A DNA stretch of 61,303 nt. It comes from Limnochordia bacterium (lineage in GTDB: Bacteria > Bacillota > Limnochordia > Darwinibacteriales > DTU012). Below the pieces are notes generated by a model. It worked only from the letters and a program-made list of their open reading frames with translations. It did no database searches and had not been told where the DNA came from. The stretch is taken from assembly GCA_007116145.1 (NCBI GenBank), contig SKJB01000103.1, positions 1 to 61,303 on the forward strand, read 5' to 3'. A program made the translations under genes and the position numbers. Shown piece after piece: positions 1 through 61,303 of this stretch (positions are counted from its first letter, which is position 1; the number at the start of each line of letters is the position of its first letter).

Positions 1-853
1 TCTGCTAGACCAACACATATCCGTTACTGGAACTTATGTGGAGCATGTGGAAGCAGATTTGTCTACTTTATTTCGGCAATCTATCTATATTGTACCCATC
101 GAATTTCAGTTTGGAGTTATATACTTCACCATTAGTGAAAGTGATATTCAGATTTTAGCAGGTACGTTACATTTAGCAACTAATAAAGTAACCAGCGTAT
201 TTTCACAAGAGTATAGTAAACTTTTTACCCAATATACTCTAAAAGCCCTCAATCTACAACAACGATCGTCATTAGGAAGTCCGATTGTGATTAGTAAGGA
301 ACGTTTACAAACTTTTATTTTACCGAAAGGAAGCTACATTCTCCGACAGCATCTTGAATGGGACAATTCAGGTGTTGAAGTAATAATGTTACTATTTCCG
401 ACTGTCATTCCATCACTAAAGACTGATGGAGCTAGTCTTTCGCCGAAACCACGAAAACCAGAGGCGAGAGTACAGCCGGCAACTAGTCGTCTGAATCATT
501 CAACCAGCAGATCGAAACCGGGATTCGTTTCTAGTGAAATTGATGTTAAGCCATTTGAGTTTATTAATCTTGATGAAAAATTAGAAGGTAAAACACAGCA
601 GAGTATCGATTTAATAAATGATGTACGAATTTCTGTTGTGGTTGAACTAGGATCGAGTGAGATGACCCTAGGTGAACTCATGGAATTAGAGACGAAGGAT
701 ACCATTCGTTTAAATACGCTTGCTGGTGATCCATCGCACATTTACATAAACGGTTATAGTATAGCTAAAGGAGAAATCACAGTTATTGATGACAATTTTG
801 GTGTGCGCATCCTGGAAATAGTGCCGAAAATGGATCGAATCATCGGCAAGTAA
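1..853 (+). CDS. Flagellar motor switch protein, FliN/FliY-like (5' end missing)
   Basis: The frame is open from base 2, so the gene begins before the window and the first GTG at 38 is internal. The last 80 or so residues form a SpoA (FliN C-terminal) domain: residues such as SEMTLGELMELETKDTIRL, then an INGYSIAKGEI segment, then FGVRILEI. This is the C-ring domain that builds the lower rim of the motor switch. The region before it is a divergent globular domain plus a basic, Ser/Pro-rich linker, as in FliY-type proteins where a CheC-like domain precedes SpoA. It lies directly ahead of fliO, where fliN or fliY sits in many flagellar operons. A second complete switch pair, fliM and fliY, lies at 52937-55016, so this may be a specialised FliN. 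The family is secure; the exact name is not. Confidence 0.8.
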   Translation, partial: LLDQHISVTGTYVEHVEADLSTLFRQSIYIVPIEFQFGVIYFTISESDIQILAGTLHLATNKVTSVFSQEYSKLFTQYTLKALNLQQRSSLGSPIVISKERLQTFILPKGSYILRQHLEWDNSGVEVIMLLFPTVIPSLKTDGASLSPKPRKPEARVQPATSRLNHSTSRSKPGFVSSEIDVKPFEFINLDEKLEGKTQQSIDLINDVRISVVVELGSSEMTLGELMELETKDTIRLNTLAGDPSHIYINGYSIAKGEITVIDDNFGVRILEIVPKMDRIIGK

Positions 854-865
854 GTTAGATCCAAC

Positions 866-886
866 GCAGGATTCCTGCATTTTTCG
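866..886 (+). terminator. Short hairpin between the switch gene and fliO
   Basis: A 5-bp GCAGG/CCTGC stem with a 3-nt loop is followed by ATTTTTC. It is weak as an intrinsic terminator and lies inside an operon, so partial attenuation or a chance hairpin are both possible. Confidence 0.25.
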
Positions 887-928
887 GCGAATACCTATCT
901 TAAAGATACACATATTGAGGTGGGTTAA

Positions 929-1213
929 ATGGATATTATTGATCAGGAAGTATTCTTCGGTCTTGTTAAGGTTTTTCTTTTTTTAGCCGTTTTGGCCCCT
1001 CTTATTTTCTATGTGACTCGTTGGTATGGGTCACGTCAAAATCAATTTACAAGTATTCATCTGAAAGAGAACCTACCTTTAGGAACTCATCGTTCCTTAT
1101 ATGTGGTAGAATGGGAAGGTGAACGCTTGTTATTAGGGGTTACACCGCAGCAGATTAATATGCTTGATAAAAAGCCCATTTCATTCTCCGCAAAAGAGGA
1201 GGAGTCTGAATAA
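929..1213 (+). CDS. fliO: Flagellar biosynthesis protein FliO
   Basis: A 94-residue protein with one hydrophobic segment near the N-terminus (about residues 10-28, VKVFLFLAVLAPLIFYVTR) and a small cytoplasmic beta domain (LKENLPLGTHRSLYVVEWEG, then RLLLGVTPQQINML). This is the FliO pattern. FliO is a scaffold that helps FliP assemble into the export gate of the flagellar type III secretion system. The start is preceded by GAGGTGGG. The stop overlaps the fliP ATG by one base, giving tight coupling. The sequence is poorly conserved in this family, so the name rests on topology plus position before fliP. Confidence 0.85.
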   Translation: MDIIDQEVFFGLVKVFLFLAVLAPLIFYVTRWYGSRQNQFTSIHLKENLPLGTHRSLYVVEWEGERLLLGVTPQQINMLDKKPISFSAKEEESE

Positions 1214-1926
1214 TGGGTCTACTTTTTCTCTTACAACCCGCTTTTCCAATACCTCGTTTAGACATGGGTATTAGCCTTGCGGAAACACCAGGAGATATGG
1301 CGGTTTCTTTACAGATCCTATTGCTTCTAACGATCCTAACGTTAGCTCCTGCTATTTTAATTCTGATGACGTCTTTTACCCGCATCATCGTTACACTCTC
1401 GTTTATTCGTAATGCTTTGGCAACAAATCAAATGCCTCCAAATCAAGTGCTGATCGGCCTGGCTTTATTTTTAACTTTTTTTGTTATGGCACCTGTTTTA
1501 TCAACAACGTACGAAGACGGAATACAGCCATACTTAGCAGGTGAAACAGAATGGGAAACCGCCTTAGAACGCACGATAGAACCTTTGCGTGAATTCATGT
1601 TCACACACACACGAGAAAAGGATCTAGAGATGTTCATCGAAATACGTGGCGAAGACAGACCAGAGACGAAGGACGATGTAAATACATTAACACTCATTCC
1701 GGCCTTTGTAATATCGGAGTTGAAATCTGCTTTTCAACTTGGATTTGTCATTTTTATTCCGTTTTTAGTCATCGACATGATTGTCGCAAGTACATTAATG
1801 GCCATGGGTATGATGATGCTGCCCCCTGTAATGATTTCGCTACCGTTTAAGATATTGTTATTCGTTCTTGTTGATGGGTGGCACCTTGTCGTGCGTTCGG
1901 TGTTACTTAGTTATTTAGGTGGATAA
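1213..1926 (+). CDS. fliP: Flagellar export gate protein FliP
   Basis: A 237-residue polytopic membrane protein with the FliP signatures: TSFTRIIVTLSFIRNALATN near residue 50, then QMPPNQVLIGLALFLTFFVM, and near the C-terminus LGFVIFIPFLVIDMIVAS and MMLPPVMISLPFKILLFVL. It forms the pentameric core of the export gate with FliQ and FliR. The N-terminus has a short hydrophobic stretch that may act as a signal sequence, as in other FliP proteins. It overlaps fliO by one base and is followed by fliQ after 12 bases. Confidence 0.97.
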   Translation: MGLLFLLQPAFPIPRLDMGISLAETPGDMAVSLQILLLLTILTLAPAILILMTSFTRIIVTLSFIRNALATNQMPPNQVLIGLALFLTFFVMAPVLSTTYEDGIQPYLAGETEWETALERTIEPLREFMFTHTREKDLEMFIEIRGEDRPETKDDVNTLTLIPAFVISELKSAFQLGFVIFIPFLVIDMIVASTLMAMGMMMLPPVMISLPFKILLFVLVDGWHLVVRSVLLSYLGG

Positions 1927-1938
1927 GGGTGGGATCTG

Positions 1939-2208
1939 ATGACAGAAGCTATGATCATAAACCTAGGTCGCGATGCAATCACAACCGTTATTTTAGTAGC
2001 TGGTCCCGTTTTGGGATTAGGTATGCTAGTAGGTTTACTCGTCAGTGTATTTCAAGCGACTACACAGATTCAGGAACAGACATTGACATTTGTTCCAAAA
2101 ATAGTTGCAGTATTATTGTCGATTATTTTCTTTGGTCCTTGGATGCTCCGACTATTAATGGATTTTGGTGGGCGGTTATTAGGAAACCTACATAGTTTTA
2201 TCATGTAG
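1939..2208 (+). CDS. fliQ: Flagellar export gate protein FliQ
   Basis: An 89-residue protein with two membrane helices separated by a short polar loop (FQATTQIQEQTLTFVPKIVA), the hallmark of FliQ. It packs around the FliP5-FliR1 core of the export gate. Its length equals the family norm. It is followed 15 bases later by fliR behind a GTGGGGGAG ribosome-binding site. Confidence 0.96.
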   Translation: MTEAMIINLGRDAITTVILVAGPVLGLGMLVGLLVSVFQATTQIQEQTLTFVPKIVAVLLSIIFFGPWMLRLLMDFGGRLLGNLHSFIM

Positions 2209-2223
2209 AGTGGGGGAGAAGCA

Positions 2224-2979
2224 GTGTTAGGTTTTGAAGGTATTCTTCTAGCCTTTTTACGCTTTATTAGTTTTAATTTTAGTTTTCCTTTATTTAATCA
2301 GAGAAGTATTCCCTGGCAGCTCCGGATTGGGTTTTCGGCTCTCCTAGCCATCGCTGTAGCGCCAACAACGACTCATACGCTAGAACCTTTTTGGTTTTTA
2401 TTGGTCTTAGCAGTTCAGGAAATTGGTATAGGGCTATTACTGGCCTTTGTGGTTACTTTACTGTTTGGAATCATTTATTTCGCAGGCCAACTCATCGATG
2501 TCCCAATGGGTTTTGGTATGGTTTCCATTTTTGATCCGCAAAGTGGGATGCAGATACCCGTATTCTCACAATTTTATCATTTACTTGGGATGCTTATTTT
2601 TCTCGCAGTGGATGGTCACTTGTGGTTGTTTCACGCTTTAGCAGAGAGTTTGGATTATATACCGATAAATACTTTTTTTTCCTTAGAATTAACGATGGAA
2701 ACGCTAATGTCACTAAGTAAGAATATTTTTGTGATCGGATTCCAAATTGCACTGCCGATTATTGGTACAATTTTTCTAACCGATATGGCGTTAGGTATTG
2801 TAACGAAAGCGGTACCGCAAATTAATGTTTTTGTTATTGGATTCCCAATCAAAATCATGGTTGGCATGTTGATCCTTACGTTAGTTATTCCAACCTATGT
2901 ACACATCGCGTCAGGCCTTTTTGCGCTTGACGGATTACTATTTCAGTATATTTACCAATTACTGATTGGAGTAAACTGA
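2224..2979 (+). CDS. fliR: Flagellar export gate protein FliR
   Basis: A 251-residue integral membrane protein with about six hydrophobic segments. FliR features include the QLIDVPMGFGMVSIFDPQSG segment after the second or third helix, and PIIGTIFLTDMALGIVTKAV followed by PQINVFVIGFPIKIMVGML. It completes the FliP/FliQ/FliR gate and contacts FlhB. The start is GTG at 2224 behind GTGGGGGAG. The stop is two bases before the flhB ATG, so the two are translated together, as in organisms where fliR and flhB are fused. Confidence 0.96.
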   Translation: MLGFEGILLAFLRFISFNFSFPLFNQRSIPWQLRIGFSALLAIAVAPTTTHTLEPFWFLLVLAVQEIGIGLLLAFVVTLLFGIIYFAGQLIDVPMGFGMVSIFDPQSGMQIPVFSQFYHLLGMLIFLAVDGHLWLFHALAESLDYIPINTFFSLELTMETLMSLSKNIFVIGFQIALPIIGTIFLTDMALGIVTKAVPQINVFVIGFPIKIMVGMLILTLVIPTYVHIASGLFALDGLLFQYIYQLLIGVN

Positions 2980-2981
2980 AT

Positions 2982-4082
2982 ATGCAAGATGTAGAGAAGA
3001 AACTTACCTTTAATCTTCAGTTATTTGCTGGGGAAAAATCTGAACCAGCAACGCAAAAAAAGCGTGATGATGCTCGCAAAAAAGGACAAGTAGCTAAGAG
3101 TGGTGATATCGGTACGGCTATGATTATCCTTGCAGGTGTTACAACATTGCGAACAACTGGGACTATGATGTTTGAGCGGATGGGAAATCTCGTACGCACC
3201 TTCTTAAGTGCACCCCATCAATGGGATGGAAGCCCTGAAATGGCACTACAATACTTTAGCGTTGTAGTTACGGAAGGGCTCTATATATTAATCCCCATTT
3301 TTGGTTTGTTAATGCTAATTGCATTTATATCCCAAGGTGCTCAGGTAGGAGTTATGCTAACATGGAGTAATCTAGCACCGAAATTTTCGCGAGTGAATCC
3401 ATTGGAAGGATTTAAGAGGATTTTTTCAAAACGATCTCTCGTCGAATTTCTTAAGTCAGTCCTAAAAATACTTATTATCGGTTATCTTGGTTATCGACAA
3501 ATTCGGATCAGCGTAGCGTGGTTGCCTTCGGTTTCTTATTTAGACATCATGGATACATTTACTTTAGTTAGTGACAGTGTTTTTTCACTTGCGCTCACGA
3601 TTGGGATGACTCTTTTTTTATTAGCAATCTTAGACTACGTCTTCCAACGTTATGAATTTGAACAGAGCATTAAAATGAGCAAACAAGAGATTAAAGACGA
3701 GTATAAGCAATCAGAAGGAGATCCTCAGATTCGGTCCAAGGTAAGGCAACGGCAACGAGAAATGGCGTCAGGTCGTATGATGGATTCGGTACCGAGTGCG
3801 GACGTAATTATAACCAATCCTACACACTATGCCATTGCACTGAAGTATAACCCAGAGGAAATGATGGCGCCCGAGCTTGTAGCCAAAGGAGTGGGGACGA
3901 TTGCATTAAAAATACGCGAGTTAGCAGAGCAACACAATGTTCCAACCGTAGAAAATCCTCCACTGGCGCGAGCCCTGTATAAGGCTGTAGAGGTTAATGC
4001 ACCCATTCCAGCCGATCTCTATCCAGCTGTGGCTGAAGTACTTGCCTTTGTCTACCGCCTCAAGCGAAAAAAGGATAGATAG
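2982..4082 (+). CDS. flhB: Flagellar export apparatus switch protein FlhB
   Basis: A 366-residue protein. The N-terminus has the KSEPATQKKRDDARKKGQVA leader typical of FlhB, followed by four membrane helices and a cytoplasmic domain. The autocleavage motif NPTH is present at residues 279-282 (cleavage between N and P). In the family this cleavage switches the secreted substrate from rod and hook to filament type. The downstream region (PEEMMAPELVAKGVGTIAL, then ENPPLARALYKAVE) is well conserved. It sits between fliR and flhA in the standard order. Confidence 0.97.
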   Translation: MQDVEKKLTFNLQLFAGEKSEPATQKKRDDARKKGQVAKSGDIGTAMIILAGVTTLRTTGTMMFERMGNLVRTFLSAPHQWDGSPEMALQYFSVVVTEGLYILIPIFGLLMLIAFISQGAQVGVMLTWSNLAPKFSRVNPLEGFKRIFSKRSLVEFLKSVLKILIIGYLGYRQIRISVAWLPSVSYLDIMDTFTLVSDSVFSLALTIGMTLFLLAILDYVFQRYEFEQSIKMSKQEIKDEYKQSEGDPQIRSKVRQRQREMASGRMMDSVPSADVIITNPTHYAIALKYNPEEMMAPELVAKGVGTIALKIRELAEQHNVPTVENPPLARALYKAVEVNAPIPADLYPAVAEVLAFVYRLKRKKDR

Positions 4083-4102
4083 TAGAATAGGAGGAATATA
4101 AC

Positions 4103-6166
4103 TTGCTTAACTCATCCATGCGAAGGATAAACCAATATAGTGATGTCTATGTAATCTTCGGCGTAGTGATGATTATTGTTATCATGATTTTACCACTACC
4201 ACCATTTATGTTAGACATTCTGCTAGCAGTCAATATTAGCCTAGCCCTACTTATTCTTTTGCTGACAATGAATGTTAGCGAAGCGTTAGAGATTTCAATC
4301 TTTCCGTCATTATTATTGATTACTACTTTATTTCGCTTAGCCTTAAATATATCTTCCACTCGACTTATTCTGCTGCGCGGAGTGGCAGGTCAAATCATCG
4401 TTGCATTTGGAAACTTTGTCGTGGGTGGAAACTATGTCGTGGGTTTCGTCATCTTTCTTATTTTGGTCATTATTCAATTTATTGTTATTACAAAGGGATC
4501 AGAACGAGTTGCAGAGGTTGCTGCACGCTTTACCTTGGATGCAATGCCCGGTAAACAGATGAGTATTGATGCCGACTTGAATTCTGGTTTGATTACAGAA
4601 GATGAAGCACGTAATAAACGACGTACTATTGAACGAGAAGCTGACTTTTATGGCTCTATGGATGGTGCATCAAAGTTTGTGAAGGGTGATGCAATTGCTG
4701 GTATTATTATTACCCTGATTAATATTGTCGGTGGTCTAGCGGTGGGTATGGGCCAAAGAGGATTAGCTTTTGACCAAGCGGTGAGTCGTTATACCTTGTT
4801 AACTGTCGGTGATGGTTTAGTATCTCAGATTCCTGCATTACTAATAAGTACAGCTACAGGTATTATTATTACTCGCGCTGCATCAGAAGGTAATCTTGGT
4901 CAAGATTTTAATCGGCAATTATTTAGTAATTCTAAGGTACTAGGAATCGCTGCTGTTGTTCTGTTTGCATTTGGTTTTGTACCTGGGCTTCCTTTTTTTC
5001 CGTTTTTTCTTCTTGGGACATTTGCGGCCTTAACCGTCTTTTTTAATCGACAGGCCCAACGAGACATTTCCGAACAAGCGGAAATCCAGCACGAGCAAGA
5101 GGAAATGGAAGAGAGTAAAAAACCAGAAAATGTATTATCATTACTGCAAGTTGACCAGGTGGAGTTAGAAATCGGTTATAGTTTAATTCCCTTAGTGGAT
5201 ACAGATCAAGGGGGCGATATGCTAGAGCGCATCACAATGATTCGCCGTCAGTGTGCTCTTGAGTTAGGTATGGTTGTTCCAATTATCCGTATTCGTGATA
5301 ATTTACAATTAAGTCCTAATGGATATGCGATAAAACTCAAAGGGATTGAAGTCGGCGAAGGCGAATTAATGGTTAGTCATTACTTAGCTATGGATTCTGG
5401 TGGTGTGAGTAAACAGGTAACTGGTATTGCTACAAAAGAACCAGCGTTTGGTCTTGATGCTCTTTGGGTTGACGAAGAGACTCGAGAAAAGGCCGAAATG
5501 GCAGGCTATACAGTGGTGGACCCTCCGAGTGTATTAGCCACGCATCTAACCGAAATTATTCGAGCACATGCCCATGAATTATTGGGTCGTCAAGAGGTAA
5601 AGACCTTGCTTGACGGACTAAAGGAGGAGTATTCAGCGGTAGTTACAGAGTTGGTGCCTGATTTGCTCTCAATCGGAGAAGTGCAAAAAGTGCTACAGAA
5701 TCTCTTGCGTGAAGGATTACCTATCCGAAACTTGCTAACAATTCTCGAAACCTTAGCGGACTCTGCTACTGTGGCTAAAGACATTGACTATCTAACAGAG
5801 TATGTTCGTGAAGCTCTCGCAAGACAGATATCACGATTGTATATTGAAAATAAGGTTTTATCAATTATCACTCTAGACCAAGGATGGGAAGAATCAATTG
5901 CTTCAGGCATTGATCATTCTGATCGAGGTATAACAATTTCGCTAGATCCACGTTTGCTGCAAAAACTTTTCTATGAAATAAATCAGTGCTTAGAGGAGAA
6001 TGCGCTACCCTATCCAATCATCTTAGTCTCACCAACGATTCGAATGGCCCTGAAGCGACTTACTGAGCGCTCAATACCTAAGTTAATTGTGTTATCCTAT
6101 AATGAAATAGTCCCGGATATCCAAGTTCAAGCCATGGGGACGGTGAAATGGTCTAATGAAGGTTAA
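4103..6166 (+). CDS. flhA: Flagellar export protein FlhA
   Basis: A 687-residue protein matching the usual FlhA length. It has an N-terminal membrane half of about eight helices with the FHIPEP-family core (TTLFRLALNISSTRLILL, then VVGFVIFLILVIIQFIVITK, and the loop RVAEVAARFTLDAMPGKQMS). A large cytoplasmic domain from about residue 340 docks export substrates and chaperones. FlhA is the proton-driven component of the export engine. The start is TTG at 4103 behind AGGAGGAATATAAC. The end overlaps flhF by 11 bases. Confidence 0.97.
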   Translation: MLNSSMRRINQYSDVYVIFGVVMIIVIMILPLPPFMLDILLAVNISLALLILLLTMNVSEALEISIFPSLLLITTLFRLALNISSTRLILLRGVAGQIIVAFGNFVVGGNYVVGFVIFLILVIIQFIVITKGSERVAEVAARFTLDAMPGKQMSIDADLNSGLITEDEARNKRRTIEREADFYGSMDGASKFVKGDAIAGIIITLINIVGGLAVGMGQRGLAFDQAVSRYTLLTVGDGLVSQIPALLISTATGIIITRAASEGNLGQDFNRQLFSNSKVLGIAAVVLFAFGFVPGLPFFPFFLLGTFAALTVFFNRQAQRDISEQAEIQHEQEEMEESKKPENVLSLLQVDQVELEIGYSLIPLVDTDQGGDMLERITMIRRQCALELGMVVPIIRIRDNLQLSPNGYAIKLKGIEVGEGELMVSHYLAMDSGGVSKQVTGIATKEPAFGLDALWVDEETREKAEMAGYTVVDPPSVLATHLTEIIRAHAHELLGRQEVKTLLDGLKEEYSAVVTELVPDLLSIGEVQKVLQNLLREGLPIRNLLTILETLADSATVAKDIDYLTEYVREALARQISRLYIENKVLSIITLDQGWEESIASGIDHSDRGITISLDPRLLQKLFYEINQCLEENALPYPIILVSPTIRMALKRLTERSIPKLIVLSYNEIVPDIQVQAMGTVKWSNEG

Positions 6167-7256
6167 AAAATTTACAGGTGTTACCTTGAATCAAGCTGTA
6201 TCCCAATTGAAGAATGAATTTGGGAGAGATGCTGTAATTTTACATACAAAACGAATTCGCCGCGGTGGTATCTTAGGCTTATTTGGTCGGATTCAGTTTG
6301 AGGTTATTGGTGCCATTGATCCAAATGTGCAAAAAGAGGAGGCACCCGTCGAGATTCATCGTGCCAAAGAAAAGAAACCGTCGAGTTCTGGCATTTTTAC
6401 TACGCTTCCAAAAAAGGAATCACCACAGCAAGTTAAAGTGAATGTAGAACAGAACTCGTGGCCTGAAACAGTACAAGATTTATTTCAGTTATTGGTCAAT
6501 CGCGATATTGATCGTGATACGGCGAAGAAACTAATTAAGTGTGTTTTGCAGGCAGTCCCTAAAGAAAAATGGGACGATCGAGCACAAGTACACAAGCAGT
6601 TATTTCATGTGGTTACCAATGAAATACGCACGATTGAGCCTTGGGAGTTAGTTAGTGGACAAAAGGTTGTTGTGCTAGTTGGCCCCACAGGTGTGGGCAA
6701 AACGACAACGATTGCTAAGCTTGCAGCGAATTATGGGTTAATTGCCAATAAGCGAGTTGGACTTATCACAATCGATACCTATCGTATGGGTGCTGTTGAT
6801 CAATTGAAGACCTACTCTGATATAATTGGAGTTCCACTAACGGTGGCTTATGACTATGCGCAACTAAAAGAAGCAGTGAGTAAGATGAACGATCGTGATC
6901 TGATACTGATCGATACAGCAGGTCGAAGCCATCAGAACAAAACGCAGATGACGGAATTAGAAGCTCTGTTAGACGACCTTAATGCTGAGACTCATTTAGT
7001 TTTGAGTGCTTGTACCAAGGAGAAGGATCTGAGAAGCATTATAAAAGCATATTCCGATATGCAACTCGATCGCCTAATTATTACAAAATTAGACGAAACA
7101 ACAGGTTACGGTATTTTTCTGCAAGCTCCGACTCTTGCCAAAGTGCCTATTGCTTTTATGACTACCGGTCAGAGCGTTCCTGAGGACATTGAAGTGGCTG
7201 ATGTGCTTAAAATGACTAGCTTAGTTCTGGGGGATACCAATGAGAGATCAAGCTGA
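6156..7256 (+). CDS. flhF: SRP-type GTPase FlhF, flagellar placement
   Basis: A 366-residue SIMIBI GTPase. The N-terminus (VKKFTGVTLNQAVSQLKNEF, then GRDAVILHTKRI) is the FlhF B domain. The GTPase core has the P-loop GPTGVGKT at residues 176-183, the DTYRMGAVDQLKTYSDII region, DTAGR and TKLDE. FlhF recruits early flagellar components to the assembly site and forms a pair with FlhG. It overlaps both flhA (11 bases) and flhG (17 bases), showing strong translational coupling. Confidence 0.96.
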   Translation: MKVKKFTGVTLNQAVSQLKNEFGRDAVILHTKRIRRGGILGLFGRIQFEVIGAIDPNVQKEEAPVEIHRAKEKKPSSSGIFTTLPKKESPQQVKVNVEQNSWPETVQDLFQLLVNRDIDRDTAKKLIKCVLQAVPKEKWDDRAQVHKQLFHVVTNEIRTIEPWELVSGQKVVVLVGPTGVGKTTTIAKLAANYGLIANKRVGLITIDTYRMGAVDQLKTYSDIIGVPLTVAYDYAQLKEAVSKMNDRDLILIDTAGRSHQNKTQMTELEALLDDLNAETHLVLSACTKEKDLRSIIKAYSDMQLDRLIITKLDETTGYGIFLQAPTLAKVPIAFMTTGQSVPEDIEVADVLKMTSLVLGDTNERSS

Positions 7257-8100
7257 TTCTTTAAGACAACTAGTAAAACAACGTGTAACTCCAGCCCCGC
7301 GCACCATAGCTGTAACCAGTGGCAAGGGGGGCGTTGGAAAAACAAATATGTCGGTCAACTTGGCCTTATGTTTAGTACAGATGGGAAAAAGAGTCGCACT
7401 GCTAGATGCTGATCTTGGTTTAGCAAATGCAGATATCGTGCTTGGAGTGTATCCTGATTTTAACCTTGGCCATGTTTTACGAGGTGAAAAAGCAATTGAA
7501 GAAATCATTCTTGAGGGTCCACTTGGATTACAGGTTCTAGGCGGAGGTTCTGGAGTCTATGATCTTGCAAATATCAACGAATGGCACCTCGAGCGATTTA
7601 TCCGTTCCATGGAACATCTTGATCGAGAAATAGATTTTTTGATTATTGATACCGGAGCAGGTATTCATCGTAATGTTTTAAGCTTTGTTTTAGCGGTTGA
7701 AGAAGTAATTGTGGTGACTACACCAGAGCCGACAAGTATTACTGATGCGTATGGTATGATCAAAACAATTATCCAAAAAAATCCACATAGTCAGATAACA
7801 GTTCTAGTTAATATGGTTCAGACTCCGAAAGAAGGAGAGCTTGTGTGGGAAAAACTCAATACTGTTGTGCAAGAATTTCTCAGCAAAGAGTTAATTTATG
7901 GTGGGTATGTTTTAAACGATGTAAATGTAGCTAAAAGCGTCCGGGACCAACAACCATTTATCCTAGCGTATCCAGTCTGTTCGGCTACTCGCTCCATTGA
8001 ACGCGTCGCTCACTCGATGCTAGGAATAGAAAAAATATTACCAAAAAGAGGTATTCGTAACCTCTTTAGTAAAATGTATAACTTAACTACACCAAACTAA
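7240..8100 (+). CDS. flhG: MinD-like ATPase FlhG (YlxH)
   Basis: A 286-residue deviant-Walker ATPase with SGKGGVGKTNMSVNLAL at residues 27-43, LLDADLGLANADIVLG (Walker A' and switch region), and DTGAGI followed by TTPEPTSITDAY. The short basic N-terminus (RDQADSLRQLVKQR) matches the FlhF-activating helix with its DQAxxLR pattern. FlhG stimulates FlhF GTP hydrolysis and controls flagellar number and position. The C-terminal amphipathic part is consistent with membrane association. Confidence 0.95.
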   Translation: MRDQADSLRQLVKQRVTPAPRTIAVTSGKGGVGKTNMSVNLALCLVQMGKRVALLDADLGLANADIVLGVYPDFNLGHVLRGEKAIEEIILEGPLGLQVLGGGSGVYDLANINEWHLERFIRSMEHLDREIDFLIIDTGAGIHRNVLSFVLAVEEVIVVTTPEPTSITDAYGMIKTIIQKNPHSQITVLVNMVQTPKEGELVWEKLNTVVQEFLSKELIYGGYVLNDVNVAKSVRDQQPFILAYPVCSATRSIERVAHSMLGIEKILPKRGIRNLFSKMYNLTTPN

Positions 8101-8111
8101 GGAGTATCGAG

Positions 8112-8759
8112 ATGAACATTGGTCCCAACCAAAATGTTGATATAATTATTGATGATGGTGCTCGTAAAAAAACATATCGCAGTAGAGTTGAAGATATGAG
8201 TGAAGAGCGCTTACTCATTGCTGCTCCGTTTGAGAAAGGGTACGTTGTTCCCATCCGAGCCGACTCCAAATTGTGGATCGAGTATTATGATACTAGTGTT
8301 AAAAATCAAGGCAAATTTCAGGCAGAAGTTAAGCTTGAACGCAGAATAAGCACCCAAAACTTACCGTTGTTACTCGTTTCTATTTCTAGTGAATGGACGA
8401 AGATTCAAGTGCGTTCCTATGTTCGTGTTGATGTCCTTGTTAAAGGTTCCTACTCTCTCATTATCGATAAAAAACCGACCAAACAGTATCCATGTACGAT
8501 TAAGGATATAAGTGGAGGAGGATGTTTATTTATAACGAAGGAATTACTGGAAAAGCAAAAAATTATACTGGATATTGCATTAACCAACAATGAAGTTAGG
8601 GCTGAGGGTAGCATTGTTCGAGTCCGTCCCATGGATGGGATGTACGAGTATGGAGTTTCTTTTACTGATATTGAAGAACGTGTACGCCAAGAAGTCATCC
8701 AATTCGTCTTTCAACGTCAACTCGAAATTCATCGTAAAGGTGTGTCAGGAAAACCGTAG
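8112..8759 (+). CDS. PilZ-domain c-di-GMP receptor (YcgR/MotI-like flagellar brake)
   Basis: A 215-residue protein with an N-terminal YcgR-N-like beta domain (residues about 1-95) and a C-terminal PilZ domain. Both c-di-GMP contact motifs are visible: RxxxR at residues 101-105 (RSYVR) and DxSxxG at residues 132-137 (DISGGG). Proteins of this build slow the motor or clutch the stator when c-di-GMP is high. Its place between flhG and sigD matches clostridial flagellar operons. The predicted role is a motility brake; the partner cannot be read from the sequence. Confidence 0.9.
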   Translation: MNIGPNQNVDIIIDDGARKKTYRSRVEDMSEERLLIAAPFEKGYVVPIRADSKLWIEYYDTSVKNQGKFQAEVKLERRISTQNLPLLLVSISSEWTKIQVRSYVRVDVLVKGSYSLIIDKKPTKQYPCTIKDISGGGCLFITKELLEKQKIILDIALTNNEVRAEGSIVRVRPMDGMYEYGVSFTDIEERVRQEVIQFVFQRQLEIHRKGVSGKP

Positions 8760-8772
8760 AAAGTTGGTTACC

Positions 8773-9534
8773 ATGGATAAACAAAACTATGATCTTAACA
8801 CTATCTGGCGTAATTTTAAGTCAAACAGTGAAGCAAAATCTCGTGAATTGCTCATTGAGCACTATATTCCGTTAGTAAAATACATTGCTGGGCGCATGGC
8901 CATTCATCTCCCTGATAATATTGATATGCAGGATTTATTAAGCTATGGCTTTTTTGGTTTAATGGATGCAGTTGATAAATATGATCCCGATCGCGAAATT
9001 AAATTTGAAACGTATGCAAGTACACGTATTCGCGGCTCGATCCTAGATGGATTGCGCTCTACAGACTGGGTACCACGGAGCGTTCGCAAAAAGGCACGGC
9101 TGATGGAACAAGAAATTCATAAGCTAGAAAATATTTATGGACGTAGTCCGACTTCGGAGGAAGTAGCAGTCGCATTAGACATGCCCATTAATAAGTATAA
9201 CATAATGGTTGATGAGCTTCGCTCTGTTTCGCTCTTATCTCTGGATGAAGTGTTAAACAGCGATAGTGAATCTGAGCCCATTAAATTACTAGATACTGTT
9301 AAAGATAACAAAGCCATTATTGATAAATCTTTATTGGATGAGGAATTAAAACAACAGTTAGCCGCAGCAATTGATCACTTAACAGAAAAGGAACGACTAG
9401 TTATTGCGCTTTACTACTATGAAGGATTAACCTTAAAGGAGATCGGAAGTATACTTGAAGTCTCGGAGTCAAGAGTTTGCCAAATTCATTCTAAAGCCAT
9501 TGGAGCGTTGCGGTCTAGGCTAAACTGGCTTTAA
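8773..9534 (+). CDS. sigD: RNA polymerase sigma factor SigD/FliA (sigma-28)
   Basis: The product is 253 residues when started at the ATG at 8773, the usual FliA length and N-terminus. Region 2 is clear (LIEHYIPLVKYIAGRMAIHL, DLLSYGFFGLMDAVDKYD, FETYASTRIRGSILDGLR, DWVPRSVRKKAR), and region 4 follows (LTEKERLVIALYYYEGLTLK, VSESRVCQIHSKAI). It directs late flagellar and chemotaxis genes through TAAA-N15-GCCGATAA type promoters; a candidate target lies at 52206. The ribosome-binding site before this ATG is weak, and an in-frame TTG at 8764 is an alternative start. Confidence 0.95.
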   Translation: MDKQNYDLNTIWRNFKSNSEAKSRELLIEHYIPLVKYIAGRMAIHLPDNIDMQDLLSYGFFGLMDAVDKYDPDREIKFETYASTRIRGSILDGLRSTDWVPRSVRKKARLMEQEIHKLENIYGRSPTSEEVAVALDMPINKYNIMVDELRSVSLLSLDEVLNSDSESEPIKLLDTVKDNKAIIDKSLLDEELKQQLAAAIDHLTEKERLVIALYYYEGLTLKEIGSILEVSESRVCQIHSKAIGALRSRLNWL

Positions 9535-9542
9535 CTGGAGGG

Positions 9543-9809
9543 ATGGTTGTGTCCATTAAATTCCCGGATTATCAGGTCTTGGTAAGTCGGACAGATCAAA
9601 TTCCAAAACCAATGCGCGAGGGAGATTCTACGATTTCCGGAAAACTGTCACCCCAGATAGCGAGCGAACTTGAGTTAAAACAAAAGAAAGTAAACGATAG
9701 CTCAAGTAGTGATAAACTGCAGAACAAGAAACAGGGGTCAGAGAGCAAATTTAAGCGAAAGCCAAAAAAGCGCCCATCGAAAGATGGACATTTGGACATT
9801 CGGATATAG
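9543..9809 (+). CDS. Small conserved protein of clostridial flagellar operons, unknown function
   Basis: An 88-residue, highly polar and basic protein with no membrane segment or signal peptide. The N-terminus (FPDYQVLVSRTDQIPK) resembles small proteins found after sigD in many clostridial flagellar clusters, which begin with a similar short hydrophobic patch and continue as a charged tail. The rest is low-complexity Ser/Lys/Gln and is probably disordered. Start choices are the ATG at 9543 or the GTG at 9549; GGAG at 9537-9540 favours the GTG. I cannot assign a function. Confidence 0.6.
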   Translation: MVVSIKFPDYQVLVSRTDQIPKPMREGDSTISGKLSPQIASELELKQKKVNDSSSSDKLQNKKQGSESKFKRKPKKRPSKDGHLDIRI

Positions 9810-9819
9810 GAGGGAAAAA

Positions 9820-10203
9820 TTGGATCAATTAGTGCTTCTATTGCTAGGAATTATTGTGGGATTAATGGTAGGTTTAGTGCTCTTATATTATAAACGCCCA
9901 GTTTCTGGACAAAATAGAATAGATGCTGATTACGCCGCAGTAGAGCAAATGTTTGATCAACTGATGACCGAATTGGAAGAGAAACATCAAACAATTCTAC
10001 AAGAGTTGAGCGATTGGGAACAAAAGTTTCATTCAATGCAAGGTGAAGTAGAAACGAAAGACCGACATGAACAACGATCTCCAAAGTCCACTGCGGTTTT
10101 AGAACTAGATCGACAAGGTTTGGCTCCTTTAGAAATAGCCAAACGCCTTGGTATCGGTCAAGGCGAAGTAGATTTAGTTCTACAACTAAAAAAAACAAAT
10201 TGA
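9820..10203 (+). CDS. DUF6115-like membrane-anchored coiled-coil protein
   Basis: A 127-residue protein with an N-terminal membrane helix (residues about 3-24, VLLLLGIIVGLMVGLVLLYY), a coiled-coil stretch around residues 40-75, and a C-terminal helix-turn-helix-like segment (LAPLEIAKRLGIGQGEVDLV). This architecture matches the DUF6115 proteins that follow sigD in clostridial genomes. The start is TTG at 9820 behind TAGGAGGG; upstream in-frame codons overlap the previous gene and lack this site. The HTH-like end may bind DNA or protein; its role is not known. Confidence 0.7.
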   Translation: MDQLVLLLLGIIVGLMVGLVLLYYKRPVSGQNRIDADYAAVEQMFDQLMTELEEKHQTILQELSDWEQKFHSMQGEVETKDRHEQRSPKSTAVLELDRQGLAPLEIAKRLGIGQGEVDLVLQLKKTN

Positions 10204-10208
10204 GTATC

Positions 10209-10237
10209 TTGTCAATACTTATAGGAAATGATATAAT
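10209..10237 (+). promoter_or_regulatory. SigA-type promoter of the rpsB operon
   Basis: TTGTCA at 10209-10214 and a perfect TATAAT at 10232-10237 are separated by exactly 17 bases. It lies about 120 bases before rpsB and just after the end of the flagellar gene block. Confidence 0.88.
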
Positions 10238-10244
10238 AGAAAAT

Positions 10245-10346
10245 GGTGTTAAAACACACGAGGTTTGATGGCGGACAAGTGTGCCAGATATTGGTCTTGT
10301 CCCTAGATGAGAGCCGCGGAGGAAAAAAACAAAAAACAGAGAGGAG
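10245..10346 (+). promoter_or_regulatory. Structured 5' leader of rpsB (candidate S2 autoregulatory element)
   Basis: About 100 transcribed bases precede the rpsB ribosome-binding site. A 7-bp stem GGACAAG (10273-10279) with CTTGTCC (10296-10302) is clear, and GCGG/CCGC outside it could form a competing pairing. Ribosomal protein S2 operons often carry a leader bound by S2, so feedback control is plausible. That role is inferred from position and pairing only. Confidence 0.4.
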
Positions 10347-10355
10347 GTGGGCGAC

Positions 10356-11117
10356 TTGGCCGTTATTTCCATGAAACAATTATTAGAGGCTGGCGTTCAC
10401 TTTGGGCATCAAACACGGCGATGGAATCCGAAAATGGCGGAGTATATCTTCACAGAACGGAACGGTATTTATATCATCGATTTACAAAAAACCGTCCGTA
10501 AAGTAGAGGAATCCTATAGTTTTATTCGCAGTGTAGTAGGCGATGGTAAATCAATCTTATTTGTTGGGACAAAGAAGCAAGCACAGGATACCATTAAGGA
10601 AGAAGCCGAACGTTGTGGAATGTATTACGTTAACCAACGCTGGTTAGGTGGTATGTTGACGAATTTCAAAACTATCAATACACGTATTACCCGTTTACAA
10701 CAATTGGAGAAAATGAAGGAAGATGGTTCTTTTGACCTCTTACCCAAAAAAGAGGTTCTTCAATTAGAGAAACAGCTAGAAAAACTTAACCGTTTCCTTG
10801 GTGGAATTCGCGAAATGCAAAAGTTGCCAGGTGCTTTATTTGTAGTAGATCCACGCAAAGAGCGTATAGCTGTAGCAGAAGCAAGGAAGTTAGGTATTCC
10901 GATTGTATCGATTGTGGATACTAACTGTGATCCAGATGAAGCAGACTATATTATCCCAGGTAACGACGATGCTATTCGTGCTGTTAAGCTTCTTGTTACT
11001 ACTATGGCTAATGCAGTTGTGGAAGCAAAAGAAGGCGAGATTAGTAAGATGGAAGCAAAAGCAGCTGTTGCCGTCGAAGAAGAAGCAAAAACTGCTGATG
11101 AAGTCGTTGAAGCGTAG
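10356..11117 (+). CDS. rpsB: 30S ribosomal protein S2
   Basis: A 253-residue S2 protein with family hallmarks: [20 protein letters not shown] at the start, then [35 protein letters not shown] and [20 protein letters not shown]. The TTG at 10356 is chosen over the GTG at 10347 because the GTG lies inside the AGGAGG ribosome-binding site, while the TTG is 8 bases beyond it and gives the normal S2 N-terminus (M-A-V-I-S-M-K). The acidic Ala/Glu-rich tail from about residue 225 is common in this phylum. Confidence 0.97.
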
Positions 11118-11126
11118 TATAGACAC

Positions 11127-11175
11127 GAGGGGCTAAGTGAGGGAGTTTATGCTCTTGTTTAAGCCCTCTCTTTTT
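11127..11175 (+). terminator. Terminator or attenuator between rpsB and tsf
   Basis: GAGGGGCTAA (11127-11136) can pair with TTAAGCCCTCTC (11159-11170), with small bulges, and TTTTTG follows. An internal terminator that lowers tsf relative to rpsB is plausible. Confidence 0.5.
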
Positions 11176-11204
11176 GTGAAATCATATATGAAGGAGGGAG
11201 ATAA

Positions 11205-11858
11205 ATGGCCACCATTACCGCAAGCATGGTTAAAGAACTTCGCGAAAAAACAGGCGCTGGCATGATGGACTGTAAGAAAGCATTAAACGCGAAAGACGGA
11301 AATATCACTGAGGCTATTGCATATCTTCGTGAAAAAGGATTGTCGGCTGCAGCAAAAAAATCTGGTCGTGTTGCTTCAGAAGGATTAGTTGAAGCCTATA
11401 TCCATATGGGAGGTCGCATTGGTGTTTTGCTCGAAGTCAATTGCGAGACTGATTTTGTGACTAAGACGGAGGAGTTTCAACAGTTTTGTAAGGATGTAGC
11501 CATGCATATCGCAGCTGCTCGTCCTGAGTTTGTGTCCCGTGATCAAGTGCCTGAGAGTGTACTCGAGTCCGAACGTCAGATCTATCGATCTGCAGCGCTT
11601 AATGAGGGGAAACCAGAGAAAATTGTCGATAAAATTGTCGAAGGTCGTCTAGACAAGTACTTAGCTGAGATCAGTTTGTTAGATCAACCTTTTGTTAAAG
11701 ATCCTGACGTCACCATATCACAGCTACTAACAACAAAAATAGCGAAGATTGGTGAAAACATTTCCATACGTCGTTTTACAAGATATGAACGTGGAGAGGG
11801 TCTTGAAAAACGCCAAGAGGATTTCGCTGCTGAAGTTATGTCCCAGATCAAGCAGTAG
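11205..11858 (+). CDS. tsf: Elongation factor Ts
   Basis: A 217-residue EF-Ts, the short form usual in Gram-positive and other thermophile-like lineages. The N-terminal UBA-like domain contains [19 protein letters not shown], followed by [20 protein letters not shown] and [19 protein letters not shown], which contact EF-Tu. It regenerates EF-Tu-GTP during elongation. AGGAGGGAG precedes the ATG and a clear terminator follows the stop. Confidence 0.97.
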
Positions 11859-11888
11859 GGGAGCACCTTTTTGGTGTTCTCTTTTTTT
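11859..11888 (+). terminator. Intrinsic terminator after tsf
   Basis: GAGCACC pairs with GGTGTTC (one G-U pair) across a T-rich loop, and CTTTTTTT follows. It is placed directly after the tsf stop codon. Confidence 0.85.
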
Positions 11889-11953
11889 CTGTTCTAAATA
11901 GGAAATAAAAGGGATATAGACGAGAACGAAGAATACTTTAAGGAGTGATGATC

Positions 11954-12688
11954 GTGGATACATTGAGGTATAACAGGATTATGCTGAAGCTAAGTGGAGA
12001 AGCTCTAGGTGGAGACGATACACGTGGAATTGATCCAAGTATTGTCAACATAATTGCTCAGGATCTCAAAGAAGTCGTTGATATAGGCGTGGAAGTAGCT
12101 GTTGTTGTTGGTGGCGGAAACATTTGGCGGGGAGCCACAGGCAGTGCAAAAGGTATGGATCGTACTACGGCGGATTACATGGGAATGTTAGCAACGGTAA
12201 TAAACGCATTAGCGCTGCAAGATGCCTTGGAGAAGATTGATATTCCAACGCGAGTACAAACAGCGATTGAGATGCGACAAATTGCTGAACCTTATATTCG
12301 GCGCCGTGCAGTGCGGCATTTAGAAAAGGGTCGAGTAGTAATTTTTGCATCCGGCACAGGTAATCCTTATTTTTCCACAGATACTACCGCTGCGTTACGA
12401 GCCGCAGAGATCGAAGCAGAGGTCATTCTCATGGCCAAAAAAGGAGTCGATGGAGTCTATGATTCCGATCCTAAGTTAAATCCCAATGCTGTTCGTTTTG
12501 AAACTTTAGAGTACATCGATGTTCTAAAGAGAAATCTTGGTGTGATGGATTCTACTGCTACTTCACTATGTATGGACAACCAAATTCCAATCATTGTGTT
12601 TAATTTTAACGAACGCAAGAATATTGTGCAAGCTGTCACTGGTAGTAAAATCGGAACTTATATAGGAGGGGTTTTTGATGGTAGATGA
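11954..12688 (+). CDS. pyrH: UMP kinase
   Basis: A 244-residue hexameric amino-acid-kinase-fold enzyme that makes UDP from UMP. Motifs are [13 protein letters not shown] near the start, [21 protein letters not shown]-type residues ([20 protein letters not shown]), [20 protein letters not shown] and [18 protein letters not shown]. The GTG at 11954 is preferred because it lies 8 bases after AAGGAG; the earlier GTG/ATG pair at 11945-11950 overlaps that site. It overlaps frr by 11 bases. Confidence 0.96.
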
Positions 12689-13235
12689 GTTACTAAAAAA
12701 TGGCGAGAAAAGTATGGATGAAGTTATTATCGCTACAAAAAAGGCGTTTGCAGCAATACGCACCGGTCGCGCTAACCCAGGTTTACTTGACAGGATCACT
12801 GTGGATTATTACGGAACTCCCACACCTCTTCACCAGTTAGCAGGGATTTCTGCCCCCGAAGCACGATTATTAGTGATTCAACCCTGGGATAAAGCAGCGA
12901 TGAAGGATATTGAGCGCGCAATTTTAGCATCGGATCTAGGACTTACTCCTACTAACGATGGAAATGTAATTCGTTTGGGCATTCCCCAATTAACGGAAGA
13001 GCGGCGTAAGCAGTTGGTAAAAGTGGTCAAGAAGGAAGCAGAAGATCATAAAATAGCTATTCGTAACATTCGACGTGAGCTAAACGAGGAAGTCAAGAAG
13101 ATGGAAAAAGACGGAGATATCTCCGAGGATGAGAGCAGACGTGTACTAAATGAAGTTCAAGCACTCACCAATCGATTTGTAGCTGATATCGATGCAATCG
13201 TCGATCTTAAAGAAAAGGAGATATTAGAAATTTGA
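12678..13235 (+). CDS. frr: Ribosome recycling factor
   Basis: A 185-residue protein, exactly the family length. It has the two-domain RRF signature: [20 protein letters not shown] in the three-helix bundle, then [20 protein letters not shown], and the return strand [20 protein letters not shown]. With EF-G it splits post-termination ribosomes. The ATG at 12678 lies 6 bases after AGGAGGGG. It overlaps pyrH at its start and the next small gene by four bases at its end. Confidence 0.97.
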
Positions 13236-13474
13236 TTGACATTGCTAGCACTGATTGGTCGTTGCTGATTGGATACCTTCTAGAGGATGCCGAGAGTTAT
13301 TTAGAAGAAGAAGGTGTAGACTATAACACAATACAAACAGCATCCCCTAAGCGATATTTGCAAACGAATACTCCAGACTTAGATACAGAGTTGAGAGTCA
13401 TTGGAGTGCGTAGAAATTCTCCAAAAAAAACCGTCAGTCTTATTTGTGCTAGGACCGATTGGTCTGTTAGTTAG
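13232..13474 (+). CDS. Small conserved protein between frr and uppS, unknown function
   Basis: An 80-residue soluble protein starting with TTG at 13232 in a TTGA overlap with the frr stop codon, so it depends on frr translation. Reading: an acidic N-terminal helix (LIGYLLEDAESYLEEEGVDY) and a C-terminal strand pair (ELRVIGVRRNSPKKTVSLIC). Small proteins with this layout occur between frr and uppS in several Clostridia, typically with a similar RVxxVR strand. No catalytic or metal-binding motif is visible and I cannot assign a function. Confidence 0.65.
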   Translation: MIDIASTDWSLLIGYLLEDAESYLEEEGVDYNTIQTASPKRYLQTNTPDLDTELRVIGVRRNSPKKTVSLICARTDWSVS

Positions 13475-13484
13475 GAGGAATGGA

Positions 13485-14219
13485 ATGTTCCGGACAAAAT
13501 CGGTTCCAGAAGGGATTCCTCAACATGTGGCAATAATTATGGATGGTAACGGACGATGGGCCAAGCGCAAACTCCTCCCCCGCTATTTCGGTCATCGCCA
13601 AGGTGTGGTAGCGCTCAAAAATGCTGTTAGGTTCTGTGCAAAGCAACAGATTCCCGTTCTTACAGTGTATGCTTTTAGTACAGAAAACTGGTTTCGGCCT
13701 CCTGAAGAAGTACAGTTTCTCATGGATTTAATGACCAAAACCTTTCAGACAGAGATTGATGAGCTCTATCGCGAAGGAGTTTGCGTAAAAATGCTCGGTG
13801 ATCGCAACACCATTACAAAGGCGCAATTGGACCTCTGGGAAGCAGCGGAGGATTATACGCGCTCTAATACCCGACTGACGCTAAATGTCGCATTCAATTA
13901 CGGAGGACGCAAGGAAATTGTGCATGCAGTCAAGAGCATAGCCACACAGGTTCTCGCAGAAGAACTGTCGCTAGAGGAGATAGACGAGAACACCGTTAAC
14001 AGATTTCTCTATAGTGCAGAGATGCCCAATCCCGACTTAGTCATTCGAACGGGCGGTGACTGGAGGATAAGTAACTTTCTACTCTGGCAATCAGCATATG
14101 CTGAGTGGTTTTTTACTGATGTATTATGGCCTGATTTTGATGATAGTGAATTTGCAAGAGCACTCGCTAGCTATGCGAAACGCGATCGTCGCTTTGGTAG
14201 GCTTTCAGAAAATGAGTAG
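13485..14219 (+). CDS. uppS: Isoprenyl transferase (undecaprenyl diphosphate synthase)
   Basis: A 244-residue cis-prenyltransferase that makes the lipid carrier for peptidoglycan and other surface polymers. It carries all the UppS regions: VAIIMDGNGRWAKRK (catalytic Asp), FGHRQGVVALKNAVRFCAK, LTVYAFSTENWFRPPEEVQF, NVAFNYGGRKEIVHAV, and PNPDLVIRTGGDWRISNFLL with WQSAYAEWFF. The start ATG at 13485 is 8 bases after TTAGGAGG. It leads directly to cdsA. Confidence 0.96.
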   Translation: MFRTKSVPEGIPQHVAIIMDGNGRWAKRKLLPRYFGHRQGVVALKNAVRFCAKQQIPVLTVYAFSTENWFRPPEEVQFLMDLMTKTFQTEIDELYREGVCVKMLGDRNTITKAQLDLWEAAEDYTRSNTRLTLNVAFNYGGRKEIVHAVKSIATQVLAEELSLEEIDENTVNRFLYSAEMPNPDLVIRTGGDWRISNFLLWQSAYAEWFFTDVLWPDFDDSEFARALASYAKRDRRFGRLSENE

Positions 14220-14233
14220 AGTAGGTGAGTCGG

Positions 14234-14995
14234 ATGCTAAAGCGAGTTCTAACCGCATTAGTTGGAATTCCCATTTTTTTAGGTTTGCTCTATGTTGGTG
14301 GTGTGTATCTCCAGATTGTATTGGCAGTATTCGTAGTACTTGGTATTTATGAGCTTAGTACGTTTTTTGGCAGTGATATTTATTGGGATTATCTAATGCT
14401 TGCTGGACTATCTTTACTTTATTTTACATATAGTGGAGTAAGCAGTTCACTCCTATTTTTCTGGTTCTATGCCCAGTTAATTTATTATTTTATTCGCGTT
14501 ATATTTGGAAACCAGAAGCCTTTTAAGCAGGCTTGGCACTTAATCGCCGTGTTATATATTGCTGGATTATTTAGTTTTCTCTGGTTAGTGCGTTTTGACT
14601 TCGGATTCCATTGGGTACTGTTTGCTTTATTAGTTACCTGGCTTACTGACACAGGCGCCTATTTTACAGGGATTTATCTGGGCAAACACAAGTTAGCACC
14701 AAGTATCAGTCCGAATAAAACCATTGAAGGGGCTCTTGGAGGATTAGTGGCAGCTACTCTGGTTGGTATTGGATATGCGCTTATGCTGGGGCATTCCTGG
14801 ATGCACATAGGTCTTTTAGCCGTACTCTTATCGATTGTAGGTCAGGTGGGCGATCTTGTTGAATCAACCATGAAGCGGGAGCAGACTGTGAAAGATTCAG
14901 GGAAAATACTACCGGGCCATGGTGGGGTCCTTGACCGCTTTGATTCCTTACTTTTCGTTCTACCAGTTCTTTATCTTATTCTATCCATAGCATAA
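14234..14995 (+). CDS. cdsA: Phosphatidate cytidylyltransferase (CDP-diacylglycerol synthase)
   Basis: A 253-residue polytopic membrane enzyme that makes CDP-diacylglycerol for phospholipid synthesis. The family signature is complete near the C-terminus: STMKREQTVKDSGKILPGHG followed by GVLDRFDSLLF. TDTGAYFTGIYLGKHKLAPS and SPNKTIEGALGG mark the catalytic half. The ATG at 14234 gives the usual MLKRVLTALVGIPIF start; an in-frame GTG at 14225 is possible. The uppS-cdsA-dxr-rseP order is standard, here interrupted by one permease gene. Confidence 0.95.
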   Translation: MLKRVLTALVGIPIFLGLLYVGGVYLQIVLAVFVVLGIYELSTFFGSDIYWDYLMLAGLSLLYFTYSGVSSSLLFFWFYAQLIYYFIRVIFGNQKPFKQAWHLIAVLYIAGLFSFLWLVRFDFGFHWVLFALLVTWLTDTGAYFTGIYLGKHKLAPSISPNKTIEGALGGLVAATLVGIGYALMLGHSWMHIGLLAVLLSIVGQVGDLVESTMKREQTVKDSGKILPGHGGVLDRFDSLLFVLPVLYLILSIA

Positions 14996-15034
14996 ATGGC
15001 CCTTTTAGGATTTTTTCTATGAGGGAGGGTTGCT

Positions 15035-16045
15035 GTGAAGTTCAATCCTTGGATTTTCGTGCTGATTTTCTTTGTTTGTCTAGTGTTTGCTGTGAAGTAT
15101 TTATTACCATACTTCACTCCTTTTTTTATTGGACTACTAATCGCAGTTATCTTACATCCAGCCATCGATAAGCTCGAACAGTACGGTCTAAGTCGCACGC
15201 TATTATCCTTTTTATTTGTAGGTATAACGTTTGGAGGTCTACTTGTACTCATTGGCATAGGCATTAGTGAACTATGGCAGGAAATTGCCCAACTTCTTAT
15301 TCTTTTTGAACAAGGTTATAACGAAACGTCTGAGTTAGCACAAAAATTTACGAGTTTTGCAAAGGATTTACCTAAGCCTCTATCAGACATGGCGATCACT
15401 TTAAGCCAGCGAGTAGCTCATTTCTTTATTACGCAACTTACAACAGCACTTGACTATATTAAAGAGATTCCAAATGCTATGCTTACGTTCGTTGTTGCTG
15501 CACTTGCAACGTATTTTATCAGTAAAGATCGCACATCAATCATTGCTTTTCTGCTTAATAATATTCCAGCTCATTTTCGCCCTATCTGTTTAAATTTTAA
15601 GGATCAAACCATACTTGGTCTCTTTGCGTATTTGAAAGCGCAATTAGTACTGATGACAATCTCTACGGGTATATCAGTCTTGGGACTTGTGATGCTTGGA
15701 GTGCCCTATGCTTGGATCCTCGGTTTGGTAGCTGGATTCCTTGATCTCATTCCAATGATTGGACCAAGTGGAGTATTTATTCCAACCATTGCCTTTTATG
15801 TATTAAACGATCAAATGATAATGGGAGTATTGTTAGCTTGTTTATGGGTATTTGTCTTGTTACTAAGACAGTGGTGGGAGCCACAAATTATTAGTTCTGG
15901 GTTAGGCTTACATCCGTTGAGTAGCCTCGTAGCCATGTATTTAGGTGTTCAATTGCTTGGTTTTAGCGGATTTTTTATTGGCCCAATTATTTTGATCTGC
16001 TTAAAGGCTTTTTATGTTGCAATCGTTTTTGAGGATGAGATTTAG
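15035..16045 (+). CDS. AI-2E/YtvI-family membrane permease
   Basis: A 336-residue protein with about eight hydrophobic segments, a polar region around residues 80-150, and the family core AWILGLVAGFLDLIPMIGPS. Members export small molecules or ions, and the name autoinducer-2 exporter applies only to a few; sporulation YtvI and Na/H antiporter-like members also exist. Substrate is not predictable here. The start is GTG at 15035 behind GAGGGAGG. Its insertion between cdsA and dxr is less usual and may reflect an envelope-related role. Confidence 0.85.
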   Translation: MKFNPWIFVLIFFVCLVFAVKYLLPYFTPFFIGLLIAVILHPAIDKLEQYGLSRTLLSFLFVGITFGGLLVLIGIGISELWQEIAQLLILFEQGYNETSELAQKFTSFAKDLPKPLSDMAITLSQRVAHFFITQLTTALDYIKEIPNAMLTFVVAALATYFISKDRTSIIAFLLNNIPAHFRPICLNFKDQTILGLFAYLKAQLVLMTISTGISVLGLVMLGVPYAWILGLVAGFLDLIPMIGPSGVFIPTIAFYVLNDQMIMGVLLACLWVFVLLLRQWWEPQIISSGLGLHPLSSLVAMYLGVQLLGFSGFFIGPIILICLKAFYVAIVFEDEI

Positions 16046-16072
16046 AAAGTTTTTCAACAAGGGGGTACATTC

Positions 16073-17221
16073 ATGCCAAACATAGCCATACTAGGATCAA
16101 CAGGATCTATTGGAACCCAAACATTACAAGTTTTAGATCGTCTCCCCAACTATAAAGTATTTGGGTTAAGTGCCCGAAGTAAAGTGACGCTCCTTTCTGA
16201 ACAGGTTGAGAAATATCAAGCAAAAGTTGCGGTTGTGGATTTGGCATCTGATGTTAACACACTTATGGCTAGTAGCAATGCTAGTGTTTATTATGGTGAA
16301 GCAGGTTTATGTGAACTCGCTTCGCATCCAGATGTTGACATCGTTGTAGTAGCTCTTGTCGGTTCTGCTGGATTAAAGCCAACATTAGCTGCATTAGAAG
16401 CAGGAAAAAGAGTGGCTTTAGCGAATAAGGAAACCCTAGTAATTGCAGGACATCACGTAATGAAGTACCGCAACCAAATTATCCCTATTGATTCCGAACA
16501 TAATGCTATCTGGCAATGTCTCGATGGTAAGAATAGAGATGATGTTGCTTCTATTATTTTGACAGCATCAGGAGGTCCTTTCTATAATTCACAAAATGAT
16601 TTGTCGAAAGTAACTGTAGCGCAAGCGTTAAAACATCCTAATTGGGATATGGGAGGTAAAATAACCATTGATTCAGCCTCAATGATGAACAAAGGATTAG
16701 AGGTGATTGAAGCCCATTGGCTTTTCGGAATGGATTATGACTCTATAGAAGTAATCATTCATCCACAGAGTCTTATACACTCAATGGTTCGATTTATTGA
16801 TGGATCGATTTTAGCGCAACTAGCGACAACCGATATGCGTCTACCGATTCAATATGCTTTGACGTATCCTGCTACATTACCGTCTCAGGTTTCACCTGTT
16901 AATTTGTGGGAGCTACCTAATCTCACCTTTCAGAAACCAGACTTGGTTAGGTTTCCATGCTTAAGCCTTGCTTATCATGGAGGAAAAATAGGCGGTACTA
17001 TGCCCACAGTTCTAAATGGTGCGAACGAGATCGCCGTTAGTATGTTTCTATCAGACCAAATACGATTTACTGATATACCGCGCATCATCGAAAATACCAT
17101 GGCGAATCATCAACCGATATTGCACCCAACAATTAACGAAATCCTTGCGTATGATCAAACGTCTAGGATCGAAGCCTTAGAATTTGCCACTATATTGAAG
17201 GGAAGGATGAAAAACATTTGA
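16073..17221 (+). CDS. dxr: 1-deoxy-D-xylulose 5-phosphate reductoisomerase
   Basis: A 382-residue enzyme of the MEP isoprenoid pathway, converting DXP to MEP with NADPH. Motifs: GSTGSIGTQTLQVLD (NADPH binding) at residues 8-22, LANKETLVIAG, IDSEHNAIWQCL (metal and substrate), TASGGPF, and HPNWDMGGKITIDSASMMNK followed by GLEVIEAHWLF. Together with ispG at 18262 it shows that the organism makes isoprenoids by the MEP route. The stop overlaps the TTG start of rseP by four bases. Confidence 0.97.
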   Translation: MPNIAILGSTGSIGTQTLQVLDRLPNYKVFGLSARSKVTLLSEQVEKYQAKVAVVDLASDVNTLMASSNASVYYGEAGLCELASHPDVDIVVVALVGSAGLKPTLAALEAGKRVALANKETLVIAGHHVMKYRNQIIPIDSEHNAIWQCLDGKNRDDVASIILTASGGPFYNSQNDLSKVTVAQALKHPNWDMGGKITIDSASMMNKGLEVIEAHWLFGMDYDSIEVIIHPQSLIHSMVRFIDGSILAQLATTDMRLPIQYALTYPATLPSQVSPVNLWELPNLTFQKPDLVRFPCLSLAYHGGKIGGTMPTVLNGANEIAVSMFLSDQIRFTDIPRIIENTMANHQPILHPTINEILAYDQTSRIEALEFATILKGRMKNI

Positions 17222-18246
17222 GTACATTCGTAGCGTTTATTCTCATCTTTGGTACCATCGTTTTTTTTCATGAACTAGGGCATTTTGTGGTAGCTAAACT
17301 TGCTGGAGTCAAAGTTTATGAGTTTGCTTTGGGTTTTGGCCCTGTAATCGTACAGACGCAACCAGGGGAAACCAAATACTCATTGCGGATTTTTCCAGTT
17401 GGTGGTTTTGTGAAACTTGCTGGCATGGATGAGTCGGAGGACTCCGAAGATTCTATAGCTTCCGACGATCCTCGCAGTTTTAATAATAAGTCGCTCTTTG
17501 TGCGCATGGCTACAATTGCCGCAGGTCCTTTCATGAATTTCTTCTTGGCAGTAGCTATTTTCACCATTTACTTTATGATCGTCCTCGTGCCACCAACTAT
17601 CTTCTTTGTGGAACCCGGATTTCCAGCTGATCAAGCAGGATTACGTCCTGGCGATCAGTTTGTAACCATTAATAATCAATCCGTGGAATCCACGGAACAA
17701 ATTATTGGGATGATCAAAAAATCACCAGGTCAAGAGCTTTTGATCACTGTTTTACGCGAGAATGAGACTCGTACGTTTACTGTGGTTCCCGAAAGCGAAA
17801 ACGGGCAGGGACGTTTGGGCATTCACATTGATGATAAGCCCCAATTACCCTTTAATCAATCTATGAGGGCTGGCATCGTCCAAACAGGAAGATTTACACA
17901 GGAACTAATCGTCTCTTTAGTTCGTATGATCACAGGTCACATTAAACCTGAGATCGCTGGGCCTATTGGGATATACCAGCTTGTGGGTGACTTTGCCCAA
18001 CAGGGTATTGCTAATCTCTTGATCCTAGCAGCAATGCTAAATATTAATCTTGGGTTGCTCAATTTATTACCCATTCCCGTCCTTGATGGTGGATGGTTAG
18101 TTATTTTTGGATTTGAGGCGATACGAGGACGGCCTCTTGCTCAGGAACATCGAGGTATCGCACAGTTTATCGGCTTTGCTCTGTTACTTTTACTAATGGT
18201 GTTTGCTACATTTAAGGATCTGATGCGTTTAGACATTTTTTCGTAA
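17218..18246 (+). CDS. rseP: Site-2 intramembrane metalloprotease RseP/RasP
   Basis: A 342-residue membrane protease with the zinc motif HELGH at residues 18-22 in the first membrane helix, a PDZ domain at about residues 125-205 (VEPGFPADQAGLRPGDQFVT), and the second-half motif LLPIPVLDGGWLVIF carrying the third zinc ligand. It cleaves anti-sigma factors and remnant signal peptides within the membrane; the B. subtilis counterpart RasP acts on RsiW and FtsL. TTG start at 17218, coupled to dxr. Confidence 0.95.
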   Translation: MSTFVAFILIFGTIVFFHELGHFVVAKLAGVKVYEFALGFGPVIVQTQPGETKYSLRIFPVGGFVKLAGMDESEDSEDSIASDDPRSFNNKSLFVRMATIAAGPFMNFFLAVAIFTIYFMIVLVPPTIFFVEPGFPADQAGLRPGDQFVTINNQSVESTEQIIGMIKKSPGQELLITVLRENETRTFTVVPESENGQGRLGIHIDDKPQLPFNQSMRAGIVQTGRFTQELIVSLVRMITGHIKPEIAGPIGIYQLVGDFAQQGIANLLILAAMLNINLGLLNLLPIPVLDGGWLVIFGFEAIRGRPLAQEHRGIAQFIGFALLLLLMVFATFKDLMRLDIFS

Positions 18247-18261
18247 AGGATAGTGTTAAAA

Positions 18262-19323
18262 ATGGAACGAAACAGAACGAATCGCATCCAGATCGGTGCA
18301 ATCAGTATTGGTGGGGGATCGCCGATTGCGATTCAAAGTATGACGAATACCGATACGAGGAACGTTCAAGCAACGATTAAACAGATTCAGGAATTAAAAG
18401 ACGCAGGTTGTGAAATTGTCCGGGTAGCAGTCATTGATGAAGAAGCGGCTAGAGCGATCAGAGTGATCAAACTACAGACAGATCTGCCGCTAGTAGCAGA
18501 CATTCATTTCGATCATCGACTCGCTTTGTTAGCAATTGAAAATGGGATCGATAAATTACGGATTAATCCAGGAAATATTGGTTCTTTGCAGAAAGTAAAA
18601 GAAGTGGTGCGTGCAGCTTCTGATCATGGGATACCAATCCGTATAGGGGTCAATTCAGGGTCTTTAGCAAAGTCCGTACAAGAAAAGTATGGGTTGACTG
18701 CACAAGCAATGGTAGAGAGCGCTTTAGAGCACGTACGAATTTTAGAGAAGCTTAATTTTACAAGTATTGTTATTAGCATGAAAGCAACCGATATCAGTCT
18801 CACCCTACAAGCCTACGAACTCATGAGTCAGCACGTTCATTATCCTCTTCATCTTGGTATTACAGAAGCTGGTACGAGCTGGTTTGGTACAATTAAATCT
18901 GCTGTTGGACTAGGGGGGGTTTTAACACGCAATATCGGCGACACATTACGTGTCTCCTTGACGGCAAACCCCGTAGAGGAAGTAAAAGTAGGGTGGGCGA
19001 TTTTAAGAGCCTTAGGGTTGCGAAAAAAAGGACCGGTCTTTATTTCTTGTCCGACCTGTGGACGTACAGAAATCCCATTAGTTGAAATTGCCGAAGAGGT
19101 AGAAACGAAACTCGTCGGATTACAGAAGTCTTTAACCATTGCTATCATGGGGTGTCCAGTGAATGGTCCTGGAGAAGCCCGAGAAGCCGATTTGGGTATT
19201 GCAGGCGGACATGGTGTTGGATTGGTATTTAAAAAGGGTGAAATTATCCGTAAGGTTCCCCAGGACCAGTTGATTGACGTACTCGTAGAGGAAGCCTGGA
19301 AAATGGAACAAGAAGACGTATAA
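18262..19323 (+). CDS. ispG: 4-hydroxy-3-methylbut-2-en-1-yl diphosphate synthase
   Basis: A 353-residue GcpE/IspG iron-sulfur enzyme of the MEP pathway. The TIM-barrel half includes PIAIQSMTNTDTRNVQATIK and LVADIHFDHRLAL, then KLRINPGNIGS. The C-terminal half has the cluster-binding cysteines in FISCPTCGRTEIPL and MGCPVNGPGEAREADLGIAG. The ATG at 18262 is used; an in-frame GTG at 18253 sits too close to AAGGA. It ends 12 bases before proS. Confidence 0.96.
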   Translation: MERNRTNRIQIGAISIGGGSPIAIQSMTNTDTRNVQATIKQIQELKDAGCEIVRVAVIDEEAARAIRVIKLQTDLPLVADIHFDHRLALLAIENGIDKLRINPGNIGSLQKVKEVVRAASDHGIPIRIGVNSGSLAKSVQEKYGLTAQAMVESALEHVRILEKLNFTSIVISMKATDISLTLQAYELMSQHVHYPLHLGITEAGTSWFGTIKSAVGLGGVLTRNIGDTLRVSLTANPVEEVKVGWAILRALGLRKKGPVFISCPTCGRTEIPLVEIAEEVETKLVGLQKSLTIAIMGCPVNGPGEAREADLGIAGGHGVGLVFKKGEIIRKVPQDQLIDVLVEEAWKMEQEDV

Positions 19324-19335
19324 GGAGGATATTGC

Positions 19336-21048
19336 ATGCAAACATCACAAATCTATGGACCCACACTACGGGAGATTCCGGCTGAAGCTGAGTTAGTCAG
19401 CCATCAATTTATGCTTAGAGCGGGTCTTATGCGTAAGTCAACTGCAGGTGTCTATACGTATTTACCTCTCGGTCTTATTGTCTTGCATAAGATTATGGCC
19501 ATAATTCGTGAGGAAATGACAAGTGCTCAGGGGCAAGAAATCTTGTTGCCAATTATGCAGCCTGCTGAGCTATGGCACGAAACAAAACGTTGGGATGATT
19601 ATGGCGATGAGATGTTTAAGTTAGTGGATCGTCATAAACGACAATTCTGTTTAGGTCCGACCCATGAAGAAGTGATAACAGCCCTTGTCCGAGCTGACGT
19701 GCGCTCTTATCGGCAATTACCTCTTCGCTTATACCAGATCCAAAATAAATATCGTGACGAAATACGACCTAGATTCGGTGTGATTCGGGGGCGCGAATTT
19801 ATTATGAAGGATCTCTATTCCTTTGATATAGACGAACAAGGGTTACATGAGAGTTATCAAGCAATGTTTCAAGCGTATACCAGGATTTTCGAGCGTTGCG
19901 GACTATCTGCCCTTCCAGTAGAGGCCGATTCTGGAGCTATTGGGGGTGACGCTACGCATGAGTTTATGGTTCTAGCCGATTCTGGTGAAGCCGACATAGT
20001 TTACTGCTCAGCTTGTGATTACGCTGCTAATGTGGAACGAGCAGAATTTGTTGCACCTGATGTGCACACGATCACGAACGATTCAGCGAACAGTGACTGC
20101 ATACAGGAACTTGACACACCACACACCACCACCATTGATGAATTAACAAGTGCACTTGAAATTAGTGCAGACAAATTGATAAAGACTATGATTTATCTGG
20201 CTGACAAAAAGCCGATAGCTGCTTTAATTCGTGGAGATTATACTTTAAATGAAGTGAAGTTACAGAAAGCGCTAGACTGTCAGGAGCTCGTTCTAGCCGA
20301 TGCACAGACCACGGAACAAGTTACTAGCGCTCCTGTGGGATTTGCTGGTCCTGTAGGTTTATCCATACCTATTATCGTTGATTATAGCGTAATGACCATG
20401 AGTCACGGGATTACAGGTGCTAACCAAAGGGATTTGCACCTAGCTAATGTCACACTAGGACGCGATTATCAAGCTACTGCGATCGCTGATTTACGGGAAG
20501 CTAAAAGTGGGGATCCGTGCCCCCACTGTAGCGAGGCTTTAGAGAGTGCGCGTGGTATTGAGGTTGGGCAGGTCTTTAAGTTAGGCACCAAATACTCCGA
20601 ACCGTTAGAGGCGACATTCTTAGACGAAAATGGCAAAAAACGTCCTATGATAATGGGCTGTTACGGAATTGGGGTTAGTCGTACGATGGCTGCTATTATT
20701 GAGCAAAATCATGATTCTGACGGTATTTGTTGGCCTATAAATGTAGCGCCGTATCATGTTATCATTGTTCCAGTTAATTATAAAGATGAAGCGCAAAAAA
20801 ACGTTGCAGATGCAGTGTATCGCCAATTTCTTGATGCGAAAGTAGCAGTGGTTTTAGATGATCGCCATGAACGTCCTGGAGTGAAGTTTAAAGATGCTGA
20901 CTTAATCGGTTATCCGATTCGCATTACGGTTGGACCTAGGCTTCTTCCTGAAAAACAAGTGGAAGTAACCATTCGACATAATAAAGAGCAATTGACCATA
21001 CATCTTGATGAAGTATTGGAGAAGGTATCAAGGCTTTTATACGGTTAG
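19336..21048 (+). CDS. proS: Prolyl-tRNA synthetase (bacterial type, with editing domain)
   Basis: A 570-residue class II synthetase. Motif 1 lies near GVYTYLPLGLIVLHKIMAII, motif 2 in QIQNKYRDEIRPRFGVIRGR, and motif 3 in GCYGIGVSRTMAAII. The insertion (about residues 235-400) is the INS editing domain that clears Ala-tRNA(Pro), marking the bacterial form. The C-terminal anticodon-binding domain follows (ITVGPRLL region). The gap to ispG is 12 bases, so there is no room for a T-box leader here. Confidence 0.97.
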   Translation: MQTSQIYGPTLREIPAEAELVSHQFMLRAGLMRKSTAGVYTYLPLGLIVLHKIMAIIREEMTSAQGQEILLPIMQPAELWHETKRWDDYGDEMFKLVDRHKRQFCLGPTHEEVITALVRADVRSYRQLPLRLYQIQNKYRDEIRPRFGVIRGREFIMKDLYSFDIDEQGLHESYQAMFQAYTRIFERCGLSALPVEADSGAIGGDATHEFMVLADSGEADIVYCSACDYAANVERAEFVAPDVHTITNDSANSDCIQELDTPHTTTIDELTSALEISADKLIKTMIYLADKKPIAALIRGDYTLNEVKLQKALDCQELVLADAQTTEQVTSAPVGFAGPVGLSIPIIVDYSVMTMSHGITGANQRDLHLANVTLGRDYQATAIADLREAKSGDPCPHCSEALESARGIEVGQVFKLGTKYSEPLEATFLDENGKKRPMIMGCYGIGVSRTMAAIIEQNHDSDGICWPINVAPYHVIIVPVNYKDEAQKNVADAVYRQFLDAKVAVVLDDRHERPGVKFKDADLIGYPIRITVGPRLLPEKQVEVTIRHNKEQLTIHLDEVLEKVSRLLYG

Positions 21049-21058
21049 GAGAATGCTT

Positions 21059-21685
21059 GTGAAGGTTGCTGCGATTGTCCCAGCCTATAATGAAGAACAG
21101 ACGATAGGAGCAGTGGTGCATGCTCTACAGCGCTCGCCTCTAATTTCAGAGGTAATCGTTGTCAGTGACGGATCGATTGATAGGACGGTGCAAAGAGCGC
21201 GTAGAGCAGGAGCGTCAGTCATTGAGCTGGATACGAATGTCGGCAAAGGCGGTGCCATGAAGATTGGGGCCGATCAGACCGAAGCAGATATTCTATTATT
21301 TATTGATGCTGACTTAGTCGGTTTGCGAAATGAACATATACGTTTATTAGTATCACCAGTATTATCCAATAACTCTGAGATGACAGTGGGTGTTTTTGAA
21401 GATGGACGCTTTGCCACAGACTTAGCCCAAAAAATTGCTCCCTTCTTATCTGGACAACGCGCGGTTCGTCGAGATCTATTTCAATTGATACCTGAGTTAG
21501 AGGATAGTCGCTACGGGGTAGAAGTGGCTCTTTCTCGCTTCGCAGACAAAAATAATTCGCGGGTTACAGTTGTTCACTTACACGATTTGTCACAACTCAT
21601 GAAAGAAGAGAAACAAGGGTTTTTCAAGGGATTTTGTGCGCGTATGAAAATGTATTGGGAGATACTTAGAACTGTAAAACTCTAA
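21059..21685 (+). CDS. Family 2 glycosyltransferase
   Basis: A 208-residue cytoplasmic GT-A enzyme with VAAIVPAYNEEQTIGAVV at the start, VVSDGSIDRTVQRAR, GKGGAMKIGADQTEADILLF and the metal-binding IDADLVG. This resembles the DPM1 and glucosyl-3-phosphoglycerate synthase groups. Substrate and acceptor cannot be read from sequence. There is no membrane segment, although the basic C-terminal end (FFKGFCARMKMYWEILRTVK) could be amphipathic. The GTG at 21059 has AGGAG 7 bases upstream. Its place between proS and polC is unusual. Confidence 0.85.
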   Translation: MKVAAIVPAYNEEQTIGAVVHALQRSPLISEVIVVSDGSIDRTVQRARRAGASVIELDTNVGKGGAMKIGADQTEADILLFIDADLVGLRNEHIRLLVSPVLSNNSEMTVGVFEDGRFATDLAQKIAPFLSGQRAVRRDLFQLIPELEDSRYGVEVALSRFADKNNSRVTVVHLHDLSQLMKEEKQGFFKGFCARMKMYWEILRTVKL

Positions 21686-21720
21686 CTCCCTGTGTATGTA
21701 GGGCAGGGAGCTCTATTTTC
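21686..21720 (+). terminator. Hairpin before polC
   Basis: CTCCCTG (21686-21692) pairs with CAGGGAG (21704-21710), followed by CTCTATTTTC. The T-run is interrupted, so termination would be partial. Confidence 0.45.
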
Positions 21721-21736
21721 CTGCTGGAGGTGAATT

Positions 21737-24700
21737 ATGGGATCGATTTTTATTGTCCGGCCCGAGAATGATGATTTTCTTACGTCGCTATCACCAAGTC
21801 CCTTACTACGCAATGTAAAGGTAAAACAAATTGAAGTAGATCCCAATAAACGATGTTGGACCGTATTATTTTCTGGTAGTGCGCAAGGAAATCCAGAATT
21901 TTGGAACTCCATCGCTGATCAATTAACGAGGTCTGTTTCAGAAATCGATGTTGTCACGTTTGCATGGGAACAAGAAACAGTCCAGGAGGAACGAGATACC
22001 TATATGGATGATGTTCTTAGGAGTTTTACAGGGCCGCAGATTACACAGACGACGTCGAGATCAGCGACTAAAACAAATGGATCCGAAAAAAGAAAAAAGG
22101 GAACTCGTAGTGAAAAACGCATGAAAAAAAGTATTACCGATGTTCCCACATTGATTGCAGATATTGTAGAGGAAGAACAAGGCGTAACCATACAAGCAGA
22201 GGTGCTCTCGGTTAGTCAGAGACCAACACGTACAGGAAAGTGGATTGTAATGTTTGATTGTTATGACGGAACAGATTCTATTACCTGTAAGTTTTTTTTA
22301 GATGATGAAAAGGACATGCCTGATATTCAGCCAGAGAGTTGGGTAAAGGTAAAAGGTAATGTACAGTACCAGTCTTTTGATGGTGAACTATCCCTCATGG
22401 TACAACAGATCAACCCATGTGATAGCCCCGTTCCCATCCAGGATACCTTGCAAGAGAAGCGCATTGAGTTTCATTTACACACGAAAATGAGCGGAATGGA
22501 TGGTACTATTGAGGTCAAAGAAGCAGTTAAACAGGCTGCAGATTGGGGACATGAAGCGATAGCAATCACTGATCATGGTGGAGTTCAAGCATTCCCAGCA
22601 GCATATTACGCGGGAAAAAAGCACGGTGTTAAGATCATTTACGGCGTAGAAGGCTACTTAGTCGACGGAGAAAAGGATCGCCCATTTCATGTCATATTGC
22701 TAGCTCAAAATCAACAAGGTCTTAAAAACTTATATAAAATCATATCATATTCACACCTTAATCACTTTTACCGTCGTCCAAGAATACCACGCACCTTGCT
22801 AGCCGAACACCGCACTGGCTTAATTGTAGGAACTGCGTGTGAAGCAGGAGAATTATACCAAGCAATTCTCAAGAAACAAGATAACATTGAAGAAGTGGCA
22901 AGTTTTTATGATTTTTTTGAAATTCAACCGTTAGGCAATAATGAATTTCTGATTGGAACAGAGAATGTGCAATCAGCCCATGATTTAATGCGATTTAACC
23001 ACCAAATTTGTGAGCTCGGCGAAGTTTTAGGAAAACCTGTGATAGCTACAGGTGATGTGCATTTTATGCGTCCAAAAGACAGTATCTATCGGGCCATACT
23101 CTTAGCCGGGCAGGGTTTTGAAGACGCAGAGCATCAAGCTCCCCTTTATTTTCGCACTACGAGTGAGATGCTACAGGAATTTTCCTATTTGGACGAAGAG
23201 AAAGCCTATGAAGTGGTTGTTCGTAATCCGCAGCAGCTTGCAGCTCAAATTGCAGATTTAGTTCCCGTTCCCGAGGGGCTTCACCCTCCCATTATCCCTG
23301 AAGCGGAAGAGCGGCTCAAAGAGCTGTGCTATCAAACAGCGCAGGGTATATATGGAACTGCTTTACCTGACATAGTACGCGAGCGTCTAGAAAAGGAGCT
23401 TTCAGCTATTATTGGAAATGGATATGCGTCCCTTTATTACACTGCGCACAAACTAGTCAAGAAGTCAAATGATGATGGTTATCTAGTAGGTTCTCGTGGA
23501 TCTGTAGGTTCATCCTTCGCAGCGACTATGTGTGGGATTACCGAAGTTAACCCCTTACCACCACATTATGTATGCTCACAGTGCCAGTGGTCAGATTTTA
23601 TCACCGATGGTACTGTGGGTTCAGGTGTTGATCTTCCCAATAAGACTTGCCCCAACTGTGATCACCAAGTAAATAAGCAAGGTTTTGATATTCCTTTTGA
23701 AGTATTTATGGGTTTTCATGGAGAAAAAGTACCCGATATTGATCTCAATTTCAGTGGGGAGTATCAAGCCACCATTAATCGATATACAGAGGAATTATTT
23801 GGAAGTGACAATGTGTTTCGGGCAGGCACCATCGGTACTTTAGCCGAAAAGACTGCTTATGGTTTTGTCAAAAAATACCTTGAACACGTAGGGGACACCA
23901 AACGGAACACCGAAGTCAATCGGATGCTAAAACGCATAACTGGTGTAAAACGAACAACGGGCCAACATCCGGGTGGTATGATTGTGGTGCCGCATGATAT
24001 GGATATTTTTGATTTTACACCAATCCAATATCCTGCAAATGACAGCAAGAGTGGTATTATAACCACCCATTTCGCCTTTGAGTATATCCATGATAGTTTA
24101 GTAAAATTGGATAATCTTGGTCACAAGTGTCCCACAATATTTCGAATGCTACACGACCTTACAGGTATAGCACCCGAAGATACACCCTTAGATGATCCGC
24201 TCACGATGAGTCTATTTGTTCAGCTTGACGCTCTAAATGTAACGGAGAAGCAAATCGGTACATCCCTTGGAGTGTTAGGGATTCCTGAGTTTAATACCCA
24301 GTTTACACAACAGATGCTGCTTGAGACAAAACCACGCACGTTTGCAGAATTAGTGTCAATTTCTGGTCTTTCTCACGGTACAGATGTTTGGCGAAATAAT
24401 GCACAGGAACTTATCAAAGATCGGGTGACAGGCTTCTCTAACGTTATCGCCTGTCGTGACGATATTATGGTTTATCTACACCATAAGGGACTCGAGGCTC
24501 GTGATGCCTTTCGCATTATGGAGCAAGTTCGCAAAGGCAAAGGACTGCAAGAAGAGGATGTAATTTTGATGAAATCGCATGATGTTCCTGATTGGTATGT
24601 GAACTCATGTAATAAGATAAAATACATGTTCCCTAAAGCCCATGCTGTTGCCTATGTAATGGCAGCATATAGAGTCGCTTATTTCAAGGTGCATCACCCC

Positions 24701-25156
24701 GCCGCTTTTTACGCAACACATTTTTCTATGGAAATTGAGGACTTCGATGCATCTTTGATACTGCAAGGAGAAGCGCTAATCCGACGGCAGATGGCCGAAA
24801 TTCAAGCAAAAGGTAATGATGCAACCCCTAAAGAGAGAAATATTGCTTCATGTTTAGAGGTTGTAATTGAAGCTCTCGCTCGCAATATTGAATTTATGCC
24901 TGTTGATCTCTATCAATCTGCAAAAAACCGGTTTTTAGTTGTTGGGGAAGCAACCCTGCTACCCCCACTTGCTTCCTTACAAGGATTAGGCGTCAATGCG
25001 GCAGATAATATTGTAGAAGCACGGCAAGATGGTGAATTCACATCCATTGAGGATCTACGCCAACGAGCGAAACTCACCAAAACTGTCATTGAGGTATTAC
25101 GAGAACATGGATGTTTAGCTGGTATGTCCGAGAGCAATCAGCTTAGCTTGTTCTAA
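21737..25156 (+). CDS. polC: DNA polymerase III alpha subunit, PolC type, lacking the 3'-5' exonuclease domain
   Basis: An 1139-residue replicase; typical PolC is about 1430. In order: an N-terminal domain, an OB fold (about residues 150-235), a PHP domain starting at HLHTKMSG (H246) with ITDHGG near residue 279 and TGDVHFM, the PolC-specific zinc segment (CSQCQW, then CPNCDH), and the catalytic PDIDLNFSGEYQ at residues 666-677. In classical PolC the proofreading domain is inserted inside the PHP domain; here GVEGYLVDGEKD runs straight into RPFHVILLAQNQQGLKNLYK. No DxE exonuclease motif is present. The frame is intact, so this looks like a clean domain loss and not a broken gene. Proofreading would need the PHP site or a separate DnaQ. 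Confidence 0.95.
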   Translation: MGSIFIVRPENDDFLTSLSPSPLLRNVKVKQIEVDPNKRCWTVLFSGSAQGNPEFWNSIADQLTRSVSEIDVVTFAWEQETVQEERDTYMDDVLRSFTGPQITQTTSRSATKTNGSEKRKKGTRSEKRMKKSITDVPTLIADIVEEEQGVTIQAEVLSVSQRPTRTGKWIVMFDCYDGTDSITCKFFLDDEKDMPDIQPESWVKVKGNVQYQSFDGELSLMVQQINPCDSPVPIQDTLQEKRIEFHLHTKMSGMDGTIEVKEAVKQAADWGHEAIAITDHGGVQAFPAAYYAGKKHGVKIIYGVEGYLVDGEKDRPFHVILLAQNQQGLKNLYKIISYSHLNHFYRRPRIPRTLLAEHRTGLIVGTACEAGELYQAILKKQDNIEEVASFYDFFEIQPLGNNEFLIGTENVQSAHDLMRFNHQICELGEVLGKPVIATGDVHFMRPKDSIYRAILLAGQGFEDAEHQAPLYFRTTSEMLQEFSYLDEEKAYEVVVRNPQQLAAQIADLVPVPEGLHPPIIPEAEERLKELCYQTAQGIYGTALPDIVRERLEKELSAIIGNGYASLYYTAHKLVKKSNDDGYLVGSRGSVGSSFAATMCGITEVNPLPPHYVCSQCQWSDFITDGTVGSGVDLPNKTCPNCDHQVNKQGFDIPFEVFMGFHGEKVPDIDLNFSGEYQATINRYTEELFGSDNVFRAGTIGTLAEKTAYGFVKKYLEHVGDTKRNTEVNRMLKRITGVKRTTGQHPGGMIVVPHDMDIFDFTPIQYPANDSKSGIITTHFAFEYIHDSLVKLDNLGHKCPTIFRMLHDLTGIAPEDTPLDDPLTMSLFVQLDALNVTEKQIGTSLGVLGIPEFNTQFTQQMLLETKPRTFAELVSISGLSHGTDVWRNNAQELIKDRVTGFSNVIACRDDIMVYLHHKGLEARDAFRIMEQVRKGKGLQEEDVILMKSHDVPDWYVNSCNKIKYMFPKAHAVAYVMAAYRVAYFKVHHPAAFYATHFSMEIEDFDASLILQGEALIRRQMAEIQAKGNDATPKERNIASCLEVVIEALARNIEFMPVDLYQSAKNRFLVVGEATLLPPLASLQGLGVNAADNIVEARQDGEFTSIEDLRQRAKLTKTVIEVLREHGCLAGMSESNQLSLF

Positions 25157-25171
25157 TTCATGAAATCACTG

Positions 25172-25200
25172 TTGCCAGTAACAGGCATTTATGGTATACT
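25172..25200 (+). promoter_or_regulatory. SigA-type promoter of the rimP-nusA-infB operon
   Basis: TTGCCA at 25172-25177 and TATACT at 25195-25200 are separated by 17 bases. The transcript would start near 25207, before a strong hairpin, about 155 bases ahead of rimP. Confidence 0.82.
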
Positions 25201-25224
25201 ATGCATGTTATAAGTATATCTTCG

Positions 25225-25251
25225 AAAAGAGTGGGGCTGACCCACTCTTTT
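25225..25251 (+). promoter_or_regulatory. Strong leader hairpin upstream of rimP
   Basis: AAAAGAGTGGG (25225-25235) pairs perfectly with CCCACTCTTTT (25241-25251) over a 5-base loop. The four terminal T residues are within the stem. Similar GAGTGGG/CCCACTC hairpins are familiar upstream of rimP in other Firmicutes. It may be an attenuator responding to NusA or a processing/stability element; which one cannot be told from sequence. Confidence 0.6.
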
Positions 25252-25361
25252 GCCGTATTAAACATAGTATACTGCTATTATCGGATAATTTGATCAATGA
25301 AGTGCAGATTAACATAGACAGGATTAAATAGGAGATAATATACGAGAAAGGAGTTCGATTT

Positions 25362-25823
25362 GTGCAAAAATCAAAGATAGAAACACTAGTTGCTACTTGG
25401 GTCGAAGAGGTGTTTACGGATACAGACCTAGAATTAGTCGATGTCGAGTATATTAAAGAAGGCAAGGACTGGTTTCTGCGCATTTTCATAGATAAGCTAG
25501 GTGGAGTTGATATTGAAGATTGTCGAAACATTAGTAAGATTATAAGTGAACGTCTTGATCAAACAGATCCGATTAGCACCACATATTGTCTAGAGGTATC
25601 GTCACCAGGGTTAGAACGGCCCTTAAAGAAAGAATCAGACTTTGTACGTAGTATCGGTCAGATGATCCGCATTAAGACCTTTAAAGCGATAGAAGAAAAG
25701 AAGGAATTTGTCGGAAAGTTACTAGCGGTTGAAGCTGGGGTTGTTCATATTGAAGTTAAGAATCAACCAATGAAGATCCCAACAGAACAAATTGCCAAAG
25801 CACACTTAGAAGTGGAGTTTTAG
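25362..25823 (+). CDS. rimP: Ribosome maturation factor RimP
   Basis: A 153-residue protein needed for 30S assembly. N-terminal domain motifs: LELVDVEYIKEGKDWFLRIF, then the acidic IEDCRNISKIISERLDQ, then YCLEVSSPGLERPLKKESDF. A small SH3-like C-terminal domain follows. GTG at 25362 is the start. It opens the rimP-nusA-rnpM-ylxQ-infB-rbfA operon, the standard order in this phylum, and is separated from nusA by 21 bases. Confidence 0.95.
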   Translation: MQKSKIETLVATWVEEVFTDTDLELVDVEYIKEGKDWFLRIFIDKLGGVDIEDCRNISKIISERLDQTDPISTTYCLEVSSPGLERPLKKESDFVRSIGQMIRIKTFKAIEEKKEFVGKLLAVEAGVVHIEVKNQPMKIPTEQIAKAHLEVEF

Positions 25824-25844
25824 AACAACAGGGGGCAATCAAGA

Positions 25845-27248
25845 ATGAATCTGGAGTTAATTGGGGCACTTACTGAACTAGAAAAAGAGAGGGGCATTTC
25901 AAAGGATATTCTATTGGAAGCGATAGAGGTTGCCATGGTTTCAGCCTATAAACGCAACTATGGATCTAACTCTTCGATGAGTGTTCGGGTGGATCTAAAC
26001 GAACAAACTGGGGAGATTAACGTTTTTTCTCGTAAGGTTGTAACAGAACAAGTTAATGATGATATTACAGAGATTAGTGTTAATGATGCACAAGAGCTTG
26101 ATCCGAATTTTCAGGTGGGAGATATCGTAGAACAGGAAGTAACGCCAAGGGATTTTGGCCGGATTGCCGCTCAAACAGCCAAGCAAGTAGTGATTCAACG
26201 AATACGTGAGGCTGAACGAACCATGGTCTTTACCGAATATGCGAATCGAGCCGGTGATGTAGTAACAGGGATCATCCATCGCCTTGATCACAAAAATGTA
26301 CTAGTCGATTTGGGTAAAGTTGAAGCAGTTTTGCCGACTAGTGAGCAAATCGGATCGGAAGAGTATACACCGAACTCGCGTTTTAAATTTTATATTAACG
26401 AGGTTAAGCAAAGTAGTAAAGGTCCTCAAATATTTTTGTCTCGTACCCATCCTGGACTTTTAAAGAACCTATTTGAACTTGAGGTTCCAGAAATCCAAAG
26501 TGGTGTACTGGAAATCAAGGCAGTGGCGCGAGAAGCTGGCTACCGTTCAAAAATAGCAGTGTTTAGTCGAGATCCAGATGTCGATCCCGTTGGCTCCTGT
26601 GTTGGTGCTAAAGGAATGCGAGTCCAAGCTGTTGTTTCACAGCTCAACGGTGAAAAAATAGATATTGTTCAGTGGGTTCCAGATACCAGTACGTTCATTG
26701 CAAATGCACTCAGTCCAGCAAAAACCATCTATATTAAGCTTGATGAAAAGACGAAGACCGCTCGAACCGTGGTCCCAGATGATCAATTATCACTTGCTAT
26801 TGGGAAAGAAGGGCAAAACGCTCGACTTGCCGCTAGGCTAACAGGACATAAAATCGATATAAAGAGTGAAATGCAAGCAAAGACAGATCCTTTGTTTCAG
26901 CTCAAGGTAGAGCCTGAGGTTGAAGAGACAGTGACACCAGCGCCAGCAAGTGCAGGCTTAGAAAATGAAAAGTTAGGACAGGAATTGATAGTCAAAGAGC
27001 AACAGGAGAATGTAGCTCCCCCAACTGAAAAAGAATTAGCCGATATTCAGATTGAGGAGTTAGCAAAACTGAGTAAAGTGAAACATCGAAAGAGTTGGGA
27101 AGAGCGTTTTGGTTCAAAGCCTGTGAAAGAATCTGGCAACCAAGATGCAAGCAAAGAGAAACGAAAAAAGAAGGACCAACAAGAGAAAGTCATTAAAGAT
27201 TTTTCAATGCTAGATTTAGATGACTTTCGCTTTGATGATAAAAAGTAG
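25845..27248 (+). CDS. nusA: Transcription termination/antitermination factor NusA
   Basis: A 467-residue NusA. The order is: N-terminal RNA polymerase-binding domain (residues 1 to about 130, KERGISKDILLEAIEVAMVS), S1 domain (about 135-200, GIIHRLDHKNVLVDLGKVEA), and two KH domains (about 205-345, DPVGSCVGAKGMRVQAVVSQ and LAIGKEGQNARLAARL). It controls pausing and termination. From about residue 350 there is an extra acidic, then Lys-rich tail of some 115 residues without recognised domains, longer than in B. subtilis NusA (about 370 residues) and probably disordered. Confidence 0.96.
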   Translation: MNLELIGALTELEKERGISKDILLEAIEVAMVSAYKRNYGSNSSMSVRVDLNEQTGEINVFSRKVVTEQVNDDITEISVNDAQELDPNFQVGDIVEQEVTPRDFGRIAAQTAKQVVIQRIREAERTMVFTEYANRAGDVVTGIIHRLDHKNVLVDLGKVEAVLPTSEQIGSEEYTPNSRFKFYINEVKQSSKGPQIFLSRTHPGLLKNLFELEVPEIQSGVLEIKAVAREAGYRSKIAVFSRDPDVDPVGSCVGAKGMRVQAVVSQLNGEKIDIVQWVPDTSTFIANALSPAKTIYIKLDEKTKTARTVVPDDQLSLAIGKEGQNARLAARLTGHKIDIKSEMQAKTDPLFQLKVEPEVEETVTPAPASAGLENEKLGQELIVKEQQENVAPPTEKELADIQIEELAKLSKVKHRKSWEERFGSKPVKESGNQDASKEKRKKKDQQEKVIKDFSMLDLDDFRFDDKK

Positions 27249-27256
27249 GTGGGATT

Positions 27257-27520
27257 ATGAAACCAAAACATACACCAACGCGGACCTGTGTTGGATGCCG
27301 CACTACACAGGCAAAAAAGGAGCTTATTCGCATTGTTAGAACCCCGGAAGGAACCGTTGAGTTTGATAAAACTGGAAAAAAATCTGGGCGAGGGGCCTAT
27401 GTGTGTGTATCCCGCGACTGTTTGGATAAGTCCATAAAAGGTAAACAGTTAGAACGTGCCCTAAAATGTGCAATCGATGAGTCTATTAAGGACACGCTAG
27501 AGCGAGAATTTCATGAATAG
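27257..27520 (+). CDS. rnpM: RNase P modulator RnpM (YlxR)
   Basis: An 87-residue protein with the YlxR signature: TPTRTCVGCRTTQAKKELIR near the start, then KKSGRGAYVCVSRDCLDKSI. In B. subtilis the protein binds the RNase P RNA and modulates tRNA maturation. The conserved Gly-Arg-Gly-Ala-Tyr patch is the nucleic-acid-binding surface. It is followed by ylxQ with an 8-base overlap, the usual pair in nusA operons. Confidence 0.92.
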   Translation: MKPKHTPTRTCVGCRTTQAKKELIRIVRTPEGTVEFDKTGKKSGRGAYVCVSRDCLDKSIKGKQLERALKCAIDESIKDTLEREFHE

Positions 27521-27836
27521 ATTCCTTAGCTTATTGGGATTTGCACAACGATCAGGCAAATTAGTTTCTGGAGAACAAGGTGTAGAATCAGCTGTTCGCA
27601 GAGGTGGTGTTCACTGTCTGATTATTGCTGAGGACAGTTCGAATAATACCAAAAGGAAGTTTGTGGCAATGGGCAAGACCCGGGAGATTACTACGTATAC
27701 CTTTGGCCAAATGGATCGACTTGGTCAGGCAATAGGAAAACCCCGAAGAGCAATAATTGGAGTTATGGATGCAAATTTCTCCCAAATAATTTCTAAAGAG
27801 ATTGCTGATCAAAAAACTTTGGGAGAGAAAAACTAG
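27513..27836 (+). CDS. L7Ae-family RNA-binding protein YlxQ
   Basis: A 107-residue protein of the L7Ae/L30e/S12e/Gadd45 fold. The N-terminus NRFLSLLGFAQRSGKLVSGE is diagnostic of the YlxQ group, and the fold continues with LIIAEDSSNNTKRKF. Family members bind kink-turn or similar RNA; the exact target of this subgroup is not settled. It overlaps rnpM and precedes infB, which suggests a role in ribosome biogenesis. Confidence 0.9.
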   Translation: MNRFLSLLGFAQRSGKLVSGEQGVESAVRRGGVHCLIIAEDSSNNTKRKFVAMGKTREITTYTFGQMDRLGQAIGKPRRAIIGVMDANFSQIISKEIADQKTLGEKN

Positions 27837-27847
27837 GAGTGATGCCA

Positions 27848-29947
27848 GTGAAAAAGGTAAGAGTCTATGAACTTGCTAAGGAGCTTAATTTAGAGAGTAA
27901 GATTTTAGTTGATTTTCTCAATGATTTAGGAGCCGAAGTTAAGAACCACATGAGTACATTAGAAGAAGATATTGCAGTTATGGTTAAAGAACACTTTTCT
28001 TCACCAGAAGAAAAAGGTTCAAAAATTGCCCAATCTGTTGAAATTGAATTAGAGGATGTTACGCCTAACTATCGTTTGAAAAACCGTATGAACAAATCGG
28101 GGGAAAACTCTACGCGTGAGCAACATAATGTTAATAAGCTCCATGCAAACAAACAGTCCATGCAAAAAAAAGGCCAATCTCACACTTCTGTTCCTAGATC
28201 GAAGGAACTAGAAATACCTGAGACAATTTCAGTGAAGGACCTTGCGATGAAACTAAGTATGTCAGGTGCTGCGGTCATTAAAAAGTTAATGTCGTATGGT
28301 GTAATGGCAAGTGTTACCCAGTCTATTGACTATGAAACCGCACAACTTGTGTGTGCAGATTTTGGGGTTTCGACGAAACCTTTGAAAGATCTAGCTGAAA
28401 CTGTTTTTGATGATGATACAGATGATGTACCAGAACAATTACAAGAACGCCCCCCAGTAGTTACCATTATGGGGCATGTAGATCATGGAAAAACAACACT
28501 ATTAGATGGTATTCGCAAAACGAAAGTAACAGAAAGCGAAGCTGGTGGGATTACCCAGCATATCGGTGCGTACCAAGTAGATTACAAGAGTAAGAGAATT
28601 ACCTTTTTAGACACACCGGGTCATGCTGCATTTACCGCTATGCGCTCGCGGGGTGCTAGGATTACAGATATTGCGATTCTAGTGGTAGCAGCAGATGATG
28701 GTGTGATGCCACAAACAGTTGAAGCCATTAATCATGCTAAGGCTGCTAAGGTTCCAATTATTGTTGCTGTCAACAAGATGGACCGACCAAGCGCTAATCC
28801 CGATCGCATTAAACAGGAATTGACAGAATATGGGTTGGTTGCTGAAGAGTGGGGCGGAGATACTATTTTTGTAGAAATGTCGGCGTTAAATTTATCAGGT
28901 ATTGACGATTTACTGGATATGATTTTGTTAGTCAGCGAAATGGAGAGCTTAACAGCTAACCCAGACCGACAGGCACGAGGTACCGTCGTAGAAGCGCAGC
29001 TCGACAAAGGTCGTGGTCCAGTCGCTACGGTATTAGTCACCAACGGAACAATTCGGATTGGTGATAGTTTTGCTGTCGGCAATGTTTCTGGAAAAGTACG
29101 AGCATTACTCAATGATCAAGGAAAAAATATTAAGGAAGCAGGACCTTCGCAACCTGTAGAGATATTAGGTATCTCAGATGTGCCTGCAGCTGGTGATATT
29201 CTAGTGGTAACCCCCGACGAGCATACAGCTAGGCAAGTTGCTCACTTAAAACAGATTAAGCATCGTGAACAGGAGTTAAGACAAACGGCTACGACGAGTC
29301 TCGATGATCTGTTTGCACAGATTCAACAAGGAGAAGTGCAGGAACTCAATATTGTTATCAAAGCTGATGTGCAAGGATCTCTAGAGGCTTTACGCTCATC
29401 TTTAGAGAAACTATCCACAGACGAGGTGCGGATCCATGTAATCCACCAGGGTGTTGGAGCAGTTTCTGAAACCGATGTCCATCTAGCAGCCGCATCAAAT
29501 GCTATTATTATTGGGTTTAATGTACGTCCTGAACCGAATGCCAAACGTGCCTCCGATAAAGAAAAAGTGGAAGTTCGTAATTACCGCATTATCTACAATG
29601 TAATTGACGATATTAAAAGTGCAATGGCTGGATTATTAGCTCCTGACTTTGTAGAGGAAACATTAGGAAGAGCACAAGTTAGACAAACATTTAAAGTGCC
29701 CACTGGTGTAATTGCTGGTTGTTATGTTACTGAAGGTAAGATCGTGCGTTCTGCTCAAGTACGTTTACTGCGAGATAATGTAGTGGTTCATGAAGGAATC
29801 TTAGGCTCTTTAAAACGGTTTAAAGATGATGCCAAAGAGGTAGCCCATGGTTATGAATGTGGTATTGGAATTGATCGATTCAATGATTTAAAAGAAGGCG
29901 ATGTCATTGAAGCCTTCATAATGAAAGAAATTGCTCGCACCCTCTAG
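27848..29947 (+). CDS. infB: Translation initiation factor IF-2
   Basis: A 699-residue IF-2. It has an N-terminal IF2_N subdomain (VRVYELAKELNLESKILVDF), a short polar linker, a second IF2_N segment near residue 125 (VKDLAMKLSMSGAAVIKKLM), and then the GTPase: GHVDHGKTTLLDGI (P-loop), DTPGHAAFTAMRSRGA, NKMD. Domains II to IV follow and bind the 50S subunit and fMet-tRNA. GTG at 27848 is chosen: it is 8 bases after AGGAG and gives the typical MKKVRVYELAKEL start. Confidence 0.97.
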   Translation: MKKVRVYELAKELNLESKILVDFLNDLGAEVKNHMSTLEEDIAVMVKEHFSSPEEKGSKIAQSVEIELEDVTPNYRLKNRMNKSGENSTREQHNVNKLHANKQSMQKKGQSHTSVPRSKELEIPETISVKDLAMKLSMSGAAVIKKLMSYGVMASVTQSIDYETAQLVCADFGVSTKPLKDLAETVFDDDTDDVPEQLQERPPVVTIMGHVDHGKTTLLDGIRKTKVTESEAGGITQHIGAYQVDYKSKRITFLDTPGHAAFTAMRSRGARITDIAILVVAADDGVMPQTVEAINHAKAAKVPIIVAVNKMDRPSANPDRIKQELTEYGLVAEEWGGDTIFVEMSALNLSGIDDLLDMILLVSEMESLTANPDRQARGTVVEAQLDKGRGPVATVLVTNGTIRIGDSFAVGNVSGKVRALLNDQGKNIKEAGPSQPVEILGISDVPAAGDILVVTPDEHTARQVAHLKQIKHREQELRQTATTSLDDLFAQIQQGEVQELNIVIKADVQGSLEALRSSLEKLSTDEVRIHVIHQGVGAVSETDVHLAAASNAIIIGFNVRPEPNAKRASDKEKVEVRNYRIIYNVIDDIKSAMAGLLAPDFVEETLGRAQVRQTFKVPTGVIAGCYVTEGKIVRSAQVRLLRDNVVVHEGILGSLKRFKDDAKEVAHGYECGIGIDRFNDLKEGDVIEAFIMKEIARTL

Positions 29948-29967
29948 GTGCATTGAGGTGGACGGAT

Positions 29968-30327
29968 ATGAGTGATCGGGTTGCAAAAGTTCGTGAGGAA
30001 ATCAAAAAGGAAGTTAGTTATATCCTACAACGTGATGTAAAAGATCCGCGGCTAGGTTTTGTTAGTGTAACTGATGTCGAAGTTAGTAGAGACTACTCTT
30101 TTTGCAAAATATATGTTAGTGTTCTCGGAGATGATACACAAAAGCAACAGTCCATGATTGGTTTATCTAAAGCCACTGGATTTGTGCGCTCTGAATTAGG
30201 AAAAAGAGTTAGAATGCGTCATATACCAGAGATTTCTTTTGTTTATGATCCATCGCTTGAGCACGGAGCAAAAATTAGTGCTATCTTGCGGGATATCGAT
30301 GTTACAGGAGGAAATGAAAGTGAGTAG
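29968..30327 (+). CDS. rbfA: Ribosome-binding factor A
   Basis: A 119-residue KH-like protein that binds the 16S 5' region during late 30S maturation and cold adaptation. Signatures: RVAKVREEIKKEVSYILQRD, VKDPRLGFVSVTDVEVSRDY, and the C-terminal IPEISFVYDPSLEHGAKI. The ATG at 29968 follows TGAGGTGG; the in-frame TTG at 29953 lies before that site. It overlaps nrnA by 8 bases. Confidence 0.96.
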   Translation: MSDRVAKVREEIKKEVSYILQRDVKDPRLGFVSVTDVEVSRDYSFCKIYVSVLGDDTQKQQSMIGLSKATGFVRSELGKRVRMRHIPEISFVYDPSLEHGAKISAILRDIDVTGGNESE

Positions 30328-31270
30328 TTTAGTGGAATTAGCCCAAACACTAGTTGAACACGATAATTTTTTGATAGTATCCCATGAGCACCCGGATGCT
30401 GATAGTATCGGTTCAATGTTAGGCTTGTTCCATACACTATCTTTTCTTGGAAAAAAATGTCAATTAATCTGTGATGATCCTGTGCCAGATTATGGCTGGC
30501 CTGGCATGGAGTGTTTTCGCACGATGGAGGAGATTCAGCCCTTTGAGACCGCTATAGTGCTTGACTGCGAACCAAGTCGGACTGGTAAGTTCGTTTCAAT
30601 TCTAGCCGATGCTAGCTTTTTGATTAATATCGATCACCATCAAGGAAATAATGCGGAGTGTAGTTATCAATTTGTGGATCCAAAACAAGCAGCTACGGCT
30701 ATGATCGTCTACAAATTGGTAAAACTATTAGGCGTACCGTTTTCCCCTGAAATCGCCAAGTCCCTCTATGGAGGTATACTAGGAGATACAGGCGGATTCC
30801 GATATAGTAATACAACGTATGATGTATTTCTAGCTGCTGCTGAATTAGTAACCCATGGAGCTCTTCCAGCAGACACGGCCCGAGAGCTTTTTGAATGTAA
30901 GTCTTTTGAGTTTTTAAAAATTCTTGGTTTTGCCTTGAGTAAAATCCAACTATCTACTAATAAAAAGATTGCTTGGATGGCCCTTACCTGTCAAGACTTT
31001 CATGATTTTTCCGTAGATCCTTCTGATTGTGATCAGTTGATCCAATATGCCCGAATGGTTGCAGGCACGGAAATAGCCATCTTGTTTCGGGAAGTTGCAC
31101 CGCAAGAAATTCGGATCGGATTTCGGTCTCACCGGGTGAGTATCCATACCTTAGCTTCTCACTTTGGTGGAGGCGGACACCTACTAGCTGCTGGAGCAAA
31201 GGTAGAAGGGATGGCATTACCTGCTGTGATCGAGGCCGTGCTAGCCCAAGCTCATCAAGTGCTAGAGTAA
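30320..31270 (+). CDS. nrnA: Bifunctional oligoribonuclease/pAp phosphatase NrnA
   Basis: A 316-residue DHH-DHHA1 phosphoesterase. The DHH domain has SHEHPDADSIGSM near residue 23, VLDCEPS, and INIDHHQGN; the DHHA1 domain ends with HFGGGGHLLAAGAKVEGMAL. NrnA degrades nanoRNA and pAp (and in some species pGpG, linking to c-di-GMP turnover). The GTG at 30320 has AGGAGG 8 bases upstream, while the ATG at 30314 is too close to it. Position between rbfA and truB is standard for Firmicutes. Confidence 0.94.
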   Translation: MSSLVELAQTLVEHDNFLIVSHEHPDADSIGSMLGLFHTLSFLGKKCQLICDDPVPDYGWPGMECFRTMEEIQPFETAIVLDCEPSRTGKFVSILADASFLINIDHHQGNNAECSYQFVDPKQAATAMIVYKLVKLLGVPFSPEIAKSLYGGILGDTGGFRYSNTTYDVFLAAAELVTHGALPADTARELFECKSFEFLKILGFALSKIQLSTNKKIAWMALTCQDFHDFSVDPSDCDQLIQYARMVAGTEIAILFREVAPQEIRIGFRSHRVSIHTLASHFGGGGHLLAAGAKVEGMALPAVIEAVLAQAHQVLE

Positions 31271-31318
31271 ACTCGAGGGGTACAATAGAGGGAACAAATT
31301 CGTAGAAGGTGGATTAGA

Positions 31319-32251
31319 ATGGACGGAATAATAAATGTACTAAAACCACCAGGGTTAAGTTCTCACCAAGTGGTCAATGTTATACGCAAATTAGTAAGCA
31401 TGAAGCGCGTTGGCCACACCGGCACATTAGATCCGGGAGCTGCTGGAGTTTTACCAATTTGTGTGGGAAAAGGAACTAGGATCGTACCTTTTCTCATCGA
31501 TCAAGATAAGCATTATATTGCTGAGATGACATTAGGTCTTTCAACCACAACCCAAGATGCTAGCGGAGAAACAATCGATCTTGATACTGATTTGCAGATA
31601 ACCCCAGAGCAATTGGCTTTGACGTTGCATACGTTTCTTGGAGAGGTGGAGCAACTTCCTCCGATGACATCTGCAATTCGTATTAAAGGACAACGATTGT
31701 ATGAATTAGCACGTCAAGGAAAAGAGATTCAACGAGATACTCGAAAGATAACGATTAAAGAACTACATATCAATAAAATTTGGAACGAACAACCAGATTT
31801 AACATTTGGAAGTCGAGTCTTGTTGGATATTATGTGCTCTAAAGGAACCTATATCCGTACTCTTTGCCACGATATTGGTATCGCCTTGGGCACAGTGGCC
31901 CACATGTCTTTTTTATGTCGAATTCAAAGCGGTATTTTTAAAATTGAAGACAGTTATACGCTTGAAGAGATAGAAGAGAAGGTGCAAAATCGAGATTTAA
32001 GCTTTGTACAGCCTATCGAAAGTGCACTTCCGCAGTGGCCTAAGGTAATTGTATCTCCACTCAGCGAACACCGAATTCTTCATGGTAATTTTATCTTACC
32101 CCAGGATCTTTTAGATGTACCAAGACAATTAGTTCTAGGCGATCAGGTATTGCTGTTTAATGTTGAGGGGACCTTACTAGCTTTAGCAGAGTTAGTGATG
32201 AAGGAGCAATTGATTTGTCAACCGACTCGCGTCTTAAAGGAGGGAGAGTAA
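31319..32251 (+). CDS. truB: tRNA pseudouridine-55 synthase
   Basis: A 310-residue pseudouridine synthase modifying U55 in the T-loop of tRNAs. The catalytic motif is GHTGTLDPGAAGVLPICVGK with the active-site Asp at residue 38. Other family motifs are LTLHTFLGEVEQLPPMTSAI, KIKG-like IKGQRLYELARQGKEI, and CSKGTYIRTLCHDIG. The start ATG at 31319 follows AGAAGGTGG. Its stop codon is immediately followed by the CTG that I take as the ribF start. Confidence 0.96.
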   Translation: MDGIINVLKPPGLSSHQVVNVIRKLVSMKRVGHTGTLDPGAAGVLPICVGKGTRIVPFLIDQDKHYIAEMTLGLSTTTQDASGETIDLDTDLQITPEQLALTLHTFLGEVEQLPPMTSAIRIKGQRLYELARQGKEIQRDTRKITIKELHINKIWNEQPDLTFGSRVLLDIMCSKGTYIRTLCHDIGIALGTVAHMSFLCRIQSGIFKIEDSYTLEEIEEKVQNRDLSFVQPIESALPQWPKVIVSPLSEHRILHGNFILPQDLLDVPRQLVLGDQVLLFNVEGTLLALAELVMKEQLICQPTRVLKEGE

Positions 32252-33196
32252 CTGGAACTTCATTGGATGTATCCCTCAAGCAATCAAGACCGGAGTGTGG
32301 CTTTGGGAACATTTGACGGAGTTCATCTTGGTCATAAAGAGTTACTTCGTCAAACTGTGATAAACAAACCAACAGACGGTCAAAGCGCTGTTTTTATGTT
32401 TGATTATCCACCTGAACAGTTTTTTTCTCGTAATATTCGCCTGATTACTGATTTGAGCCAAAAGCAACAGTTTATACTGGCAACCGGAATCGAGCAGATC
32501 GTGTGCGTTAAATTTAGTCAGACGATGGCTAAATTCTCAGCATTAGACTTTATAAAAACAATTTTAGTTGATACATTGCAAGCAACACAAATAACTTGTG
32601 GGTTTAATTTTCGCTTTGGTTACAAAGCCGAGGGTAATCCAGAATTCTTAGCAAGATATGCTACCCAATTTGACTATCGGTTAAATGTAGTTCCGCCCTA
32701 TCTAGTCGATGGGGAACCGATTAGCAGCACACGCATCCGGGGTCTCCTTGAGCACGGCGAGGTCGATCGAGTGGCAAAGCTTCTAGGTCGCTATCATAGC
32801 TATATGGGCACCGTAACTAAAGGTCACCAAAGAGGACGAACTCTTGGGTTTCCTACAGCGAATATGCAGCTAAAGTCAGAGTTAGTGCTTCCGTCTGACG
32901 GTGTATATTTTACTTGGTGCTACTTAGCCGATGGGCAAAGCTATCCAGCAATGACTTCGGTAAGTAATAATCCGACTTTTGCCGGAAGCAACAAAACCGT
33001 AGAAACCTATATCTTAGGATTTAATGGCGATTTGTATGATAAAACAATAGAATTACAGTTCTTAGAGCGCATACGCAACATCCATCAATATGCCTCTTAT
33101 GAGGAGCTCATACAGCAGCTTGAAGAAGATCGTAAATTTGTTATGACACTATTACCGGCTTATCATTTACAAGCTAATAGAATTGTGTTACAATGA
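32252..33196 (+). CDS. ribF: Bifunctional riboflavin kinase/FAD synthetase, probable CTG start
   Basis: 314 residues from the CTG at 32252. The N-terminal FMN adenylyltransferase domain has VALGTFDGVHLGHKELL and the SSTRIRGLLEHGEVDRVAKL motif; the C-terminal riboflavin kinase domain has KGHQRGRTLGFPTANMQLKS and the strands around GVYFTWCYL. The first ATG in frame (32267) lacks a ribosome-binding site at a normal distance, whereas AGGAGGGAGAG lies just before the CTG. Starting there also restores the short beta strand (E-L-H-W) usual at RibF N-termini. The start is therefore inferred; the gene itself is certain. Confidence 0.93.
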   Translation: MELHWMYPSSNQDRSVALGTFDGVHLGHKELLRQTVINKPTDGQSAVFMFDYPPEQFFSRNIRLITDLSQKQQFILATGIEQIVCVKFSQTMAKFSALDFIKTILVDTLQATQITCGFNFRFGYKAEGNPEFLARYATQFDYRLNVVPPYLVDGEPISSTRIRGLLEHGEVDRVAKLLGRYHSYMGTVTKGHQRGRTLGFPTANMQLKSELVLPSDGVYFTWCYLADGQSYPAMTSVSNNPTFAGSNKTVETYILGFNGDLYDKTIELQFLERIRNIHQYASYEELIQQLEEDRKFVMTLLPAYHLQANRIVLQ

Positions 33197-33219
33197 ATGG
33201 CGGAATATCCCTTATCTAG

Positions 33220-33244
33220 GAAGATCGTTTCTCCAGCGATCTTC
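33220..33244 (+). promoter_or_regulatory. Hairpin in the rpsO leader
   Basis: GAAGATCG (33220-33227) and CGATCTTC (33237-33244) form an 8-bp perfect stem with a 9-base loop, 40 bases before the S15 start. S15 leaders often fold into S15-binding structures, but there is no further support for that here. Confidence 0.4.
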
Positions 33245-33284
33245 TTGGAAAGTGGTGTAAAACTATCATTTAGGAGGTGAAATA

Positions 33285-33551
33285 ATGATTTCCAAAGAAA
33301 ATAAACAGTCTTTGATTGAAAGTTACAAAAGACACGAGGGTGATACTGGTTCCCCCGAGGTACAGATTGCGATTTTATCCAAAAGGATAAATGAACTGAC
33401 TGATCATTTACGATCACATAAAAAGGATCACCATTCGCGCCGCGGTTTATACAAGATGATTGGACAACGACGAGGTTTGCTCAACTATCTTATGAAGAAA
33501 GATATTGAGAGATATCGTTCAATTATTGAGCAATTAGGATTACGCAGATAA
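33285..33551 (+). CDS. rpsO: 30S ribosomal protein S15
   Basis: An 88-residue S15, matching the family length. Conserved patches: [20 protein letters not shown], then [20 protein letters not shown], then [16 protein letters not shown]. It binds the 16S central domain early in 30S assembly. AGGAGGTGA lies just before the ATG. It is separated from pnp by a terminator and a second hairpin; the rpsO-pnp pairing is nearly universal. Confidence 0.98.
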
Positions 33552-33556
33552 AAAAC

Positions 33557-33581
33557 GGGCGGGGTTTCCCCGCTCTTTTTT
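33557..33581 (+). terminator. Intrinsic terminator after rpsO
   Basis: GGGCGGGG (33557-33564), loop TTT, then CCCCGCTC (33568-33575) with one G-U pair, and TTTTTT. It is strong and G+C-rich, and placed 5 bases after the stop. Confidence 0.92.
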
Positions 33582-33590
33582 GCAGTTTTA

Positions 33591-33622
33591 TTAGAATGGT
33601 ATTTTAGGGAATACTATTCTAA
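33591..33622 (+). promoter_or_regulatory. Hairpin in the pnp leader
   Basis: TTAGAATGGTATT (33591-33603) pairs with AATACTATTCTAA (33610-33622) over a 6-base loop; there is one G-U pair in 13. It ends 8 bases before the pnp ribosome-binding site. In E. coli a stem in this position is cut by RNase III and then used by PNPase for autoregulation; a similar use here is an inference. Confidence 0.55.
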
Positions 33623-33641
33623 ACTAAAAGGAGGTTAGGTT

Positions 33642-35747
33642 ATGTCATCGACATTTAATTTGGAACTAGGAAACCGCCAACTCATACTAGAGATAGGCCA
33701 AATGGCAAAACAGGCTAACGGCTCAGTTTTAGTTCGCTATGGCGATACTGTTGTGCTTGTAACCGCAACGATGTCTAAAGAAGCAAGACCAGATATTGAT
33801 TTTTTCCCTTTACTTGTTGATTATGAGGAAAAGATGTATTCTATTGGAAAAATTCCAGGAGGTTGGGGTCGTAGAGAGGGACGTCCTAGTGACCAAGCAA
33901 TCTTAACTGCTCGGATGATCGATCGTACGCTTCGTCCTCTTTTTGCTGATGGATTTCGTCAGGATGTACAAATTGTAGCACAAGTATTGTCCGTGGATAA
34001 GAATAACACTCCGGCAATTGCTGCAATGATTGGTGCAAGTGTCGCTTTACATGTATCCAATATTCCTTTCAACGGTCCTATCGGTGGAGTTAAAGTGGGT
34101 CGTGTAAATAATCAATTTGTGATTAATCCAACACTAGAACAAGAAGCTCAATCTGATTTAGATCTTGTGGTGGCTGGAACTAGTGATGCGGTTATGATGG
34201 TTGAAGCTGGAGCACTAGAAGTGGACGAAGAGATTACTTTACAAGCGATTATGTTCGGACATGCCGAGATCAAGAGAATTTGTGCTGTACAAGCTGAAAT
34301 TCAGGCTGAAATCGGTCGCCCAAAATCAGAAGTAACATTATTCGAACCCGCTGCAGAGTTAGTCGAGTGGATTAAAAACTTTGCCTCTGATAAACTAACC
34401 ACTGCACTACAAACGGTGGAAAAATTAGAACGTGAACAAGCCGTAAAAAAAGTACGTAATGAGATTAAGGAAGCCTATATCCAAGCCTTTGGCGAAGATG
34501 ATTACACAGAAAGTGTGAAATTCATTAAGGCTGTTACAGATGATATGGTGAAAAAAATTGTGCGTCTCCTCATTACTGATAAGCATATCCGTCCTGATGG
34601 GCGCAAAACTGATGAGATTCGTGCTATTAGTTCTCATGTAGGTATCCTTCCAAGAACTCATGGTTCTGGTGAATTTACAAGAGGACAAACTCAGGTATTA
34701 ACCGTTTGTACGTTAGGATTAAAGTCCGATGAGCAAATGATCGACAATCTCACTGACGAGGATCGTAAACGCTACATTCATCAATACAACTTTCCCTCAT
34801 ACAGTGTGGGCGAAGTACGACCAACACGTGGACCTGGACGACGAGAGATCGGTCACGGAGCATTAGCAGAAAGAGCATTGTTGCCTGTCATTCCATCAGA
34901 GAGCGAATTCCCTTACACATTGCGCCTCGTATCGGAAGTTCTAGAGTCTAACGGTTCTACTTCACAGGCGAGCGTATGTGGCAGCACCCTCGCTTTAATG
35001 GATGCTGGCGTTCCGATCAAAAAACCTGTTGCTGGAATTGCCATGGGATTAGTTAAGTTTGGTGAAAAATTTGCCGTTTTAACAGATATCCAAGGTATGG
35101 AAGATGCCCTAGGTGACATGGACTTTAAAGTAGCTGGTACAAGAGACGGAATTACAGCTTTACAAATGGACATTAAAATTAGCGGAGTTAGTGAAGAGAT
35201 TTTACGGCAAGCTCTAGCCCAAGCCAAAGCTGCACGTTTATATATCTTAGGCAAAATGCTCGAGACCATTTCTGCACCACGTGAAAACCTGTCAGCCTAT
35301 GCCCCTCGCATAATTACACTGGAAATTCCTGTTGATAAAATTCGCGATGTGATTGGGCCCGGAGGTAAAACAATACGCAAAATCATCGAAGAGACCGGAG
35401 TCGCTATTGATATCGAGGATGATGGACGCGTCTTTATTGCATCAACCGACCAAGAAGCAGGTCGGAGAGCGCAACAAATTATCGAAGGTTTTACAAAAAA
35501 TGTTGAGGTCGGCGCTACTTACTTAGGCAAGGTAAAGCGCATTATGAACTTTGGTGCCTTTGTGGAAGTTCTACCTGGTAAAGAAGGTCTTGTTCATATC
35601 TCTCAGCTAGCGAAAGAACGAGTGAATAAGGTGGAGGATGTAGTCTCAGTCGGCGATGAGATTTTGGTAAAGGTAACAGAAATCGATCGTCAGGGGCGGA
35701 TTAATCTATCAGCCAAAGATGCGATAACCCAAGAAACTCCAAAATAG
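33642..35747 (+). CDS. pnp: Polyribonucleotide nucleotidyltransferase (PNPase)
   Basis: A 701-residue phosphorolytic 3'-5' exoribonuclease, trimeric core of RNA turnover. Two RNase PH domains ([20 protein letters not shown] and [15 protein letters not shown]), with [36 protein letters not shown] and [20 protein letters not shown] around the active site. A KH domain ([20 protein letters not shown]) and an S1 domain ([20 protein letters not shown]) complete the normal architecture. A terminator follows. Confidence 0.98.
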
Positions 35748-35752
35748 AGTAC

Positions 35753-35780
35753 AAAGCAGGTCGCTACACCTGCTTTTTCT
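35753..35780 (+). terminator. Intrinsic terminator after pnp
   Basis: AGCAGGT (35755-35761) pairs with ACCTGCT (35768-35774), followed by TTTTCT. It closes the rimP-to-pnp cluster. Confidence 0.85.
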
Positions 35781-35805
35781 GTAGATTTCTCAAAGAGGTG
35801 AGTGT

Positions 35806-36858
35806 ATGAATTGTCAAGTCCAATCTGGAGTAGTAAAGACTATTGCGGATTATAAACAAAGACAGGAACTCACGGTGTTAGTTGGTCAAAAATTAACCAA
35901 GGCCATAAATTTCCCTGCACTCACAGGCCGATGCAAAGTCGAAGACCAAGTGATATTAAATACCACTGCAGTCGCTCTTCAACTAGGCACGGGTGGGGAA
36001 CACTTTGTTATGGCTATCGTTGATCGGGATGTGGAATTCGCAGGTGCCGGACACATTATGAAGGTTCGTTATACGCCAAGTCAAGGGCGAGTACTCAGCG
36101 TGGAAGAGCCAGCGAGTCCCTATCACACAGTTATGCAACAAGCAGAGACGATTGCTGGATTACCAGTAATCGTTGGTTCTCTCCATAGTATGCTAGGACC
36201 CGTTTGTCTTGCCTTTAACCAGATTGCTCCCGCCAAGAAACTCGTCTATTTAATGAGTGATGGAGCCGCCCTACCTATCGGACTAAGTCGATTAGTCGAA
36301 TGTTTGCAGGATAGAGGATTAGTGAGTGATACAATTACTTTTGGCCATGCTTTCGGAGGCGATTTGGAAGCGGTAAATATCTTTAGCGCTTTGCTTGCTG
36401 CAAAGCATGTCTGCAAAGCCGATGCTGCGGTGGTACTAATGGGACCTGGAATTGTAGGAACCAATACCACATGGGGTACTACAGCTGTTGAGCAAGGAGT
36501 GTTTCTAAATGCAGTGCAAACCTTAGGTGGATTACCGATTGGCTTATTGCGAGTGAGTTTTGCGGAGGGGCGCAGTCGACATCAAGGAATCAGTCATCAC
36601 AGTTTAACATCCTTGACCAATATCACTGAATGTTCTTGTTCCTTACCTCTGCCGAAAGCATTACAGGCTGAGCCTATCATTCAAGAACAGCTTGCCTTAT
36701 TGTCACAGCATGAGGTGAAATACATGGATACAGCTCTGTATGAGTATCTACTAAATACCCCAGATATTCCCCTTAAATCTATGGGACGTACACCTACTGA
36801 CGATCCTCATTTTTTTGGCACAGCACTTGCGTCTGGTATGCTCGCTGCAGGTTCCTAG
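35806..36858 (+). CDS. DUF3866 family protein, unknown function
   Basis: A 350-residue soluble protein recognised as DUF3866. The N-terminal part includes INFPALTGRCKVEDQVILNT and LGTGGEHFVMAIV; the middle has AYLMSDGAALPIGLSRLV-like residues (VYLMSDGAALPIGLSRLVEC), and the C-terminal half has GHAFGGDLEAVNIFSALLAA and MGPGIVGTNTTWGTTAVEQG. Gly-rich loops suggest nucleotide or cofactor binding but no named fold is evident to me. Family members occur in sporulating Firmicutes and Actinobacteria. It has its own AGAGGTG ribosome-binding site and lies between two terminated units. Confidence 0.8.
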   Translation: MNCQVQSGVVKTIADYKQRQELTVLVGQKLTKAINFPALTGRCKVEDQVILNTTAVALQLGTGGEHFVMAIVDRDVEFAGAGHIMKVRYTPSQGRVLSVEEPASPYHTVMQQAETIAGLPVIVGSLHSMLGPVCLAFNQIAPAKKLVYLMSDGAALPIGLSRLVECLQDRGLVSDTITFGHAFGGDLEAVNIFSALLAAKHVCKADAAVVLMGPGIVGTNTTWGTTAVEQGVFLNAVQTLGGLPIGLLRVSFAEGRSRHQGISHHSLTSLTNITECSCSLPLPKALQAEPIIQEQLALLSQHEVKYMDTALYEYLLNTPDIPLKSMGRTPTDDPHFFGTALASGMLAAGS

Positions 36859-36936
36859 AAGTGACTGCCCTGAATTACTCTCTCTTTGCATAGCTTAAAA
36901 AAATTGTAAGAAAAATCAATACGTGAGGTGATTTAT

Positions 36937-37548
36937 TTGGGAAGGCTTTTACTGATTCGTCATGGTGAAACAGTTTGGAATAAAGAAGGTCGATACCAAG
37001 GTCAAACCGATATCCCGCTATCACCCTTAGGTGTACACCAGGCACAGCGATTAGCTGCACACCTACAGAAAGAGACGATTACCCATGTTATTAGTAGTGA
37101 TCTTAGTCGCGCATACGAGACTGCGCAGATTATTGCAGAGAAACACGGGCTTCCTGTTGTTGTGGATGAAGGTTTGCGAGAATTCTGTTTCGGTGTATGG
37201 GAGGGGTTGACACGGACCGAAATTCAAACGAAGTACAAGGATCACTATTACGCTAAACAGCAGGGAGACGACGTATGTATTCCCGGAGCTGAAACAGCTT
37301 TTCAAGTTCGACAGCGAGTCACAAAGTGTATATCTTCCTACTGTCAGCGTTATGATGGCGTCCTCGTCTTTGTATCGCATGGAGGTACAATAAGACAAGC
37401 GTTGCTTGCCATGCTAAACGAGAAAGAATCTAAACGAATTATCCTAAACAATACAGGCATATCGACTGTTAGTTACGCCTTAAACGCTAGAGAGGTGGTG
37501 TATACGGTAGAGAAGATTAATGCTACCCATCACTTAGCTAGTAATTAG
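36937..37548 (+). CDS. Histidine phosphatase family protein (phosphoglycerate mutase-like)
   Basis: A 203-residue single-domain enzyme with the catalytic LLLIRHGETVWNKEGRYQGQ (phospho-histidine) motif, SDLSRAYETAQIIAE, LREFCFGVWEGLT and VFVSHGGTIRQALL. This branch includes cobalamin phosphatase CobC, PhoE-like broad phosphatases and GpmB; the substrate cannot be determined here. TTG at 36937 is used because GAGGTG lies 6 bases upstream. The next gene begins 57 bases later. Confidence 0.9.
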   Translation: MGRLLLIRHGETVWNKEGRYQGQTDIPLSPLGVHQAQRLAAHLQKETITHVISSDLSRAYETAQIIAEKHGLPVVVDEGLREFCFGVWEGLTRTEIQTKYKDHYYAKQQGDDVCIPGAETAFQVRQRVTKCISSYCQRYDGVLVFVSHGGTIRQALLAMLNEKESKRIILNNTGISTVSYALNAREVVYTVEKINATHHLASN

Positions 37549-37605
37549 CATATCTTTCCTTGCAGGCTCATAAGATACATCGAGACAGGCAAGGGAGGGA
37601 GTTGT

Positions 37606-38250
37606 TTGTTCGTTATGGGAAGCGTTGGAGAATTAGTCGGAGACTACTTAAAACGGCGCATACCTTTATTTATTGGGGTATTAATTTTATTTGTTATGGG
37701 TATTAGTTTCGGATCTCTTGCAGTACAAACTCTATCTGAACCGCAGCGTGCGGATCTATCATCGTACTTAGAGCATTTTTATGCCTCGTTTCCTCAGGAA
37801 GTAGCGGTTTCCAATCGACCACTGTTAGCGAGACAGGGCATGATTGATACGATTATTAAGACGAGCGGACTAATGTGGTTATTAGGCCTTACAGTGATTG
37901 GAGCCCCTTTAATTCTTGGCATTATTTTTCTACGTGGCTTTGTGCTTGGATTTACTATTGGTTTTATTATAGAGGAGTTTGTTTATCGCGGGGTGATTGT
38001 TGCTATCACTTCAATACTACCCCATAACATTCTAGTTATTCCTGCGATCCTATTAGCGGGAGGAGCTACCCTATCTTTTTCTTTAAGTGCAACGAAGACT
38101 CTCATTGGTGCTGAACAAAATATCTACAATCAGTTTCTCTCCTGTACATTTATTATTCTTTGTAGTTGCGGTCTATTAGCCCTTGCTGCATTTGTAGAAG
38201 CCTATATTACTCCAGTATTTATCCATTTAACACAAGGATTATTTGTATAA
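37606..38250 (+). CDS. spoIIM: Stage II sporulation protein M
   Basis: A 214-residue SpoIIM/DUF95 membrane protein with about five helices (PLFIGVLILFVMGISFGSLA, LGLTVIGAPLILGIIFLRGF, VIPAILLAGGATLSFSLSAT and the last near 175-200). In B. subtilis it holds SpoIIP and SpoIID at the septum during engulfment. TTG at 37606 follows AGGGAGGG. Its position just before xerD is the common arrangement in Clostridia and indicates an endospore former. Confidence 0.93.
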   Translation: MFVMGSVGELVGDYLKRRIPLFIGVLILFVMGISFGSLAVQTLSEPQRADLSSYLEHFYASFPQEVAVSNRPLLARQGMIDTIIKTSGLMWLLGLTVIGAPLILGIIFLRGFVLGFTIGFIIEEFVYRGVIVAITSILPHNILVIPAILLAGGATLSFSLSATKTLIGAEQNIYNQFLSCTFIILCSCGLLALAAFVEAYITPVFIHLTQGLFV

Positions 38251-38270
38251 CTTGAAGCGAGGAGTTTATG

Positions 38271-39170
38271 ATGGAACCAATTACAGAGTACCTTAATCAT
38301 CTTACGATTGAACGTGGACTAGCTGATAACACTCTGCAAGCTTACTCGCAAGATCTATGGCAATTCATTCACTACATCAAACAGATTAACCGCGATATTA
38401 CACAGGTTACTGCAACCGATATTATTGATTATTTATTCCATATACAACAAAAAGAGCACCTCGTATCTAGCTCACTAGCCCGCAAGACCGCAGCAATACG
38501 CGGTTTGTTTGCATTTATGGTTATGGAAGAGTTGATCGACGAAAACCCTTGTTCACAGCTGGATTCGCCCAAACCTTCCCATAAACTTCCTAACGTGTTG
38601 ACCATTAGTGAAGTCGACCGTTTATTGACAGCCCCTAATTTAGCAAAGCTAACTGGTTACAGAGACCAGGCTATGCTGGAGGTTCTCTATGCATCAGGCT
38701 TGCGAGTCTCAGAACTTATTGGTTTAAATCTTGGTGATATTGATCCTATCGGTTTTGTCCATTGCATGGGTAAAGGGAATAAAGAACGCATTATCCCGAT
38801 TGGTTCAAAGGCGATGGAAGCAACCAAGCTCTATCTCCTTAAGGGTCGGCCAGGCCTAGAAAAAGCTACTACTGACCATGCATTATTCCTAAATCGTCGG
38901 GGCATTCGTTTAACACGCCAGGGGTTTTGGAAGATTATTAAGCAATATGGACAAGCCTGTGGTTTTAAAATAGCCTTAACACCCCATGTAATTCGCCATT
39001 CTTTTGCTACGCACTTATTAATTAATGGGGCTGATCTTCGCTCCGTGCAAGAAATGCTCGGACATGTGGATATTTCTACGACACAGATTTATACTCACCT
39101 TACTCGTAACCATCTGCGCTCTGTTTATAATAAATCCCATCCTCGCGCAACAATAATGGAGGAAGAGTAA
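38271..39170 (+). CDS. xerD: Site-specific tyrosine recombinase XerD
   Basis: A 299-residue recombinase. The N-terminal SAM-like domain (LNHLTIERGLADNTLQAYSQ) is followed by the catalytic domain with Arg at 145 (ASGLRVSELIGL), His239 and Arg242 (HVIRHSF), LGHVDISTTQIYTHL with His and the nucleophilic Tyr. Length and the companions deoB and spoIIM indicate the chromosomal dimer-resolving XerD and not a phage integrase. The ATG at 38271 is 7 bases after GAGGAG; an earlier ATG at 38268 is possible. Confidence 0.93.
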   Translation: MEPITEYLNHLTIERGLADNTLQAYSQDLWQFIHYIKQINRDITQVTATDIIDYLFHIQQKEHLVSSSLARKTAAIRGLFAFMVMEELIDENPCSQLDSPKPSHKLPNVLTISEVDRLLTAPNLAKLTGYRDQAMLEVLYASGLRVSELIGLNLGDIDPIGFVHCMGKGNKERIIPIGSKAMEATKLYLLKGRPGLEKATTDHALFLNRRGIRLTRQGFWKIIKQYGQACGFKIALTPHVIRHSFATHLLINGADLRSVQEMLGHVDISTTQIYTHLTRNHLRSVYNKSHPRATIMEEE

Positions 39171-40349
39171 ATGATACATAGATTTATACTTATTGTGTTG
39201 GACAGCGTTGGCATCGGTGAATTACCCGATGCTCATCATTACGGAGATGGGGGTAGCAACACCTTAGGAAACATAGCTAAGCACATACAAGGATTGCATC
39301 TACCCAATTTCGAACGGCTAGGGCTAGGGAACATAGCTCCGATCTTGGGAGTTGCTAAGACAGATAAACCTTTGGCCGCGTGGGGAAAAATGAATCAACT
39401 ATCAGCTGGAAAAGATACCACCATAGGACATTGGGAGCTAGCCGGACTTTGGATTAAGGAACCCCTTCCAACCTATCCTAAGGGGTTTCCTCGCCGTTTA
39501 GTTGATCAATTTAGCCATCGTATTGGACGAGAAATTTTAGGTAATTGTGTCGCGTCTGGTACAGTTATTATTGACCAACTTGGTAGCAAGCACATGGAAA
39601 CAGGTAATCCAATTGTTTACACGTCGGCTGATAGTGTATTTCAAATTGCCGCCCATGAGCAAGTTGTACCCCTCCATCTACTCTATCAATGGTGCCTAAC
39701 CGCTCGTGAACTACTAGATGGCGAACATCGGGTGGCGAGAGTAATCGCTCGCCCATTTATTGGAGAACCTGGATGTTTTTCACGCACTAGTAACCGGAGA
39801 GACTTTAGCCTAGAACCGCTTGGCATAACAGTTTTAGACTACTTAACGGATCATCAAATTCCTGTTCATGCAATCGGTAAGATTAAGGATATCTTCGCAG
39901 GACGTGGGGTTACATCACACATATCCACGAAAAACAATATGCAGACCATTAATGCAACACTTTCCCTCCTACAGAAACACTCAGGACCGGGCTTAATTTT
40001 TGCCAATTGTGTAGACTTCGATATGCTGTGGGGTCATCGCAATGACGTGAAAGGGTATGCCTGCGGTTTAGAGGAATTAGATACAAGAATACCTGAACTG
40101 CTAATGCAGCTTAAACCCGATGATGTGCTTTGCATCGTAGCAGATCATGGATGTGATCCAACAACAAAGGGGACAGATCACTCCAGGGAGTATGTGCCAT
40201 TGTTAGTGTATGGAGATAGAGTGACGCCTTGCTCGTTAGGTATACGCGAGACCTTTTCTGATGTTGCACAGTCTATTGCTACATACTTTCATCTTGAGAC
40301 GATTTTTTTTGGAACTAGCTTTCTGGCAAAACAGACAAAGGAGGTCTAG
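39171..40349 (+). CDS. deoB: Phosphopentomutase
   Basis: A 392-residue alkaline-phosphatase-superfamily enzyme interconverting (deoxy)ribose 1- and 5-phosphates. Metal ligands and active site appear in IVLDSVGIGELPDAHHYGD, GKDTTIGHWELAG (phospho-acceptor Thr), and IVADHGCDPTTKGTDHSREY. It starts one base after the xerD stop, so it must be co-translated. The next gene, a nucleoside phosphorylase, feeds it ribose 1-phosphates. Confidence 0.96.
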   Translation: MIHRFILIVLDSVGIGELPDAHHYGDGGSNTLGNIAKHIQGLHLPNFERLGLGNIAPILGVAKTDKPLAAWGKMNQLSAGKDTTIGHWELAGLWIKEPLPTYPKGFPRRLVDQFSHRIGREILGNCVASGTVIIDQLGSKHMETGNPIVYTSADSVFQIAAHEQVVPLHLLYQWCLTARELLDGEHRVARVIARPFIGEPGCFSRTSNRRDFSLEPLGITVLDYLTDHQIPVHAIGKIKDIFAGRGVTSHISTKNNMQTINATLSLLQKHSGPGLIFANCVDFDMLWGHRNDVKGYACGLEELDTRIPELLMQLKPDDVLCIVADHGCDPTTKGTDHSREYVPLLVYGDRVTPCSLGIRETFSDVAQSIATYFHLETIFFGTSFLAKQTKEV

Positions 40350-40353
40350 AAAA

Positions 40354-41667
40354 ATGCGAGCCTATGATTTGATCATAAAAAAGCGCGATGGGAACCAACT
40401 AACCAAAGCAGAGATTCAGTTTTTAGTCCATGCATATACAGCGGGTACTGTACAAGATTACCAAATGGCCGCATGGTGTATGGCTGTCTACTTCCAAGGT
40501 ATGACAATAGACGAAATCGCAGCTCTTACAATGGCCATGGCTCATTCGGGTGATGTTTTCGATTTAGGGGGAATACAGGGCAAAAAAATTGATAAGCATT
40601 CCACTGGAGGAGTGGGAGACACAACAACATTAGTGGTAGCACCCTTAGTAGCTAGTTGCGGTATTCCTGTGGCAAAAATGTCTGGCAAGGGTTTAGGACA
40701 TACTGGAGGAACAATTGATAAGTTAGCGAGTATTCCAGGGTTTCGAACAGAGTTGACGCAAACAGAATTTCTAGACCAGGTACGAACTATTCAAATTGCG
40801 CTTGTGGGGCAGACAGGAACGCTTGCTCCTGCAGATAAGAAACTCTATGCACTCAGAGATGTGACTGCCACAGTGGACTCTATTCCACTGATTGCATCAT
40901 CAATAATGAGCAAGAAAATCGCTGCCGGTGCAGATGGATTTATACTAGATGTAAAAACTGGTTCTGGTGCTTTTATGAAAGAGATTCCAAAGGCTATTGA
41001 ATTAGCAAAAATTATGGTAGCTATTGGTAAGTCAGTAGATAAACCCACTGTCGCTCTCGTTACGAATATGGATCAACCGTTAGGAACGATGATTGGTAAT
41101 TCGCTGGAAATGCAGGAAGCAATTACCATCCTAAATGGTCAGACGCAGTGTGACTTAACACAGTTAAGTTTATTGTTAGCTGCCGAAATGCTTATTCTAG
41201 CAGGTCATGTACCGAATTTTGCACAAGCCGAGAGAGAAATATCTCATAAACTAAAGAATAAAGCTGGGTTAGGTAAGCTGAAAGAGATGATCCAAAGCCA
41301 AGGTGGAGATTGTCGAGTGGTCGATGATCCATCCCTACTTCCTCAAGCCCCTTATAGGACTGCCGTTATCGCGGCTCAGTCTGGGTATATCCAACACATA
41401 AACAGCCATGGGCTTGGGTTGGTAGCCATGCAGCTCGGTGCAGGTCGCGAGCACAAGGACAGTATTATTGATCTTGCTGTTGGTCTTGAACTAAAGAAAA
41501 AAGTTAGTGATTATGTACAGACTGGCGAAACTTTAGCTGTTATCCACAGTAGTAAGCAGCTTACAGCTCACCAAAGCTCTCAAGTAGCAACGAATTACCA
41601 ATTAACACCAACGAAACCTAATTCAGCACCACTAGTTTATGAAAAAATCAGCTTTAATGATGTATAA
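40354..41667 (+). CDS. pdp: Pyrimidine-nucleoside phosphorylase
   Basis: A 437-residue enzyme of the thymidine/pyrimidine phosphorylase family. It splits uridine and thymidine to bases and (deoxy)ribose 1-phosphate, which DeoB then isomerises. Signatures are DKHSTGGVGDTTTLVVAPLV, AKMSGKGLGHTGGTIDKLAS and MSKKIAAGADGFILDVKTGS. The ATG at 40354 follows AAAGGAGG. A GC-rich palindrome is just downstream. Confidence 0.95.
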   Translation: MRAYDLIIKKRDGNQLTKAEIQFLVHAYTAGTVQDYQMAAWCMAVYFQGMTIDEIAALTMAMAHSGDVFDLGGIQGKKIDKHSTGGVGDTTTLVVAPLVASCGIPVAKMSGKGLGHTGGTIDKLASIPGFRTELTQTEFLDQVRTIQIALVGQTGTLAPADKKLYALRDVTATVDSIPLIASSIMSKKIAAGADGFILDVKTGSGAFMKEIPKAIELAKIMVAIGKSVDKPTVALVTNMDQPLGTMIGNSLEMQEAITILNGQTQCDLTQLSLLLAAEMLILAGHVPNFAQAEREISHKLKNKAGLGKLKEMIQSQGGDCRVVDDPSLLPQAPYRTAVIAAQSGYIQHINSHGLGLVAMQLGAGREHKDSIIDLAVGLELKKKVSDYVQTGETLAVIHSSKQLTAHQSSQVATNYQLTPTKPNSAPLVYEKISFNDV

Positions 41668-41668
41668 A

Positions 41669-41683
41669 GGGGCCCTAGGCCCC
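41669..41683 (+). terminator. GC-rich palindrome after pdp
   Basis: GGGGCC and GGCCCC flank a 3-base CTA loop. The following ATATTTATT has no T-run, so it is at most a weak terminator or pause site. Confidence 0.4.
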
Positions 41684-41731
41684 ATATTTATTAGAGAAGT
41701 CTATTTCTATTTGTAAGAGGAGGAAATTGAA

Positions 41732-42907
41732 TTGAAAAAACCATTTTTTTGGCGTTTGCTATTCATTCTTGCTCTATTCCTATCGACTACTGCTTCTGGC
41801 TTCACGCAATCCCTGGAGTTAAACGGCAAAGCCGGACTACTAATGGATGCAAAAAGTGGTAATATTCTTTTCGAATACAATATTGATGAGGCTCTACCCA
41901 TGGCTAGTATAACCAAAATCATGACTTTAGTATTAGTTTTGGAAGCTGTGGATCAGGGAAGGGTGTCCTTAACCGACTTGGTTACTACGAGTAAGCATGC
42001 TGCCTCTATGGGTGGTTCTCAGGTCTGGTTAGATATTGGAGAGCAACTTCCACTTAAGGAAATCATCTATGCAATTGCTGTCGGATCAGCTAATGACGCA
42101 GCGGTAGCAGTAGCGGAGTATCTCGCAGGTTCGGAACAGGCATTTGTAGCAATGATGAACGCCCGTGCGCAAGAACTTGAGTTATCCTCTACCGAGTTCT
42201 CAAATGCTAGTGGTCTACCCCCTAGTCAATTTCATGGTGGAGCACAGGTTATGAGTGCCCGTGATGTGGCAAACCTAACAAGGCATGCTTTATCAGTGCC
42301 CTTGATGCTGGACTTTGTTTCTACCTATGATTATACAATGCGATCTCAAAGCACAAAACGACCGCAATTATGGAACTATAATAAACTACTCCGCCGTTAT
42401 CAAGGTGTTGACGGTATGAAAACTGGTTTTACCACTGAAGCAGGCTACTGTTTGGCAGCCACAGCAAAGCGAGACGATCTACGATTAATTGCTGTTGTTC
42501 TTGGTTCAGTAAATGATGCAAATCGCGAAAACGATGTTCGAAAATTAATCGATTTTGGATTTCGTAAATACACGAGTCATGTAATTTTATCACAGGGAAC
42601 TAAGGTGGGCGAAATACAGATACGGCAAGGAGAACCAGAAATCGTTGCAGCTGTTCTTACATCAGATTTGGCTGTAACTGTGCTTCGTGGCGATGAAAGT
42701 AAAATTACCACAGAAATTCGATACAGTAACGATCTAAATCTACCTCTAGTCAAAGGAACTCCTATTGGTGTGATCCAAGCCGTCATTGATGACGACTCCA
42801 TTGGGTCAGCAGAGATAACGATTGCCGTTGATGTTAAGCGTGGAAGTTTTCCAAAACTGATCGTGCATATGGCTAACGCTATGATTGATTCTCTTCTCGA
42901 ATTCTAA
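41732..42907 (+). CDS. dacF: D-alanyl-D-alanine carboxypeptidase DacF
   Basis: A 391-residue secreted penicillin-binding protein of the S11 family. A signal peptide covers about residues 1-26 (WRLLFILALFLSTTASGFTQ). Catalytic motifs are S59-x-x-K62 (ASITKIMTL), SAND for SxN, and MKTGFTTEAG for KTG. A C-terminal beta-rich domain (PBP5_C-like) ends in an amphipathic helix (LIVHMANAMIDSLLEF) that would anchor it. It trims peptide stems in peptidoglycan; the link to spoIIA downstream is the same as in B. subtilis, where dacF affects spore cortex. Confidence 0.94.
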   Translation: MKKPFFWRLLFILALFLSTTASGFTQSLELNGKAGLLMDAKSGNILFEYNIDEALPMASITKIMTLVLVLEAVDQGRVSLTDLVTTSKHAASMGGSQVWLDIGEQLPLKEIIYAIAVGSANDAAVAVAEYLAGSEQAFVAMMNARAQELELSSTEFSNASGLPPSQFHGGAQVMSARDVANLTRHALSVPLMLDFVSTYDYTMRSQSTKRPQLWNYNKLLRRYQGVDGMKTGFTTEAGYCLAATAKRDDLRLIAVVLGSVNDANRENDVRKLIDFGFRKYTSHVILSQGTKVGEIQIRQGEPEIVAAVLTSDLAVTVLRGDESKITTEIRYSNDLNLPLVKGTPIGVIQAVIDDDSIGSAEITIAVDVKRGSFPKLIVHMANAMIDSLLEF

Positions 42908-42930
42908 GAGGGTAAAACCCTCTTTTTTTT
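42908..42930 (+). terminator. Intrinsic terminator after dacF
   Basis: GAGGGT (42908-42913), loop AAA, ACCCTC (42917-42922) and eight T residues. It separates dacF from the spoIIA operon, so the operon must have its own promoter. Confidence 0.93.
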
Positions 42931-42936
42931 GAATAT

Positions 42937-42966
42937 GCAGGAATTTTTAATATATAAAGCGAATGT
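42937..42966 (+). promoter_or_regulatory. SigH-type promoter of the spoIIA operon
   Basis: GCAGGAATT (42937-42945) fits the SigH -35 pattern RNAGGAWWW, and AGCGAATGT (42958-42966) fits RNNGAATWW with one mismatch, at a spacing of 12. In B. subtilis spoIIA is transcribed by SigH, so position and sequence agree. The leader to spoIIAA would be about 100 bases. Confidence 0.75.
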
Positions 42967-43076
42967 AAGAATAATAAGTGATCATTTCACTGAAAAAACC
43001 ACCAGCTTATTATTGGGTTGTTGGAACAAAAATAAGGGATTCCCAATGGAATCATGTGAAAGAAGGGAGAATAATT

Positions 43077-43412
43077 GTGTATTGTAGCGAAATAGTCGGA
43101 CAAGCATTAGTTATAACACTTGAAGGTGAATTCGATCTTCATACAGCTCCGCCGTTTAAAGAACATATCGATACCCAACTACATGGCAAACCTGAAATTA
43201 TCAATTTAATCTTTATTATGTCCAAATTAACGTTTATTGATAGTTCAGGCTTAGGTGTAATTCTAGGCCGCTACCGGATTATTCAGGAACGAGGCGGTCA
43301 GCTGATTTTTGCTGCACCAAGTCCACAGGTAAAACGTATTCTTGAACTGTCAGGAATGCAGAAAATATCCAAATTTTCTAACTCAGCTCGGGAAGCTCTT
43401 GAGTTAATATAG
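43077..43412 (+). CDS. spoIIAA: Anti-sigma F factor antagonist SpoIIAA
   Basis: A 111-residue STAS-domain protein. The conserved Ser pair at residues 56-57 sits in KLTFIDSSGLGVILGRYR and includes the Ser phosphorylated by SpoIIAB. When dephosphorylated by SpoIIE, it releases SigF in the forespore. The GTG at 43077 is 6 bases after AAGGGAGA and gives the normal N-terminus; longer in-frame starts would fall in the leader behind the SigH promoter. Confidence 0.93.
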   Translation: MYCSEIVGQALVITLEGEFDLHTAPPFKEHIDTQLHGKPEIINLIFIMSKLTFIDSSGLGVILGRYRIIQERGGQLIFAAPSPQVKRILELSGMQKISKFSNSAREALELI

Positions 43413-43426
43413 GGAGGGAATAGTGT

Positions 43427-43855
43427 ATGGATGCAAACTGGATGAAATTAGAGTTTCCAAGCGAAAGTGTCAACGTACAATTTGCCCGTACAACGGTTGC
43501 TATCTTTGCTTCGCAACTTGATTTTACTTTGGAAGAAATTGAAGAGATAAAGGTCGCTGTATCAGAAGCTGTTTCGAACTCTGTCATTCATGGTTATAGT
43601 GCAAGTCATGGAAATGTAATCATGAAAGTAAAATACACTCCAACACAATTTACTGTTAGTGTAGAAGATTTTGGTCGCGGAATTTCGGATATAGTCCAAG
43701 CTCAAGAATCCGGATATACTACCATACCAGAAGAACGGATGGGAATCGGATTGTATTTTATTCAAGAATATATGGATGAGGTCTCGCTCCACTCCGAAGT
43801 GGGCAAAGGTACAAAAATCGTAATGGTCAAAACTGTAAAACCGATACAAGGTTAG
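43427..43855 (+). CDS. spoIIAB: Anti-sigma F factor / serine kinase SpoIIAB
   Basis: A 142-residue GHKL-fold kinase. The N box is EIKVAVSEAVSNSVIHGY, the G1 region SVEDFGRGISD, and the lid and G2 region EERMGIGLYFIQEYMDEVSL. It binds and silences SigF and phosphorylates SpoIIAA. AGGGAGGG precedes the ATG. It sits between spoIIAA (14-base gap) and sigF (9-base gap), the classic tricistronic order. Confidence 0.95.
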   Translation: MDANWMKLEFPSESVNVQFARTTVAIFASQLDFTLEEIEEIKVAVSEAVSNSVIHGYSASHGNVIMKVKYTPTQFTVSVEDFGRGISDIVQAQESGYTTIPEERMGIGLYFIQEYMDEVSLHSEVGKGTKIVMVKTVKPIQG

Positions 43856-43864
43856 GTGGGCTAC

Positions 43865-44608
43865 ATGAATGGTTGGAATATTGATATACCAGACCACCCG
43901 TTGTTATCAGACGGTGAAACCAAAGAATTATTGCAAGCAGCCCATGCTGGTGATACCCAGGCTCGTAGTCGTCTGATTGAATCGAATCTACGGTTAGTGT
44001 TAAGTATCATTAACCGGTTTCAAAATCGTGGCTTTGAAATGGAGGATCTATTTCAAGTTGGATCGATTGGGCTCGTAAAATCAATTGATCAATTTGATTT
44101 AAGTTACCAGGTCCGGTTTTCTACGTATGCCGTTCCTAAGATAATCGGAGAAATCAAACGCTATATCCGTGAGTCTAGCACCTTACATATTTCACGTTCT
44201 TTACGAGAGCTTGCAAGTAAAGCAATTGAAGCAAAGGATCGATTGACTGACAGTTTAGGACGGGTTCCAACGATCAATGAGATTGCGTCTAAGCTTGGAG
44301 TCGAAAGAGAAGACATAGTCAGTGCGCTAGACTCAGTATCGCCGATCCATTCCCTACAACAAGTAGTTTACGAGGATGACGGACACCCAATTATGCTTGA
44401 GGATCAATTAGCGGCTAGCGCAGATAATATGTCCTTTTATCTAAGAGACATATTATCAAGTTTAGATTTCGATGAGAGACGCATTGTTTTACTCCGTTAT
44501 TTTGCAGAAAATAGCCAAACTCAGGTGGCTACTCTTCTAGGAATATCTCAAGCCCAAGTCTCTAGAATAGAAAAACGTGTTTTAGCACAGATACGAAAAG
44601 AGTTATAG
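43865..44608 (+). CDS. sigF: RNA polymerase sigma-F factor, forespore-specific
   Basis: A 247-residue sigma-70 family protein of the F/G/B group. Region 2: LIESNLRLVLSIINRFQNRG, DLFQVGSIGLVKSIDQFD, VRFSTYAVPKIIGEIKRYIR; then LHISRSLRELASKAIEAKD and region 4 with LSSLDFDERRIVLLRYFAEN and GISQAQVSRIEKRVL. Adjacent spoIIAA and spoIIAB fix it as SigF and not SigG. ATG at 43865 is preferred to an in-frame GTG at 43856 that overlaps the ribosome-binding site. Confidence 0.95.
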   Translation: MNGWNIDIPDHPLLSDGETKELLQAAHAGDTQARSRLIESNLRLVLSIINRFQNRGFEMEDLFQVGSIGLVKSIDQFDLSYQVRFSTYAVPKIIGEIKRYIRESSTLHISRSLRELASKAIEAKDRLTDSLGRVPTINEIASKLGVEREDIVSALDSVSPIHSLQQVVYEDDGHPIMLEDQLAASADNMSFYLRDILSSLDFDERRIVLLRYFAENSQTQVATLLGISQAQVSRIEKRVLAQIRKEL

Positions 44609-44625
44609 GAGAGGAAGAGTTCGTA

Positions 44626-45447
44626 GTGGTTGCTGATTTACATTTACATACTACAGCATCTGACGGTACTTGGTTACCTGGAGAATTACCAAAGAAAGCA
44701 CGTGACCTCAGTATACGGATTATTGCGATAACTGATCATGACACTGTATACGGAGTAAAAGAAGCGCTAGCTAACACCCCTAACGGAATAACAATAATAC
44801 CTGGTATTGAATTAAGTACTAATTATCAGGGTGCGGAGGTACATCTATTAGGATACTGGATCGACACTCATAACCGAACATTGACAAAAACTCTAGTAGA
44901 ACTCAGAGCAGATCGTCACAATAGAGCAAAAAACATAATCGCTAATTTAGATGATCAAGAGATTCATATTCACTACGAGGATGTTAAAGCTCTAGCTGGT
45001 CAAGGTTCTCTCGGACGCCTTCATATTGCGAAGGCACTGATAGATGCTGGGTATGTTAAAAGTATTCAAGAAGCATTTCTCCGTTTTATTGGACCTACAG
45101 GGTCAGCCTATGAGCCGCGCACTCAACTATCAACAGAACAGGCTATTGGTTTGGTATTGGAAGCCGGAGGCGTGCCCGTCTTAGCGCATCCCGGGGTTAT
45201 AGGTCTGAATGACTCCGCCATTCCAAAACTAAAAGCTCTTGGCCTTCAAGGGCTAGAGGTTAAGCATCCCAATCACACATTTTTGCAAGAAGCGCATTAC
45301 TTATCCCTGTGCAAAAAGTTCGCTTTAGCGCCAACGGGAGGTTCTGACTGTCACGGACCTGGAGGGAAGGAGATACTCCACATTGGAACGGTTACAATTC
45401 CCGAGCGTTGGGTTTACCAATTAAAGGCAAGGATGTTATATCCTTGA
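44626..45447 (+). CDS. PHP-domain phosphoesterase (RNase AM/TrpH-like)
   Basis: A 273-residue single PHP domain with metal-binding motifs DLHLHTTASDGTW, AITDHDTVYGVKEA, IPGIELSTNYQGAEVHLLGY, LAHPGVIGL and GSDCHG. Relatives hydrolyse nucleoside 3',5'-bisphosphates and short RNA 5' ends (YciV/RNase AM). The GTG at 44626 follows AGGAGAGGAAG with a rather long gap. Its place right behind sigF, where spoVA genes often lie, suggests co-expression in the forespore, but this is inference. Confidence 0.9.
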   Translation: MVADLHLHTTASDGTWLPGELPKKARDLSIRIIAITDHDTVYGVKEALANTPNGITIIPGIELSTNYQGAEVHLLGYWIDTHNRTLTKTLVELRADRHNRAKNIIANLDDQEIHIHYEDVKALAGQGSLGRLHIAKALIDAGYVKSIQEAFLRFIGPTGSAYEPRTQLSTEQAIGLVLEAGGVPVLAHPGVIGLNDSAIPKLKALGLQGLEVKHPNHTFLQEAHYLSLCKKFALAPTGGSDCHGPGGKEILHIGTVTIPERWVYQLKARMLYP

Positions 45448-45449
45448 TC

Positions 45450-45477
45450 TTAACCCTGCTATTGCTTGCAGGGTTAA
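45450..45477 (+). terminator. Hairpin after the PHP gene
   Basis: TTAACCCTGC (45450-45459) and GCAGGGTTAA (45468-45477) form a perfect 10-bp stem with an 8-base loop, directly after the stop. There is no T-run, so factor-independent termination would be weak; it may act as a 3' end stabiliser. Confidence 0.5.
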
Positions 45478-45567
45478 TTGTGGAGAAAGAGAATACGTTT
45501 TAACATAACGAAAACTGATCCCAAACACCAAATTTACCAATCCAGACAAAAGGAGTGGCGACTAAAA

Positions 45568-46113
45568 ATGAGTCTTGTGGGAAAGAGCGTTACGTTAAGA
45601 CCTGTTCAAGTTGAAGATTTCCAAAAAATTGTGGAATGGACAAACTACCCAGAAATTCAGTCATATTGTGAAGGAGACTACCCTACATCATTAGAAGAGT
45701 GCGATGACTGGCATCGGCGATCTCGTAGCAATCGCTATCAAGAAAGATTTGCAATTTCTTTCAAGAATAACATTATCGGCGATATCGAACTTGATCAAAT
45801 TACTTGGCGAAGTGGAGATGCAGAACTAAGAATACGCATTGGTGAGCAAGCTTTATGGGATCGAGGTCTTGGTACAGATGCAATCACATGTTTGTTAGTA
45901 CACGCATTTATGCACATGAATTTGAATCGGATTTATTTAAAAGTCTACGTGGATAATCTGCGGGCGATTCGTTGCTATCAAAAGGTCGGTTTTAGAAAAG
46001 AAGGAAGACTACGCCGAAATAATCCTGAAGTAGCATTTCGTGAGATTATTTTAATGCGAGTACTAAAACGTGAATTTCTCCGTCGTCAAAATATATTGGA
46101 AAGCGTTGGATAG
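45568..46113 (+). CDS. GNAT-family N-acetyltransferase (RimJ/RimL-like)
   Basis: A 181-residue acetyltransferase of the Acetyltransf_3 type. Readings: VTLRPVQVEDFQKIVEWTNY, then EFAISF-like RFAISFKNNIIGDIELDQI, the acetyl-CoA loop LWDRGLGTDAI, and the characteristic NLNRIYLKVYVDNLRAIRCY followed by QKVGFRKEG. Such enzymes acetylate ribosomal protein N-termini, antibiotics or small amines; the acceptor is unknown. The ATG at 45568 follows AAAGGAG at a long spacing. A very long hairpin lies downstream. Confidence 0.88.
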   Translation: MSLVGKSVTLRPVQVEDFQKIVEWTNYPEIQSYCEGDYPTSLEECDDWHRRSRSNRYQERFAISFKNNIIGDIELDQITWRSGDAELRIRIGEQALWDRGLGTDAITCLLVHAFMHMNLNRIYLKVYVDNLRAIRCYQKVGFRKEGRLRRNNPEVAFREIILMRVLKREFLRRQNILESVG

Positions 46114-46124
46114 TTTTTTAATAA

Positions 46125-46171
46125 GCACATCAGAAACCAAGCAATCGAAGTTTGCTTGGTTTCTGATGTGC
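46125..46171 (+). repeat. Perfect 20-bp inverted repeat (hairpin)
   Basis: Bases 46125-46144 and 46152-46171 are exact reverse complements of 20 bases around a 7-base loop. No T-run follows on either strand, although TTTTTT precedes the left arm. It could be a terminator of unusual form, an RNA-stabilising 3' end or the footprint of a mobile element. The 136 bases from here to exbB hold no convincing promoter. Confidence 0.85.
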
Positions 46172-46307
46172 CCTCATATTATAGAAGATAGATACGAACT
46201 TTTTCTAGAGTGACAATAAGCTTTTTAAAAGCGTGCAAGGAATTTGGTTAGTAGTGGCGAATTTATACCTATAGACTTGTGTGCATTATAACATTGGAGG
46301 GGTATTT

Positions 46308-46922
46308 ATGCTTGAAATTCTTGTAAGTGGTGGTCCGGTAATGATTCCTTTATTTCTATGTTCGGTGATTGCGGTGGCAGTATCATTGGAAAGAGTGTGG
46401 TATTTAGTTCGTTCACGAGTCGACACCGACGATTTAATGGAGGATATTAAACTTTCTCTTGGACAAGGTAAAGTATTAGAAGCCATGCAATTAGCAAAGA
46501 AGTCTAAAGGTCCTGTTGCTGCGTTGTTATCAGCGGGGATTTCCTATTACGATCACGACAAGGAAGATATCAAAGAACGACTAGAAGAAGTTGGCAAGGA
46601 AGAAATTTACAAGATGGAAAAGCGTATGTCTCTACTGGATACTATCGTTACCATATCACCTCTGCTGGGTTTATTAGGGACTGTAACTGGAATTATTAAT
46701 AGTTTTAATGTCTTAGGTGCTCTAGAGGGTATCGATCAACCAGCAGCATTAAGCATAGGGATAGCAGAAGCGCTGATTACCACTGCGACAGGGCTCATTA
46801 TAGCTATTCCTACAATGGCTTTATATTCTTACTTAAGCAGCTTAATTGACCGAAATATAGCCGAAATGTCGAAACGTTCAACAGAATTAATTAATGTTTT
46901 GGGGTCAAGAGGTGAGTATTAA
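46308..46922 (+). CDS. exbB: ExbB/TolQ-type proton channel protein
   Basis: A 204-residue MotA/TolQ/ExbB protein with three membrane segments: near residues 8-25 (PVMIPLFLCSVIAVAVSLER), 108-130 (LDTIVTISPLLGLLGTVTGI) and 150-178 (IAEALITTATGLIIAIPTMA). The conserved LLGLLGTVTGI and IAEALITTATGLI patches are those of ExbB/TolQ; flagellar MotA is longer with four helices. With ExbD it forms the proton-driven motor that energises TonB. AGGGGTATTT precedes the ATG at 46308. Confidence 0.93.
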   Translation: MLEILVSGGPVMIPLFLCSVIAVAVSLERVWYLVRSRVDTDDLMEDIKLSLGQGKVLEAMQLAKKSKGPVAALLSAGISYYDHDKEDIKERLEEVGKEEIYKMEKRMSLLDTIVTISPLLGLLGTVTGIINSFNVLGALEGIDQPAALSIGIAEALITTATGLIIAIPTMALYSYLSSLIDRNIAEMSKRSTELINVLGSRGEY

Positions 46923-47326
46923 TGCAATTTGAGCGAACACTGAAACGAAAACCACGTCCGGATATGATGCCGATGATTGACGTTGTATTTTTTTTGCTTG
47001 TATTTTTTATGCTTTTTAGTACGTTAAAAGCAACCCCTTTAGGTATGGATCTGGAATTGGCTAAAGCTGTTAGTGGTTCTGCTGTCCAGAGTAAGCATTT
47101 TGAAGTTAGTATAAATCGAGATGGCATGATGTATGTTGACGGAAAAATGGTTACTGGACCCGAATTACAAGCACAGCTATCAATTGCCTTACAAGAAAAT
47201 CCTGACCTGTTTGTCCTATTTAACAACGATCGAAGACTTTATTGGGAGGATATTGCAAAAGCGCTTGATCACGTACGTGCAGTCGGTGCCTATCGATATG
47301 CTTTTGCTGTAGAACCAGAGATCTAG
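46922..47326 (+). CDS. exbD: ExbD/TolR-type protein
   Basis: A 134-residue bitopic protein. A basic N-terminus (RTLKRKPRPDMMPMID) leads to one membrane helix containing the essential Asp (MIDVVFFLLVFFMLFST), followed by a periplasmic domain with VSINRDGMMYVDGKMVTGPE. This is the complete ExbD layout. It overlaps the exbB stop by one base. Together with the tonB gene 191 bases on, it points to energised transport at an outer membrane; Tol-type or motility uses of similar pairs are the alternative. Confidence 0.93.
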   Translation: MQFERTLKRKPRPDMMPMIDVVFFLLVFFMLFSTLKATPLGMDLELAKAVSGSAVQSKHFEVSINRDGMMYVDGKMVTGPELQAQLSIALQENPDLFVLFNNDRRLYWEDIAKALDHVRAVGAYRYAFAVEPEI

Positions 47327-47517
47327 GAACTTGTTCGGTAATGTACTTACAGACGCACATTACAATGTACCTGAGCTTTTCACTATCGTGAAAAGATAGA
47401 GGTGTACTTCTTCGTTTCGCAATCTCGAAAAGTTATGTTTCCGATAGAGGGATTTGCATAATTCCTCGCTTCGATGACTTTTCGAGTTTACTCCTAGACA
47501 AAGGTGGCGAGTTTTTG
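47327..47517 (+). other. Intergenic region with several inverted repeats between exbD and tonB
   Basis: No gene is visible in these 191 bases. Three inverted repeats are present: GTAATGT/ACATTAC (47338-47344 with 47357-47363), CTTTTCAC/GTGAAAAG (47376-47383 with 47388-47395, loop of four) and CTCGAAAAGT/ACTTTTCGAG (47424-47433 with 47477-47486). They could fold a leader RNA for tonB or be regulator sites. I see no good promoter hexamers. Confidence 0.6.
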
Positions 47518-48606
47518 ATGATGTATATGCAGGATGGCGAAGATCATTCTATAAATAGATTCATATTTATATCTTTAGTTATACATGCCATTCTTTTTTG
47601 GACATATCCGCAGTGGAGTTCGCTGTTACTAAAGGAAGCTCCTGGATTGGAAAAGAGTGGAGTCATACAGTTTATTCAAGTTGAAACGTCCACAAGTCGG
47701 CAGATATCTCCGATAACCGATCGCTCATCACACACGTCGGCTCCGAAAGTAACAGAATCCCGGCCCATCCCGGAACAACCAAAACCTCTTCCTGCTGCCC
47801 AGGTTGTCCCAGAGCAACAGGAAGAACCGGTAATTCCAAGTCCGCAACTACGGCCCGATCTAACGCCAGAACCGAAACCTGAAGTGACTGTAAAACCCGA
47901 ACTACAGCCTGTGGTACAACCTCAACCGAAACCAAAGCCGCTTCAAAGCTCGGAAACGGTACAAGCAGAGGTGATAACTAGCGAGAGGGCAACAGAAACG
48001 ATTGTCATTGAGCCAAAACCGGAACCGATACCTAAACCAGAGCCAATACCAGAGCCAATACCAGAGCCAATACCAGAGCCAATACCTGAACCGATACCTG
48101 AACCGATACCTGAACCAGAGCCGATACCTGAACCAGAACCTCTACCTGTTCAAACAGAATCTGGTTCTAGTTCAGCCGAAGCATTAGTCACAGGAAGTGA
48201 TGCAGATACAGAAGGAGCACAAATAGATTCAGGAATGGGTGAAATTGAAGAATCAATACCAGCGCCACCACCACTACCAAGTGGTCGTTCGTTGCATGGT
48301 GGCGGAACGAGCCCAATTTACCCAAAAAATGCAGAAAACGAAGGGATAGAAGGGGTAGTACAGCTTGAAGTTATTGTCTCCACGACAGGAACAAAAATTG
48401 ATGTATACATTACTGGTTCCTCTGGCAACATCGGATTAGATCGCCAAGCTGAGCAAACGATACACCATCAATGGGAATTCAGAGGGGCAGCCCAAGACTA
48501 TGTTTTGCAGCTTGAGGTAGAGTTTGCTCGAAAAGTCGAAGATGGAGTAACTAGCTTCGAGGTTGATGTCCACTTCGGCGAAGTCCGTTGGTTAGAGTCA
48601 GAGTAA
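47518..48606 (+). CDS. tonB: TonB energy-transducing protein with long Pro/Glu-rich spacer
   Basis: A 362-residue protein. A short N-terminus leads to one membrane segment (about residues 15-33, FIFISLVIHAILFWTYPQW, with the His common to TonB helices). A proline-rich stretch follows (about 90-215), with PEPIPEP repeats that can span a periplasm. The C-terminal TonB domain begins near residue 275 (SPIYPKNAENEGIEGVVQLE, then VSTTGTKIDVYITGSSG and HHQWEF). With exbB/exbD it would power TonB-dependent outer-membrane receptors; none is encoded in the window. ATG at 47518. Confidence 0.9.
   Translation: MMYMQDGEDHSINRFIFISLVIHAILFWTYPQWSSLLLKEAPGLEKSGVIQFIQVETSTSRQISPITDRSSHTSAPKVTESRPIPEQPKPLPAAQVVPEQQEEPVIPSPQLRPDLTPEPKPEVTVKPELQPVVQPQPKPKPLQSSETVQAEVITSERATETIVIEPKPEPIPKPEPIPEPIPEPIPEPIPEPIPEPIPEPEPIPEPEPLPVQTESGSSSAEALVTGSDADTEGAQIDSGMGEIEESIPAPPPLPSGRSLHGGGTSPIYPKNAENEGIEGVVQLEVIVSTTGTKIDVYITGSSGNIGLDRQAEQTIHHQWEFRGAAQDYVLQLEVEFARKVEDGVTSFEVDVHFGEVRWLESE
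48027..48146 (+). repeat. Tandem 12-bp repeats in tonB encoding Pro-Glu-Pro-Ile
   Basis: About nine tandem 12-base units. The first block uses the form CCAGAGCCAATA and the second the form CCTGAACCGATA, so synonymous variants are grouped. This indicates growth of the spacer by slippage or unequal exchange in at least two phases. Copy number may differ between strains. Confidence 0.85.
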
Positions 48607-48627
48607 AACATGTAAAGGGGGGTATTG

Positions 48628-50655
48628 ATGTTTAGAAGTAGAGAACTTTGGATCGTTGCTTTAATATTTTCGCTAATATCTCTTAGTAGTAGTGTATTAG
48701 CTGTATCTTCAAACCTAGAAATAGCGAATGAATACATTCGTATTGTTGTCAATACTAGTGAGAATAACATGGGTCGTTTCTCAGTGGGTACCACTGGAGG
48801 AGATCCTGACCGCACTGGAGATGAGAATAAGCACTTAATTTATGGGGGAAATGAGCCCTGGACATCGTTTACCACGATTCGAATTGGAAATCAAAACTGG
48901 ATTTATGGGCAACCAACCAATCGACGTGCAGGCCGCGACGGGCAATACGGTAGCATGATTAGTGCGCCTACTATTATTGATAATACCATTGTTAGTGCAT
49001 GGCAGACAGGACCTATCGAAATTACCCAGCGGTTAGGCTTTGCCCGTAGTACAACAACTGGGTTGCAGGATTCAGCTAGAATCGAATATGAACTTCATAA
49101 CACCGATACGGTTACTCATTTTGTCGGATTACGGATAATGCTAGATACCATGTTAGGCCAAAATGACGGTGCACCATTTCGTGTTAATGATCAAGGATTA
49201 GTTACCGATAGTGTTTTCTATTCACACGAAATGCCGGAATTTTGGCAGGCCTTTGATTCAATCTCCAATCCTCAAGTAATGGCCCAGGGTACACTGCGAG
49301 GAGGAGAGGTCTCCACACCGGATCGAGTCTATTTTACTAACTGGGGAAGTTTAGCCGATTATTTATGGAACTTCGATTTCCAACCTGGACGTGACTATAC
49401 TCGTAAAGGCGAATTTGAACTTGACAGTGCTATTGCCCTGTTTTGGGATCCAACACCATTACAACCAGGTGAATCGCGAAATTATGTAGCTTACTATGGA
49501 TTAGGAGGCGTGACAGTTGCCCCCGGTGATCTATCACTCGGTGTTACATCACCCGCTCAGATTACAGCAGATGCTACACATCGACAGAGTTTCCCCATTA
49601 TCGCGTATATCCAGAATACTGGTAAAGGTGAAGCAAGGGATGTTATAGCGAGTATAAAGCTACCCGTTGGACTGATACTGCTTGAAGGAAATCCAACTAG
49701 AAACCTTGGAAACCTCGACGTAGGGGAGACGCTACAAACGAGTTGGCAAGTAATCCCAACAGGTGATTTTAGTGGCACTCTAACCTACGAAGTTGAAGTT
49801 GAAGCCATCAACAGCGAGTCCAATCGAGTTAAACGCGACATTGAAATTGTAACACCAGCTAAGTTGCAGATCGATCTCAGGGGTCCGTTTGCGTTGTCCA
49901 TAGTCAATGAACGGTTAACGCCTGTACCGATAGAGATTACTGCTATAATTCGAAATATCGGAGGATCGCCCGCTCACAGATTAAAACTTACCTTAGATCA
50001 TCCTATTGGCTTAACATTAGCAGCCGGAGAGCGTTCTCAAAAGTATACCGGTTCTCTCAACGCTGATGAAGAAATAAGTATCAATTGGTACTTAGAACCT
50101 ACTGGAGTTGCTGGCAACCTTCCTTATTCGTTAAGAGTACGCTCAAGTACGGGAGAGCAGGTCGTCAATAACTTTGTATTGCTCCCTAACTTAAGTGGTA
50201 AAGTCTGGTTTGATGCGCCCATTACTTACAGAGAGAATACGATTCATCCAGGTGAGTATTTCTCGGTTACCCTATGGGCAACAAATATCCGCAACTTTCA
50301 AAAGGCCACATTGGAACTAGGATTTAACCCAGACGTGGTAGACATCGTTGGGCACTCGTTAGATATAAGCCCAGGTACATTATTTATTGATGATAGTATC
50401 CAACCTGCCCGGCCCCTGGCTTGGCAGAGACCTATTGTTGATAATCGTCAAGGAACGGTGAGTGGAATAATCGGGGATCGGGGCGAAGATAAAGTGTTGG
50501 CACTAGCCTATGGTTCATTGATAACAATCCACTTTCGGGCTAAGGATGTTGGTAACGCCGAACTCACTATTAACAACCTCAAACTTTATGACAGCTGGGG
50601 TCAGATTATTAATGCACAGACATCAGATAGAGAAATAGTGGTTTATCCACGATAA
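48628..50655 (+). CDS. Exported multi-domain beta-sandwich protein with cohesin-like C-terminus
   Basis: A 675-residue protein with a signal peptide (residues about 1-26, WIVALIFSLISLSSSVLA). The first 280 residues form an unassigned beta-rich domain with GRFSVGTTGGDPDRTGDENK and YNVAYYGLGG-like ending. Then come two CARDB-type immunoglobulin-like repeats (about 285-405 and 405-520; for example IAYIQNTGKGEARDVIASIK and EITAIIRNIGGSPAHRLKLT). The last 150 residues resemble a cohesin or surface-layer-associated fold (ATLELGFNPDVVDIVGHSLD, YGSLITIHFRAKDVGNAELT). No membrane anchor or sorting signal is visible. Located 21 bases after tonB and 12 before the SLH gene. A role in outer-surface or periplasmic assembly is inferred. 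Confidence 0.75.
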   Translation: MFRSRELWIVALIFSLISLSSSVLAVSSNLEIANEYIRIVVNTSENNMGRFSVGTTGGDPDRTGDENKHLIYGGNEPWTSFTTIRIGNQNWIYGQPTNRRAGRDGQYGSMISAPTIIDNTIVSAWQTGPIEITQRLGFARSTTTGLQDSARIEYELHNTDTVTHFVGLRIMLDTMLGQNDGAPFRVNDQGLVTDSVFYSHEMPEFWQAFDSISNPQVMAQGTLRGGEVSTPDRVYFTNWGSLADYLWNFDFQPGRDYTRKGEFELDSAIALFWDPTPLQPGESRNYVAYYGLGGVTVAPGDLSLGVTSPAQITADATHRQSFPIIAYIQNTGKGEARDVIASIKLPVGLILLEGNPTRNLGNLDVGETLQTSWQVIPTGDFSGTLTYEVEVEAINSESNRVKRDIEIVTPAKLQIDLRGPFALSIVNERLTPVPIEITAIIRNIGGSPAHRLKLTLDHPIGLTLAAGERSQKYTGSLNADEEISINWYLEPTGVAGNLPYSLRVRSSTGEQVVNNFVLLPNLSGKVWFDAPITYRENTIHPGEYFSVTLWATNIRNFQKATLELGFNPDVVDIVGHSLDISPGTLFIDDSIQPARPLAWQRPIVDNRQGTVSGIIGDRGEDKVLALAYGSLITIHFRAKDVGNAELTINNLKLYDSWGQIINAQTSDREIVVYPR

Positions 50656-50667
50656 GGAGGACATGAT

Positions 50668-52062
50668 ATGACGTTAAATAAAGTTGTTAGTGGTTTTTTA
50701 GCCTTTGTACTTGTAATCTGTATGGGGGTACAGCCTGTTTCAGCTCGGTTAAACGATGTTCCTAATGATCATTGGGCTTATCAAGCCGTTGTGTCGTTAG
50801 TAAATAAAGGGTATTTAGCCGTTTTTGAAGACGGGACCTTTCAGGGTACCAGATCGGTTGATCGCTATACATTAGCGGTTACACTTGCTCGCATACTCGA
50901 CGAAATCGAAGCAGGTCGGGTCAGCGGTGTGAGAGATGATGCTACTTTACTGCGTGAGTTAACGACGGAATTCCGTGAAGAACTCGTGCAATGGTATGCA
51001 CAACAAGAGATAATCGAAGATAAGTTATCACACACGCAACGAGTGGGTGTCGCCACAGAAGATCGGTTAAATCGAATTGTCACTGCTCAAGTTGAGTTGC
51101 AAGAAGAAGTCACCAAACTTAAAGCAGACATCGTCAATGATGCAAGAACCATGCAAGCGCAACTCGAGACACATGGCAGCCTGTTAACGTCACATGATGC
51201 TGCTTTAGCATCACAAGAGGCTGCTTTAGCATCACAAGAGGCTGGTTTCGCAGAGCATGAAGCTCAGATCTCCAAACTACAATTAGCATTAGACGATGTG
51301 GATACACAACTCCGAACACAAGCGAAAACTATTGCAACCTTAGAGAATTGGACAGGTGAAAAAGGAGCTGTTTTGGCAGCTCTTACTCTTGAAGACACAC
51401 GAGTGAATAGATTAGTAAACCAACTTTTCGAGGAAATTGCTAGCATTACAGAGAAGATGGATGATGTTTCAAATGATATAGATGGCCGATTAGACGTGTT
51501 AGCAGAGCAGATAGATGAGCAAGGAATACAATTGGCTAGTGATAAGGATGATGACATTGCGAATTTGCAAGGTCAAATCACAAACCTATTGGGTGCACAA
51601 GCTCGTACAGATGGTGAAAGTGTACGCTCGTTTGAACAACTAAAAGTTCAGATCAGTAATTTGTCTACTAGAAATCAAGAAATAGAACAGGACCTTCAGA
51701 ACTTAGCTGTTCGTTTAGCGCGTGAAACGCAGACTCGTACAGAGGAATCTAACAAATTAGTCCGAGAACTAGCAGCAGAATTAAACTATATGCAGACTCA
51801 GATCCAAAATCTCGAAGCGCAGGTAGGTTTCTCAGATGAAGAATTAGCGATATTGATGAAGAGAATCACAGACGAAGTCTCTTCACAGATGAATGCAACA
51901 TTCCTTCGTGAACAGAGATTAGAACGACAGCTTAAAGAGCTCCAAGAGGATTTTGCTGGATTTAAAACTTCAATGGAAGAAGAGAATAAATCACTAAAAG
52001 GCACAGCAACTATTGCTATGGTTGCAGCTGGTCTTGCCATACTCGTTGGATTTATTCGCTAG
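50668..52062 (+). CDS. SLH-domain, coiled-coil outer-membrane tether (Omp-alpha-like)
   Basis: A 464-residue exported protein. Signal peptide about residues 1-26 (FLAFVLVICMGVQPVSA). One SLH domain at about 28-80 (DVPNDHWAYQAVVSLVNKGY, DGTFQGTRSVDRYTLAVTLA), the peptidoglycan/secondary-polymer binding type. Residues about 85-440 are almost entirely heptad-rich coiled coil with no Cys and few Pro. The extreme C-terminus is hydrophobic (GTATIAMVAAGLAILVGFI). This order equals Thermotoga Omp-alpha, a rod joining cell wall to outer membrane; OmpM has a beta-barrel instead, which is absent here. The match is architectural, not by alignment. Confidence 0.85.
   Translation: MTLNKVVSGFLAFVLVICMGVQPVSARLNDVPNDHWAYQAVVSLVNKGYLAVFEDGTFQGTRSVDRYTLAVTLARILDEIEAGRVSGVRDDATLLRELTTEFREELVQWYAQQEIIEDKLSHTQRVGVATEDRLNRIVTAQVELQEEVTKLKADIVNDARTMQAQLETHGSLLTSHDAALASQEAALASQEAGFAEHEAQISKLQLALDDVDTQLRTQAKTIATLENWTGEKGAVLAALTLEDTRVNRLVNQLFEEIASITEKMDDVSNDIDGRLDVLAEQIDEQGIQLASDKDDDIANLQGQITNLLGAQARTDGESVRSFEQLKVQISNLSTRNQEIEQDLQNLAVRLARETQTRTEESNKLVRELAAELNYMQTQIQNLEAQVGFSDEELAILMKRITDEVSSQMNATFLREQRLERQLKELQEDFAGFKTSMEEENKSLKGTATIAMVAAGLAILVGFIR
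51199..51246 (+). repeat. 21-bp tandem duplication encoding coiled-coil heptads
   Basis: The unit GCTGCTTTAGCATCACAAGAG occurs twice in tandem with partial copies on both sides. It encodes Ala-Ala-Leu-Ala-Ser-Gln-Glu, exactly one heptad, so the rod gains length without breaking register. Confidence 0.9.
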
Positions 52063-52075
52063 TTGGAATGAAAAG

Positions 52076-52163
52076 ACAGCTCACATTCACTAGGAACCTG
52101 TAATTTTAATATCGAACTTGATATTAAAGGGTAATCTAGTGAAAAATGTGAGCTGTTTTTTTT
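52076..52163 (+). terminator. Nested terminator after the SLH gene
   Basis: Outer stem ACAGCTCACATT (52076-52087) with AATGTGAGCTGT (52145-52156) is followed by eight T residues. A second tier CACTAG/CTAGTG and an inner perfect 9-bp hairpin (52105-52113 with 52120-52128) lie within. It ends the envelope module. Confidence 0.9.
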
Positions 52164-52382
52164 GCGTAGTTTTCTACCTGATTTCGTTTTTTTGTCCAGT
52201 CCGAATAACGAATAATTACGATACGCCGCTAGTGATAATAGCCGCTTAGCATCTATGGAGTTTTTGGTAACGATTATGACTGTTAGTTTTTTTCTTTGCA
52301 GGGAAATTAAGTAGCTAGAGAGAATATATAAAGGATAAACAGAAGAACCCAAGTATCTTTATATTTGAAAGGGGAGTTTATA
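52164..52382 (+). other. Intergenic region before cheW
   Basis: Together with the terminator this is a gene-free stretch of about 320 bases. Apart from the terminator and the candidate SigD promoter at 52206, I see only T-rich tracts and no riboswitch that I can recognise. Confidence 0.6.
52206..52232 (+). promoter_or_regulatory. Candidate SigD (sigma-28) promoter of the che operon
   Basis: TAAC (52206-52209), 15 bases, then GCCGCTAG (52225-52232). Consensus is TAAA-N15-GCCGATAA, so 3 of 4 and 6 of 8 bases agree at the right spacing. It stands about 150 bases before cheW, the first gene of the chemotaxis block. Confidence 0.5.
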
Positions 52383-52889
52383 ATGGCCGCTACGAAATCT
52401 ATGGAAAAAGAACGTCAGTTAGTCGTTTTCAGCTTGTACAAAGAAGAATTTGGAGTCGAAATTACTCAAGTTCGCGAAATTATAAAACCACCGAATATTA
52501 CGCGTTTACCACATGTAAGTGATTACATTGAAGGTGTAACAAACTTACGTGGCGAAGTCATTCCAGTTATTTCATTGCGGAAGCGTTTTGGCGTGGAAGA
52601 AGAGGAGACCACTACGCATACACGTATTATAATTGTTGAGATTAATGAGAGTCGTGTTGGATTTATTGTCGATGCAGTTAACGAGGTGCTACGCATACCT
52701 GAATCATCCATCGAACCCCCTCCACGTAGTGTAGCAGGATTACGTTCTGACTACTTAAAGGGAGTAGGTAAAGTTGATGATCGTCTGTTAATTTTGTTAG
52801 AAGTTAATAAGATCCTTACATCATCGGAACAGATTGAACTCCAATCGGTAGAAAACAAGATAGCTGCAAGTGAAGATCAGAGCGAATAG
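52383..52889 (+). CDS. cheW: Chemotaxis adaptor CheW
   Basis: A 168-residue CheW: LVVFSLYKEEFGVEITQVRE, then IIKPPNITRLPHVSDYIEGV, then NLRGEVIPVISLRKRFGV, and IIVEINESRVGFIVDAVNEV. It couples receptors to CheA; the same fold forms the C-terminus of CheA. GAAAGGGGAG lies before the ATG at 52383. The last 25 residues are a Glu/Gln/Ser-rich tail. First gene of the chemotaxis block, followed by fliM after 47 bases. Confidence 0.95.
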   Translation: MAATKSMEKERQLVVFSLYKEEFGVEITQVREIIKPPNITRLPHVSDYIEGVTNLRGEVIPVISLRKRFGVEEEETTTHTRIIIVEINESRVGFIVDAVNEVLRIPESSIEPPPRSVAGLRSDYLKGVGKVDDRLLILLEVNKILTSSEQIELQSVENKIAASEDQSE

Positions 52890-52936
52890 TGCCGATACAG
52901 TTAATACATCGTAGCTTTGTTTAGGAGGTGAGCATT

Positions 52937-53929
52937 ATGGAGGATGTTTTATCACAACAAGAGATAGATCAACTAATTAAGTCTAGTCTCAATTCTTTTG
53001 ATGAGGACACAGAGGAAGAGGAAGCAAAGGACCAAAATTCTCTCTATGATTTTCGCAAACCGAATAAGTTCTCTAAAGATCATACACGAGCACTTCAGCG
53101 AGTCCACGAGCAGTTTTGCCGTACATATTCTGGCTTTATATCCGCTAAGTTACGATCACGGTTAGAGTTGCGGGTTCAAAGTATTGATCAGTTAACCTTT
53201 GGAGAATTTGTTCGCTCACTCCCAAACCCATCTGTCATTGCTGTTCTTCATTCTCCAACTCTAGACGGTGATTTAGTCGTACAGCTAACTCCTGATATTG
53301 CTTTCATACTCCATGATCGACTATGTGGAGGTCCGGGTCGTCCAATGACTCGAGCACGTAGTCTTAGTGAAATCGAGCTTGCGGTGCTTAAGCGACAAAT
53401 TTTTGAGGTGCTTAGTAAATTGCTACAAGATGCATGGAAGGAAGTTGGGGATATTGATTTTACTTTAGCCCGTATGGAAAACAATCCTCAATTTTTGCAA
53501 ATTGCTGTTGATCGCGATGTAGTGGTCTTAGTAACTTTATCTTTCGAAATCAATAAAGTACAAGATATGTTTAATATTTGCATACCGTATCATACATTAG
53601 AACCAATAATGAAAAAACTCACACAGCACCGGCTCTTTGATTCGCTACGCCAACCAGAACCAGAGAAACTGGTTCTGCTAAGAGATAAGGTGCGCCAAGC
53701 AGTTCTACCCATCGAAGTCGAATTGGGAGAAGCAACTGTAACAGTAGAGGATTTATTAAATTTAGAGATTGGTGATGTCATACCCTTAGAGTGTAATCGG
53801 CAAGAAAATTTGGCGATTAAAATCGGCAAATTGACGAAGTTTAAAGGAACACCTGGTAAACTAGGTAAAAAGCTAGGTGTGGTCATCACCTCTATCTGTG
53901 AACCACAAGGAGTGGCAGACGATGAGTAA
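52937..53929 (+). CDS. fliM: Flagellar motor switch protein FliM
   Basis: A 330-residue FliM. The N-terminal CheY-P-binding EIDQLI segment (VLSQQEIDQLIKS) is present, followed by the middle domain (YDFRKPNKFSKDHTRALQRV, and LCGGPGRPMTRARSLSEIEL carrying the GGxG patch), and a C-terminal SpoA domain (LPIEVELGEATVTVEDLLNL). ATG at 52937 is 8 bases after AGGAGG. Its stop overlaps the fliY start by 8 bases. Confidence 0.95.
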   Translation: MEDVLSQQEIDQLIKSSLNSFDEDTEEEEAKDQNSLYDFRKPNKFSKDHTRALQRVHEQFCRTYSGFISAKLRSRLELRVQSIDQLTFGEFVRSLPNPSVIAVLHSPTLDGDLVVQLTPDIAFILHDRLCGGPGRPMTRARSLSEIELAVLKRQIFEVLSKLLQDAWKEVGDIDFTLARMENNPQFLQIAVDRDVVVLVTLSFEINKVQDMFNICIPYHTLEPIMKKLTQHRLFDSLRQPEPEKLVLLRDKVRQAVLPIEVELGEATVTVEDLLNLEIGDVIPLECNRQENLAIKIGKLTKFKGTPGKLGKKLGVVITSICEPQGVADDE

Positions 53930-55016
53930 TGATTTTCTCAATCAAGACGAAATTGATGCGCTGTTACGCGGTGACGAACCTCTCGATAGCCAATCAAACC
54001 AGTCAGAAACTACCATGCCAACTCTATCGGATATGGAAAGCGATACACTGTCTGAAATCGGTACCATTTCGATGGGGTCTGCCTCAACCGCCTTGTCCAT
54101 GTTAATTAATCGCAAGGTCACTATCACTGTCCCAGAAGTCTATGTGAGCACTGTAAATACTATTAGAGAAAACTATCCGATACCATGCCTTGTGGTCAAC
54201 GTTGAATACAAGGCGGGCTTACAAGGTGCTAACTTATTAGTAATTAAAGAGCGAGATGCAGCGGTGATTGGCAATTTGATGATGGGTGAGGATGGCAAAA
54301 ACCCTCCTGAGGAAATAGATGAATTATATTTGAGTGCTGTAACCGAATGCATGAACATGATGATGGGATCGGCTGCAACTTCGATGTCAGACCTTTTTCA
54401 TTACATGATCGATATTTCTCCACCTGTTACATACCGTAAGGATCTTTCATCTGACAAGTTTAACTTTATTGAAACCGATAAACCAATAGCTGTCATTGCA
54501 TTTCGGATCGAAATTGAAGAGCTGATAGATAGCGTTATGCTACAGATCATTGATCTAGACTTTGCGAAAGATATGGTGGATCAATTACTTAATCCTCGTG
54601 GTGAAGAAACAAGCGAGGAGCCTAAAGTAGACGATACAGCTATTATTAATAAAACTCCCTCGGATGAAGTGACGCCGTCTGATTGGGCCGATCTACAGCA
54701 ACACATGCATCCAAATACGGACGTTGATGAACTAGACATCCGCGATGCTCTCGGTAATCTTAATGTCGATTTAATTCGTGATATCCCAGTTCGTGTACGT
54801 GCAATACTTGGCAAGACAAAAATGTCGATCGAGAATATTCTAAAACTTGGTCCGGGTCATATTATGGAGCTTGAAACAATAGAAGGGGATCCGATTGATG
54901 TTTATGCAAATGATACATTAATTGCTCGGGGTGAAGTTGTTGTAGTCGACGAACAATTTGGCATCCGCATCACTGAGATAACGACACCGAGGAATCGAAT
55001 AAATAGCATACGTTAA
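53922..55016 (+). CDS. fliY: Flagellar motor switch phosphatase FliY
   Basis: A 364-residue protein. N-terminal EIDALL CheY-binding peptide (NQDEIDALLRGDE), then a CheC-like domain with two active-site helices (ESDTLSEIGTISMGSASTAL and ELYLSAVTECMNMMMGSAAT, both with the E-x-x-N/G-x-x-x-G/S pattern), a linker, and the SpoA domain (IPVRVRAILGKTKMSIENIL). It dephosphorylates CheY-P at the switch and replaces FliN. In the first helix the usual Asn of ExxN is Gly (EIGTI), so one active site may be weakened. Confidence 0.94.
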   Translation: MSNDFLNQDEIDALLRGDEPLDSQSNQSETTMPTLSDMESDTLSEIGTISMGSASTALSMLINRKVTITVPEVYVSTVNTIRENYPIPCLVVNVEYKAGLQGANLLVIKERDAAVIGNLMMGEDGKNPPEEIDELYLSAVTECMNMMMGSAATSMSDLFHYMIDISPPVTYRKDLSSDKFNFIETDKPIAVIAFRIEIEELIDSVMLQIIDLDFAKDMVDQLLNPRGEETSEEPKVDDTAIINKTPSDEVTPSDWADLQQHMHPNTDVDELDIRDALGNLNVDLIRDIPVRVRAILGKTKMSIENILKLGPGHIMELETIEGDPIDVYANDTLIARGEVVVVDEQFGIRITEITTPRNRINSIR

Positions 55017-55046
55017 TATTTACATACAAGAAGGAGGAGGGTTTAT

Positions 55047-57134
55047 TTGGACACATCAGAATTTCGCGACGTATTCGCAGCTGAAGCCAGAGATTATCTG
55101 CAGTCTTTAAATGATGACTTGCTAGCTTTAGAAACCACCCCGGATAATCCTAAGATTCTAGATGAAATGTTCCGTGCAGCGCATAGTTTAAAGGGTATGT
55201 CTGGAACCATGGGGTTTGAAGCACTAGCAGACTTTACTCACCAGATGGAAAGTGTACTTGATCTATTACGCACAGGAGAAATAGTGGCAAATAAAGAAAT
55301 TATTAATGTCTTATTCACTGCTATTGATTACTTGGAGCTTCTTTTAGAAAAGACATTGTTAGGTGAGGACGTAACTGCAGTAAATGAAATTGCTAGTACA
55401 CTAGAAGAAATTATTGTGAATAAAGAACGGTTTATGAGTACGAGTGAGCAGAGCAGTGACCTAACCAGTGAGCAAACGGACGATAAGATTTCTGGCTTAG
55501 TTATTCTTGACCCTTTTGACAGGGAAACAGTTGAACAGGGCTATGCCCAAGGGTATGACGCCTTTGAGATTCGCATTCGCTTAAGACCAAAAACACTACT
55601 AAAATCAGTGCGAGTCTATACCATCTTCCAAGCATTAGAAAGTATGAGTACTATTATTAAGTGTAAGCCATCTGCCCAAGACTTAGAAGAAGAACGGTTT
55701 GATCTTGAATTTAGTTTAGTGGTATTAACGCAAGAAAAATGCGATACCATAGTAAGTATCATTGAGAACGTTTCGGAAGTGGATAATGTACAAGCCCTTG
55801 CAATTGATCGATTATCCCCCACGATGGATACTGAAGGTACTGCAGGAAATGTAGATGCTAAAACAGCTACATTGCAACCTATCTCTAAGGCAAACGCAAA
55901 TGCAAACTCCGAGTTGCAATCAGAAGAACCACCAAAAGAACTACCGATAGCAACCCCAGTTCAGAACCGGGGAGTGTTTGCCGATAAGTTCGTACGCGTA
56001 GAGACTGACCGTTTAGATAAACTGATTAACTTGGTTGGTGAACTAGTTATTAGTCGAACTCAAGTCTTAGAAATGGGAAAGTCTATAGAGCAAGCCGAAT
56101 CGAAGAGTACAATAGTGCAACTAGATCGCATTACAACTGACCTACAATATGCAGCCATGAAGCTACGAATGGTCCCGATAAAGCAAGTTTTTGATCGTTT
56201 TTCACGGATGGTAAGAGATTTAGCGCAAGCAACAAATAAGGAAATTCAATTAGAGATGAAAGGAGAGAATACAGAACTTGATCGGTCCCTTGTCAATCAG
56301 ATTGGAGATCCTCTTGTTCATCTCTTGCGTAATAGCATAGATCATGGAATAGAACAAAAGGATGTGCGTTTAGCAAAAGGTAAAACGGCCCAAGGGCACA
56401 TTCGCATTGAGGCCAGACACGAAGGTAGCCATGTACTTGTCGAAGTTAGCGACGATGGTCAAGGAGTTAACGTTGAGAAAGTAAGAGCTAAGGCAGTGAA
56501 ACGTGGTCTGATTTCTGCTAATTCGACGGCTGAACTAACAATGAAAGATGCTATTAGTCTCATATTCGAGCCCGGCTTCAGTACTAGTGATCAAGTTACC
56601 GACGTCTCTGGTCGAGGTGTGGGAATGGATGCTGTAAAAGCTAGTGTAGAGATGCTAAGCGGCAGTGTCGAAATGGAATCGAGTGCTGATCGCGGCTCTA
56701 TGGTAATTATTAAGTTACCTCTTACTCTAGCAATTATCAAAGCCTTACTCGTTGTAACTCATCAGCAGACTTATGCTATTCCTATTTCATCTGTTCGTGA
56801 AAATCTATTGGTCAGTCCAGAGCAAATTAAGTCTGTAAATCAGAAAAAGGTTATTGTTCTTCGCAATGAGGTGCTACCACTTCTTGATTTAGCTGAAATT
56901 CTCGGATTTTCTCGTTCACAGGTGAGTGAAACGCTTTCAGTCATTATTGTTGAGAGCCATGGAGAAAAAGTTGGTCTTATTGTTGAGGATTTACTGGGTC
57001 AGCAAGAAATAGTAATAAAATCCTTAAGTGATTTGCTCGGTGACATACCTGGTATTGCCGGAGCAACGGTCTTAGGAAATGGTCAAGTGGCCCTAATATT
57101 AGATAACAGTACATTAATCCAGAAAGAGGAGTGA
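55047..57134 (+). CDS. cheA: Chemotaxis histidine kinase CheA
   Basis: A 695-residue CheA with all five domains: P1/HPt with phospho-His46 (AAHSLKGMSGTMGF), P2 CheY-binding domain (about 160-260), P3 dimerisation (VETDRLDKLINLVGELVISR), P4 ATPase with N box LLRNSIDHGIE, G1 VSDDGQG, F box IFEPGFSTS and G2 VSGRGVGMD, and P5 CheW-like (LPLTLAIIKALLVVTHQQTY). TTG start at 55047 after GGAGGAGGG. It overlaps the region just before cheY, which suggests coupling. Confidence 0.97.
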   Translation: MDTSEFRDVFAAEARDYLQSLNDDLLALETTPDNPKILDEMFRAAHSLKGMSGTMGFEALADFTHQMESVLDLLRTGEIVANKEIINVLFTAIDYLELLLEKTLLGEDVTAVNEIASTLEEIIVNKERFMSTSEQSSDLTSEQTDDKISGLVILDPFDRETVEQGYAQGYDAFEIRIRLRPKTLLKSVRVYTIFQALESMSTIIKCKPSAQDLEEERFDLEFSLVVLTQEKCDTIVSIIENVSEVDNVQALAIDRLSPTMDTEGTAGNVDAKTATLQPISKANANANSELQSEEPPKELPIATPVQNRGVFADKFVRVETDRLDKLINLVGELVISRTQVLEMGKSIEQAESKSTIVQLDRITTDLQYAAMKLRMVPIKQVFDRFSRMVRDLAQATNKEIQLEMKGENTELDRSLVNQIGDPLVHLLRNSIDHGIEQKDVRLAKGKTAQGHIRIEARHEGSHVLVEVSDDGQGVNVEKVRAKAVKRGLISANSTAELTMKDAISLIFEPGFSTSDQVTDVSGRGVGMDAVKASVEMLSGSVEMESSADRGSMVIIKLPLTLAIIKALLVVTHQQTYAIPISSVRENLLVSPEQIKSVNQKKVIVLRNEVLPLLDLAEILGFSRSQVSETLSVIIVESHGEKVGLIVEDLLGQQEIVIKSLSDLLGDIPGIAGATVLGNGQVALILDNSTLIQKEE

Positions 57135-57139
57135 TACCT

Positions 57140-57502
57140 ATGGCAAAAACAGTACTAATTACTGATGATACGGCGTTCATGCGGATGACGTTAAAAAATG
57201 TCATTCAAAAAAATGGTTTTGAGGTAGTGGGTGAGGCTGCTGATGGCGAGGACGCTATCGCTAAGTACCAGGAATTTAGACCAGACTTGGTAACCATGGA
57301 TATCACCATGCCGAAGATGGACGGCATTACAGCGATTAGAGAGATTATGAAGATTGATTCAAACGCCCGAATTATTGTTTGTAGTGCGATGGGCCAAAAG
57401 CCAATGGTTATCGATGCTCTTAATGCCGGTGCTAAGGATTTTCTTGTGAAACCCTTTGATGCTGAGCGAGTTATTGAAGCTTTACAGAAGGCTGCTAACT
57501 AA
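57140..57502 (+). CDS. cheY: Chemotaxis response regulator CheY
   Basis: A 120-residue stand-alone receiver. Acidic pocket ITDDTAFMRM, phospho-acceptor Asp54 (LVTMDITMPKMDG), the conserved Ser in VCSAMGQ and Lys in LVKPF. When phosphorylated by CheA it binds FliM and FliY. ATG at 57140 is used because GAGGAG lies 9 bases upstream; the in-frame GTG at 57131 overlaps the cheA stop. Confidence 0.95.
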   Translation: MAKTVLITDDTAFMRMTLKNVIQKNGFEVVGEAADGEDAIAKYQEFRPDLVTMDITMPKMDGITAIREIMKIDSNARIIVCSAMGQKPMVIDALNAGAKDFLVKPFDAERVIEALQKAAN

Positions 57503-57514
57503 GGAGGACAATCA

Positions 57515-58105
57515 TTGGACGCAAAACTTGATTTTTTACAGGAATTAGGAAACATAGGAGCAGGGCATGCCACAACAGCCCTATCCCATTTATTAAACGG
57601 GCAACGTTTTGACTTGATTATTCCGGAAGCCCTAATGCTACCGTTTCAAGAAGTTGGAACGTTTATTGGTGGTCATGAGCAGGTAGTAGCAGGAATTTAC
57701 ATTGAAATGAGCGGTGACGCAGTTGGACATATGGCTTTCTTATTACCGCTAGAAAGTGCGGTAAATCTAGTTAATCTCTTAACAGGAGAAGAAAGATCAG
57801 AATTAGATGAAATGGGATTATCTGCACTACAGGAAGTGGGCAATATTATGATTGCCTCTTATCTTAATGCATTGAGTGACTTAACGGGGTTACTGTTAAT
57901 GCCTTCTGTTCCTGGAGTTGCAATAGATATGGCAGGTGCAGTCTGGCAAAGTATTCTAGCTGGTGCTCAAGTAGCTGATACAATTACGCTCATTAAAGCT
58001 CAATTCAGCACTAATTCAATTGCCATTGAAGGAAATATAATCTTTTTGCCAAATGAAGACGATTTCCAAAAGATCGCTCGCATTCTTGGTCTGGAGGATT
58101 TTTGA
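57515..58105 (+). CDS. cheC: CheY-P phosphatase CheC
   Basis: A 196-residue CheC with two active-site helices: LDFLQELGNIGAGHATTALS near the start and MGLSALQEVGNIMIASYLNA in the second half, both with the catalytic E-x-x-N. There is no SpoA domain. It dephosphorylates CheY-P and is controlled by CheD, whose gene follows with a one-base overlap. TTG start at 57515 after AAGGAGG. Confidence 0.95.
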   Translation: MDAKLDFLQELGNIGAGHATTALSHLLNGQRFDLIIPEALMLPFQEVGTFIGGHEQVVAGIYIEMSGDAVGHMAFLLPLESAVNLVNLLTGEERSELDEMGLSALQEVGNIMIASYLNALSDLTGLLLMPSVPGVAIDMAGAVWQSILAGAQVADTITLIKAQFSTNSIAIEGNIIFLPNEDDFQKIARILGLEDF

Positions 58106-58587
58106 TGAAAGAATTGTTTGTAAATATGGGCCAGATTAGTATCTTAAAAGACACAGGCATTTTGACAACTATTGGACTAGGTTCTTGTGTTGGCGTTACT
58201 TTGTATGATTCGCGTACGAAAGTCGGTGCAATGGCACATGTATTTTTAGCTGCTAGCCGCAAAAATAGAGATCTCAATGCTTTACCTGGTAAGTATGCAG
58301 ATACAGCAATTCCTGCACTTATTGAACTATGTAAAAAAAGAGGCGCACGTACTGAGAGATTAGTTGCTAAAATTGCTGGTGGAGCTCATCTTTTTCCAAA
58401 TTTGCCAACCACCACTCTAAGTGTCGGCCAACAAAATATTACAGCCGTAAAGGAGCACCTTGCACTTGTTAAGATTCCAATTACTGGAATTGATGTTGCT
58501 GGAAATCATGGTCGTAAAATGCGATTTTATATTGAAACGGGAATTGTAGTGATCACAGCCATTGGCAAAGAATCCAAGGAAATCTGA
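58105..58587 (+). CDS. cheD: Chemoreceptor glutamine deamidase CheD
   Basis: A 160-residue CheD. The catalytic Cys-His-Thr set is visible: TIGLGSCVGVTLYDSRTKVG (Cys), GAMAHVFLA (His), and the AKIAGGAHLF region. It deamidates receptor Gln to Glu and binds CheC to raise its activity. ATG at 58105 overlaps the cheC stop by one base and lies 7 bases after GGAGG. This pair, with fliY, defines the Bacillus/Thermotoga-type adaptation system. Confidence 0.95.
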   Translation: MKELFVNMGQISILKDTGILTTIGLGSCVGVTLYDSRTKVGAMAHVFLAASRKNRDLNALPGKYADTAIPALIELCKKRGARTERLVAKIAGGAHLFPNLPTTTLSVGQQNITAVKEHLALVKIPITGIDVAGNHGRKMRFYIETGIVVITAIGKESKEI

Positions 58588-58595
58588 GGTGATAT

Positions 58596-59648
58596 ATGTT
58601 GACCATACGTGTGTTCGTTGTAGATGATAGTGCTTTTATGCGGAAGCTTATTACTGACATCATTAGTGAACAACCAGATATGGAAGTAATTGCCACTGCG
58701 CGCAACGGTCAAGATGCTCTCAATAAATTGCCAAAACTATCCGTAGATGTGATTACACTAGATGTAGAAATGCCTGTTATGGATGGATTAACTGCTTTAC
58801 AACAAATTATGACACTTCGTCCGCTGCCTGTAATTATGCTAAGCAGTCTAACAAAGCAAGGCTCTGATATCACAATGAAAGCTCTTTCCCATGGTGCTAT
58901 CGATTTTCTGCCGAAGCCTTCTGGAGCGATTTCCCTTGATCTGCACAAGATAGCGGACGAGCTAGTAACAAAAATTCGTTCTGCGTACGGAGCAAAAATT
59001 CATAGACCGCGGCAGATAGCACCCTCTATACGGATGAAACCACCAATACGATCAAGAGTACAAAGTGATAGTTCATTGAGTACGAACCTCGTTGTGATCG
59101 GTTCATCTACAGGGGGTCCTCGTGCTCTTGAGGAAGTTTTTATTCATTTACCCGCCAATCTCAAAGCGGGTATTCTTGTTATTCAGCATATGCCAAAGGG
59201 TTTTACTCGCAGTTTTGCTGATCGTCTTAACGGCATCTCGCCCCTGATGGTAAAAGAAGCGACGAATGACGATACTATAATCGATGGGCGTGCACTAGTT
59301 GCACCAGGTGATTACCATATGGAAATCACCATGAATAAACAAGTAGCACTCAACCAAGATCCTCCTGTTCAGTATCTTAGACCTGCTGTGGACGTGACAA
59401 TGTTGTCTGTGCCTAAGGTTTTTGCTGGGAAGAACATAATTGGCGTGATTCTAACTGGAATGGGACGAGATGGAGCTGCAGGAATGGCATGCATTAAAGA
59501 GAATGGAGGAATGACCATAGCTCAGGATAAAGCCTCCTCGACGATTTATAGTATGCCTCGAGTTGTTTATGAAGAAGGAAATGCTGACCATGTCGTTTCT
59601 ATTGATCAAGTAGCCGATCGCATTGTCAATCTGGTAAATAGTCTGTAA
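58596..59648 (+). CDS. cheB: Protein-glutamate methylesterase CheB
   Basis: A 350-residue two-domain protein. Receiver domain with Asp56 (VITLDVEMPVMDGL), linker of about residues 125-160 rich in Arg/Pro/Ser, and the methylesterase domain with the catalytic triad: Ser in VVIGSSTGGPRALEEV, His in IQHMPKGFTRSFADRL, and Asp in TGMGRDGAAGM. It removes methyl groups from receptors and opposes CheR, whose gene is next. Confidence 0.96.
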   Translation: MLTIRVFVVDDSAFMRKLITDIISEQPDMEVIATARNGQDALNKLPKLSVDVITLDVEMPVMDGLTALQQIMTLRPLPVIMLSSLTKQGSDITMKALSHGAIDFLPKPSGAISLDLHKIADELVTKIRSAYGAKIHRPRQIAPSIRMKPPIRSRVQSDSSLSTNLVVIGSSTGGPRALEEVFIHLPANLKAGILVIQHMPKGFTRSFADRLNGISPLMVKEATNDDTIIDGRALVAPGDYHMEITMNKQVALNQDPPVQYLRPAVDVTMLSVPKVFAGKNIIGVILTGMGRDGAAGMACIKENGGMTIAQDKASSTIYSMPRVVYEEGNADHVVSIDQVADRIVNLVNSL

Positions 59649-59661
59649 TAGTCTGTAATAG
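59637..59661 (+). repeat. 10-bp tandem repeat across the cheB stop codon
   Basis: AATAGTCTGT is repeated twice in tandem and begins a third time, covering the last codons and stop of cheB. A duplication by slippage would change only the non-coding part, because the first copy already supplies the stop. Confidence 0.8.
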
Positions 59662-59679
59662 TGTGGGTGGAGGTGTGAT

Positions 59680-60441
59680 ATGGATTATGCCGATTTCAAG
59701 GTGGAAGCCAGAAGATTATTGGATATCGACTTAAATTCCTATAAAGAACAACAAATGCAGCGTCGTATTTTGCAATGGATAGCTCGGTACAATCTGCAGG
59801 ATTATAGCGGACTTATTCGCGAGATTAGTACACGCCCTCAACAAAAAACGAAATTCTACGAATACCTTACTATTAATACATCCCATTTCTACCGGGATGT
59901 TAATGTATTTCGTTACCTAGAGGATAACATCCTCCCTGCGATCGCCAAAGGTAATCGACCAAAGCTGTGGAGCGCTGGGTGTTCTATCGGAGCAGAAGTC
60001 TATTCTCTAGTGATGATTATGCTTGAAAAAAAACTCAGTTTCAGCCAAATTCTAGCTACTGATATTGATGACGCAGTTTTACAGAAAGCTAAGCAAGGTA
60101 TCTATGCAGCGAATCAATTAAATTCGTTAGCCAAGCATTTGCTGGATCGGTATTTTGTACTTAACCAAAATCAGTATGTGCTTAGTGATAAAGTGAAACA
60201 GCATGTTGTTTTTAGCAAACATAACTTATTAAAAGATAGTTACGAGCGTAATTTCGATCTCATTTTATGTCGCAATGTATTTATCTATTTTACTAATGAA
60301 GTACAGGAAGAGCTCATCAGAAACTTTACCCATGCTCTCAAACCTAAAGGTTATTTTGTGGTGGGTTCCGCTGAGCAAGTCATGAATCCGTCCTTGTTTG
60401 GTTTATCCCGAGTAAGTTACTGCATTTATCAAAAAGACTAG
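59680..60441 (+). CDS. cheR: Chemotaxis protein methyltransferase CheR
   Basis: A 253-residue SAM-dependent enzyme. The N-terminal helical domain (YEYLTINTSHFYRDVNVFRY) is followed by the SAM-binding fold: LWSAGCSIGAEVYSLVMIML, ATDIDDAVLQKAKQGIY, and the C-terminal DLILCRNVFIYFTNEVQEEL with GYFVVGSAEQ. It methylates receptor glutamates. GTGGAGGTG precedes the ATG at 59680. Confidence 0.96.
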   Translation: MDYADFKVEARRLLDIDLNSYKEQQMQRRILQWIARYNLQDYSGLIREISTRPQQKTKFYEYLTINTSHFYRDVNVFRYLEDNILPAIAKGNRPKLWSAGCSIGAEVYSLVMIMLEKKLSFSQILATDIDDAVLQKAKQGIYAANQLNSLAKHLLDRYFVLNQNQYVLSDKVKQHVVFSKHNLLKDSYERNFDLILCRNVFIYFTNEVQEELIRNFTHALKPKGYFVVGSAEQVMNPSLFGLSRVSYCIYQKD

Positions 60442-60461
60442 ATTCTAGGGGAGGTAATGTT

Positions 60462-61303
60462 GTGCCTCAGTCCATTGTGGTAAAAGCAAAGACGACAGAA
60501 GAAGCTATTTCGCAGGCCCTCAATAGCTTACAGGTTGATCGCTCAGAAGTCACCATTACGATACTTCGTGAGCCTAGTCGCTATGTACTAGGTCTGCTGG
60601 CAGTGTCTGCAGAGGTCCAGGTAACTGTTAATTCCGTTGCGTCTGAGAATACGTCTTCATTACCTCCTAGTGGTTGCGTTTGGGTTGAGGAGGGAGAACT
60701 ACACTATCTTCCTCCTAAGGAAGGAGATAGTGCGCCAACGTTACTATTTTCCGATCCGATTCGTGTCAAGTACAAAGGAGAAGAAGGCACACAAAGAGTT
60801 GTACTCGACGAGGGAACAGACCAGTTAGAAATTCTACTACCTGAGAATCAAGAACCCTATAAGCATATAGACGTTGAGATTAGCAGTGATAGCTTAAGTG
60901 CATCTGTTAAAGTTTACCATGAAGAGGGGATTCACTACAGTTTATGCGATTCTCCCAGCACTAAGATTATGCAATTACGTTTAGAGTCAATGCGCATTGA
61001 TGCACCAAGGGTCACAGAATCAGATATTCAACATAAGCTAGACGTTTCAGGTATTAAATATGGTCTTGACACTAGTGTTATAACAGAAGAGTTATTGAAA
61101 GAGCGCTCCTTTGACGTTGTCGTAGCTAAAGCTTTACCACCTACCCCACCGCAGGATAGTTGGATTGAGTATCATTTTGAAGAGAAGCAAGAAACTATTA
61201 GAAATGACGAAGAGCGCATAGATCATTACGAGACGCAAGCTTTAGTCACAGTCGATAATGGAGAATTACTAGCGACGAAGCATTTGGGCATACTTGGTCA
61301 AGA
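60462..61303 (+). CDS. FapA/DUF342-type polymerase-associated protein (3' end missing)
   Basis: An open frame of 280 residues from the GTG at 60462 (GAGGTAATGTT upstream) to the window end with no stop. The first 55 residues (VVKAKTTEEAISQALNSLQV, ITILREPSRYVLGLLAVSAE) look like a Jag_N/FapA N-terminal domain. Later strands (YLPPKEGDSAPTLLFSDPIR, KHIDVEISSDSLSASVKVYH) and LLATKHLGILGQ at the cut end fit the FapA beta region. DUF342 proteins are common near flagellar and chemotaxis genes and may bind polymers or nucleic acid. The C-terminal FapA helix is beyond the window, so the assignment is tentative. Confidence 0.65.
   Translation, partial: MPQSIVVKAKTTEEAISQALNSLQVDRSEVTITILREPSRYVLGLLAVSAEVQVTVNSVASENTSSLPPSGCVWVEEGELHYLPPKEGDSAPTLLFSDPIRVKYKGEEGTQRVVLDEGTDQLEILLPENQEPYKHIDVEISSDSLSASVKVYHEEGIHYSLCDSPSTKIMQLRLESMRIDAPRVTESDIQHKLDVSGIKYGLDTSVITEELLKERSFDVVVAKALPPTPPQDSWIEYHFEEKQETIRNDEERIDHYETQALVTVDNGELLATKHLGILGQ

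Follow-up and report, generated by a model that had tools for sequence, protein, structure and literature searches.

What does a TonB energy module do in a bacterium whose genome encodes no TonB-dependent receptor? The 2009 genome paper on Halothermothrix orenii (H. orenii) by Mavromatis et al. reported ExbB, ExbD and TonB without receptors, and suggested that they have some other function (PMC2626281). The same question is posed by a stretch of 61,303 nt from a Limnochordia bacterium (contig SKJB01000103.1; here called the window), in which exbB, exbD and tonB are followed by genes encoding a 675-aa exported protein, labelled XP4, and a protein with an SLH module, a coiled coil and a hydrophobic tail. 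A preliminary description of the window had read the organism as a diderm endospore-former and the five genes as a unit that energises and tethers the cell envelope.

The five ORFs are co-directional and tightly packed on the plus strand (Table 1). The exbB and exbD genes overlap by one base, tonB and XP4 are 18 nt apart, and 12 nt lie between XP4 and the SLH gene. A GGAGG sequence lies upstream of the exbB start, and the hairpin that precedes this gene has a predicted folding energy of -36.2 kcal/mol (46112-46190, z -9.8). The ORF positions, together with the Pfam matches for exbB, exbD and tonB, agree with the preliminary description of five consecutive genes on one strand, and the single strong terminator that it placed at the end of the operon was also recovered. 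The operon does begin 1.7 kb after sigF, as described, with the interval occupied by two same-strand genes (PHP and GNAT); most Halanaerobiia loci also have the PHP gene ahead of the operon. A promoter scan gave results at chance level, and there was no Rfam match within 46000-52500.

Table 1. Positions of the operon features and flanking genes in the window, with the supporting evidence.
Feature	Position	Strand	Evidence or remark
dacF-spoIIAA-spoIIAB-sigF (context)	41732..44608	+	kept upstream in Limnochordia-type genomes
PHP-domain and GNAT genes (context)	44626..46113	+	between sigF and exbB
Hairpin between GNAT gene and exbB	46123..46171	+	strong fold; U tract absent 3'
exbB/tolQ-type motor subunit	46308..46922	+	MotA_ExbB (Pfam) 1.5e-32
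exbD/tolR-type motor subunit	46922..47326	+	ExbD (Pfam) 1.7e-24; membrane Asp in MIDVVFF
exbD-tonB gap, 188 nt	47327..47514	+	inverted repeats; unusual against the median of 17 nt
tonB	about 47518..48606	+	TM helix with S-x3-H, proline-rich linker, TonB_C (Pfam) 2.9e-11
TonB C-terminal domain	48313..48498	+	TonB_C; sole TonB_C in genome
XP4, exported multidomain protein, 675 aa	about 48628..50655	+	signal peptide; model pLDDT 87
XP4 N-terminal domain	48709..49512	+	galactose-mutarotase-like supersandwich; model pLDDT 88, pTM 0.89
XP4 two Ig-like (NEW3-type) domains	49531..50211	+	first: NPCBM_assoc 9e-6; strands in model
XP4 C-terminal type II cohesin-like domain	50236..50643	+	profile vs PDB: ScaB 3l8q 7e-15
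SLH-coiled coil-tail protein, Omp-alpha-like tether	50668..52062	+	phmmer, orthologue Pfam, periodicity, tail
SLH module (OmpM/SlpA type)	50746..50910	+	phmmer: D. radiodurans SlpA 7e-11; V. parvula OmpM SLH chains 1e-7
Coiled-coil rod	50950..51987	+	residues 91-440 without proline; strong heptad periodicity
C-terminal hydrophobic tail	52003..52059	+	seen in almost all untruncated orthologs
Intrinsic terminator after SLH gene	about 52070..52163	+	-42.3 kcal/mol, z -8.6, then T8

The residues expected for motor coupling were found in all three proteins, namely the membrane Asp of ExbD, the LGT and TTA-type motifs of ExbB (LGTV and TTA in the window copy) and the S-x3-H motif of TonB. A strict motif recovered the ExbD Asp in 59 of 70 operon copies, and inspection by eye located it in the other 11, preceded by V or L. 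A beta-prone segment C-terminal to the TonB transmembrane helix resembles the D-box or motor box (PMC10907165, PMC12204202). Judged by these motifs, the motor and transducer look functional; the operon copy of ExbD is the only one in the genome. Assignment to the Tol or the Ton family is less clear for the motor: NCBIfam models gave 98 bits for TolQ vs 77 for ExbB, and 43 for TolR vs 39 for ExbD, every score lying below its cut-off. An ExbB phylogeny weakly separated the operon motors from receptor-linked motors (75/76) and failed to decide between Tol and Ton, with E. coli TolQ and ExbB grouping together on long branches. The transducer domain is closer to TonB than to TolA.

XP4 homologues are present in 72 of 81 relatives, mostly as a single copy, and the nearest named records among the best 80 of 224 relatives are Limnochordia MAGs and Peptococcaceae bacterium 1109 (61-66% identity). 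The N-terminal domain is the most conserved part of the protein (65% mean column identity, alignment A2). Foldseek matched its model to GH94, GH116 and YidC periplasmic domains with E values of about 1e-6 to 1e-5, and the nearest solved folds are the N-domains of GH94 and GH116, cyclic glucan synthase and the YidC periplasmic domain. A fold search with full-length XP4 returned generic Ig-chain matches only, integrins among them, at a TM of about 0.3 or below. We detected no homology to TolB and no beta-propeller in the model, which consists of the supersandwich, Ig and cohesin-like domains.

The window copy of the SLH protein has no Pfam SLH match; its Halanaerobiia orthologues match PF00395. 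None of 500 shuffled sequences reached the heptad power of its coiled coil, which leads into a single hydrophobic C-terminal helix without a beta-barrel. On the features tested (an N-terminal SLH module, a coiled coil and a C-terminal hydrophobic anchor) this putative tether is Omp-alpha-like. It shares with Omp-alpha/OmpA1 of Thermotoga the N-terminal SLH module and about 20 hydrophobic C-terminal residues, and has a coiled coil of about 345 aa compared with about 316 (PMC3387000). The gene neighbourhoods differ: ompA1 (TM0477) is numbered beside the porin gene ompB (TM0476), whereas the operon rod lies beside a motor and XP4. In a control search, no ExbD match was found in Thermotoga (T. maritima), although the SLH rod is present; such a rod therefore does not need a motor everywhere. 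With OmpM of Negativicutes and SlpA of Deinococcus the protein shares a periplasmic SLH module, related by sequence, and a proposed role in tethering peptidoglycan to the outer membrane, but both of those proteins end in a beta-barrel. The eLife study of diderm Firmicutes considered the SLH proteins of the Halanaerobiales outer-membrane locus to be likely OmpM homologues and does not mention TonB or ExbB (PMC5007114).

The source genome (2.76 Mb, 97% complete) encodes BamA (586 aa), two other Omp85-type proteins and, elsewhere, an OmpM-like SLH-coiled coil-barrel protein (L156). Because BamA and the OmpM-like protein are encoded, the organism is diderm by gene content, as the preliminary description had supposed; the absence of BamA, which would have refuted that description, does not apply. 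Two membranes have been seen in Limnochordia by electron microscopy (PMC11456536). The spoIIAA-spoIIAB-sigF genes of the window support the predicted capacity to form endospores; the sigF product scored 304 bits against the SigF/SigG subfamily model (cut-off 311). The lipid A genes and TonB-dependent receptors that the preliminary description had expected did not materialise. LpxC, the committed enzyme of lipid A synthesis, was absent from the source genome and from its four sampled family members, and since it is missing, standard LPS is probably absent from the outer membrane. LpxC is encoded in 30 of 39 BamA-positive genomes.

These 39 genomes belong to an evenly drawn sample of 159 from the phylum, and ExbD was detected in exactly the same 39. 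Full-length XP4 was found in 35 of them and in none of the 120 others (Fisher exact p 4e-31, uncorrected for shared ancestry); for two of the 35 (G005 and G147) the count rests on contig-end fragments. TonB receptors are present in all four of the BamA-positive genomes that lack XP4; these four resemble Negativicutes, an assignment that is inferred. Partial XP4 matches occurred in 12 BamA-negative genomes and include XP4 N-domains in large proteins; in one BamA-negative relative (L184) the N-domain is fused with SLH modules. The observed co-occurrence of the operon with BamA in Firmicutes holds irrespective of TonB receptors or LpxC.

Of 224 relatives detected in GTDB contigs, the best 80 were used; by title they are Bacillota or unnamed bacterial MAGs, and the XP4 relatives among them range from Limnochordia to Halanaerobium, Orenia, Halonatronum, Halanaerobacter and Frackibacter. 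The order exbB-exbD-tonB-XP4-SLH was observed in 62 of 63 loci that contain all five genes (HMM-based gene models), in keeping with the expected conservation in relatives, and the sole exception (L138) probably reflects an error in calling the tonB frame in high-GC sequence. Incomplete loci were mostly cut by contig ends, and in L130 and L139 tonB was not recognised. Median intergenic gaps across loci are at most 17 nt. In most Limnochordia-type loci the module follows dacF-spoIIA-sigF, and in one relative spoVAC-AD-AE come after it, which places the module within the classical spoIIA-spoVA cluster. The five genes also stay together in Halanaerobiia, where sigF is not nearby, with a PF07486 cell-wall hydrolase as the next or next-but-one gene after the SLH gene in 8 of 8 loci checked. 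Since the neighbours differ between the two groups and the five-gene block stays, we regard the five genes as a conserved unit. Contamination as the source of the TonB and SLH genes was ruled out by GC content (43.0% in the operon vs 41.7% in the window) and by a gene order shared among dozens of independent genomes. The preliminary description knew of no system with this exact gene set, and we also found none, in a search confined to open-licence papers that does not exclude a prior description elsewhere.

Could the operon nonetheless serve ordinary nutrient import, with a receptor too divergent to recognise, XP4 as a substrate- or glycan-binding accessory and the SLH gene as a bystander? Its TonB_C domain and motor are Ton-like, and it shares with Ton systems the motor and transducer families, the S-x3-H transmembrane motif and the proline-rich linker; the N-domain fold of XP4 is carbohydrate-associated, the protein has a cohesin-like end, and 12 of the 35 XP4 genomes do contain a receptor. 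Against this, no Plug domain was detected in the other 23, the source genome included, and receptors usually bring their own TonB. In 10 of the 12 receptor-containing genomes a TonB_C gene lies 2-4.3 kb away, accompanied in six of them by a separate ExbD; those with a Plug match and no second TonB are G157 (a weak match) and G208. Receptor-linked TonB domains score 65-91 bits against PF03544, compared with 23-70 for operon TonB domains. Because of the missing Plug domains, the nearby TonB_C genes and this difference in score, in most cases the operon TonB and the TonB of the receptor are different proteins. Moreover, the constant partners of the operon genes are XP4 and the tether, with no barrel gene, and unlike in Ton systems tonB lies within the motor operon throughout. 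We therefore reject a classical Ton import system, since neither the source genome nor 22 more of the 35 has a Plug domain. The lack of a TonB-dependent receptor makes it unlikely that the TonB of the source organism serves classical import, and the version with an unrecognised receptor also seems to us unlikely.

The sporulation genes suggest another role, in which the module would act solely in spore formation by managing the outer membrane while the cell divides asymmetrically, during engulfment or at spore outgrowth. The dacF-spoIIAA-AB-sigF genes in front of most Limnochordia-type loci, the spoVA genes behind one of them and the SleB/CwlJ-type character of the PF07486 hydrolase in Halanaerobiia are all consistent with this, yet the five genes remain together in Halanaerobiia without a nearby sigF, and their distribution tracks BamA; we consider so exclusive a role distinctly improbable. 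The type II cohesin-like end of XP4, the SLH module, and the occurrence of XP4-like domains within large SLH proteins in relatives that lack BamA would instead fit an anchor at the cell surface, of the S-layer or cellulosome kind, where the SLH protein and XP4 hold enzymes presented by the cohesin and the Ton components energise assembly. No dockerin (PF00404) was found in any of the 35 XP4 genomes, on which ground the cellulosome is rejected; the strict linkage both to a marker of the outer membrane and to a periplasmic motor, and an SLH module of the OmpM/SlpA periplasmic tether type, leave little room for a surface anchor of any sort, which we regard as very improbable. The rod might also be anchored by its tail in the inner membrane, with the motor pulling on peptidoglycan and not on the outer membrane. 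A signal peptide and a hydrophobic helix that ends almost at the C-terminus are compatible with that topology; however, Omp-alpha, which has the same architecture, is reported to link the toga to peptidoglycan (PMC3387000), and the strict co-occurrence with BamA is against it as well, so that we give this topology scant credence.

In order, the operon matches tolQ-tolR-tolA-tolB-pal of E. coli, in which two motor subunits are followed by a transducer, an exported periplasmic protein and a peptidoglycan-binding, outer-membrane-associated protein. Tol-Pal is driven by the PMF, as the machine encoded here would be, and both have a linked cell-wall protein (CpoB in Tol-Pal, the hydrolase in Halanaerobiia loci). 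The parts are mostly different: XP4 is not a beta-propeller, as TolB is; the tether is an SLH-coiled-coil rod, whereas Pal is an OmpA-type lipoprotein; and the transducer domain is TonB_C. No Pal (TIGR02802) scored above the cut-off in any of the 39 BamA-positive genomes, and canonical Tol-Pal membership is ruled out by the missing Pal and the lack of a TolB fold. According to one study, tolB and pal are absent from atypical diderms (PMC8871954), and a survey from 2025 placed Tol-Pal only in Gracilicutes, and Ton, among diderm Firmicutes, only in Negativicutes, while expecting the discovery of other systems that stabilise the outer membrane (PMC12204202). The operon stands in diderm Firmicutes, where Tol-Pal is unreported (PMC12204202, PMC8871954). 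The putative PorE-type tether of Bacteroidetes has likewise been proposed as a non-canonical replacement for Tol-Pal, but it is a CpoB-TolB-carboxypeptidase-Pal fusion, and the operon has none of these domains (PMC12204202).

On the basis of the positional match we propose a Tol-Pal-like mechanism, and somewhat favour the view that the operon encodes a PMF-driven machine for tethering the outer membrane, similar to Tol-Pal in its working but not a member of it. The hydrolase of the Halanaerobiia loci and the fusion in L184 also count in its favour. In Tol-Pal, the force of TolA on TolB-Pal frees and redeploys Pal (PMC8928145). Here, proton flow through ExbB-ExbD would move TonB, whose C-terminal domain would engage XP4 as the periplasmic intermediary in the place of TolB, and XP4 would in turn engage the SLH rod in the place of Pal; these contacts, like the direction of the force, are inferred. 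The SLH end of the rod would hold peptidoglycan, and its hydrophobic tail is inferred to sit in the outer membrane, the inner membrane being also possible. Force might then release, move or load tethers at sites of envelope remodelling such as division, and in spore-formers perhaps also at asymmetric division and engulfment, roles that are equally inferred. XP4 may do something else, given the lack of homology to TolB and an N-domain fold typical of glycan-related proteins.

We also offer, more tentatively and with appreciable doubt, the hypothesis that this is an old, independently assembled, force-driven equivalent of Tol-Pal outside Gracilicutes, passed down in the Limnochordia and Halanaerobiia lines, retained for as long as the outer membrane was kept, even without LpxC, and placed in a sporulation cluster on account of a role in handling the outer membrane as spores form. 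A tethering machine of this kind is a candidate answer to the puzzle of ExbBD-TonB without receptors in H. orenii (PMC2626281). If the proposal is true, active control of the attachment between outer membrane and cell wall arose with different parts, the operon would be a tight gene marker of the outer membrane in the Limnochordia and Halanaerobiia lineages, and the handling of an outer membrane by a two-membraned spore-former would become testable.

In the relative's locus L079, three sporulation genes follow the gene for the SLH/coiled-coil/hydrophobic-tail protein (SLH gene), and the envelope module (exbB-exbD-tonB-XP4-SLH gene) is therefore placed between sigF and spoVA. The genes that come after the SLH gene in the window are cheW, fliM, fliY and cheA rather than these spoVA genes. 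In eight Halanaerobiia loci, a cell-wall hydrolase (PF07486) is the next gene or the next but one 3' of the SLH gene.

The median gap is 17 nt, and that between exbD and tonB in the window is much greater; the first of its palindromes, CTTTTCAC/GTGAAAAG, occurs once within the window. Since the SLH ligand in Negativicutes is polyamine-decorated peptidoglycan, a link with the GNAT gene is conceivable.

Features in the window and in loci of relatives
Feature	Location	Remarks
GNAT gene	window 45478-46113	3' of sigF and 5' of exbB; similar to spermidine acetyltransferases of the SpeG type
exbD-tonB gap	window 47327-47514	inverted repeats CTTTTCAC/GTGAAAAG and AATCTCGAAAAGTTAT/ATGACTTTTCGAGTTT
spoVAC, spoVAD, spoVAE	L079 12323-14156	after SLH gene
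PF07486 hydrolase	L142 11586-12206	Halanaerobiia; after SLH gene
PF07486 hydrolase	L149 11663-12244	Halanaerobiia; after SLH gene
PF07486 hydrolase	six further loci	Halanaerobiia; after SLH gene
2245-aa protein	L184 6571-13308	BamA-negative relative; XP4 N-domain and two SLH modules

The N-domain of the exported protein XP4 is present in other proteins too in BamA-negative relatives; besides L184, it was found at L182, L183, L185 and L186, in other large proteins and, at L183, as a broken copy. At the OmpM-like locus of the window's own genome (L156; G000, contig C109), the OmpM-like gene has as its neighbour a further ORF, at most 313 aa long, that contains an SLH-like stretch. An OmpA-like protein adjoins the TonB receptor locus in G166 (contig C115) and G194 (C116), scoring ∼70 bits against the Pal model TIGR02802, below the cut-off.

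No LpxC (PF03331) was detected in G000 or the family members G003-G006, despite the presence of BamA in these genomes. That LpxC is missing from nine of the 39 BamA-positive genomes suggests, from gene content alone, outer membranes without standard lipid A.

Follow-up and report, generated by a model that had tools for sequence, protein, structure and literature searches.

We analysed a window of 61,303 nucleotides, which is the whole stretch of DNA presented above. It contains an operon of five genes on the forward strand. The first gene encodes an ExbB/TolQ-type motor subunit (46281..46922; Pfam MotA_ExbB, E 1.5e-32), whose upstream position is conserved. It is followed by an ExbD/TolR-type motor subunit (46922..47326; Pfam ExbD, E 1.7e-24) and by TonB (47515..48606), with an N-terminal membrane helix, a Pro/Glu-rich linker and a TonB_C domain (E 2.9e-11). 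The fourth gene (48625..50655) encodes an exported, all-beta protein of 676 amino acids, with gaps of 18 bp before it and 12 bp after it. The fifth and last gene (50668..52062) starts with ATG, immediately behind an AAGGAGG-type ribosome site, and encodes an SLH protein of 464 amino acids, hereafter the rod. The operon ends at a likely intrinsic terminator on the same strand (52070..52163), a long hairpin with eight U (-42.3 kcal/mol, z -8.9). A simple terminator scan, whose loop limit this hairpin exceeds, did not report it. In the window, the promoter scan gave 15 hits where 14.6 were expected, hence no excess, and Rfam gave zero matches.

A spoIIA/sigF-like cluster lies a few genes upstream of the operon (42978-44608), as it does in most loci of the class. 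The rod operon thus adjoins sporulation-type genes in two-membrane bacteria. Inside the TonB gene, repeats of 12 and 18 bp (48016-48148) encode the Pro-Glu-Pro-Ile linker, so the length of this linker may vary via repeat slippage.

The rod begins with a predicted signal peptide (residues ~1-26; 50668..50745), consisting of a hydrophobic helix at residues 4-19 in a signal-like sequence. A single SLH domain follows (residues 28-82; 50749..50913). The Pfam SLH model scores 15.7 bits, below its cut-off of 20.8. The NCBIfam model por_somb, for SLH porins, matches residues 26-136 with E 6e-11, likewise below cut-off. A rod-family profile of 50 relatives finds SlpA as its best match in the PDB (7zgx, 86.7 bits), together with the OmpM chains 8bys and 8bym. 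The sole convincing Foldseek match of the rod model is the crystal structure of the OmpM1 SLH domain (8bz2; 30% identity over 79 columns). The SLH domain and neck of the rod are homologous to those of OmpM/SlpA.

In SpaA, tryptophan, glycine and arginine positions bind the sugar and the pyruvate (PMC10628300). The rod retains these ligand positions as HW35-36, G60 and R66. Compared with OmpM, where the TRYE motif occurs in 34 of 36 proteins, the rods of Limnochordia mostly have DRYT. Their wall binding may therefore differ from that of OmpM.

The coiled coil comprises residues 89-443 (50932..51996) and includes the conserved neck LLRELTTEFREELV. The AlphaFold model, built with 50 sequences (pLDDT 81.5), shows the SLH helices, a helix at 89-278 and another at 290-463, with a break at 278-292 where pLDDT falls below 50. 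Proline is absent from residues 89-463. The hydrophobicity period is 3.52-3.56 residues. For the segments 292-443 and 89-443 the periodicity exceeds all 500 shuffles; for 89-278 it is only near the shuffle maximum (103 against 108, also 500 shuffles), and a weak heptad stretch is found at about residues 145-214. Within the gene, a 21-bp unit of seven codons occurs three times in tandem (51190..51252), which shows how a rod of this kind can lengthen in steps of whole heptads.

The last element is a hydrophobic helix, GTATIAMVAAGLAILVGFI, at residues 446-463 (52003..52056), which ends one residue before the C-terminus. In the AlphaFold model the C-terminus carries no barrel, only a single helix through residue 463. 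Pfam gives no match to an OmpA-like wall-binding domain in the rod. The lipidated cysteine of a lipobox is preceded by a small residue. The rod has LVIC, with no small residue before Cys, and the relatives at L124, L134 and L135 have no Cys there. We rejected the rod as a lipoprotein homologue of Pal, since it has neither an OmpA domain nor a lipobox.

This anatomy agrees for the most part with the initial annotation, which had described an Omp-alpha-like rod in which a signal peptide and a single SLH domain precede some 350 residues of coil and a terminal hydrophobic helix, in the domain order of Thermotoga Omp-alpha. Uninterrupted heptads, as claimed there, was too strong a description because of the break and the weak stretch. 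The conserved TonB operon had been missed. The setting of the rod in this operon is new here, and the likely function shifts from a passive tether to one possibly worked by a motor, because the rod ends a conserved ExbB-ExbD-TonB operon.

The rod query matched in 60 of 60 related genomes. This is no measure of the rod alone, because OmpM paralogues match too. The retrieved rods range from 218 to 1480 amino acids, and the C-terminal helix is general across them. The mean hydropathy of the 17 C-terminal residues is at least 1.6 in 66 of 69 complete relatives from named loci and in 59 of 64 rods from other genomes, two sets that have genomes in common; all complete relatives in both reach 1.2. 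The helix is therefore not due to chance.

A signal peptide with a hydrophobic C-terminal helix is also the ordinary type I layout, and some of these helices are strongly hydrophobic. The helix might then sit in the cytoplasmic membrane, with the SLH domain reaching outward to the wall and the rod perhaps acting as a motor stator. The charges point the other way. Lysine and arginine average 2.97 in the 12 residues preceding the helix and 0.39 in the tail, with an excess before the helix in 93 of 97 rods and an excess after it in none of the 97. This is evidence against an inner-membrane anchor with a cytoplasmic tail. Nevertheless, a median tail of one residue after the nonpolar run leaves little for the charge rule to work with, and the argument is weakened because the coil upstream of the helix is charged anyway.

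Other SLH genes were seen in related genomes. At L125, a second rod-like SLH gene (4959-5651, +; 230 amino acids) stands directly 5' of ExbB, which makes two rods per operon. At L002, a protein of 383 amino acids (893-2044, +) has a Pfam SLH match and apparently further SLH-like repeats. Its gene adjoins a polA-like gene, and its kinship with the rod is limited to SLH.

The AlphaFold model of the 676-amino-acid protein has a pLDDT of 92.2. Residues ~28-300 form a supersandwich similar to galactose mutarotase and to the N-terminal domain of GH94 enzymes (VIA-align Z about 15-16). Two Ig-like domains of NEW3/CARDB type follow. Pfam NPCBM_assoc matches the protein above cut-off. Finally, residues 523-676 adopt a cohesin fold (VIA-align to 2xdh, Z 16.4, rmsd 1.9 over 127). 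These domain matches came from VIA-align; with the whole protein as query, Foldseek found nothing beyond integrin and ciliary matches of low coverage. Mutarotases use a histidine, and cohesin folds bind partners in cellulosomes. Across 57 sequences of the protein, most of the invariant residues fall within the first domain, and there is no histidine among the invariant ones. So, this domain is probably a binding and not a catalytic one.

The gene order ExbB-ExbD-TonB-beta protein-rod is common to Limnochordia, Halanaerobiales and Hydrogenispora. A profile of the 676-amino-acid protein, run against 84,980 named species genomes, found 232 encoding stretches, and we took the best 80 as loci. They include the Halanaerobiales Halonatronum, Halanaerobacter, Orenia, Halanaerobium and Candidatus Frackibacter. 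Among these best 80 of 232, 73 have the rod directly 3' of the beta protein, and 5 reach the contig end before it. In the remaining two, a run of N falls in the rod (L092), or the gene overlap is larger with the rod in place (L097). In the same loci, 69 have ExbB and ExbD upstream, and 11 reach the contig end before these genes; for TonB the counts are 72 and 4. Of 35 class loci, 34 likewise have the rod as the next gene, the exception being L061, where a run of N cuts the rod; in 4 of these 35 the TonB reading frame is absent or too divergent to be recognized. The median gap is 15-16.5 bp. The genes past the rod vary between orders, with che/fli here and others elsewhere.

The order of the five genes is strictly conserved, although order alone is no proof of a common mechanism. 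We found no recognised description of this operon in the literature; the evidence for novelty is weak, since the search left most subscription journals outside.

In Thermotogales, OmpA1 (Omp-alpha) is described with a signal peptide, an SLH domain, a long coiled coil and about 20 hydrophobic C-terminal residues (PMC3387000, PMC9388160). The rod has the same domain order and can be likened to it by this layout. It might then be a passive spacer of the Omp-alpha kind, placed in a TonB operon by mere co-expression of envelope genes. We hold this to be unlikely, because the five-gene order, with its short gaps, is kept across distant classes while the flanking genes change. The surroundings also differ. 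The Thermotogales order is given as secG-tyrS-ompA-ompB, with the porin adjacent (PMC3387000). The rod, in contrast, ends an ExbB-ExbD-TonB operon with no adjacent ompB porin, and an OmpM with its own SLH domain and barrel is encoded elsewhere.

A second point against a passive spacer is that the TonB of most genomes has no receptor. The genome of the window gives 0 matches to the Plug domain of TonB-dependent receptors (PF07715) and one TonB_C match, the one in the rod operon. In the class sample, Plug is present in 6 of 60 genomes, and all 6 carry two TonB_C proteins; only 1 of the 54 genomes without Plug does so (G041). In 20 genomes from the named loci, Plug is found in 7, all with two TonB_C proteins, and the other 13 have one TonB_C (12 genomes) or none (1 genome).

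For the phylum we used an even set of 299 genomes. The 676-amino-acid protein was counted as full-length at 600 bits or more, plus G313, where the gene lies on two contigs. By this count it is present in 64 genomes. Plug occurs in 23 of them, with a second TonB in 21, which lies within 8 kb of Plug in 19. The two exceptions are G215, with one TonB, and G164, with Plug at the cut-off. The other 41 lack Plug, and 0 of these 41 carry a TonB outside the operon. The association between Plug and a second TonB has a Fisher p of 6e-15, not corrected for ancestry. Pfam TonB_C was not seen beside the 676-amino-acid protein in 12 of the 64, presumably because of contig ends or divergence. The three receptor samples overlap; for example, G064 and G153 are one genome by coordinates.

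The operon is thus independent of TonB-dependent receptors. In three genomes (L152, L153 and L154; G040, G036 and G048), the receptor is encoded next to ExbB-like and TonB genes of its own, at a site separate from the rod operon.

Both the motor and the transducer truly belong to the ExbB/ExbD/TonB family, and the carbohydrate-enzyme-like domain of the beta protein could bind a substrate. TonB might therefore power a receptor that is divergent or has escaped detection, and the beta protein and the rod would then be import accessories. We consider this very improbable. Genomes with a receptor nearly always have a separate TonB adjoining it, and the majority of genomes with the full-length protein have no receptor detectable by Plug. 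Because most of these genomes are without a receptor for TonB, the motor may drive the tether instead.

In the phylum sample, the full-length protein is confined to genomes that encode Omp85. Strong Omp85 hits are found in 74 of the 299 genomes (G297, with E 6e-4, was counted as without), including all 64 of the 64 with the full-length protein, which occurs in 0 of the 225 others. The 10 genomes with Omp85 and no full-length protein belong to two families, f42 and f70. This confinement argues against an anchor in the inner membrane. Cultured Limnochordia possess an outer membrane (PMC11456536).

Weaker partial matches to the protein occur in 30 further genomes of this sample (94 in total at E 0.001). 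Several are in reading frames of 1200-2600 amino acids, up to 2599. The N-terminal half matches parts of proteins, often much larger ones, in genomes without strong Omp85 (G240, G237, G214, G217, G289, G090, G274 and others).

The genome of the window also encodes an OmpM of 813 amino acids (L068, 7969-10410, -), with an SLH domain, a coil, a barrel-like end and a terminal F. The rod had been proposed as a barrel-free tether standing in for OmpM. It has no barrel, but we rejected the replacement since a full, barrel-bearing OmpM is encoded in the same genome. The neighbours of the OmpM gene encode a protein of 494 amino acids with a weak SLH-like start and a barrel-like end (...FSIRF; 5858-7342, -), and one of 298 amino acids with a degenerate SLH-like start (10767-11663, -).

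We compared the length of the rod with that of OmpM within genomes. OmpM entries had to be complete, score above 40 for SLH and end in F, Y or W, and the longest per genome was kept. The boundary between coil and barrel was placed by a maximum-likelihood split, our second method after log-odds composition. From 41 class regions (including L068) and 20 phylum regions we obtained 31 usable pairs. Of the phylum regions, only 2 of 20 contained a complete OmpM. Those of G039 and G056, both of family f9, instead hold a second rod-like gene, for a short SLH protein with a C-terminal hydrophobic helix (L208, 5410-6636, +; L210, 7352-8410, -), and no long OmpM was found there. Four rods were left out: a run of N interrupts that of G019, those of G058 and G033 run into a contig end, and that of G028 is split. 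The OmpM boundary of G003 is clearly misplaced (376 against a rod of 224); this pair was kept except in the contrast runs that name it as dropped.

The coil of the rod follows that of OmpM. In the 31 genomes the coil lengths correlate with r 0.96 (slope 0.85), and the total lengths, which need no boundary, with r 0.94 (slope 1.09). The means of 14 families give r 0.99 for the coils, with a slope of 0.88 +- 0.04 and an intercept near zero; without the two longest, the 12 families left give r 0.93 and a slope of 0.90. Independent contrasts were computed on the tree of the 676-amino-acid protein for 22 of the 31 genomes, those with the gene for this protein retrieved. The 21 contrasts give r 0.96 for the coils. 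Without the two longest rods, r is 0.46 for the coils (p 0.04) and 0.70 for the totals (p 5e-4). The extreme pairs are 243 with 691, 837 with 1377 and 1447 with 1834 amino acids, rod and OmpM respectively. As straight coils, the two are predicted to rise together from about 20 to about 200 nm (199 at most). The rod of the window would measure ~52 nm, close to an earlier estimate of about 50 nm. The length matching supports the proposed tie between the length of the rod and the width of the periplasm.

The controls do not follow the rod in this way. Rod and TonB lengths correlate with r -0.31 (30 genomes). The 676-amino-acid protein gives a slope of 0.02 against the rod, and its contrasts correlate weakly (r 0.47). 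In the same sample, TonB has 255-456 amino acids (with an outlier of 702) against 344 to 1480 for the rods. The TonB lengths of G000, G042, G052 and G055 were read from lists of reading frames; the partial TonB of G001 and G009 and the split beta protein of G013 were left out of the controls.

OmpM spans from the wall to the outer membrane (PMC10628300). Since the length of the rod follows OmpM, it is simplest to assume that the rod bridges this gap too, with its helix in the outer membrane. The rod follows the OmpM coil and not TonB, which favours an outer-membrane anchor and makes a rod anchored in the inner membrane quite improbable. Length matching by itself requires no motor, and in this respect it would suit a passive spacer equally. 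TonB is anchored in the inner membrane and stays short. Its target is therefore to be expected close to the wall, either in the 676-amino-acid protein or at the SLH end of the rod.

We conclude that the rod probably links the cell wall with the outer membrane, in a rare branch of Firmicutes that has two membranes. That the TonB motor is linked to this tether is plausible, and we lean towards it. The two can be joined in one reading, somewhat favoured here, where the rod is both the tether between wall and outer membrane and the output end of an ExbB-ExbD-TonB machine driven by the proton motive force.

In other bacteria, Tol-Pal draws the outer membrane in at division by letting a tether detach and re-engage. 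The rod operon resembles it in having a motor pair, a transducer, a soluble beta-rich protein and a putative wall-binding tether, in the same gene order. However, where Pal has an OmpA domain and a lipid, this tether has an SLH domain and a helix as anchor, the beta protein is not TolB, and the motor and transducer belong to the Ton and not the Tol family. TolB_N is absent from the genome of the window and has 1 weak match among the 60 relatives. Pal was not found in this genome, whose sole OmpA domain is that of MotB, beside MotA. Tol-Pal is described as restricted to Gracilicutes, and, among the diderms of Firmicutes, Ton systems are placed only in Negativicutes, with no mention of SLH in that account (PMC12204202).

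A function like that of Tol-Pal is a good hypothesis for the operon, and we put it forward tentatively. The SLH domain would hold the wall, as its homology to OmpM and the retained ligand positions suggest. The coiled coil would span the gap to the outer membrane, which the length matching supports, and the C-terminal helix would sit in that membrane. ExbB, ExbD and TonB may energise and pull the mutarotase/Ig/cohesin protein. This protein would bind the rod near the SLH domain or the neck and control its grip on the wall, so that the rod detaches and re-engages. The motor would act at the wall end of the rod and not at the outer membrane, given a short TonB and rods of up to 1480 amino acids. 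The outcome may be, for example, that the outer membrane is drawn in at division.

In this mechanism the rod would work alongside OmpM, with OmpM as the fixed, barrel-anchored tether and the single-helix rod as the mobile one. The two share a homologous SLH domain and neck and an equal coil length within a genome, but the rod lacks the barrel. Pal is proposed to have gained its mobility when its ancestor, a barrel protein like OmpA, became a lipoprotein (PMC12204202). The rod and OmpM would parallel this origin and stand in the same relation as Pal and OmpA, the mobile tether descending from a barrel tether that is immobile.

The 2009 genome paper of Halothermothrix orenii reports that ExbB, ExbD and TonB are found together while a receptor is lacking, and suggests a different function for them (PMC2626281). 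By that description it shares the receptor-less ExbBD-TonB with the genomes studied here; the text of the paper that bears on these genes names neither of the two that follow here, and SLH does not appear in it. Antunes 2016 describes SLH proteins in the outer-membrane locus of Halanaerobiales, as likely distant OmpM (PMC5007114).

A conserved five-gene operon that ends in a putative wall-binding rod is one candidate answer to two questions. The first is by what means Terrabacteria that have two membranes but no Tol-Pal constrict and hold the outer one, and the second is the role of a TonB without a receptor, as noted for Halothermothrix in 2009. It is possible, if still doubtful, that two-membrane Firmicutes own an energised outer-membrane tether, in which a Ton motor and a beta protein load and unload a length-matched SLH rod, as a solution separate from Tol-Pal. 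The lengths of rod and OmpM, from about 20 to about 200 nm, make a sharp prediction of the width of the envelope in these bacteria.
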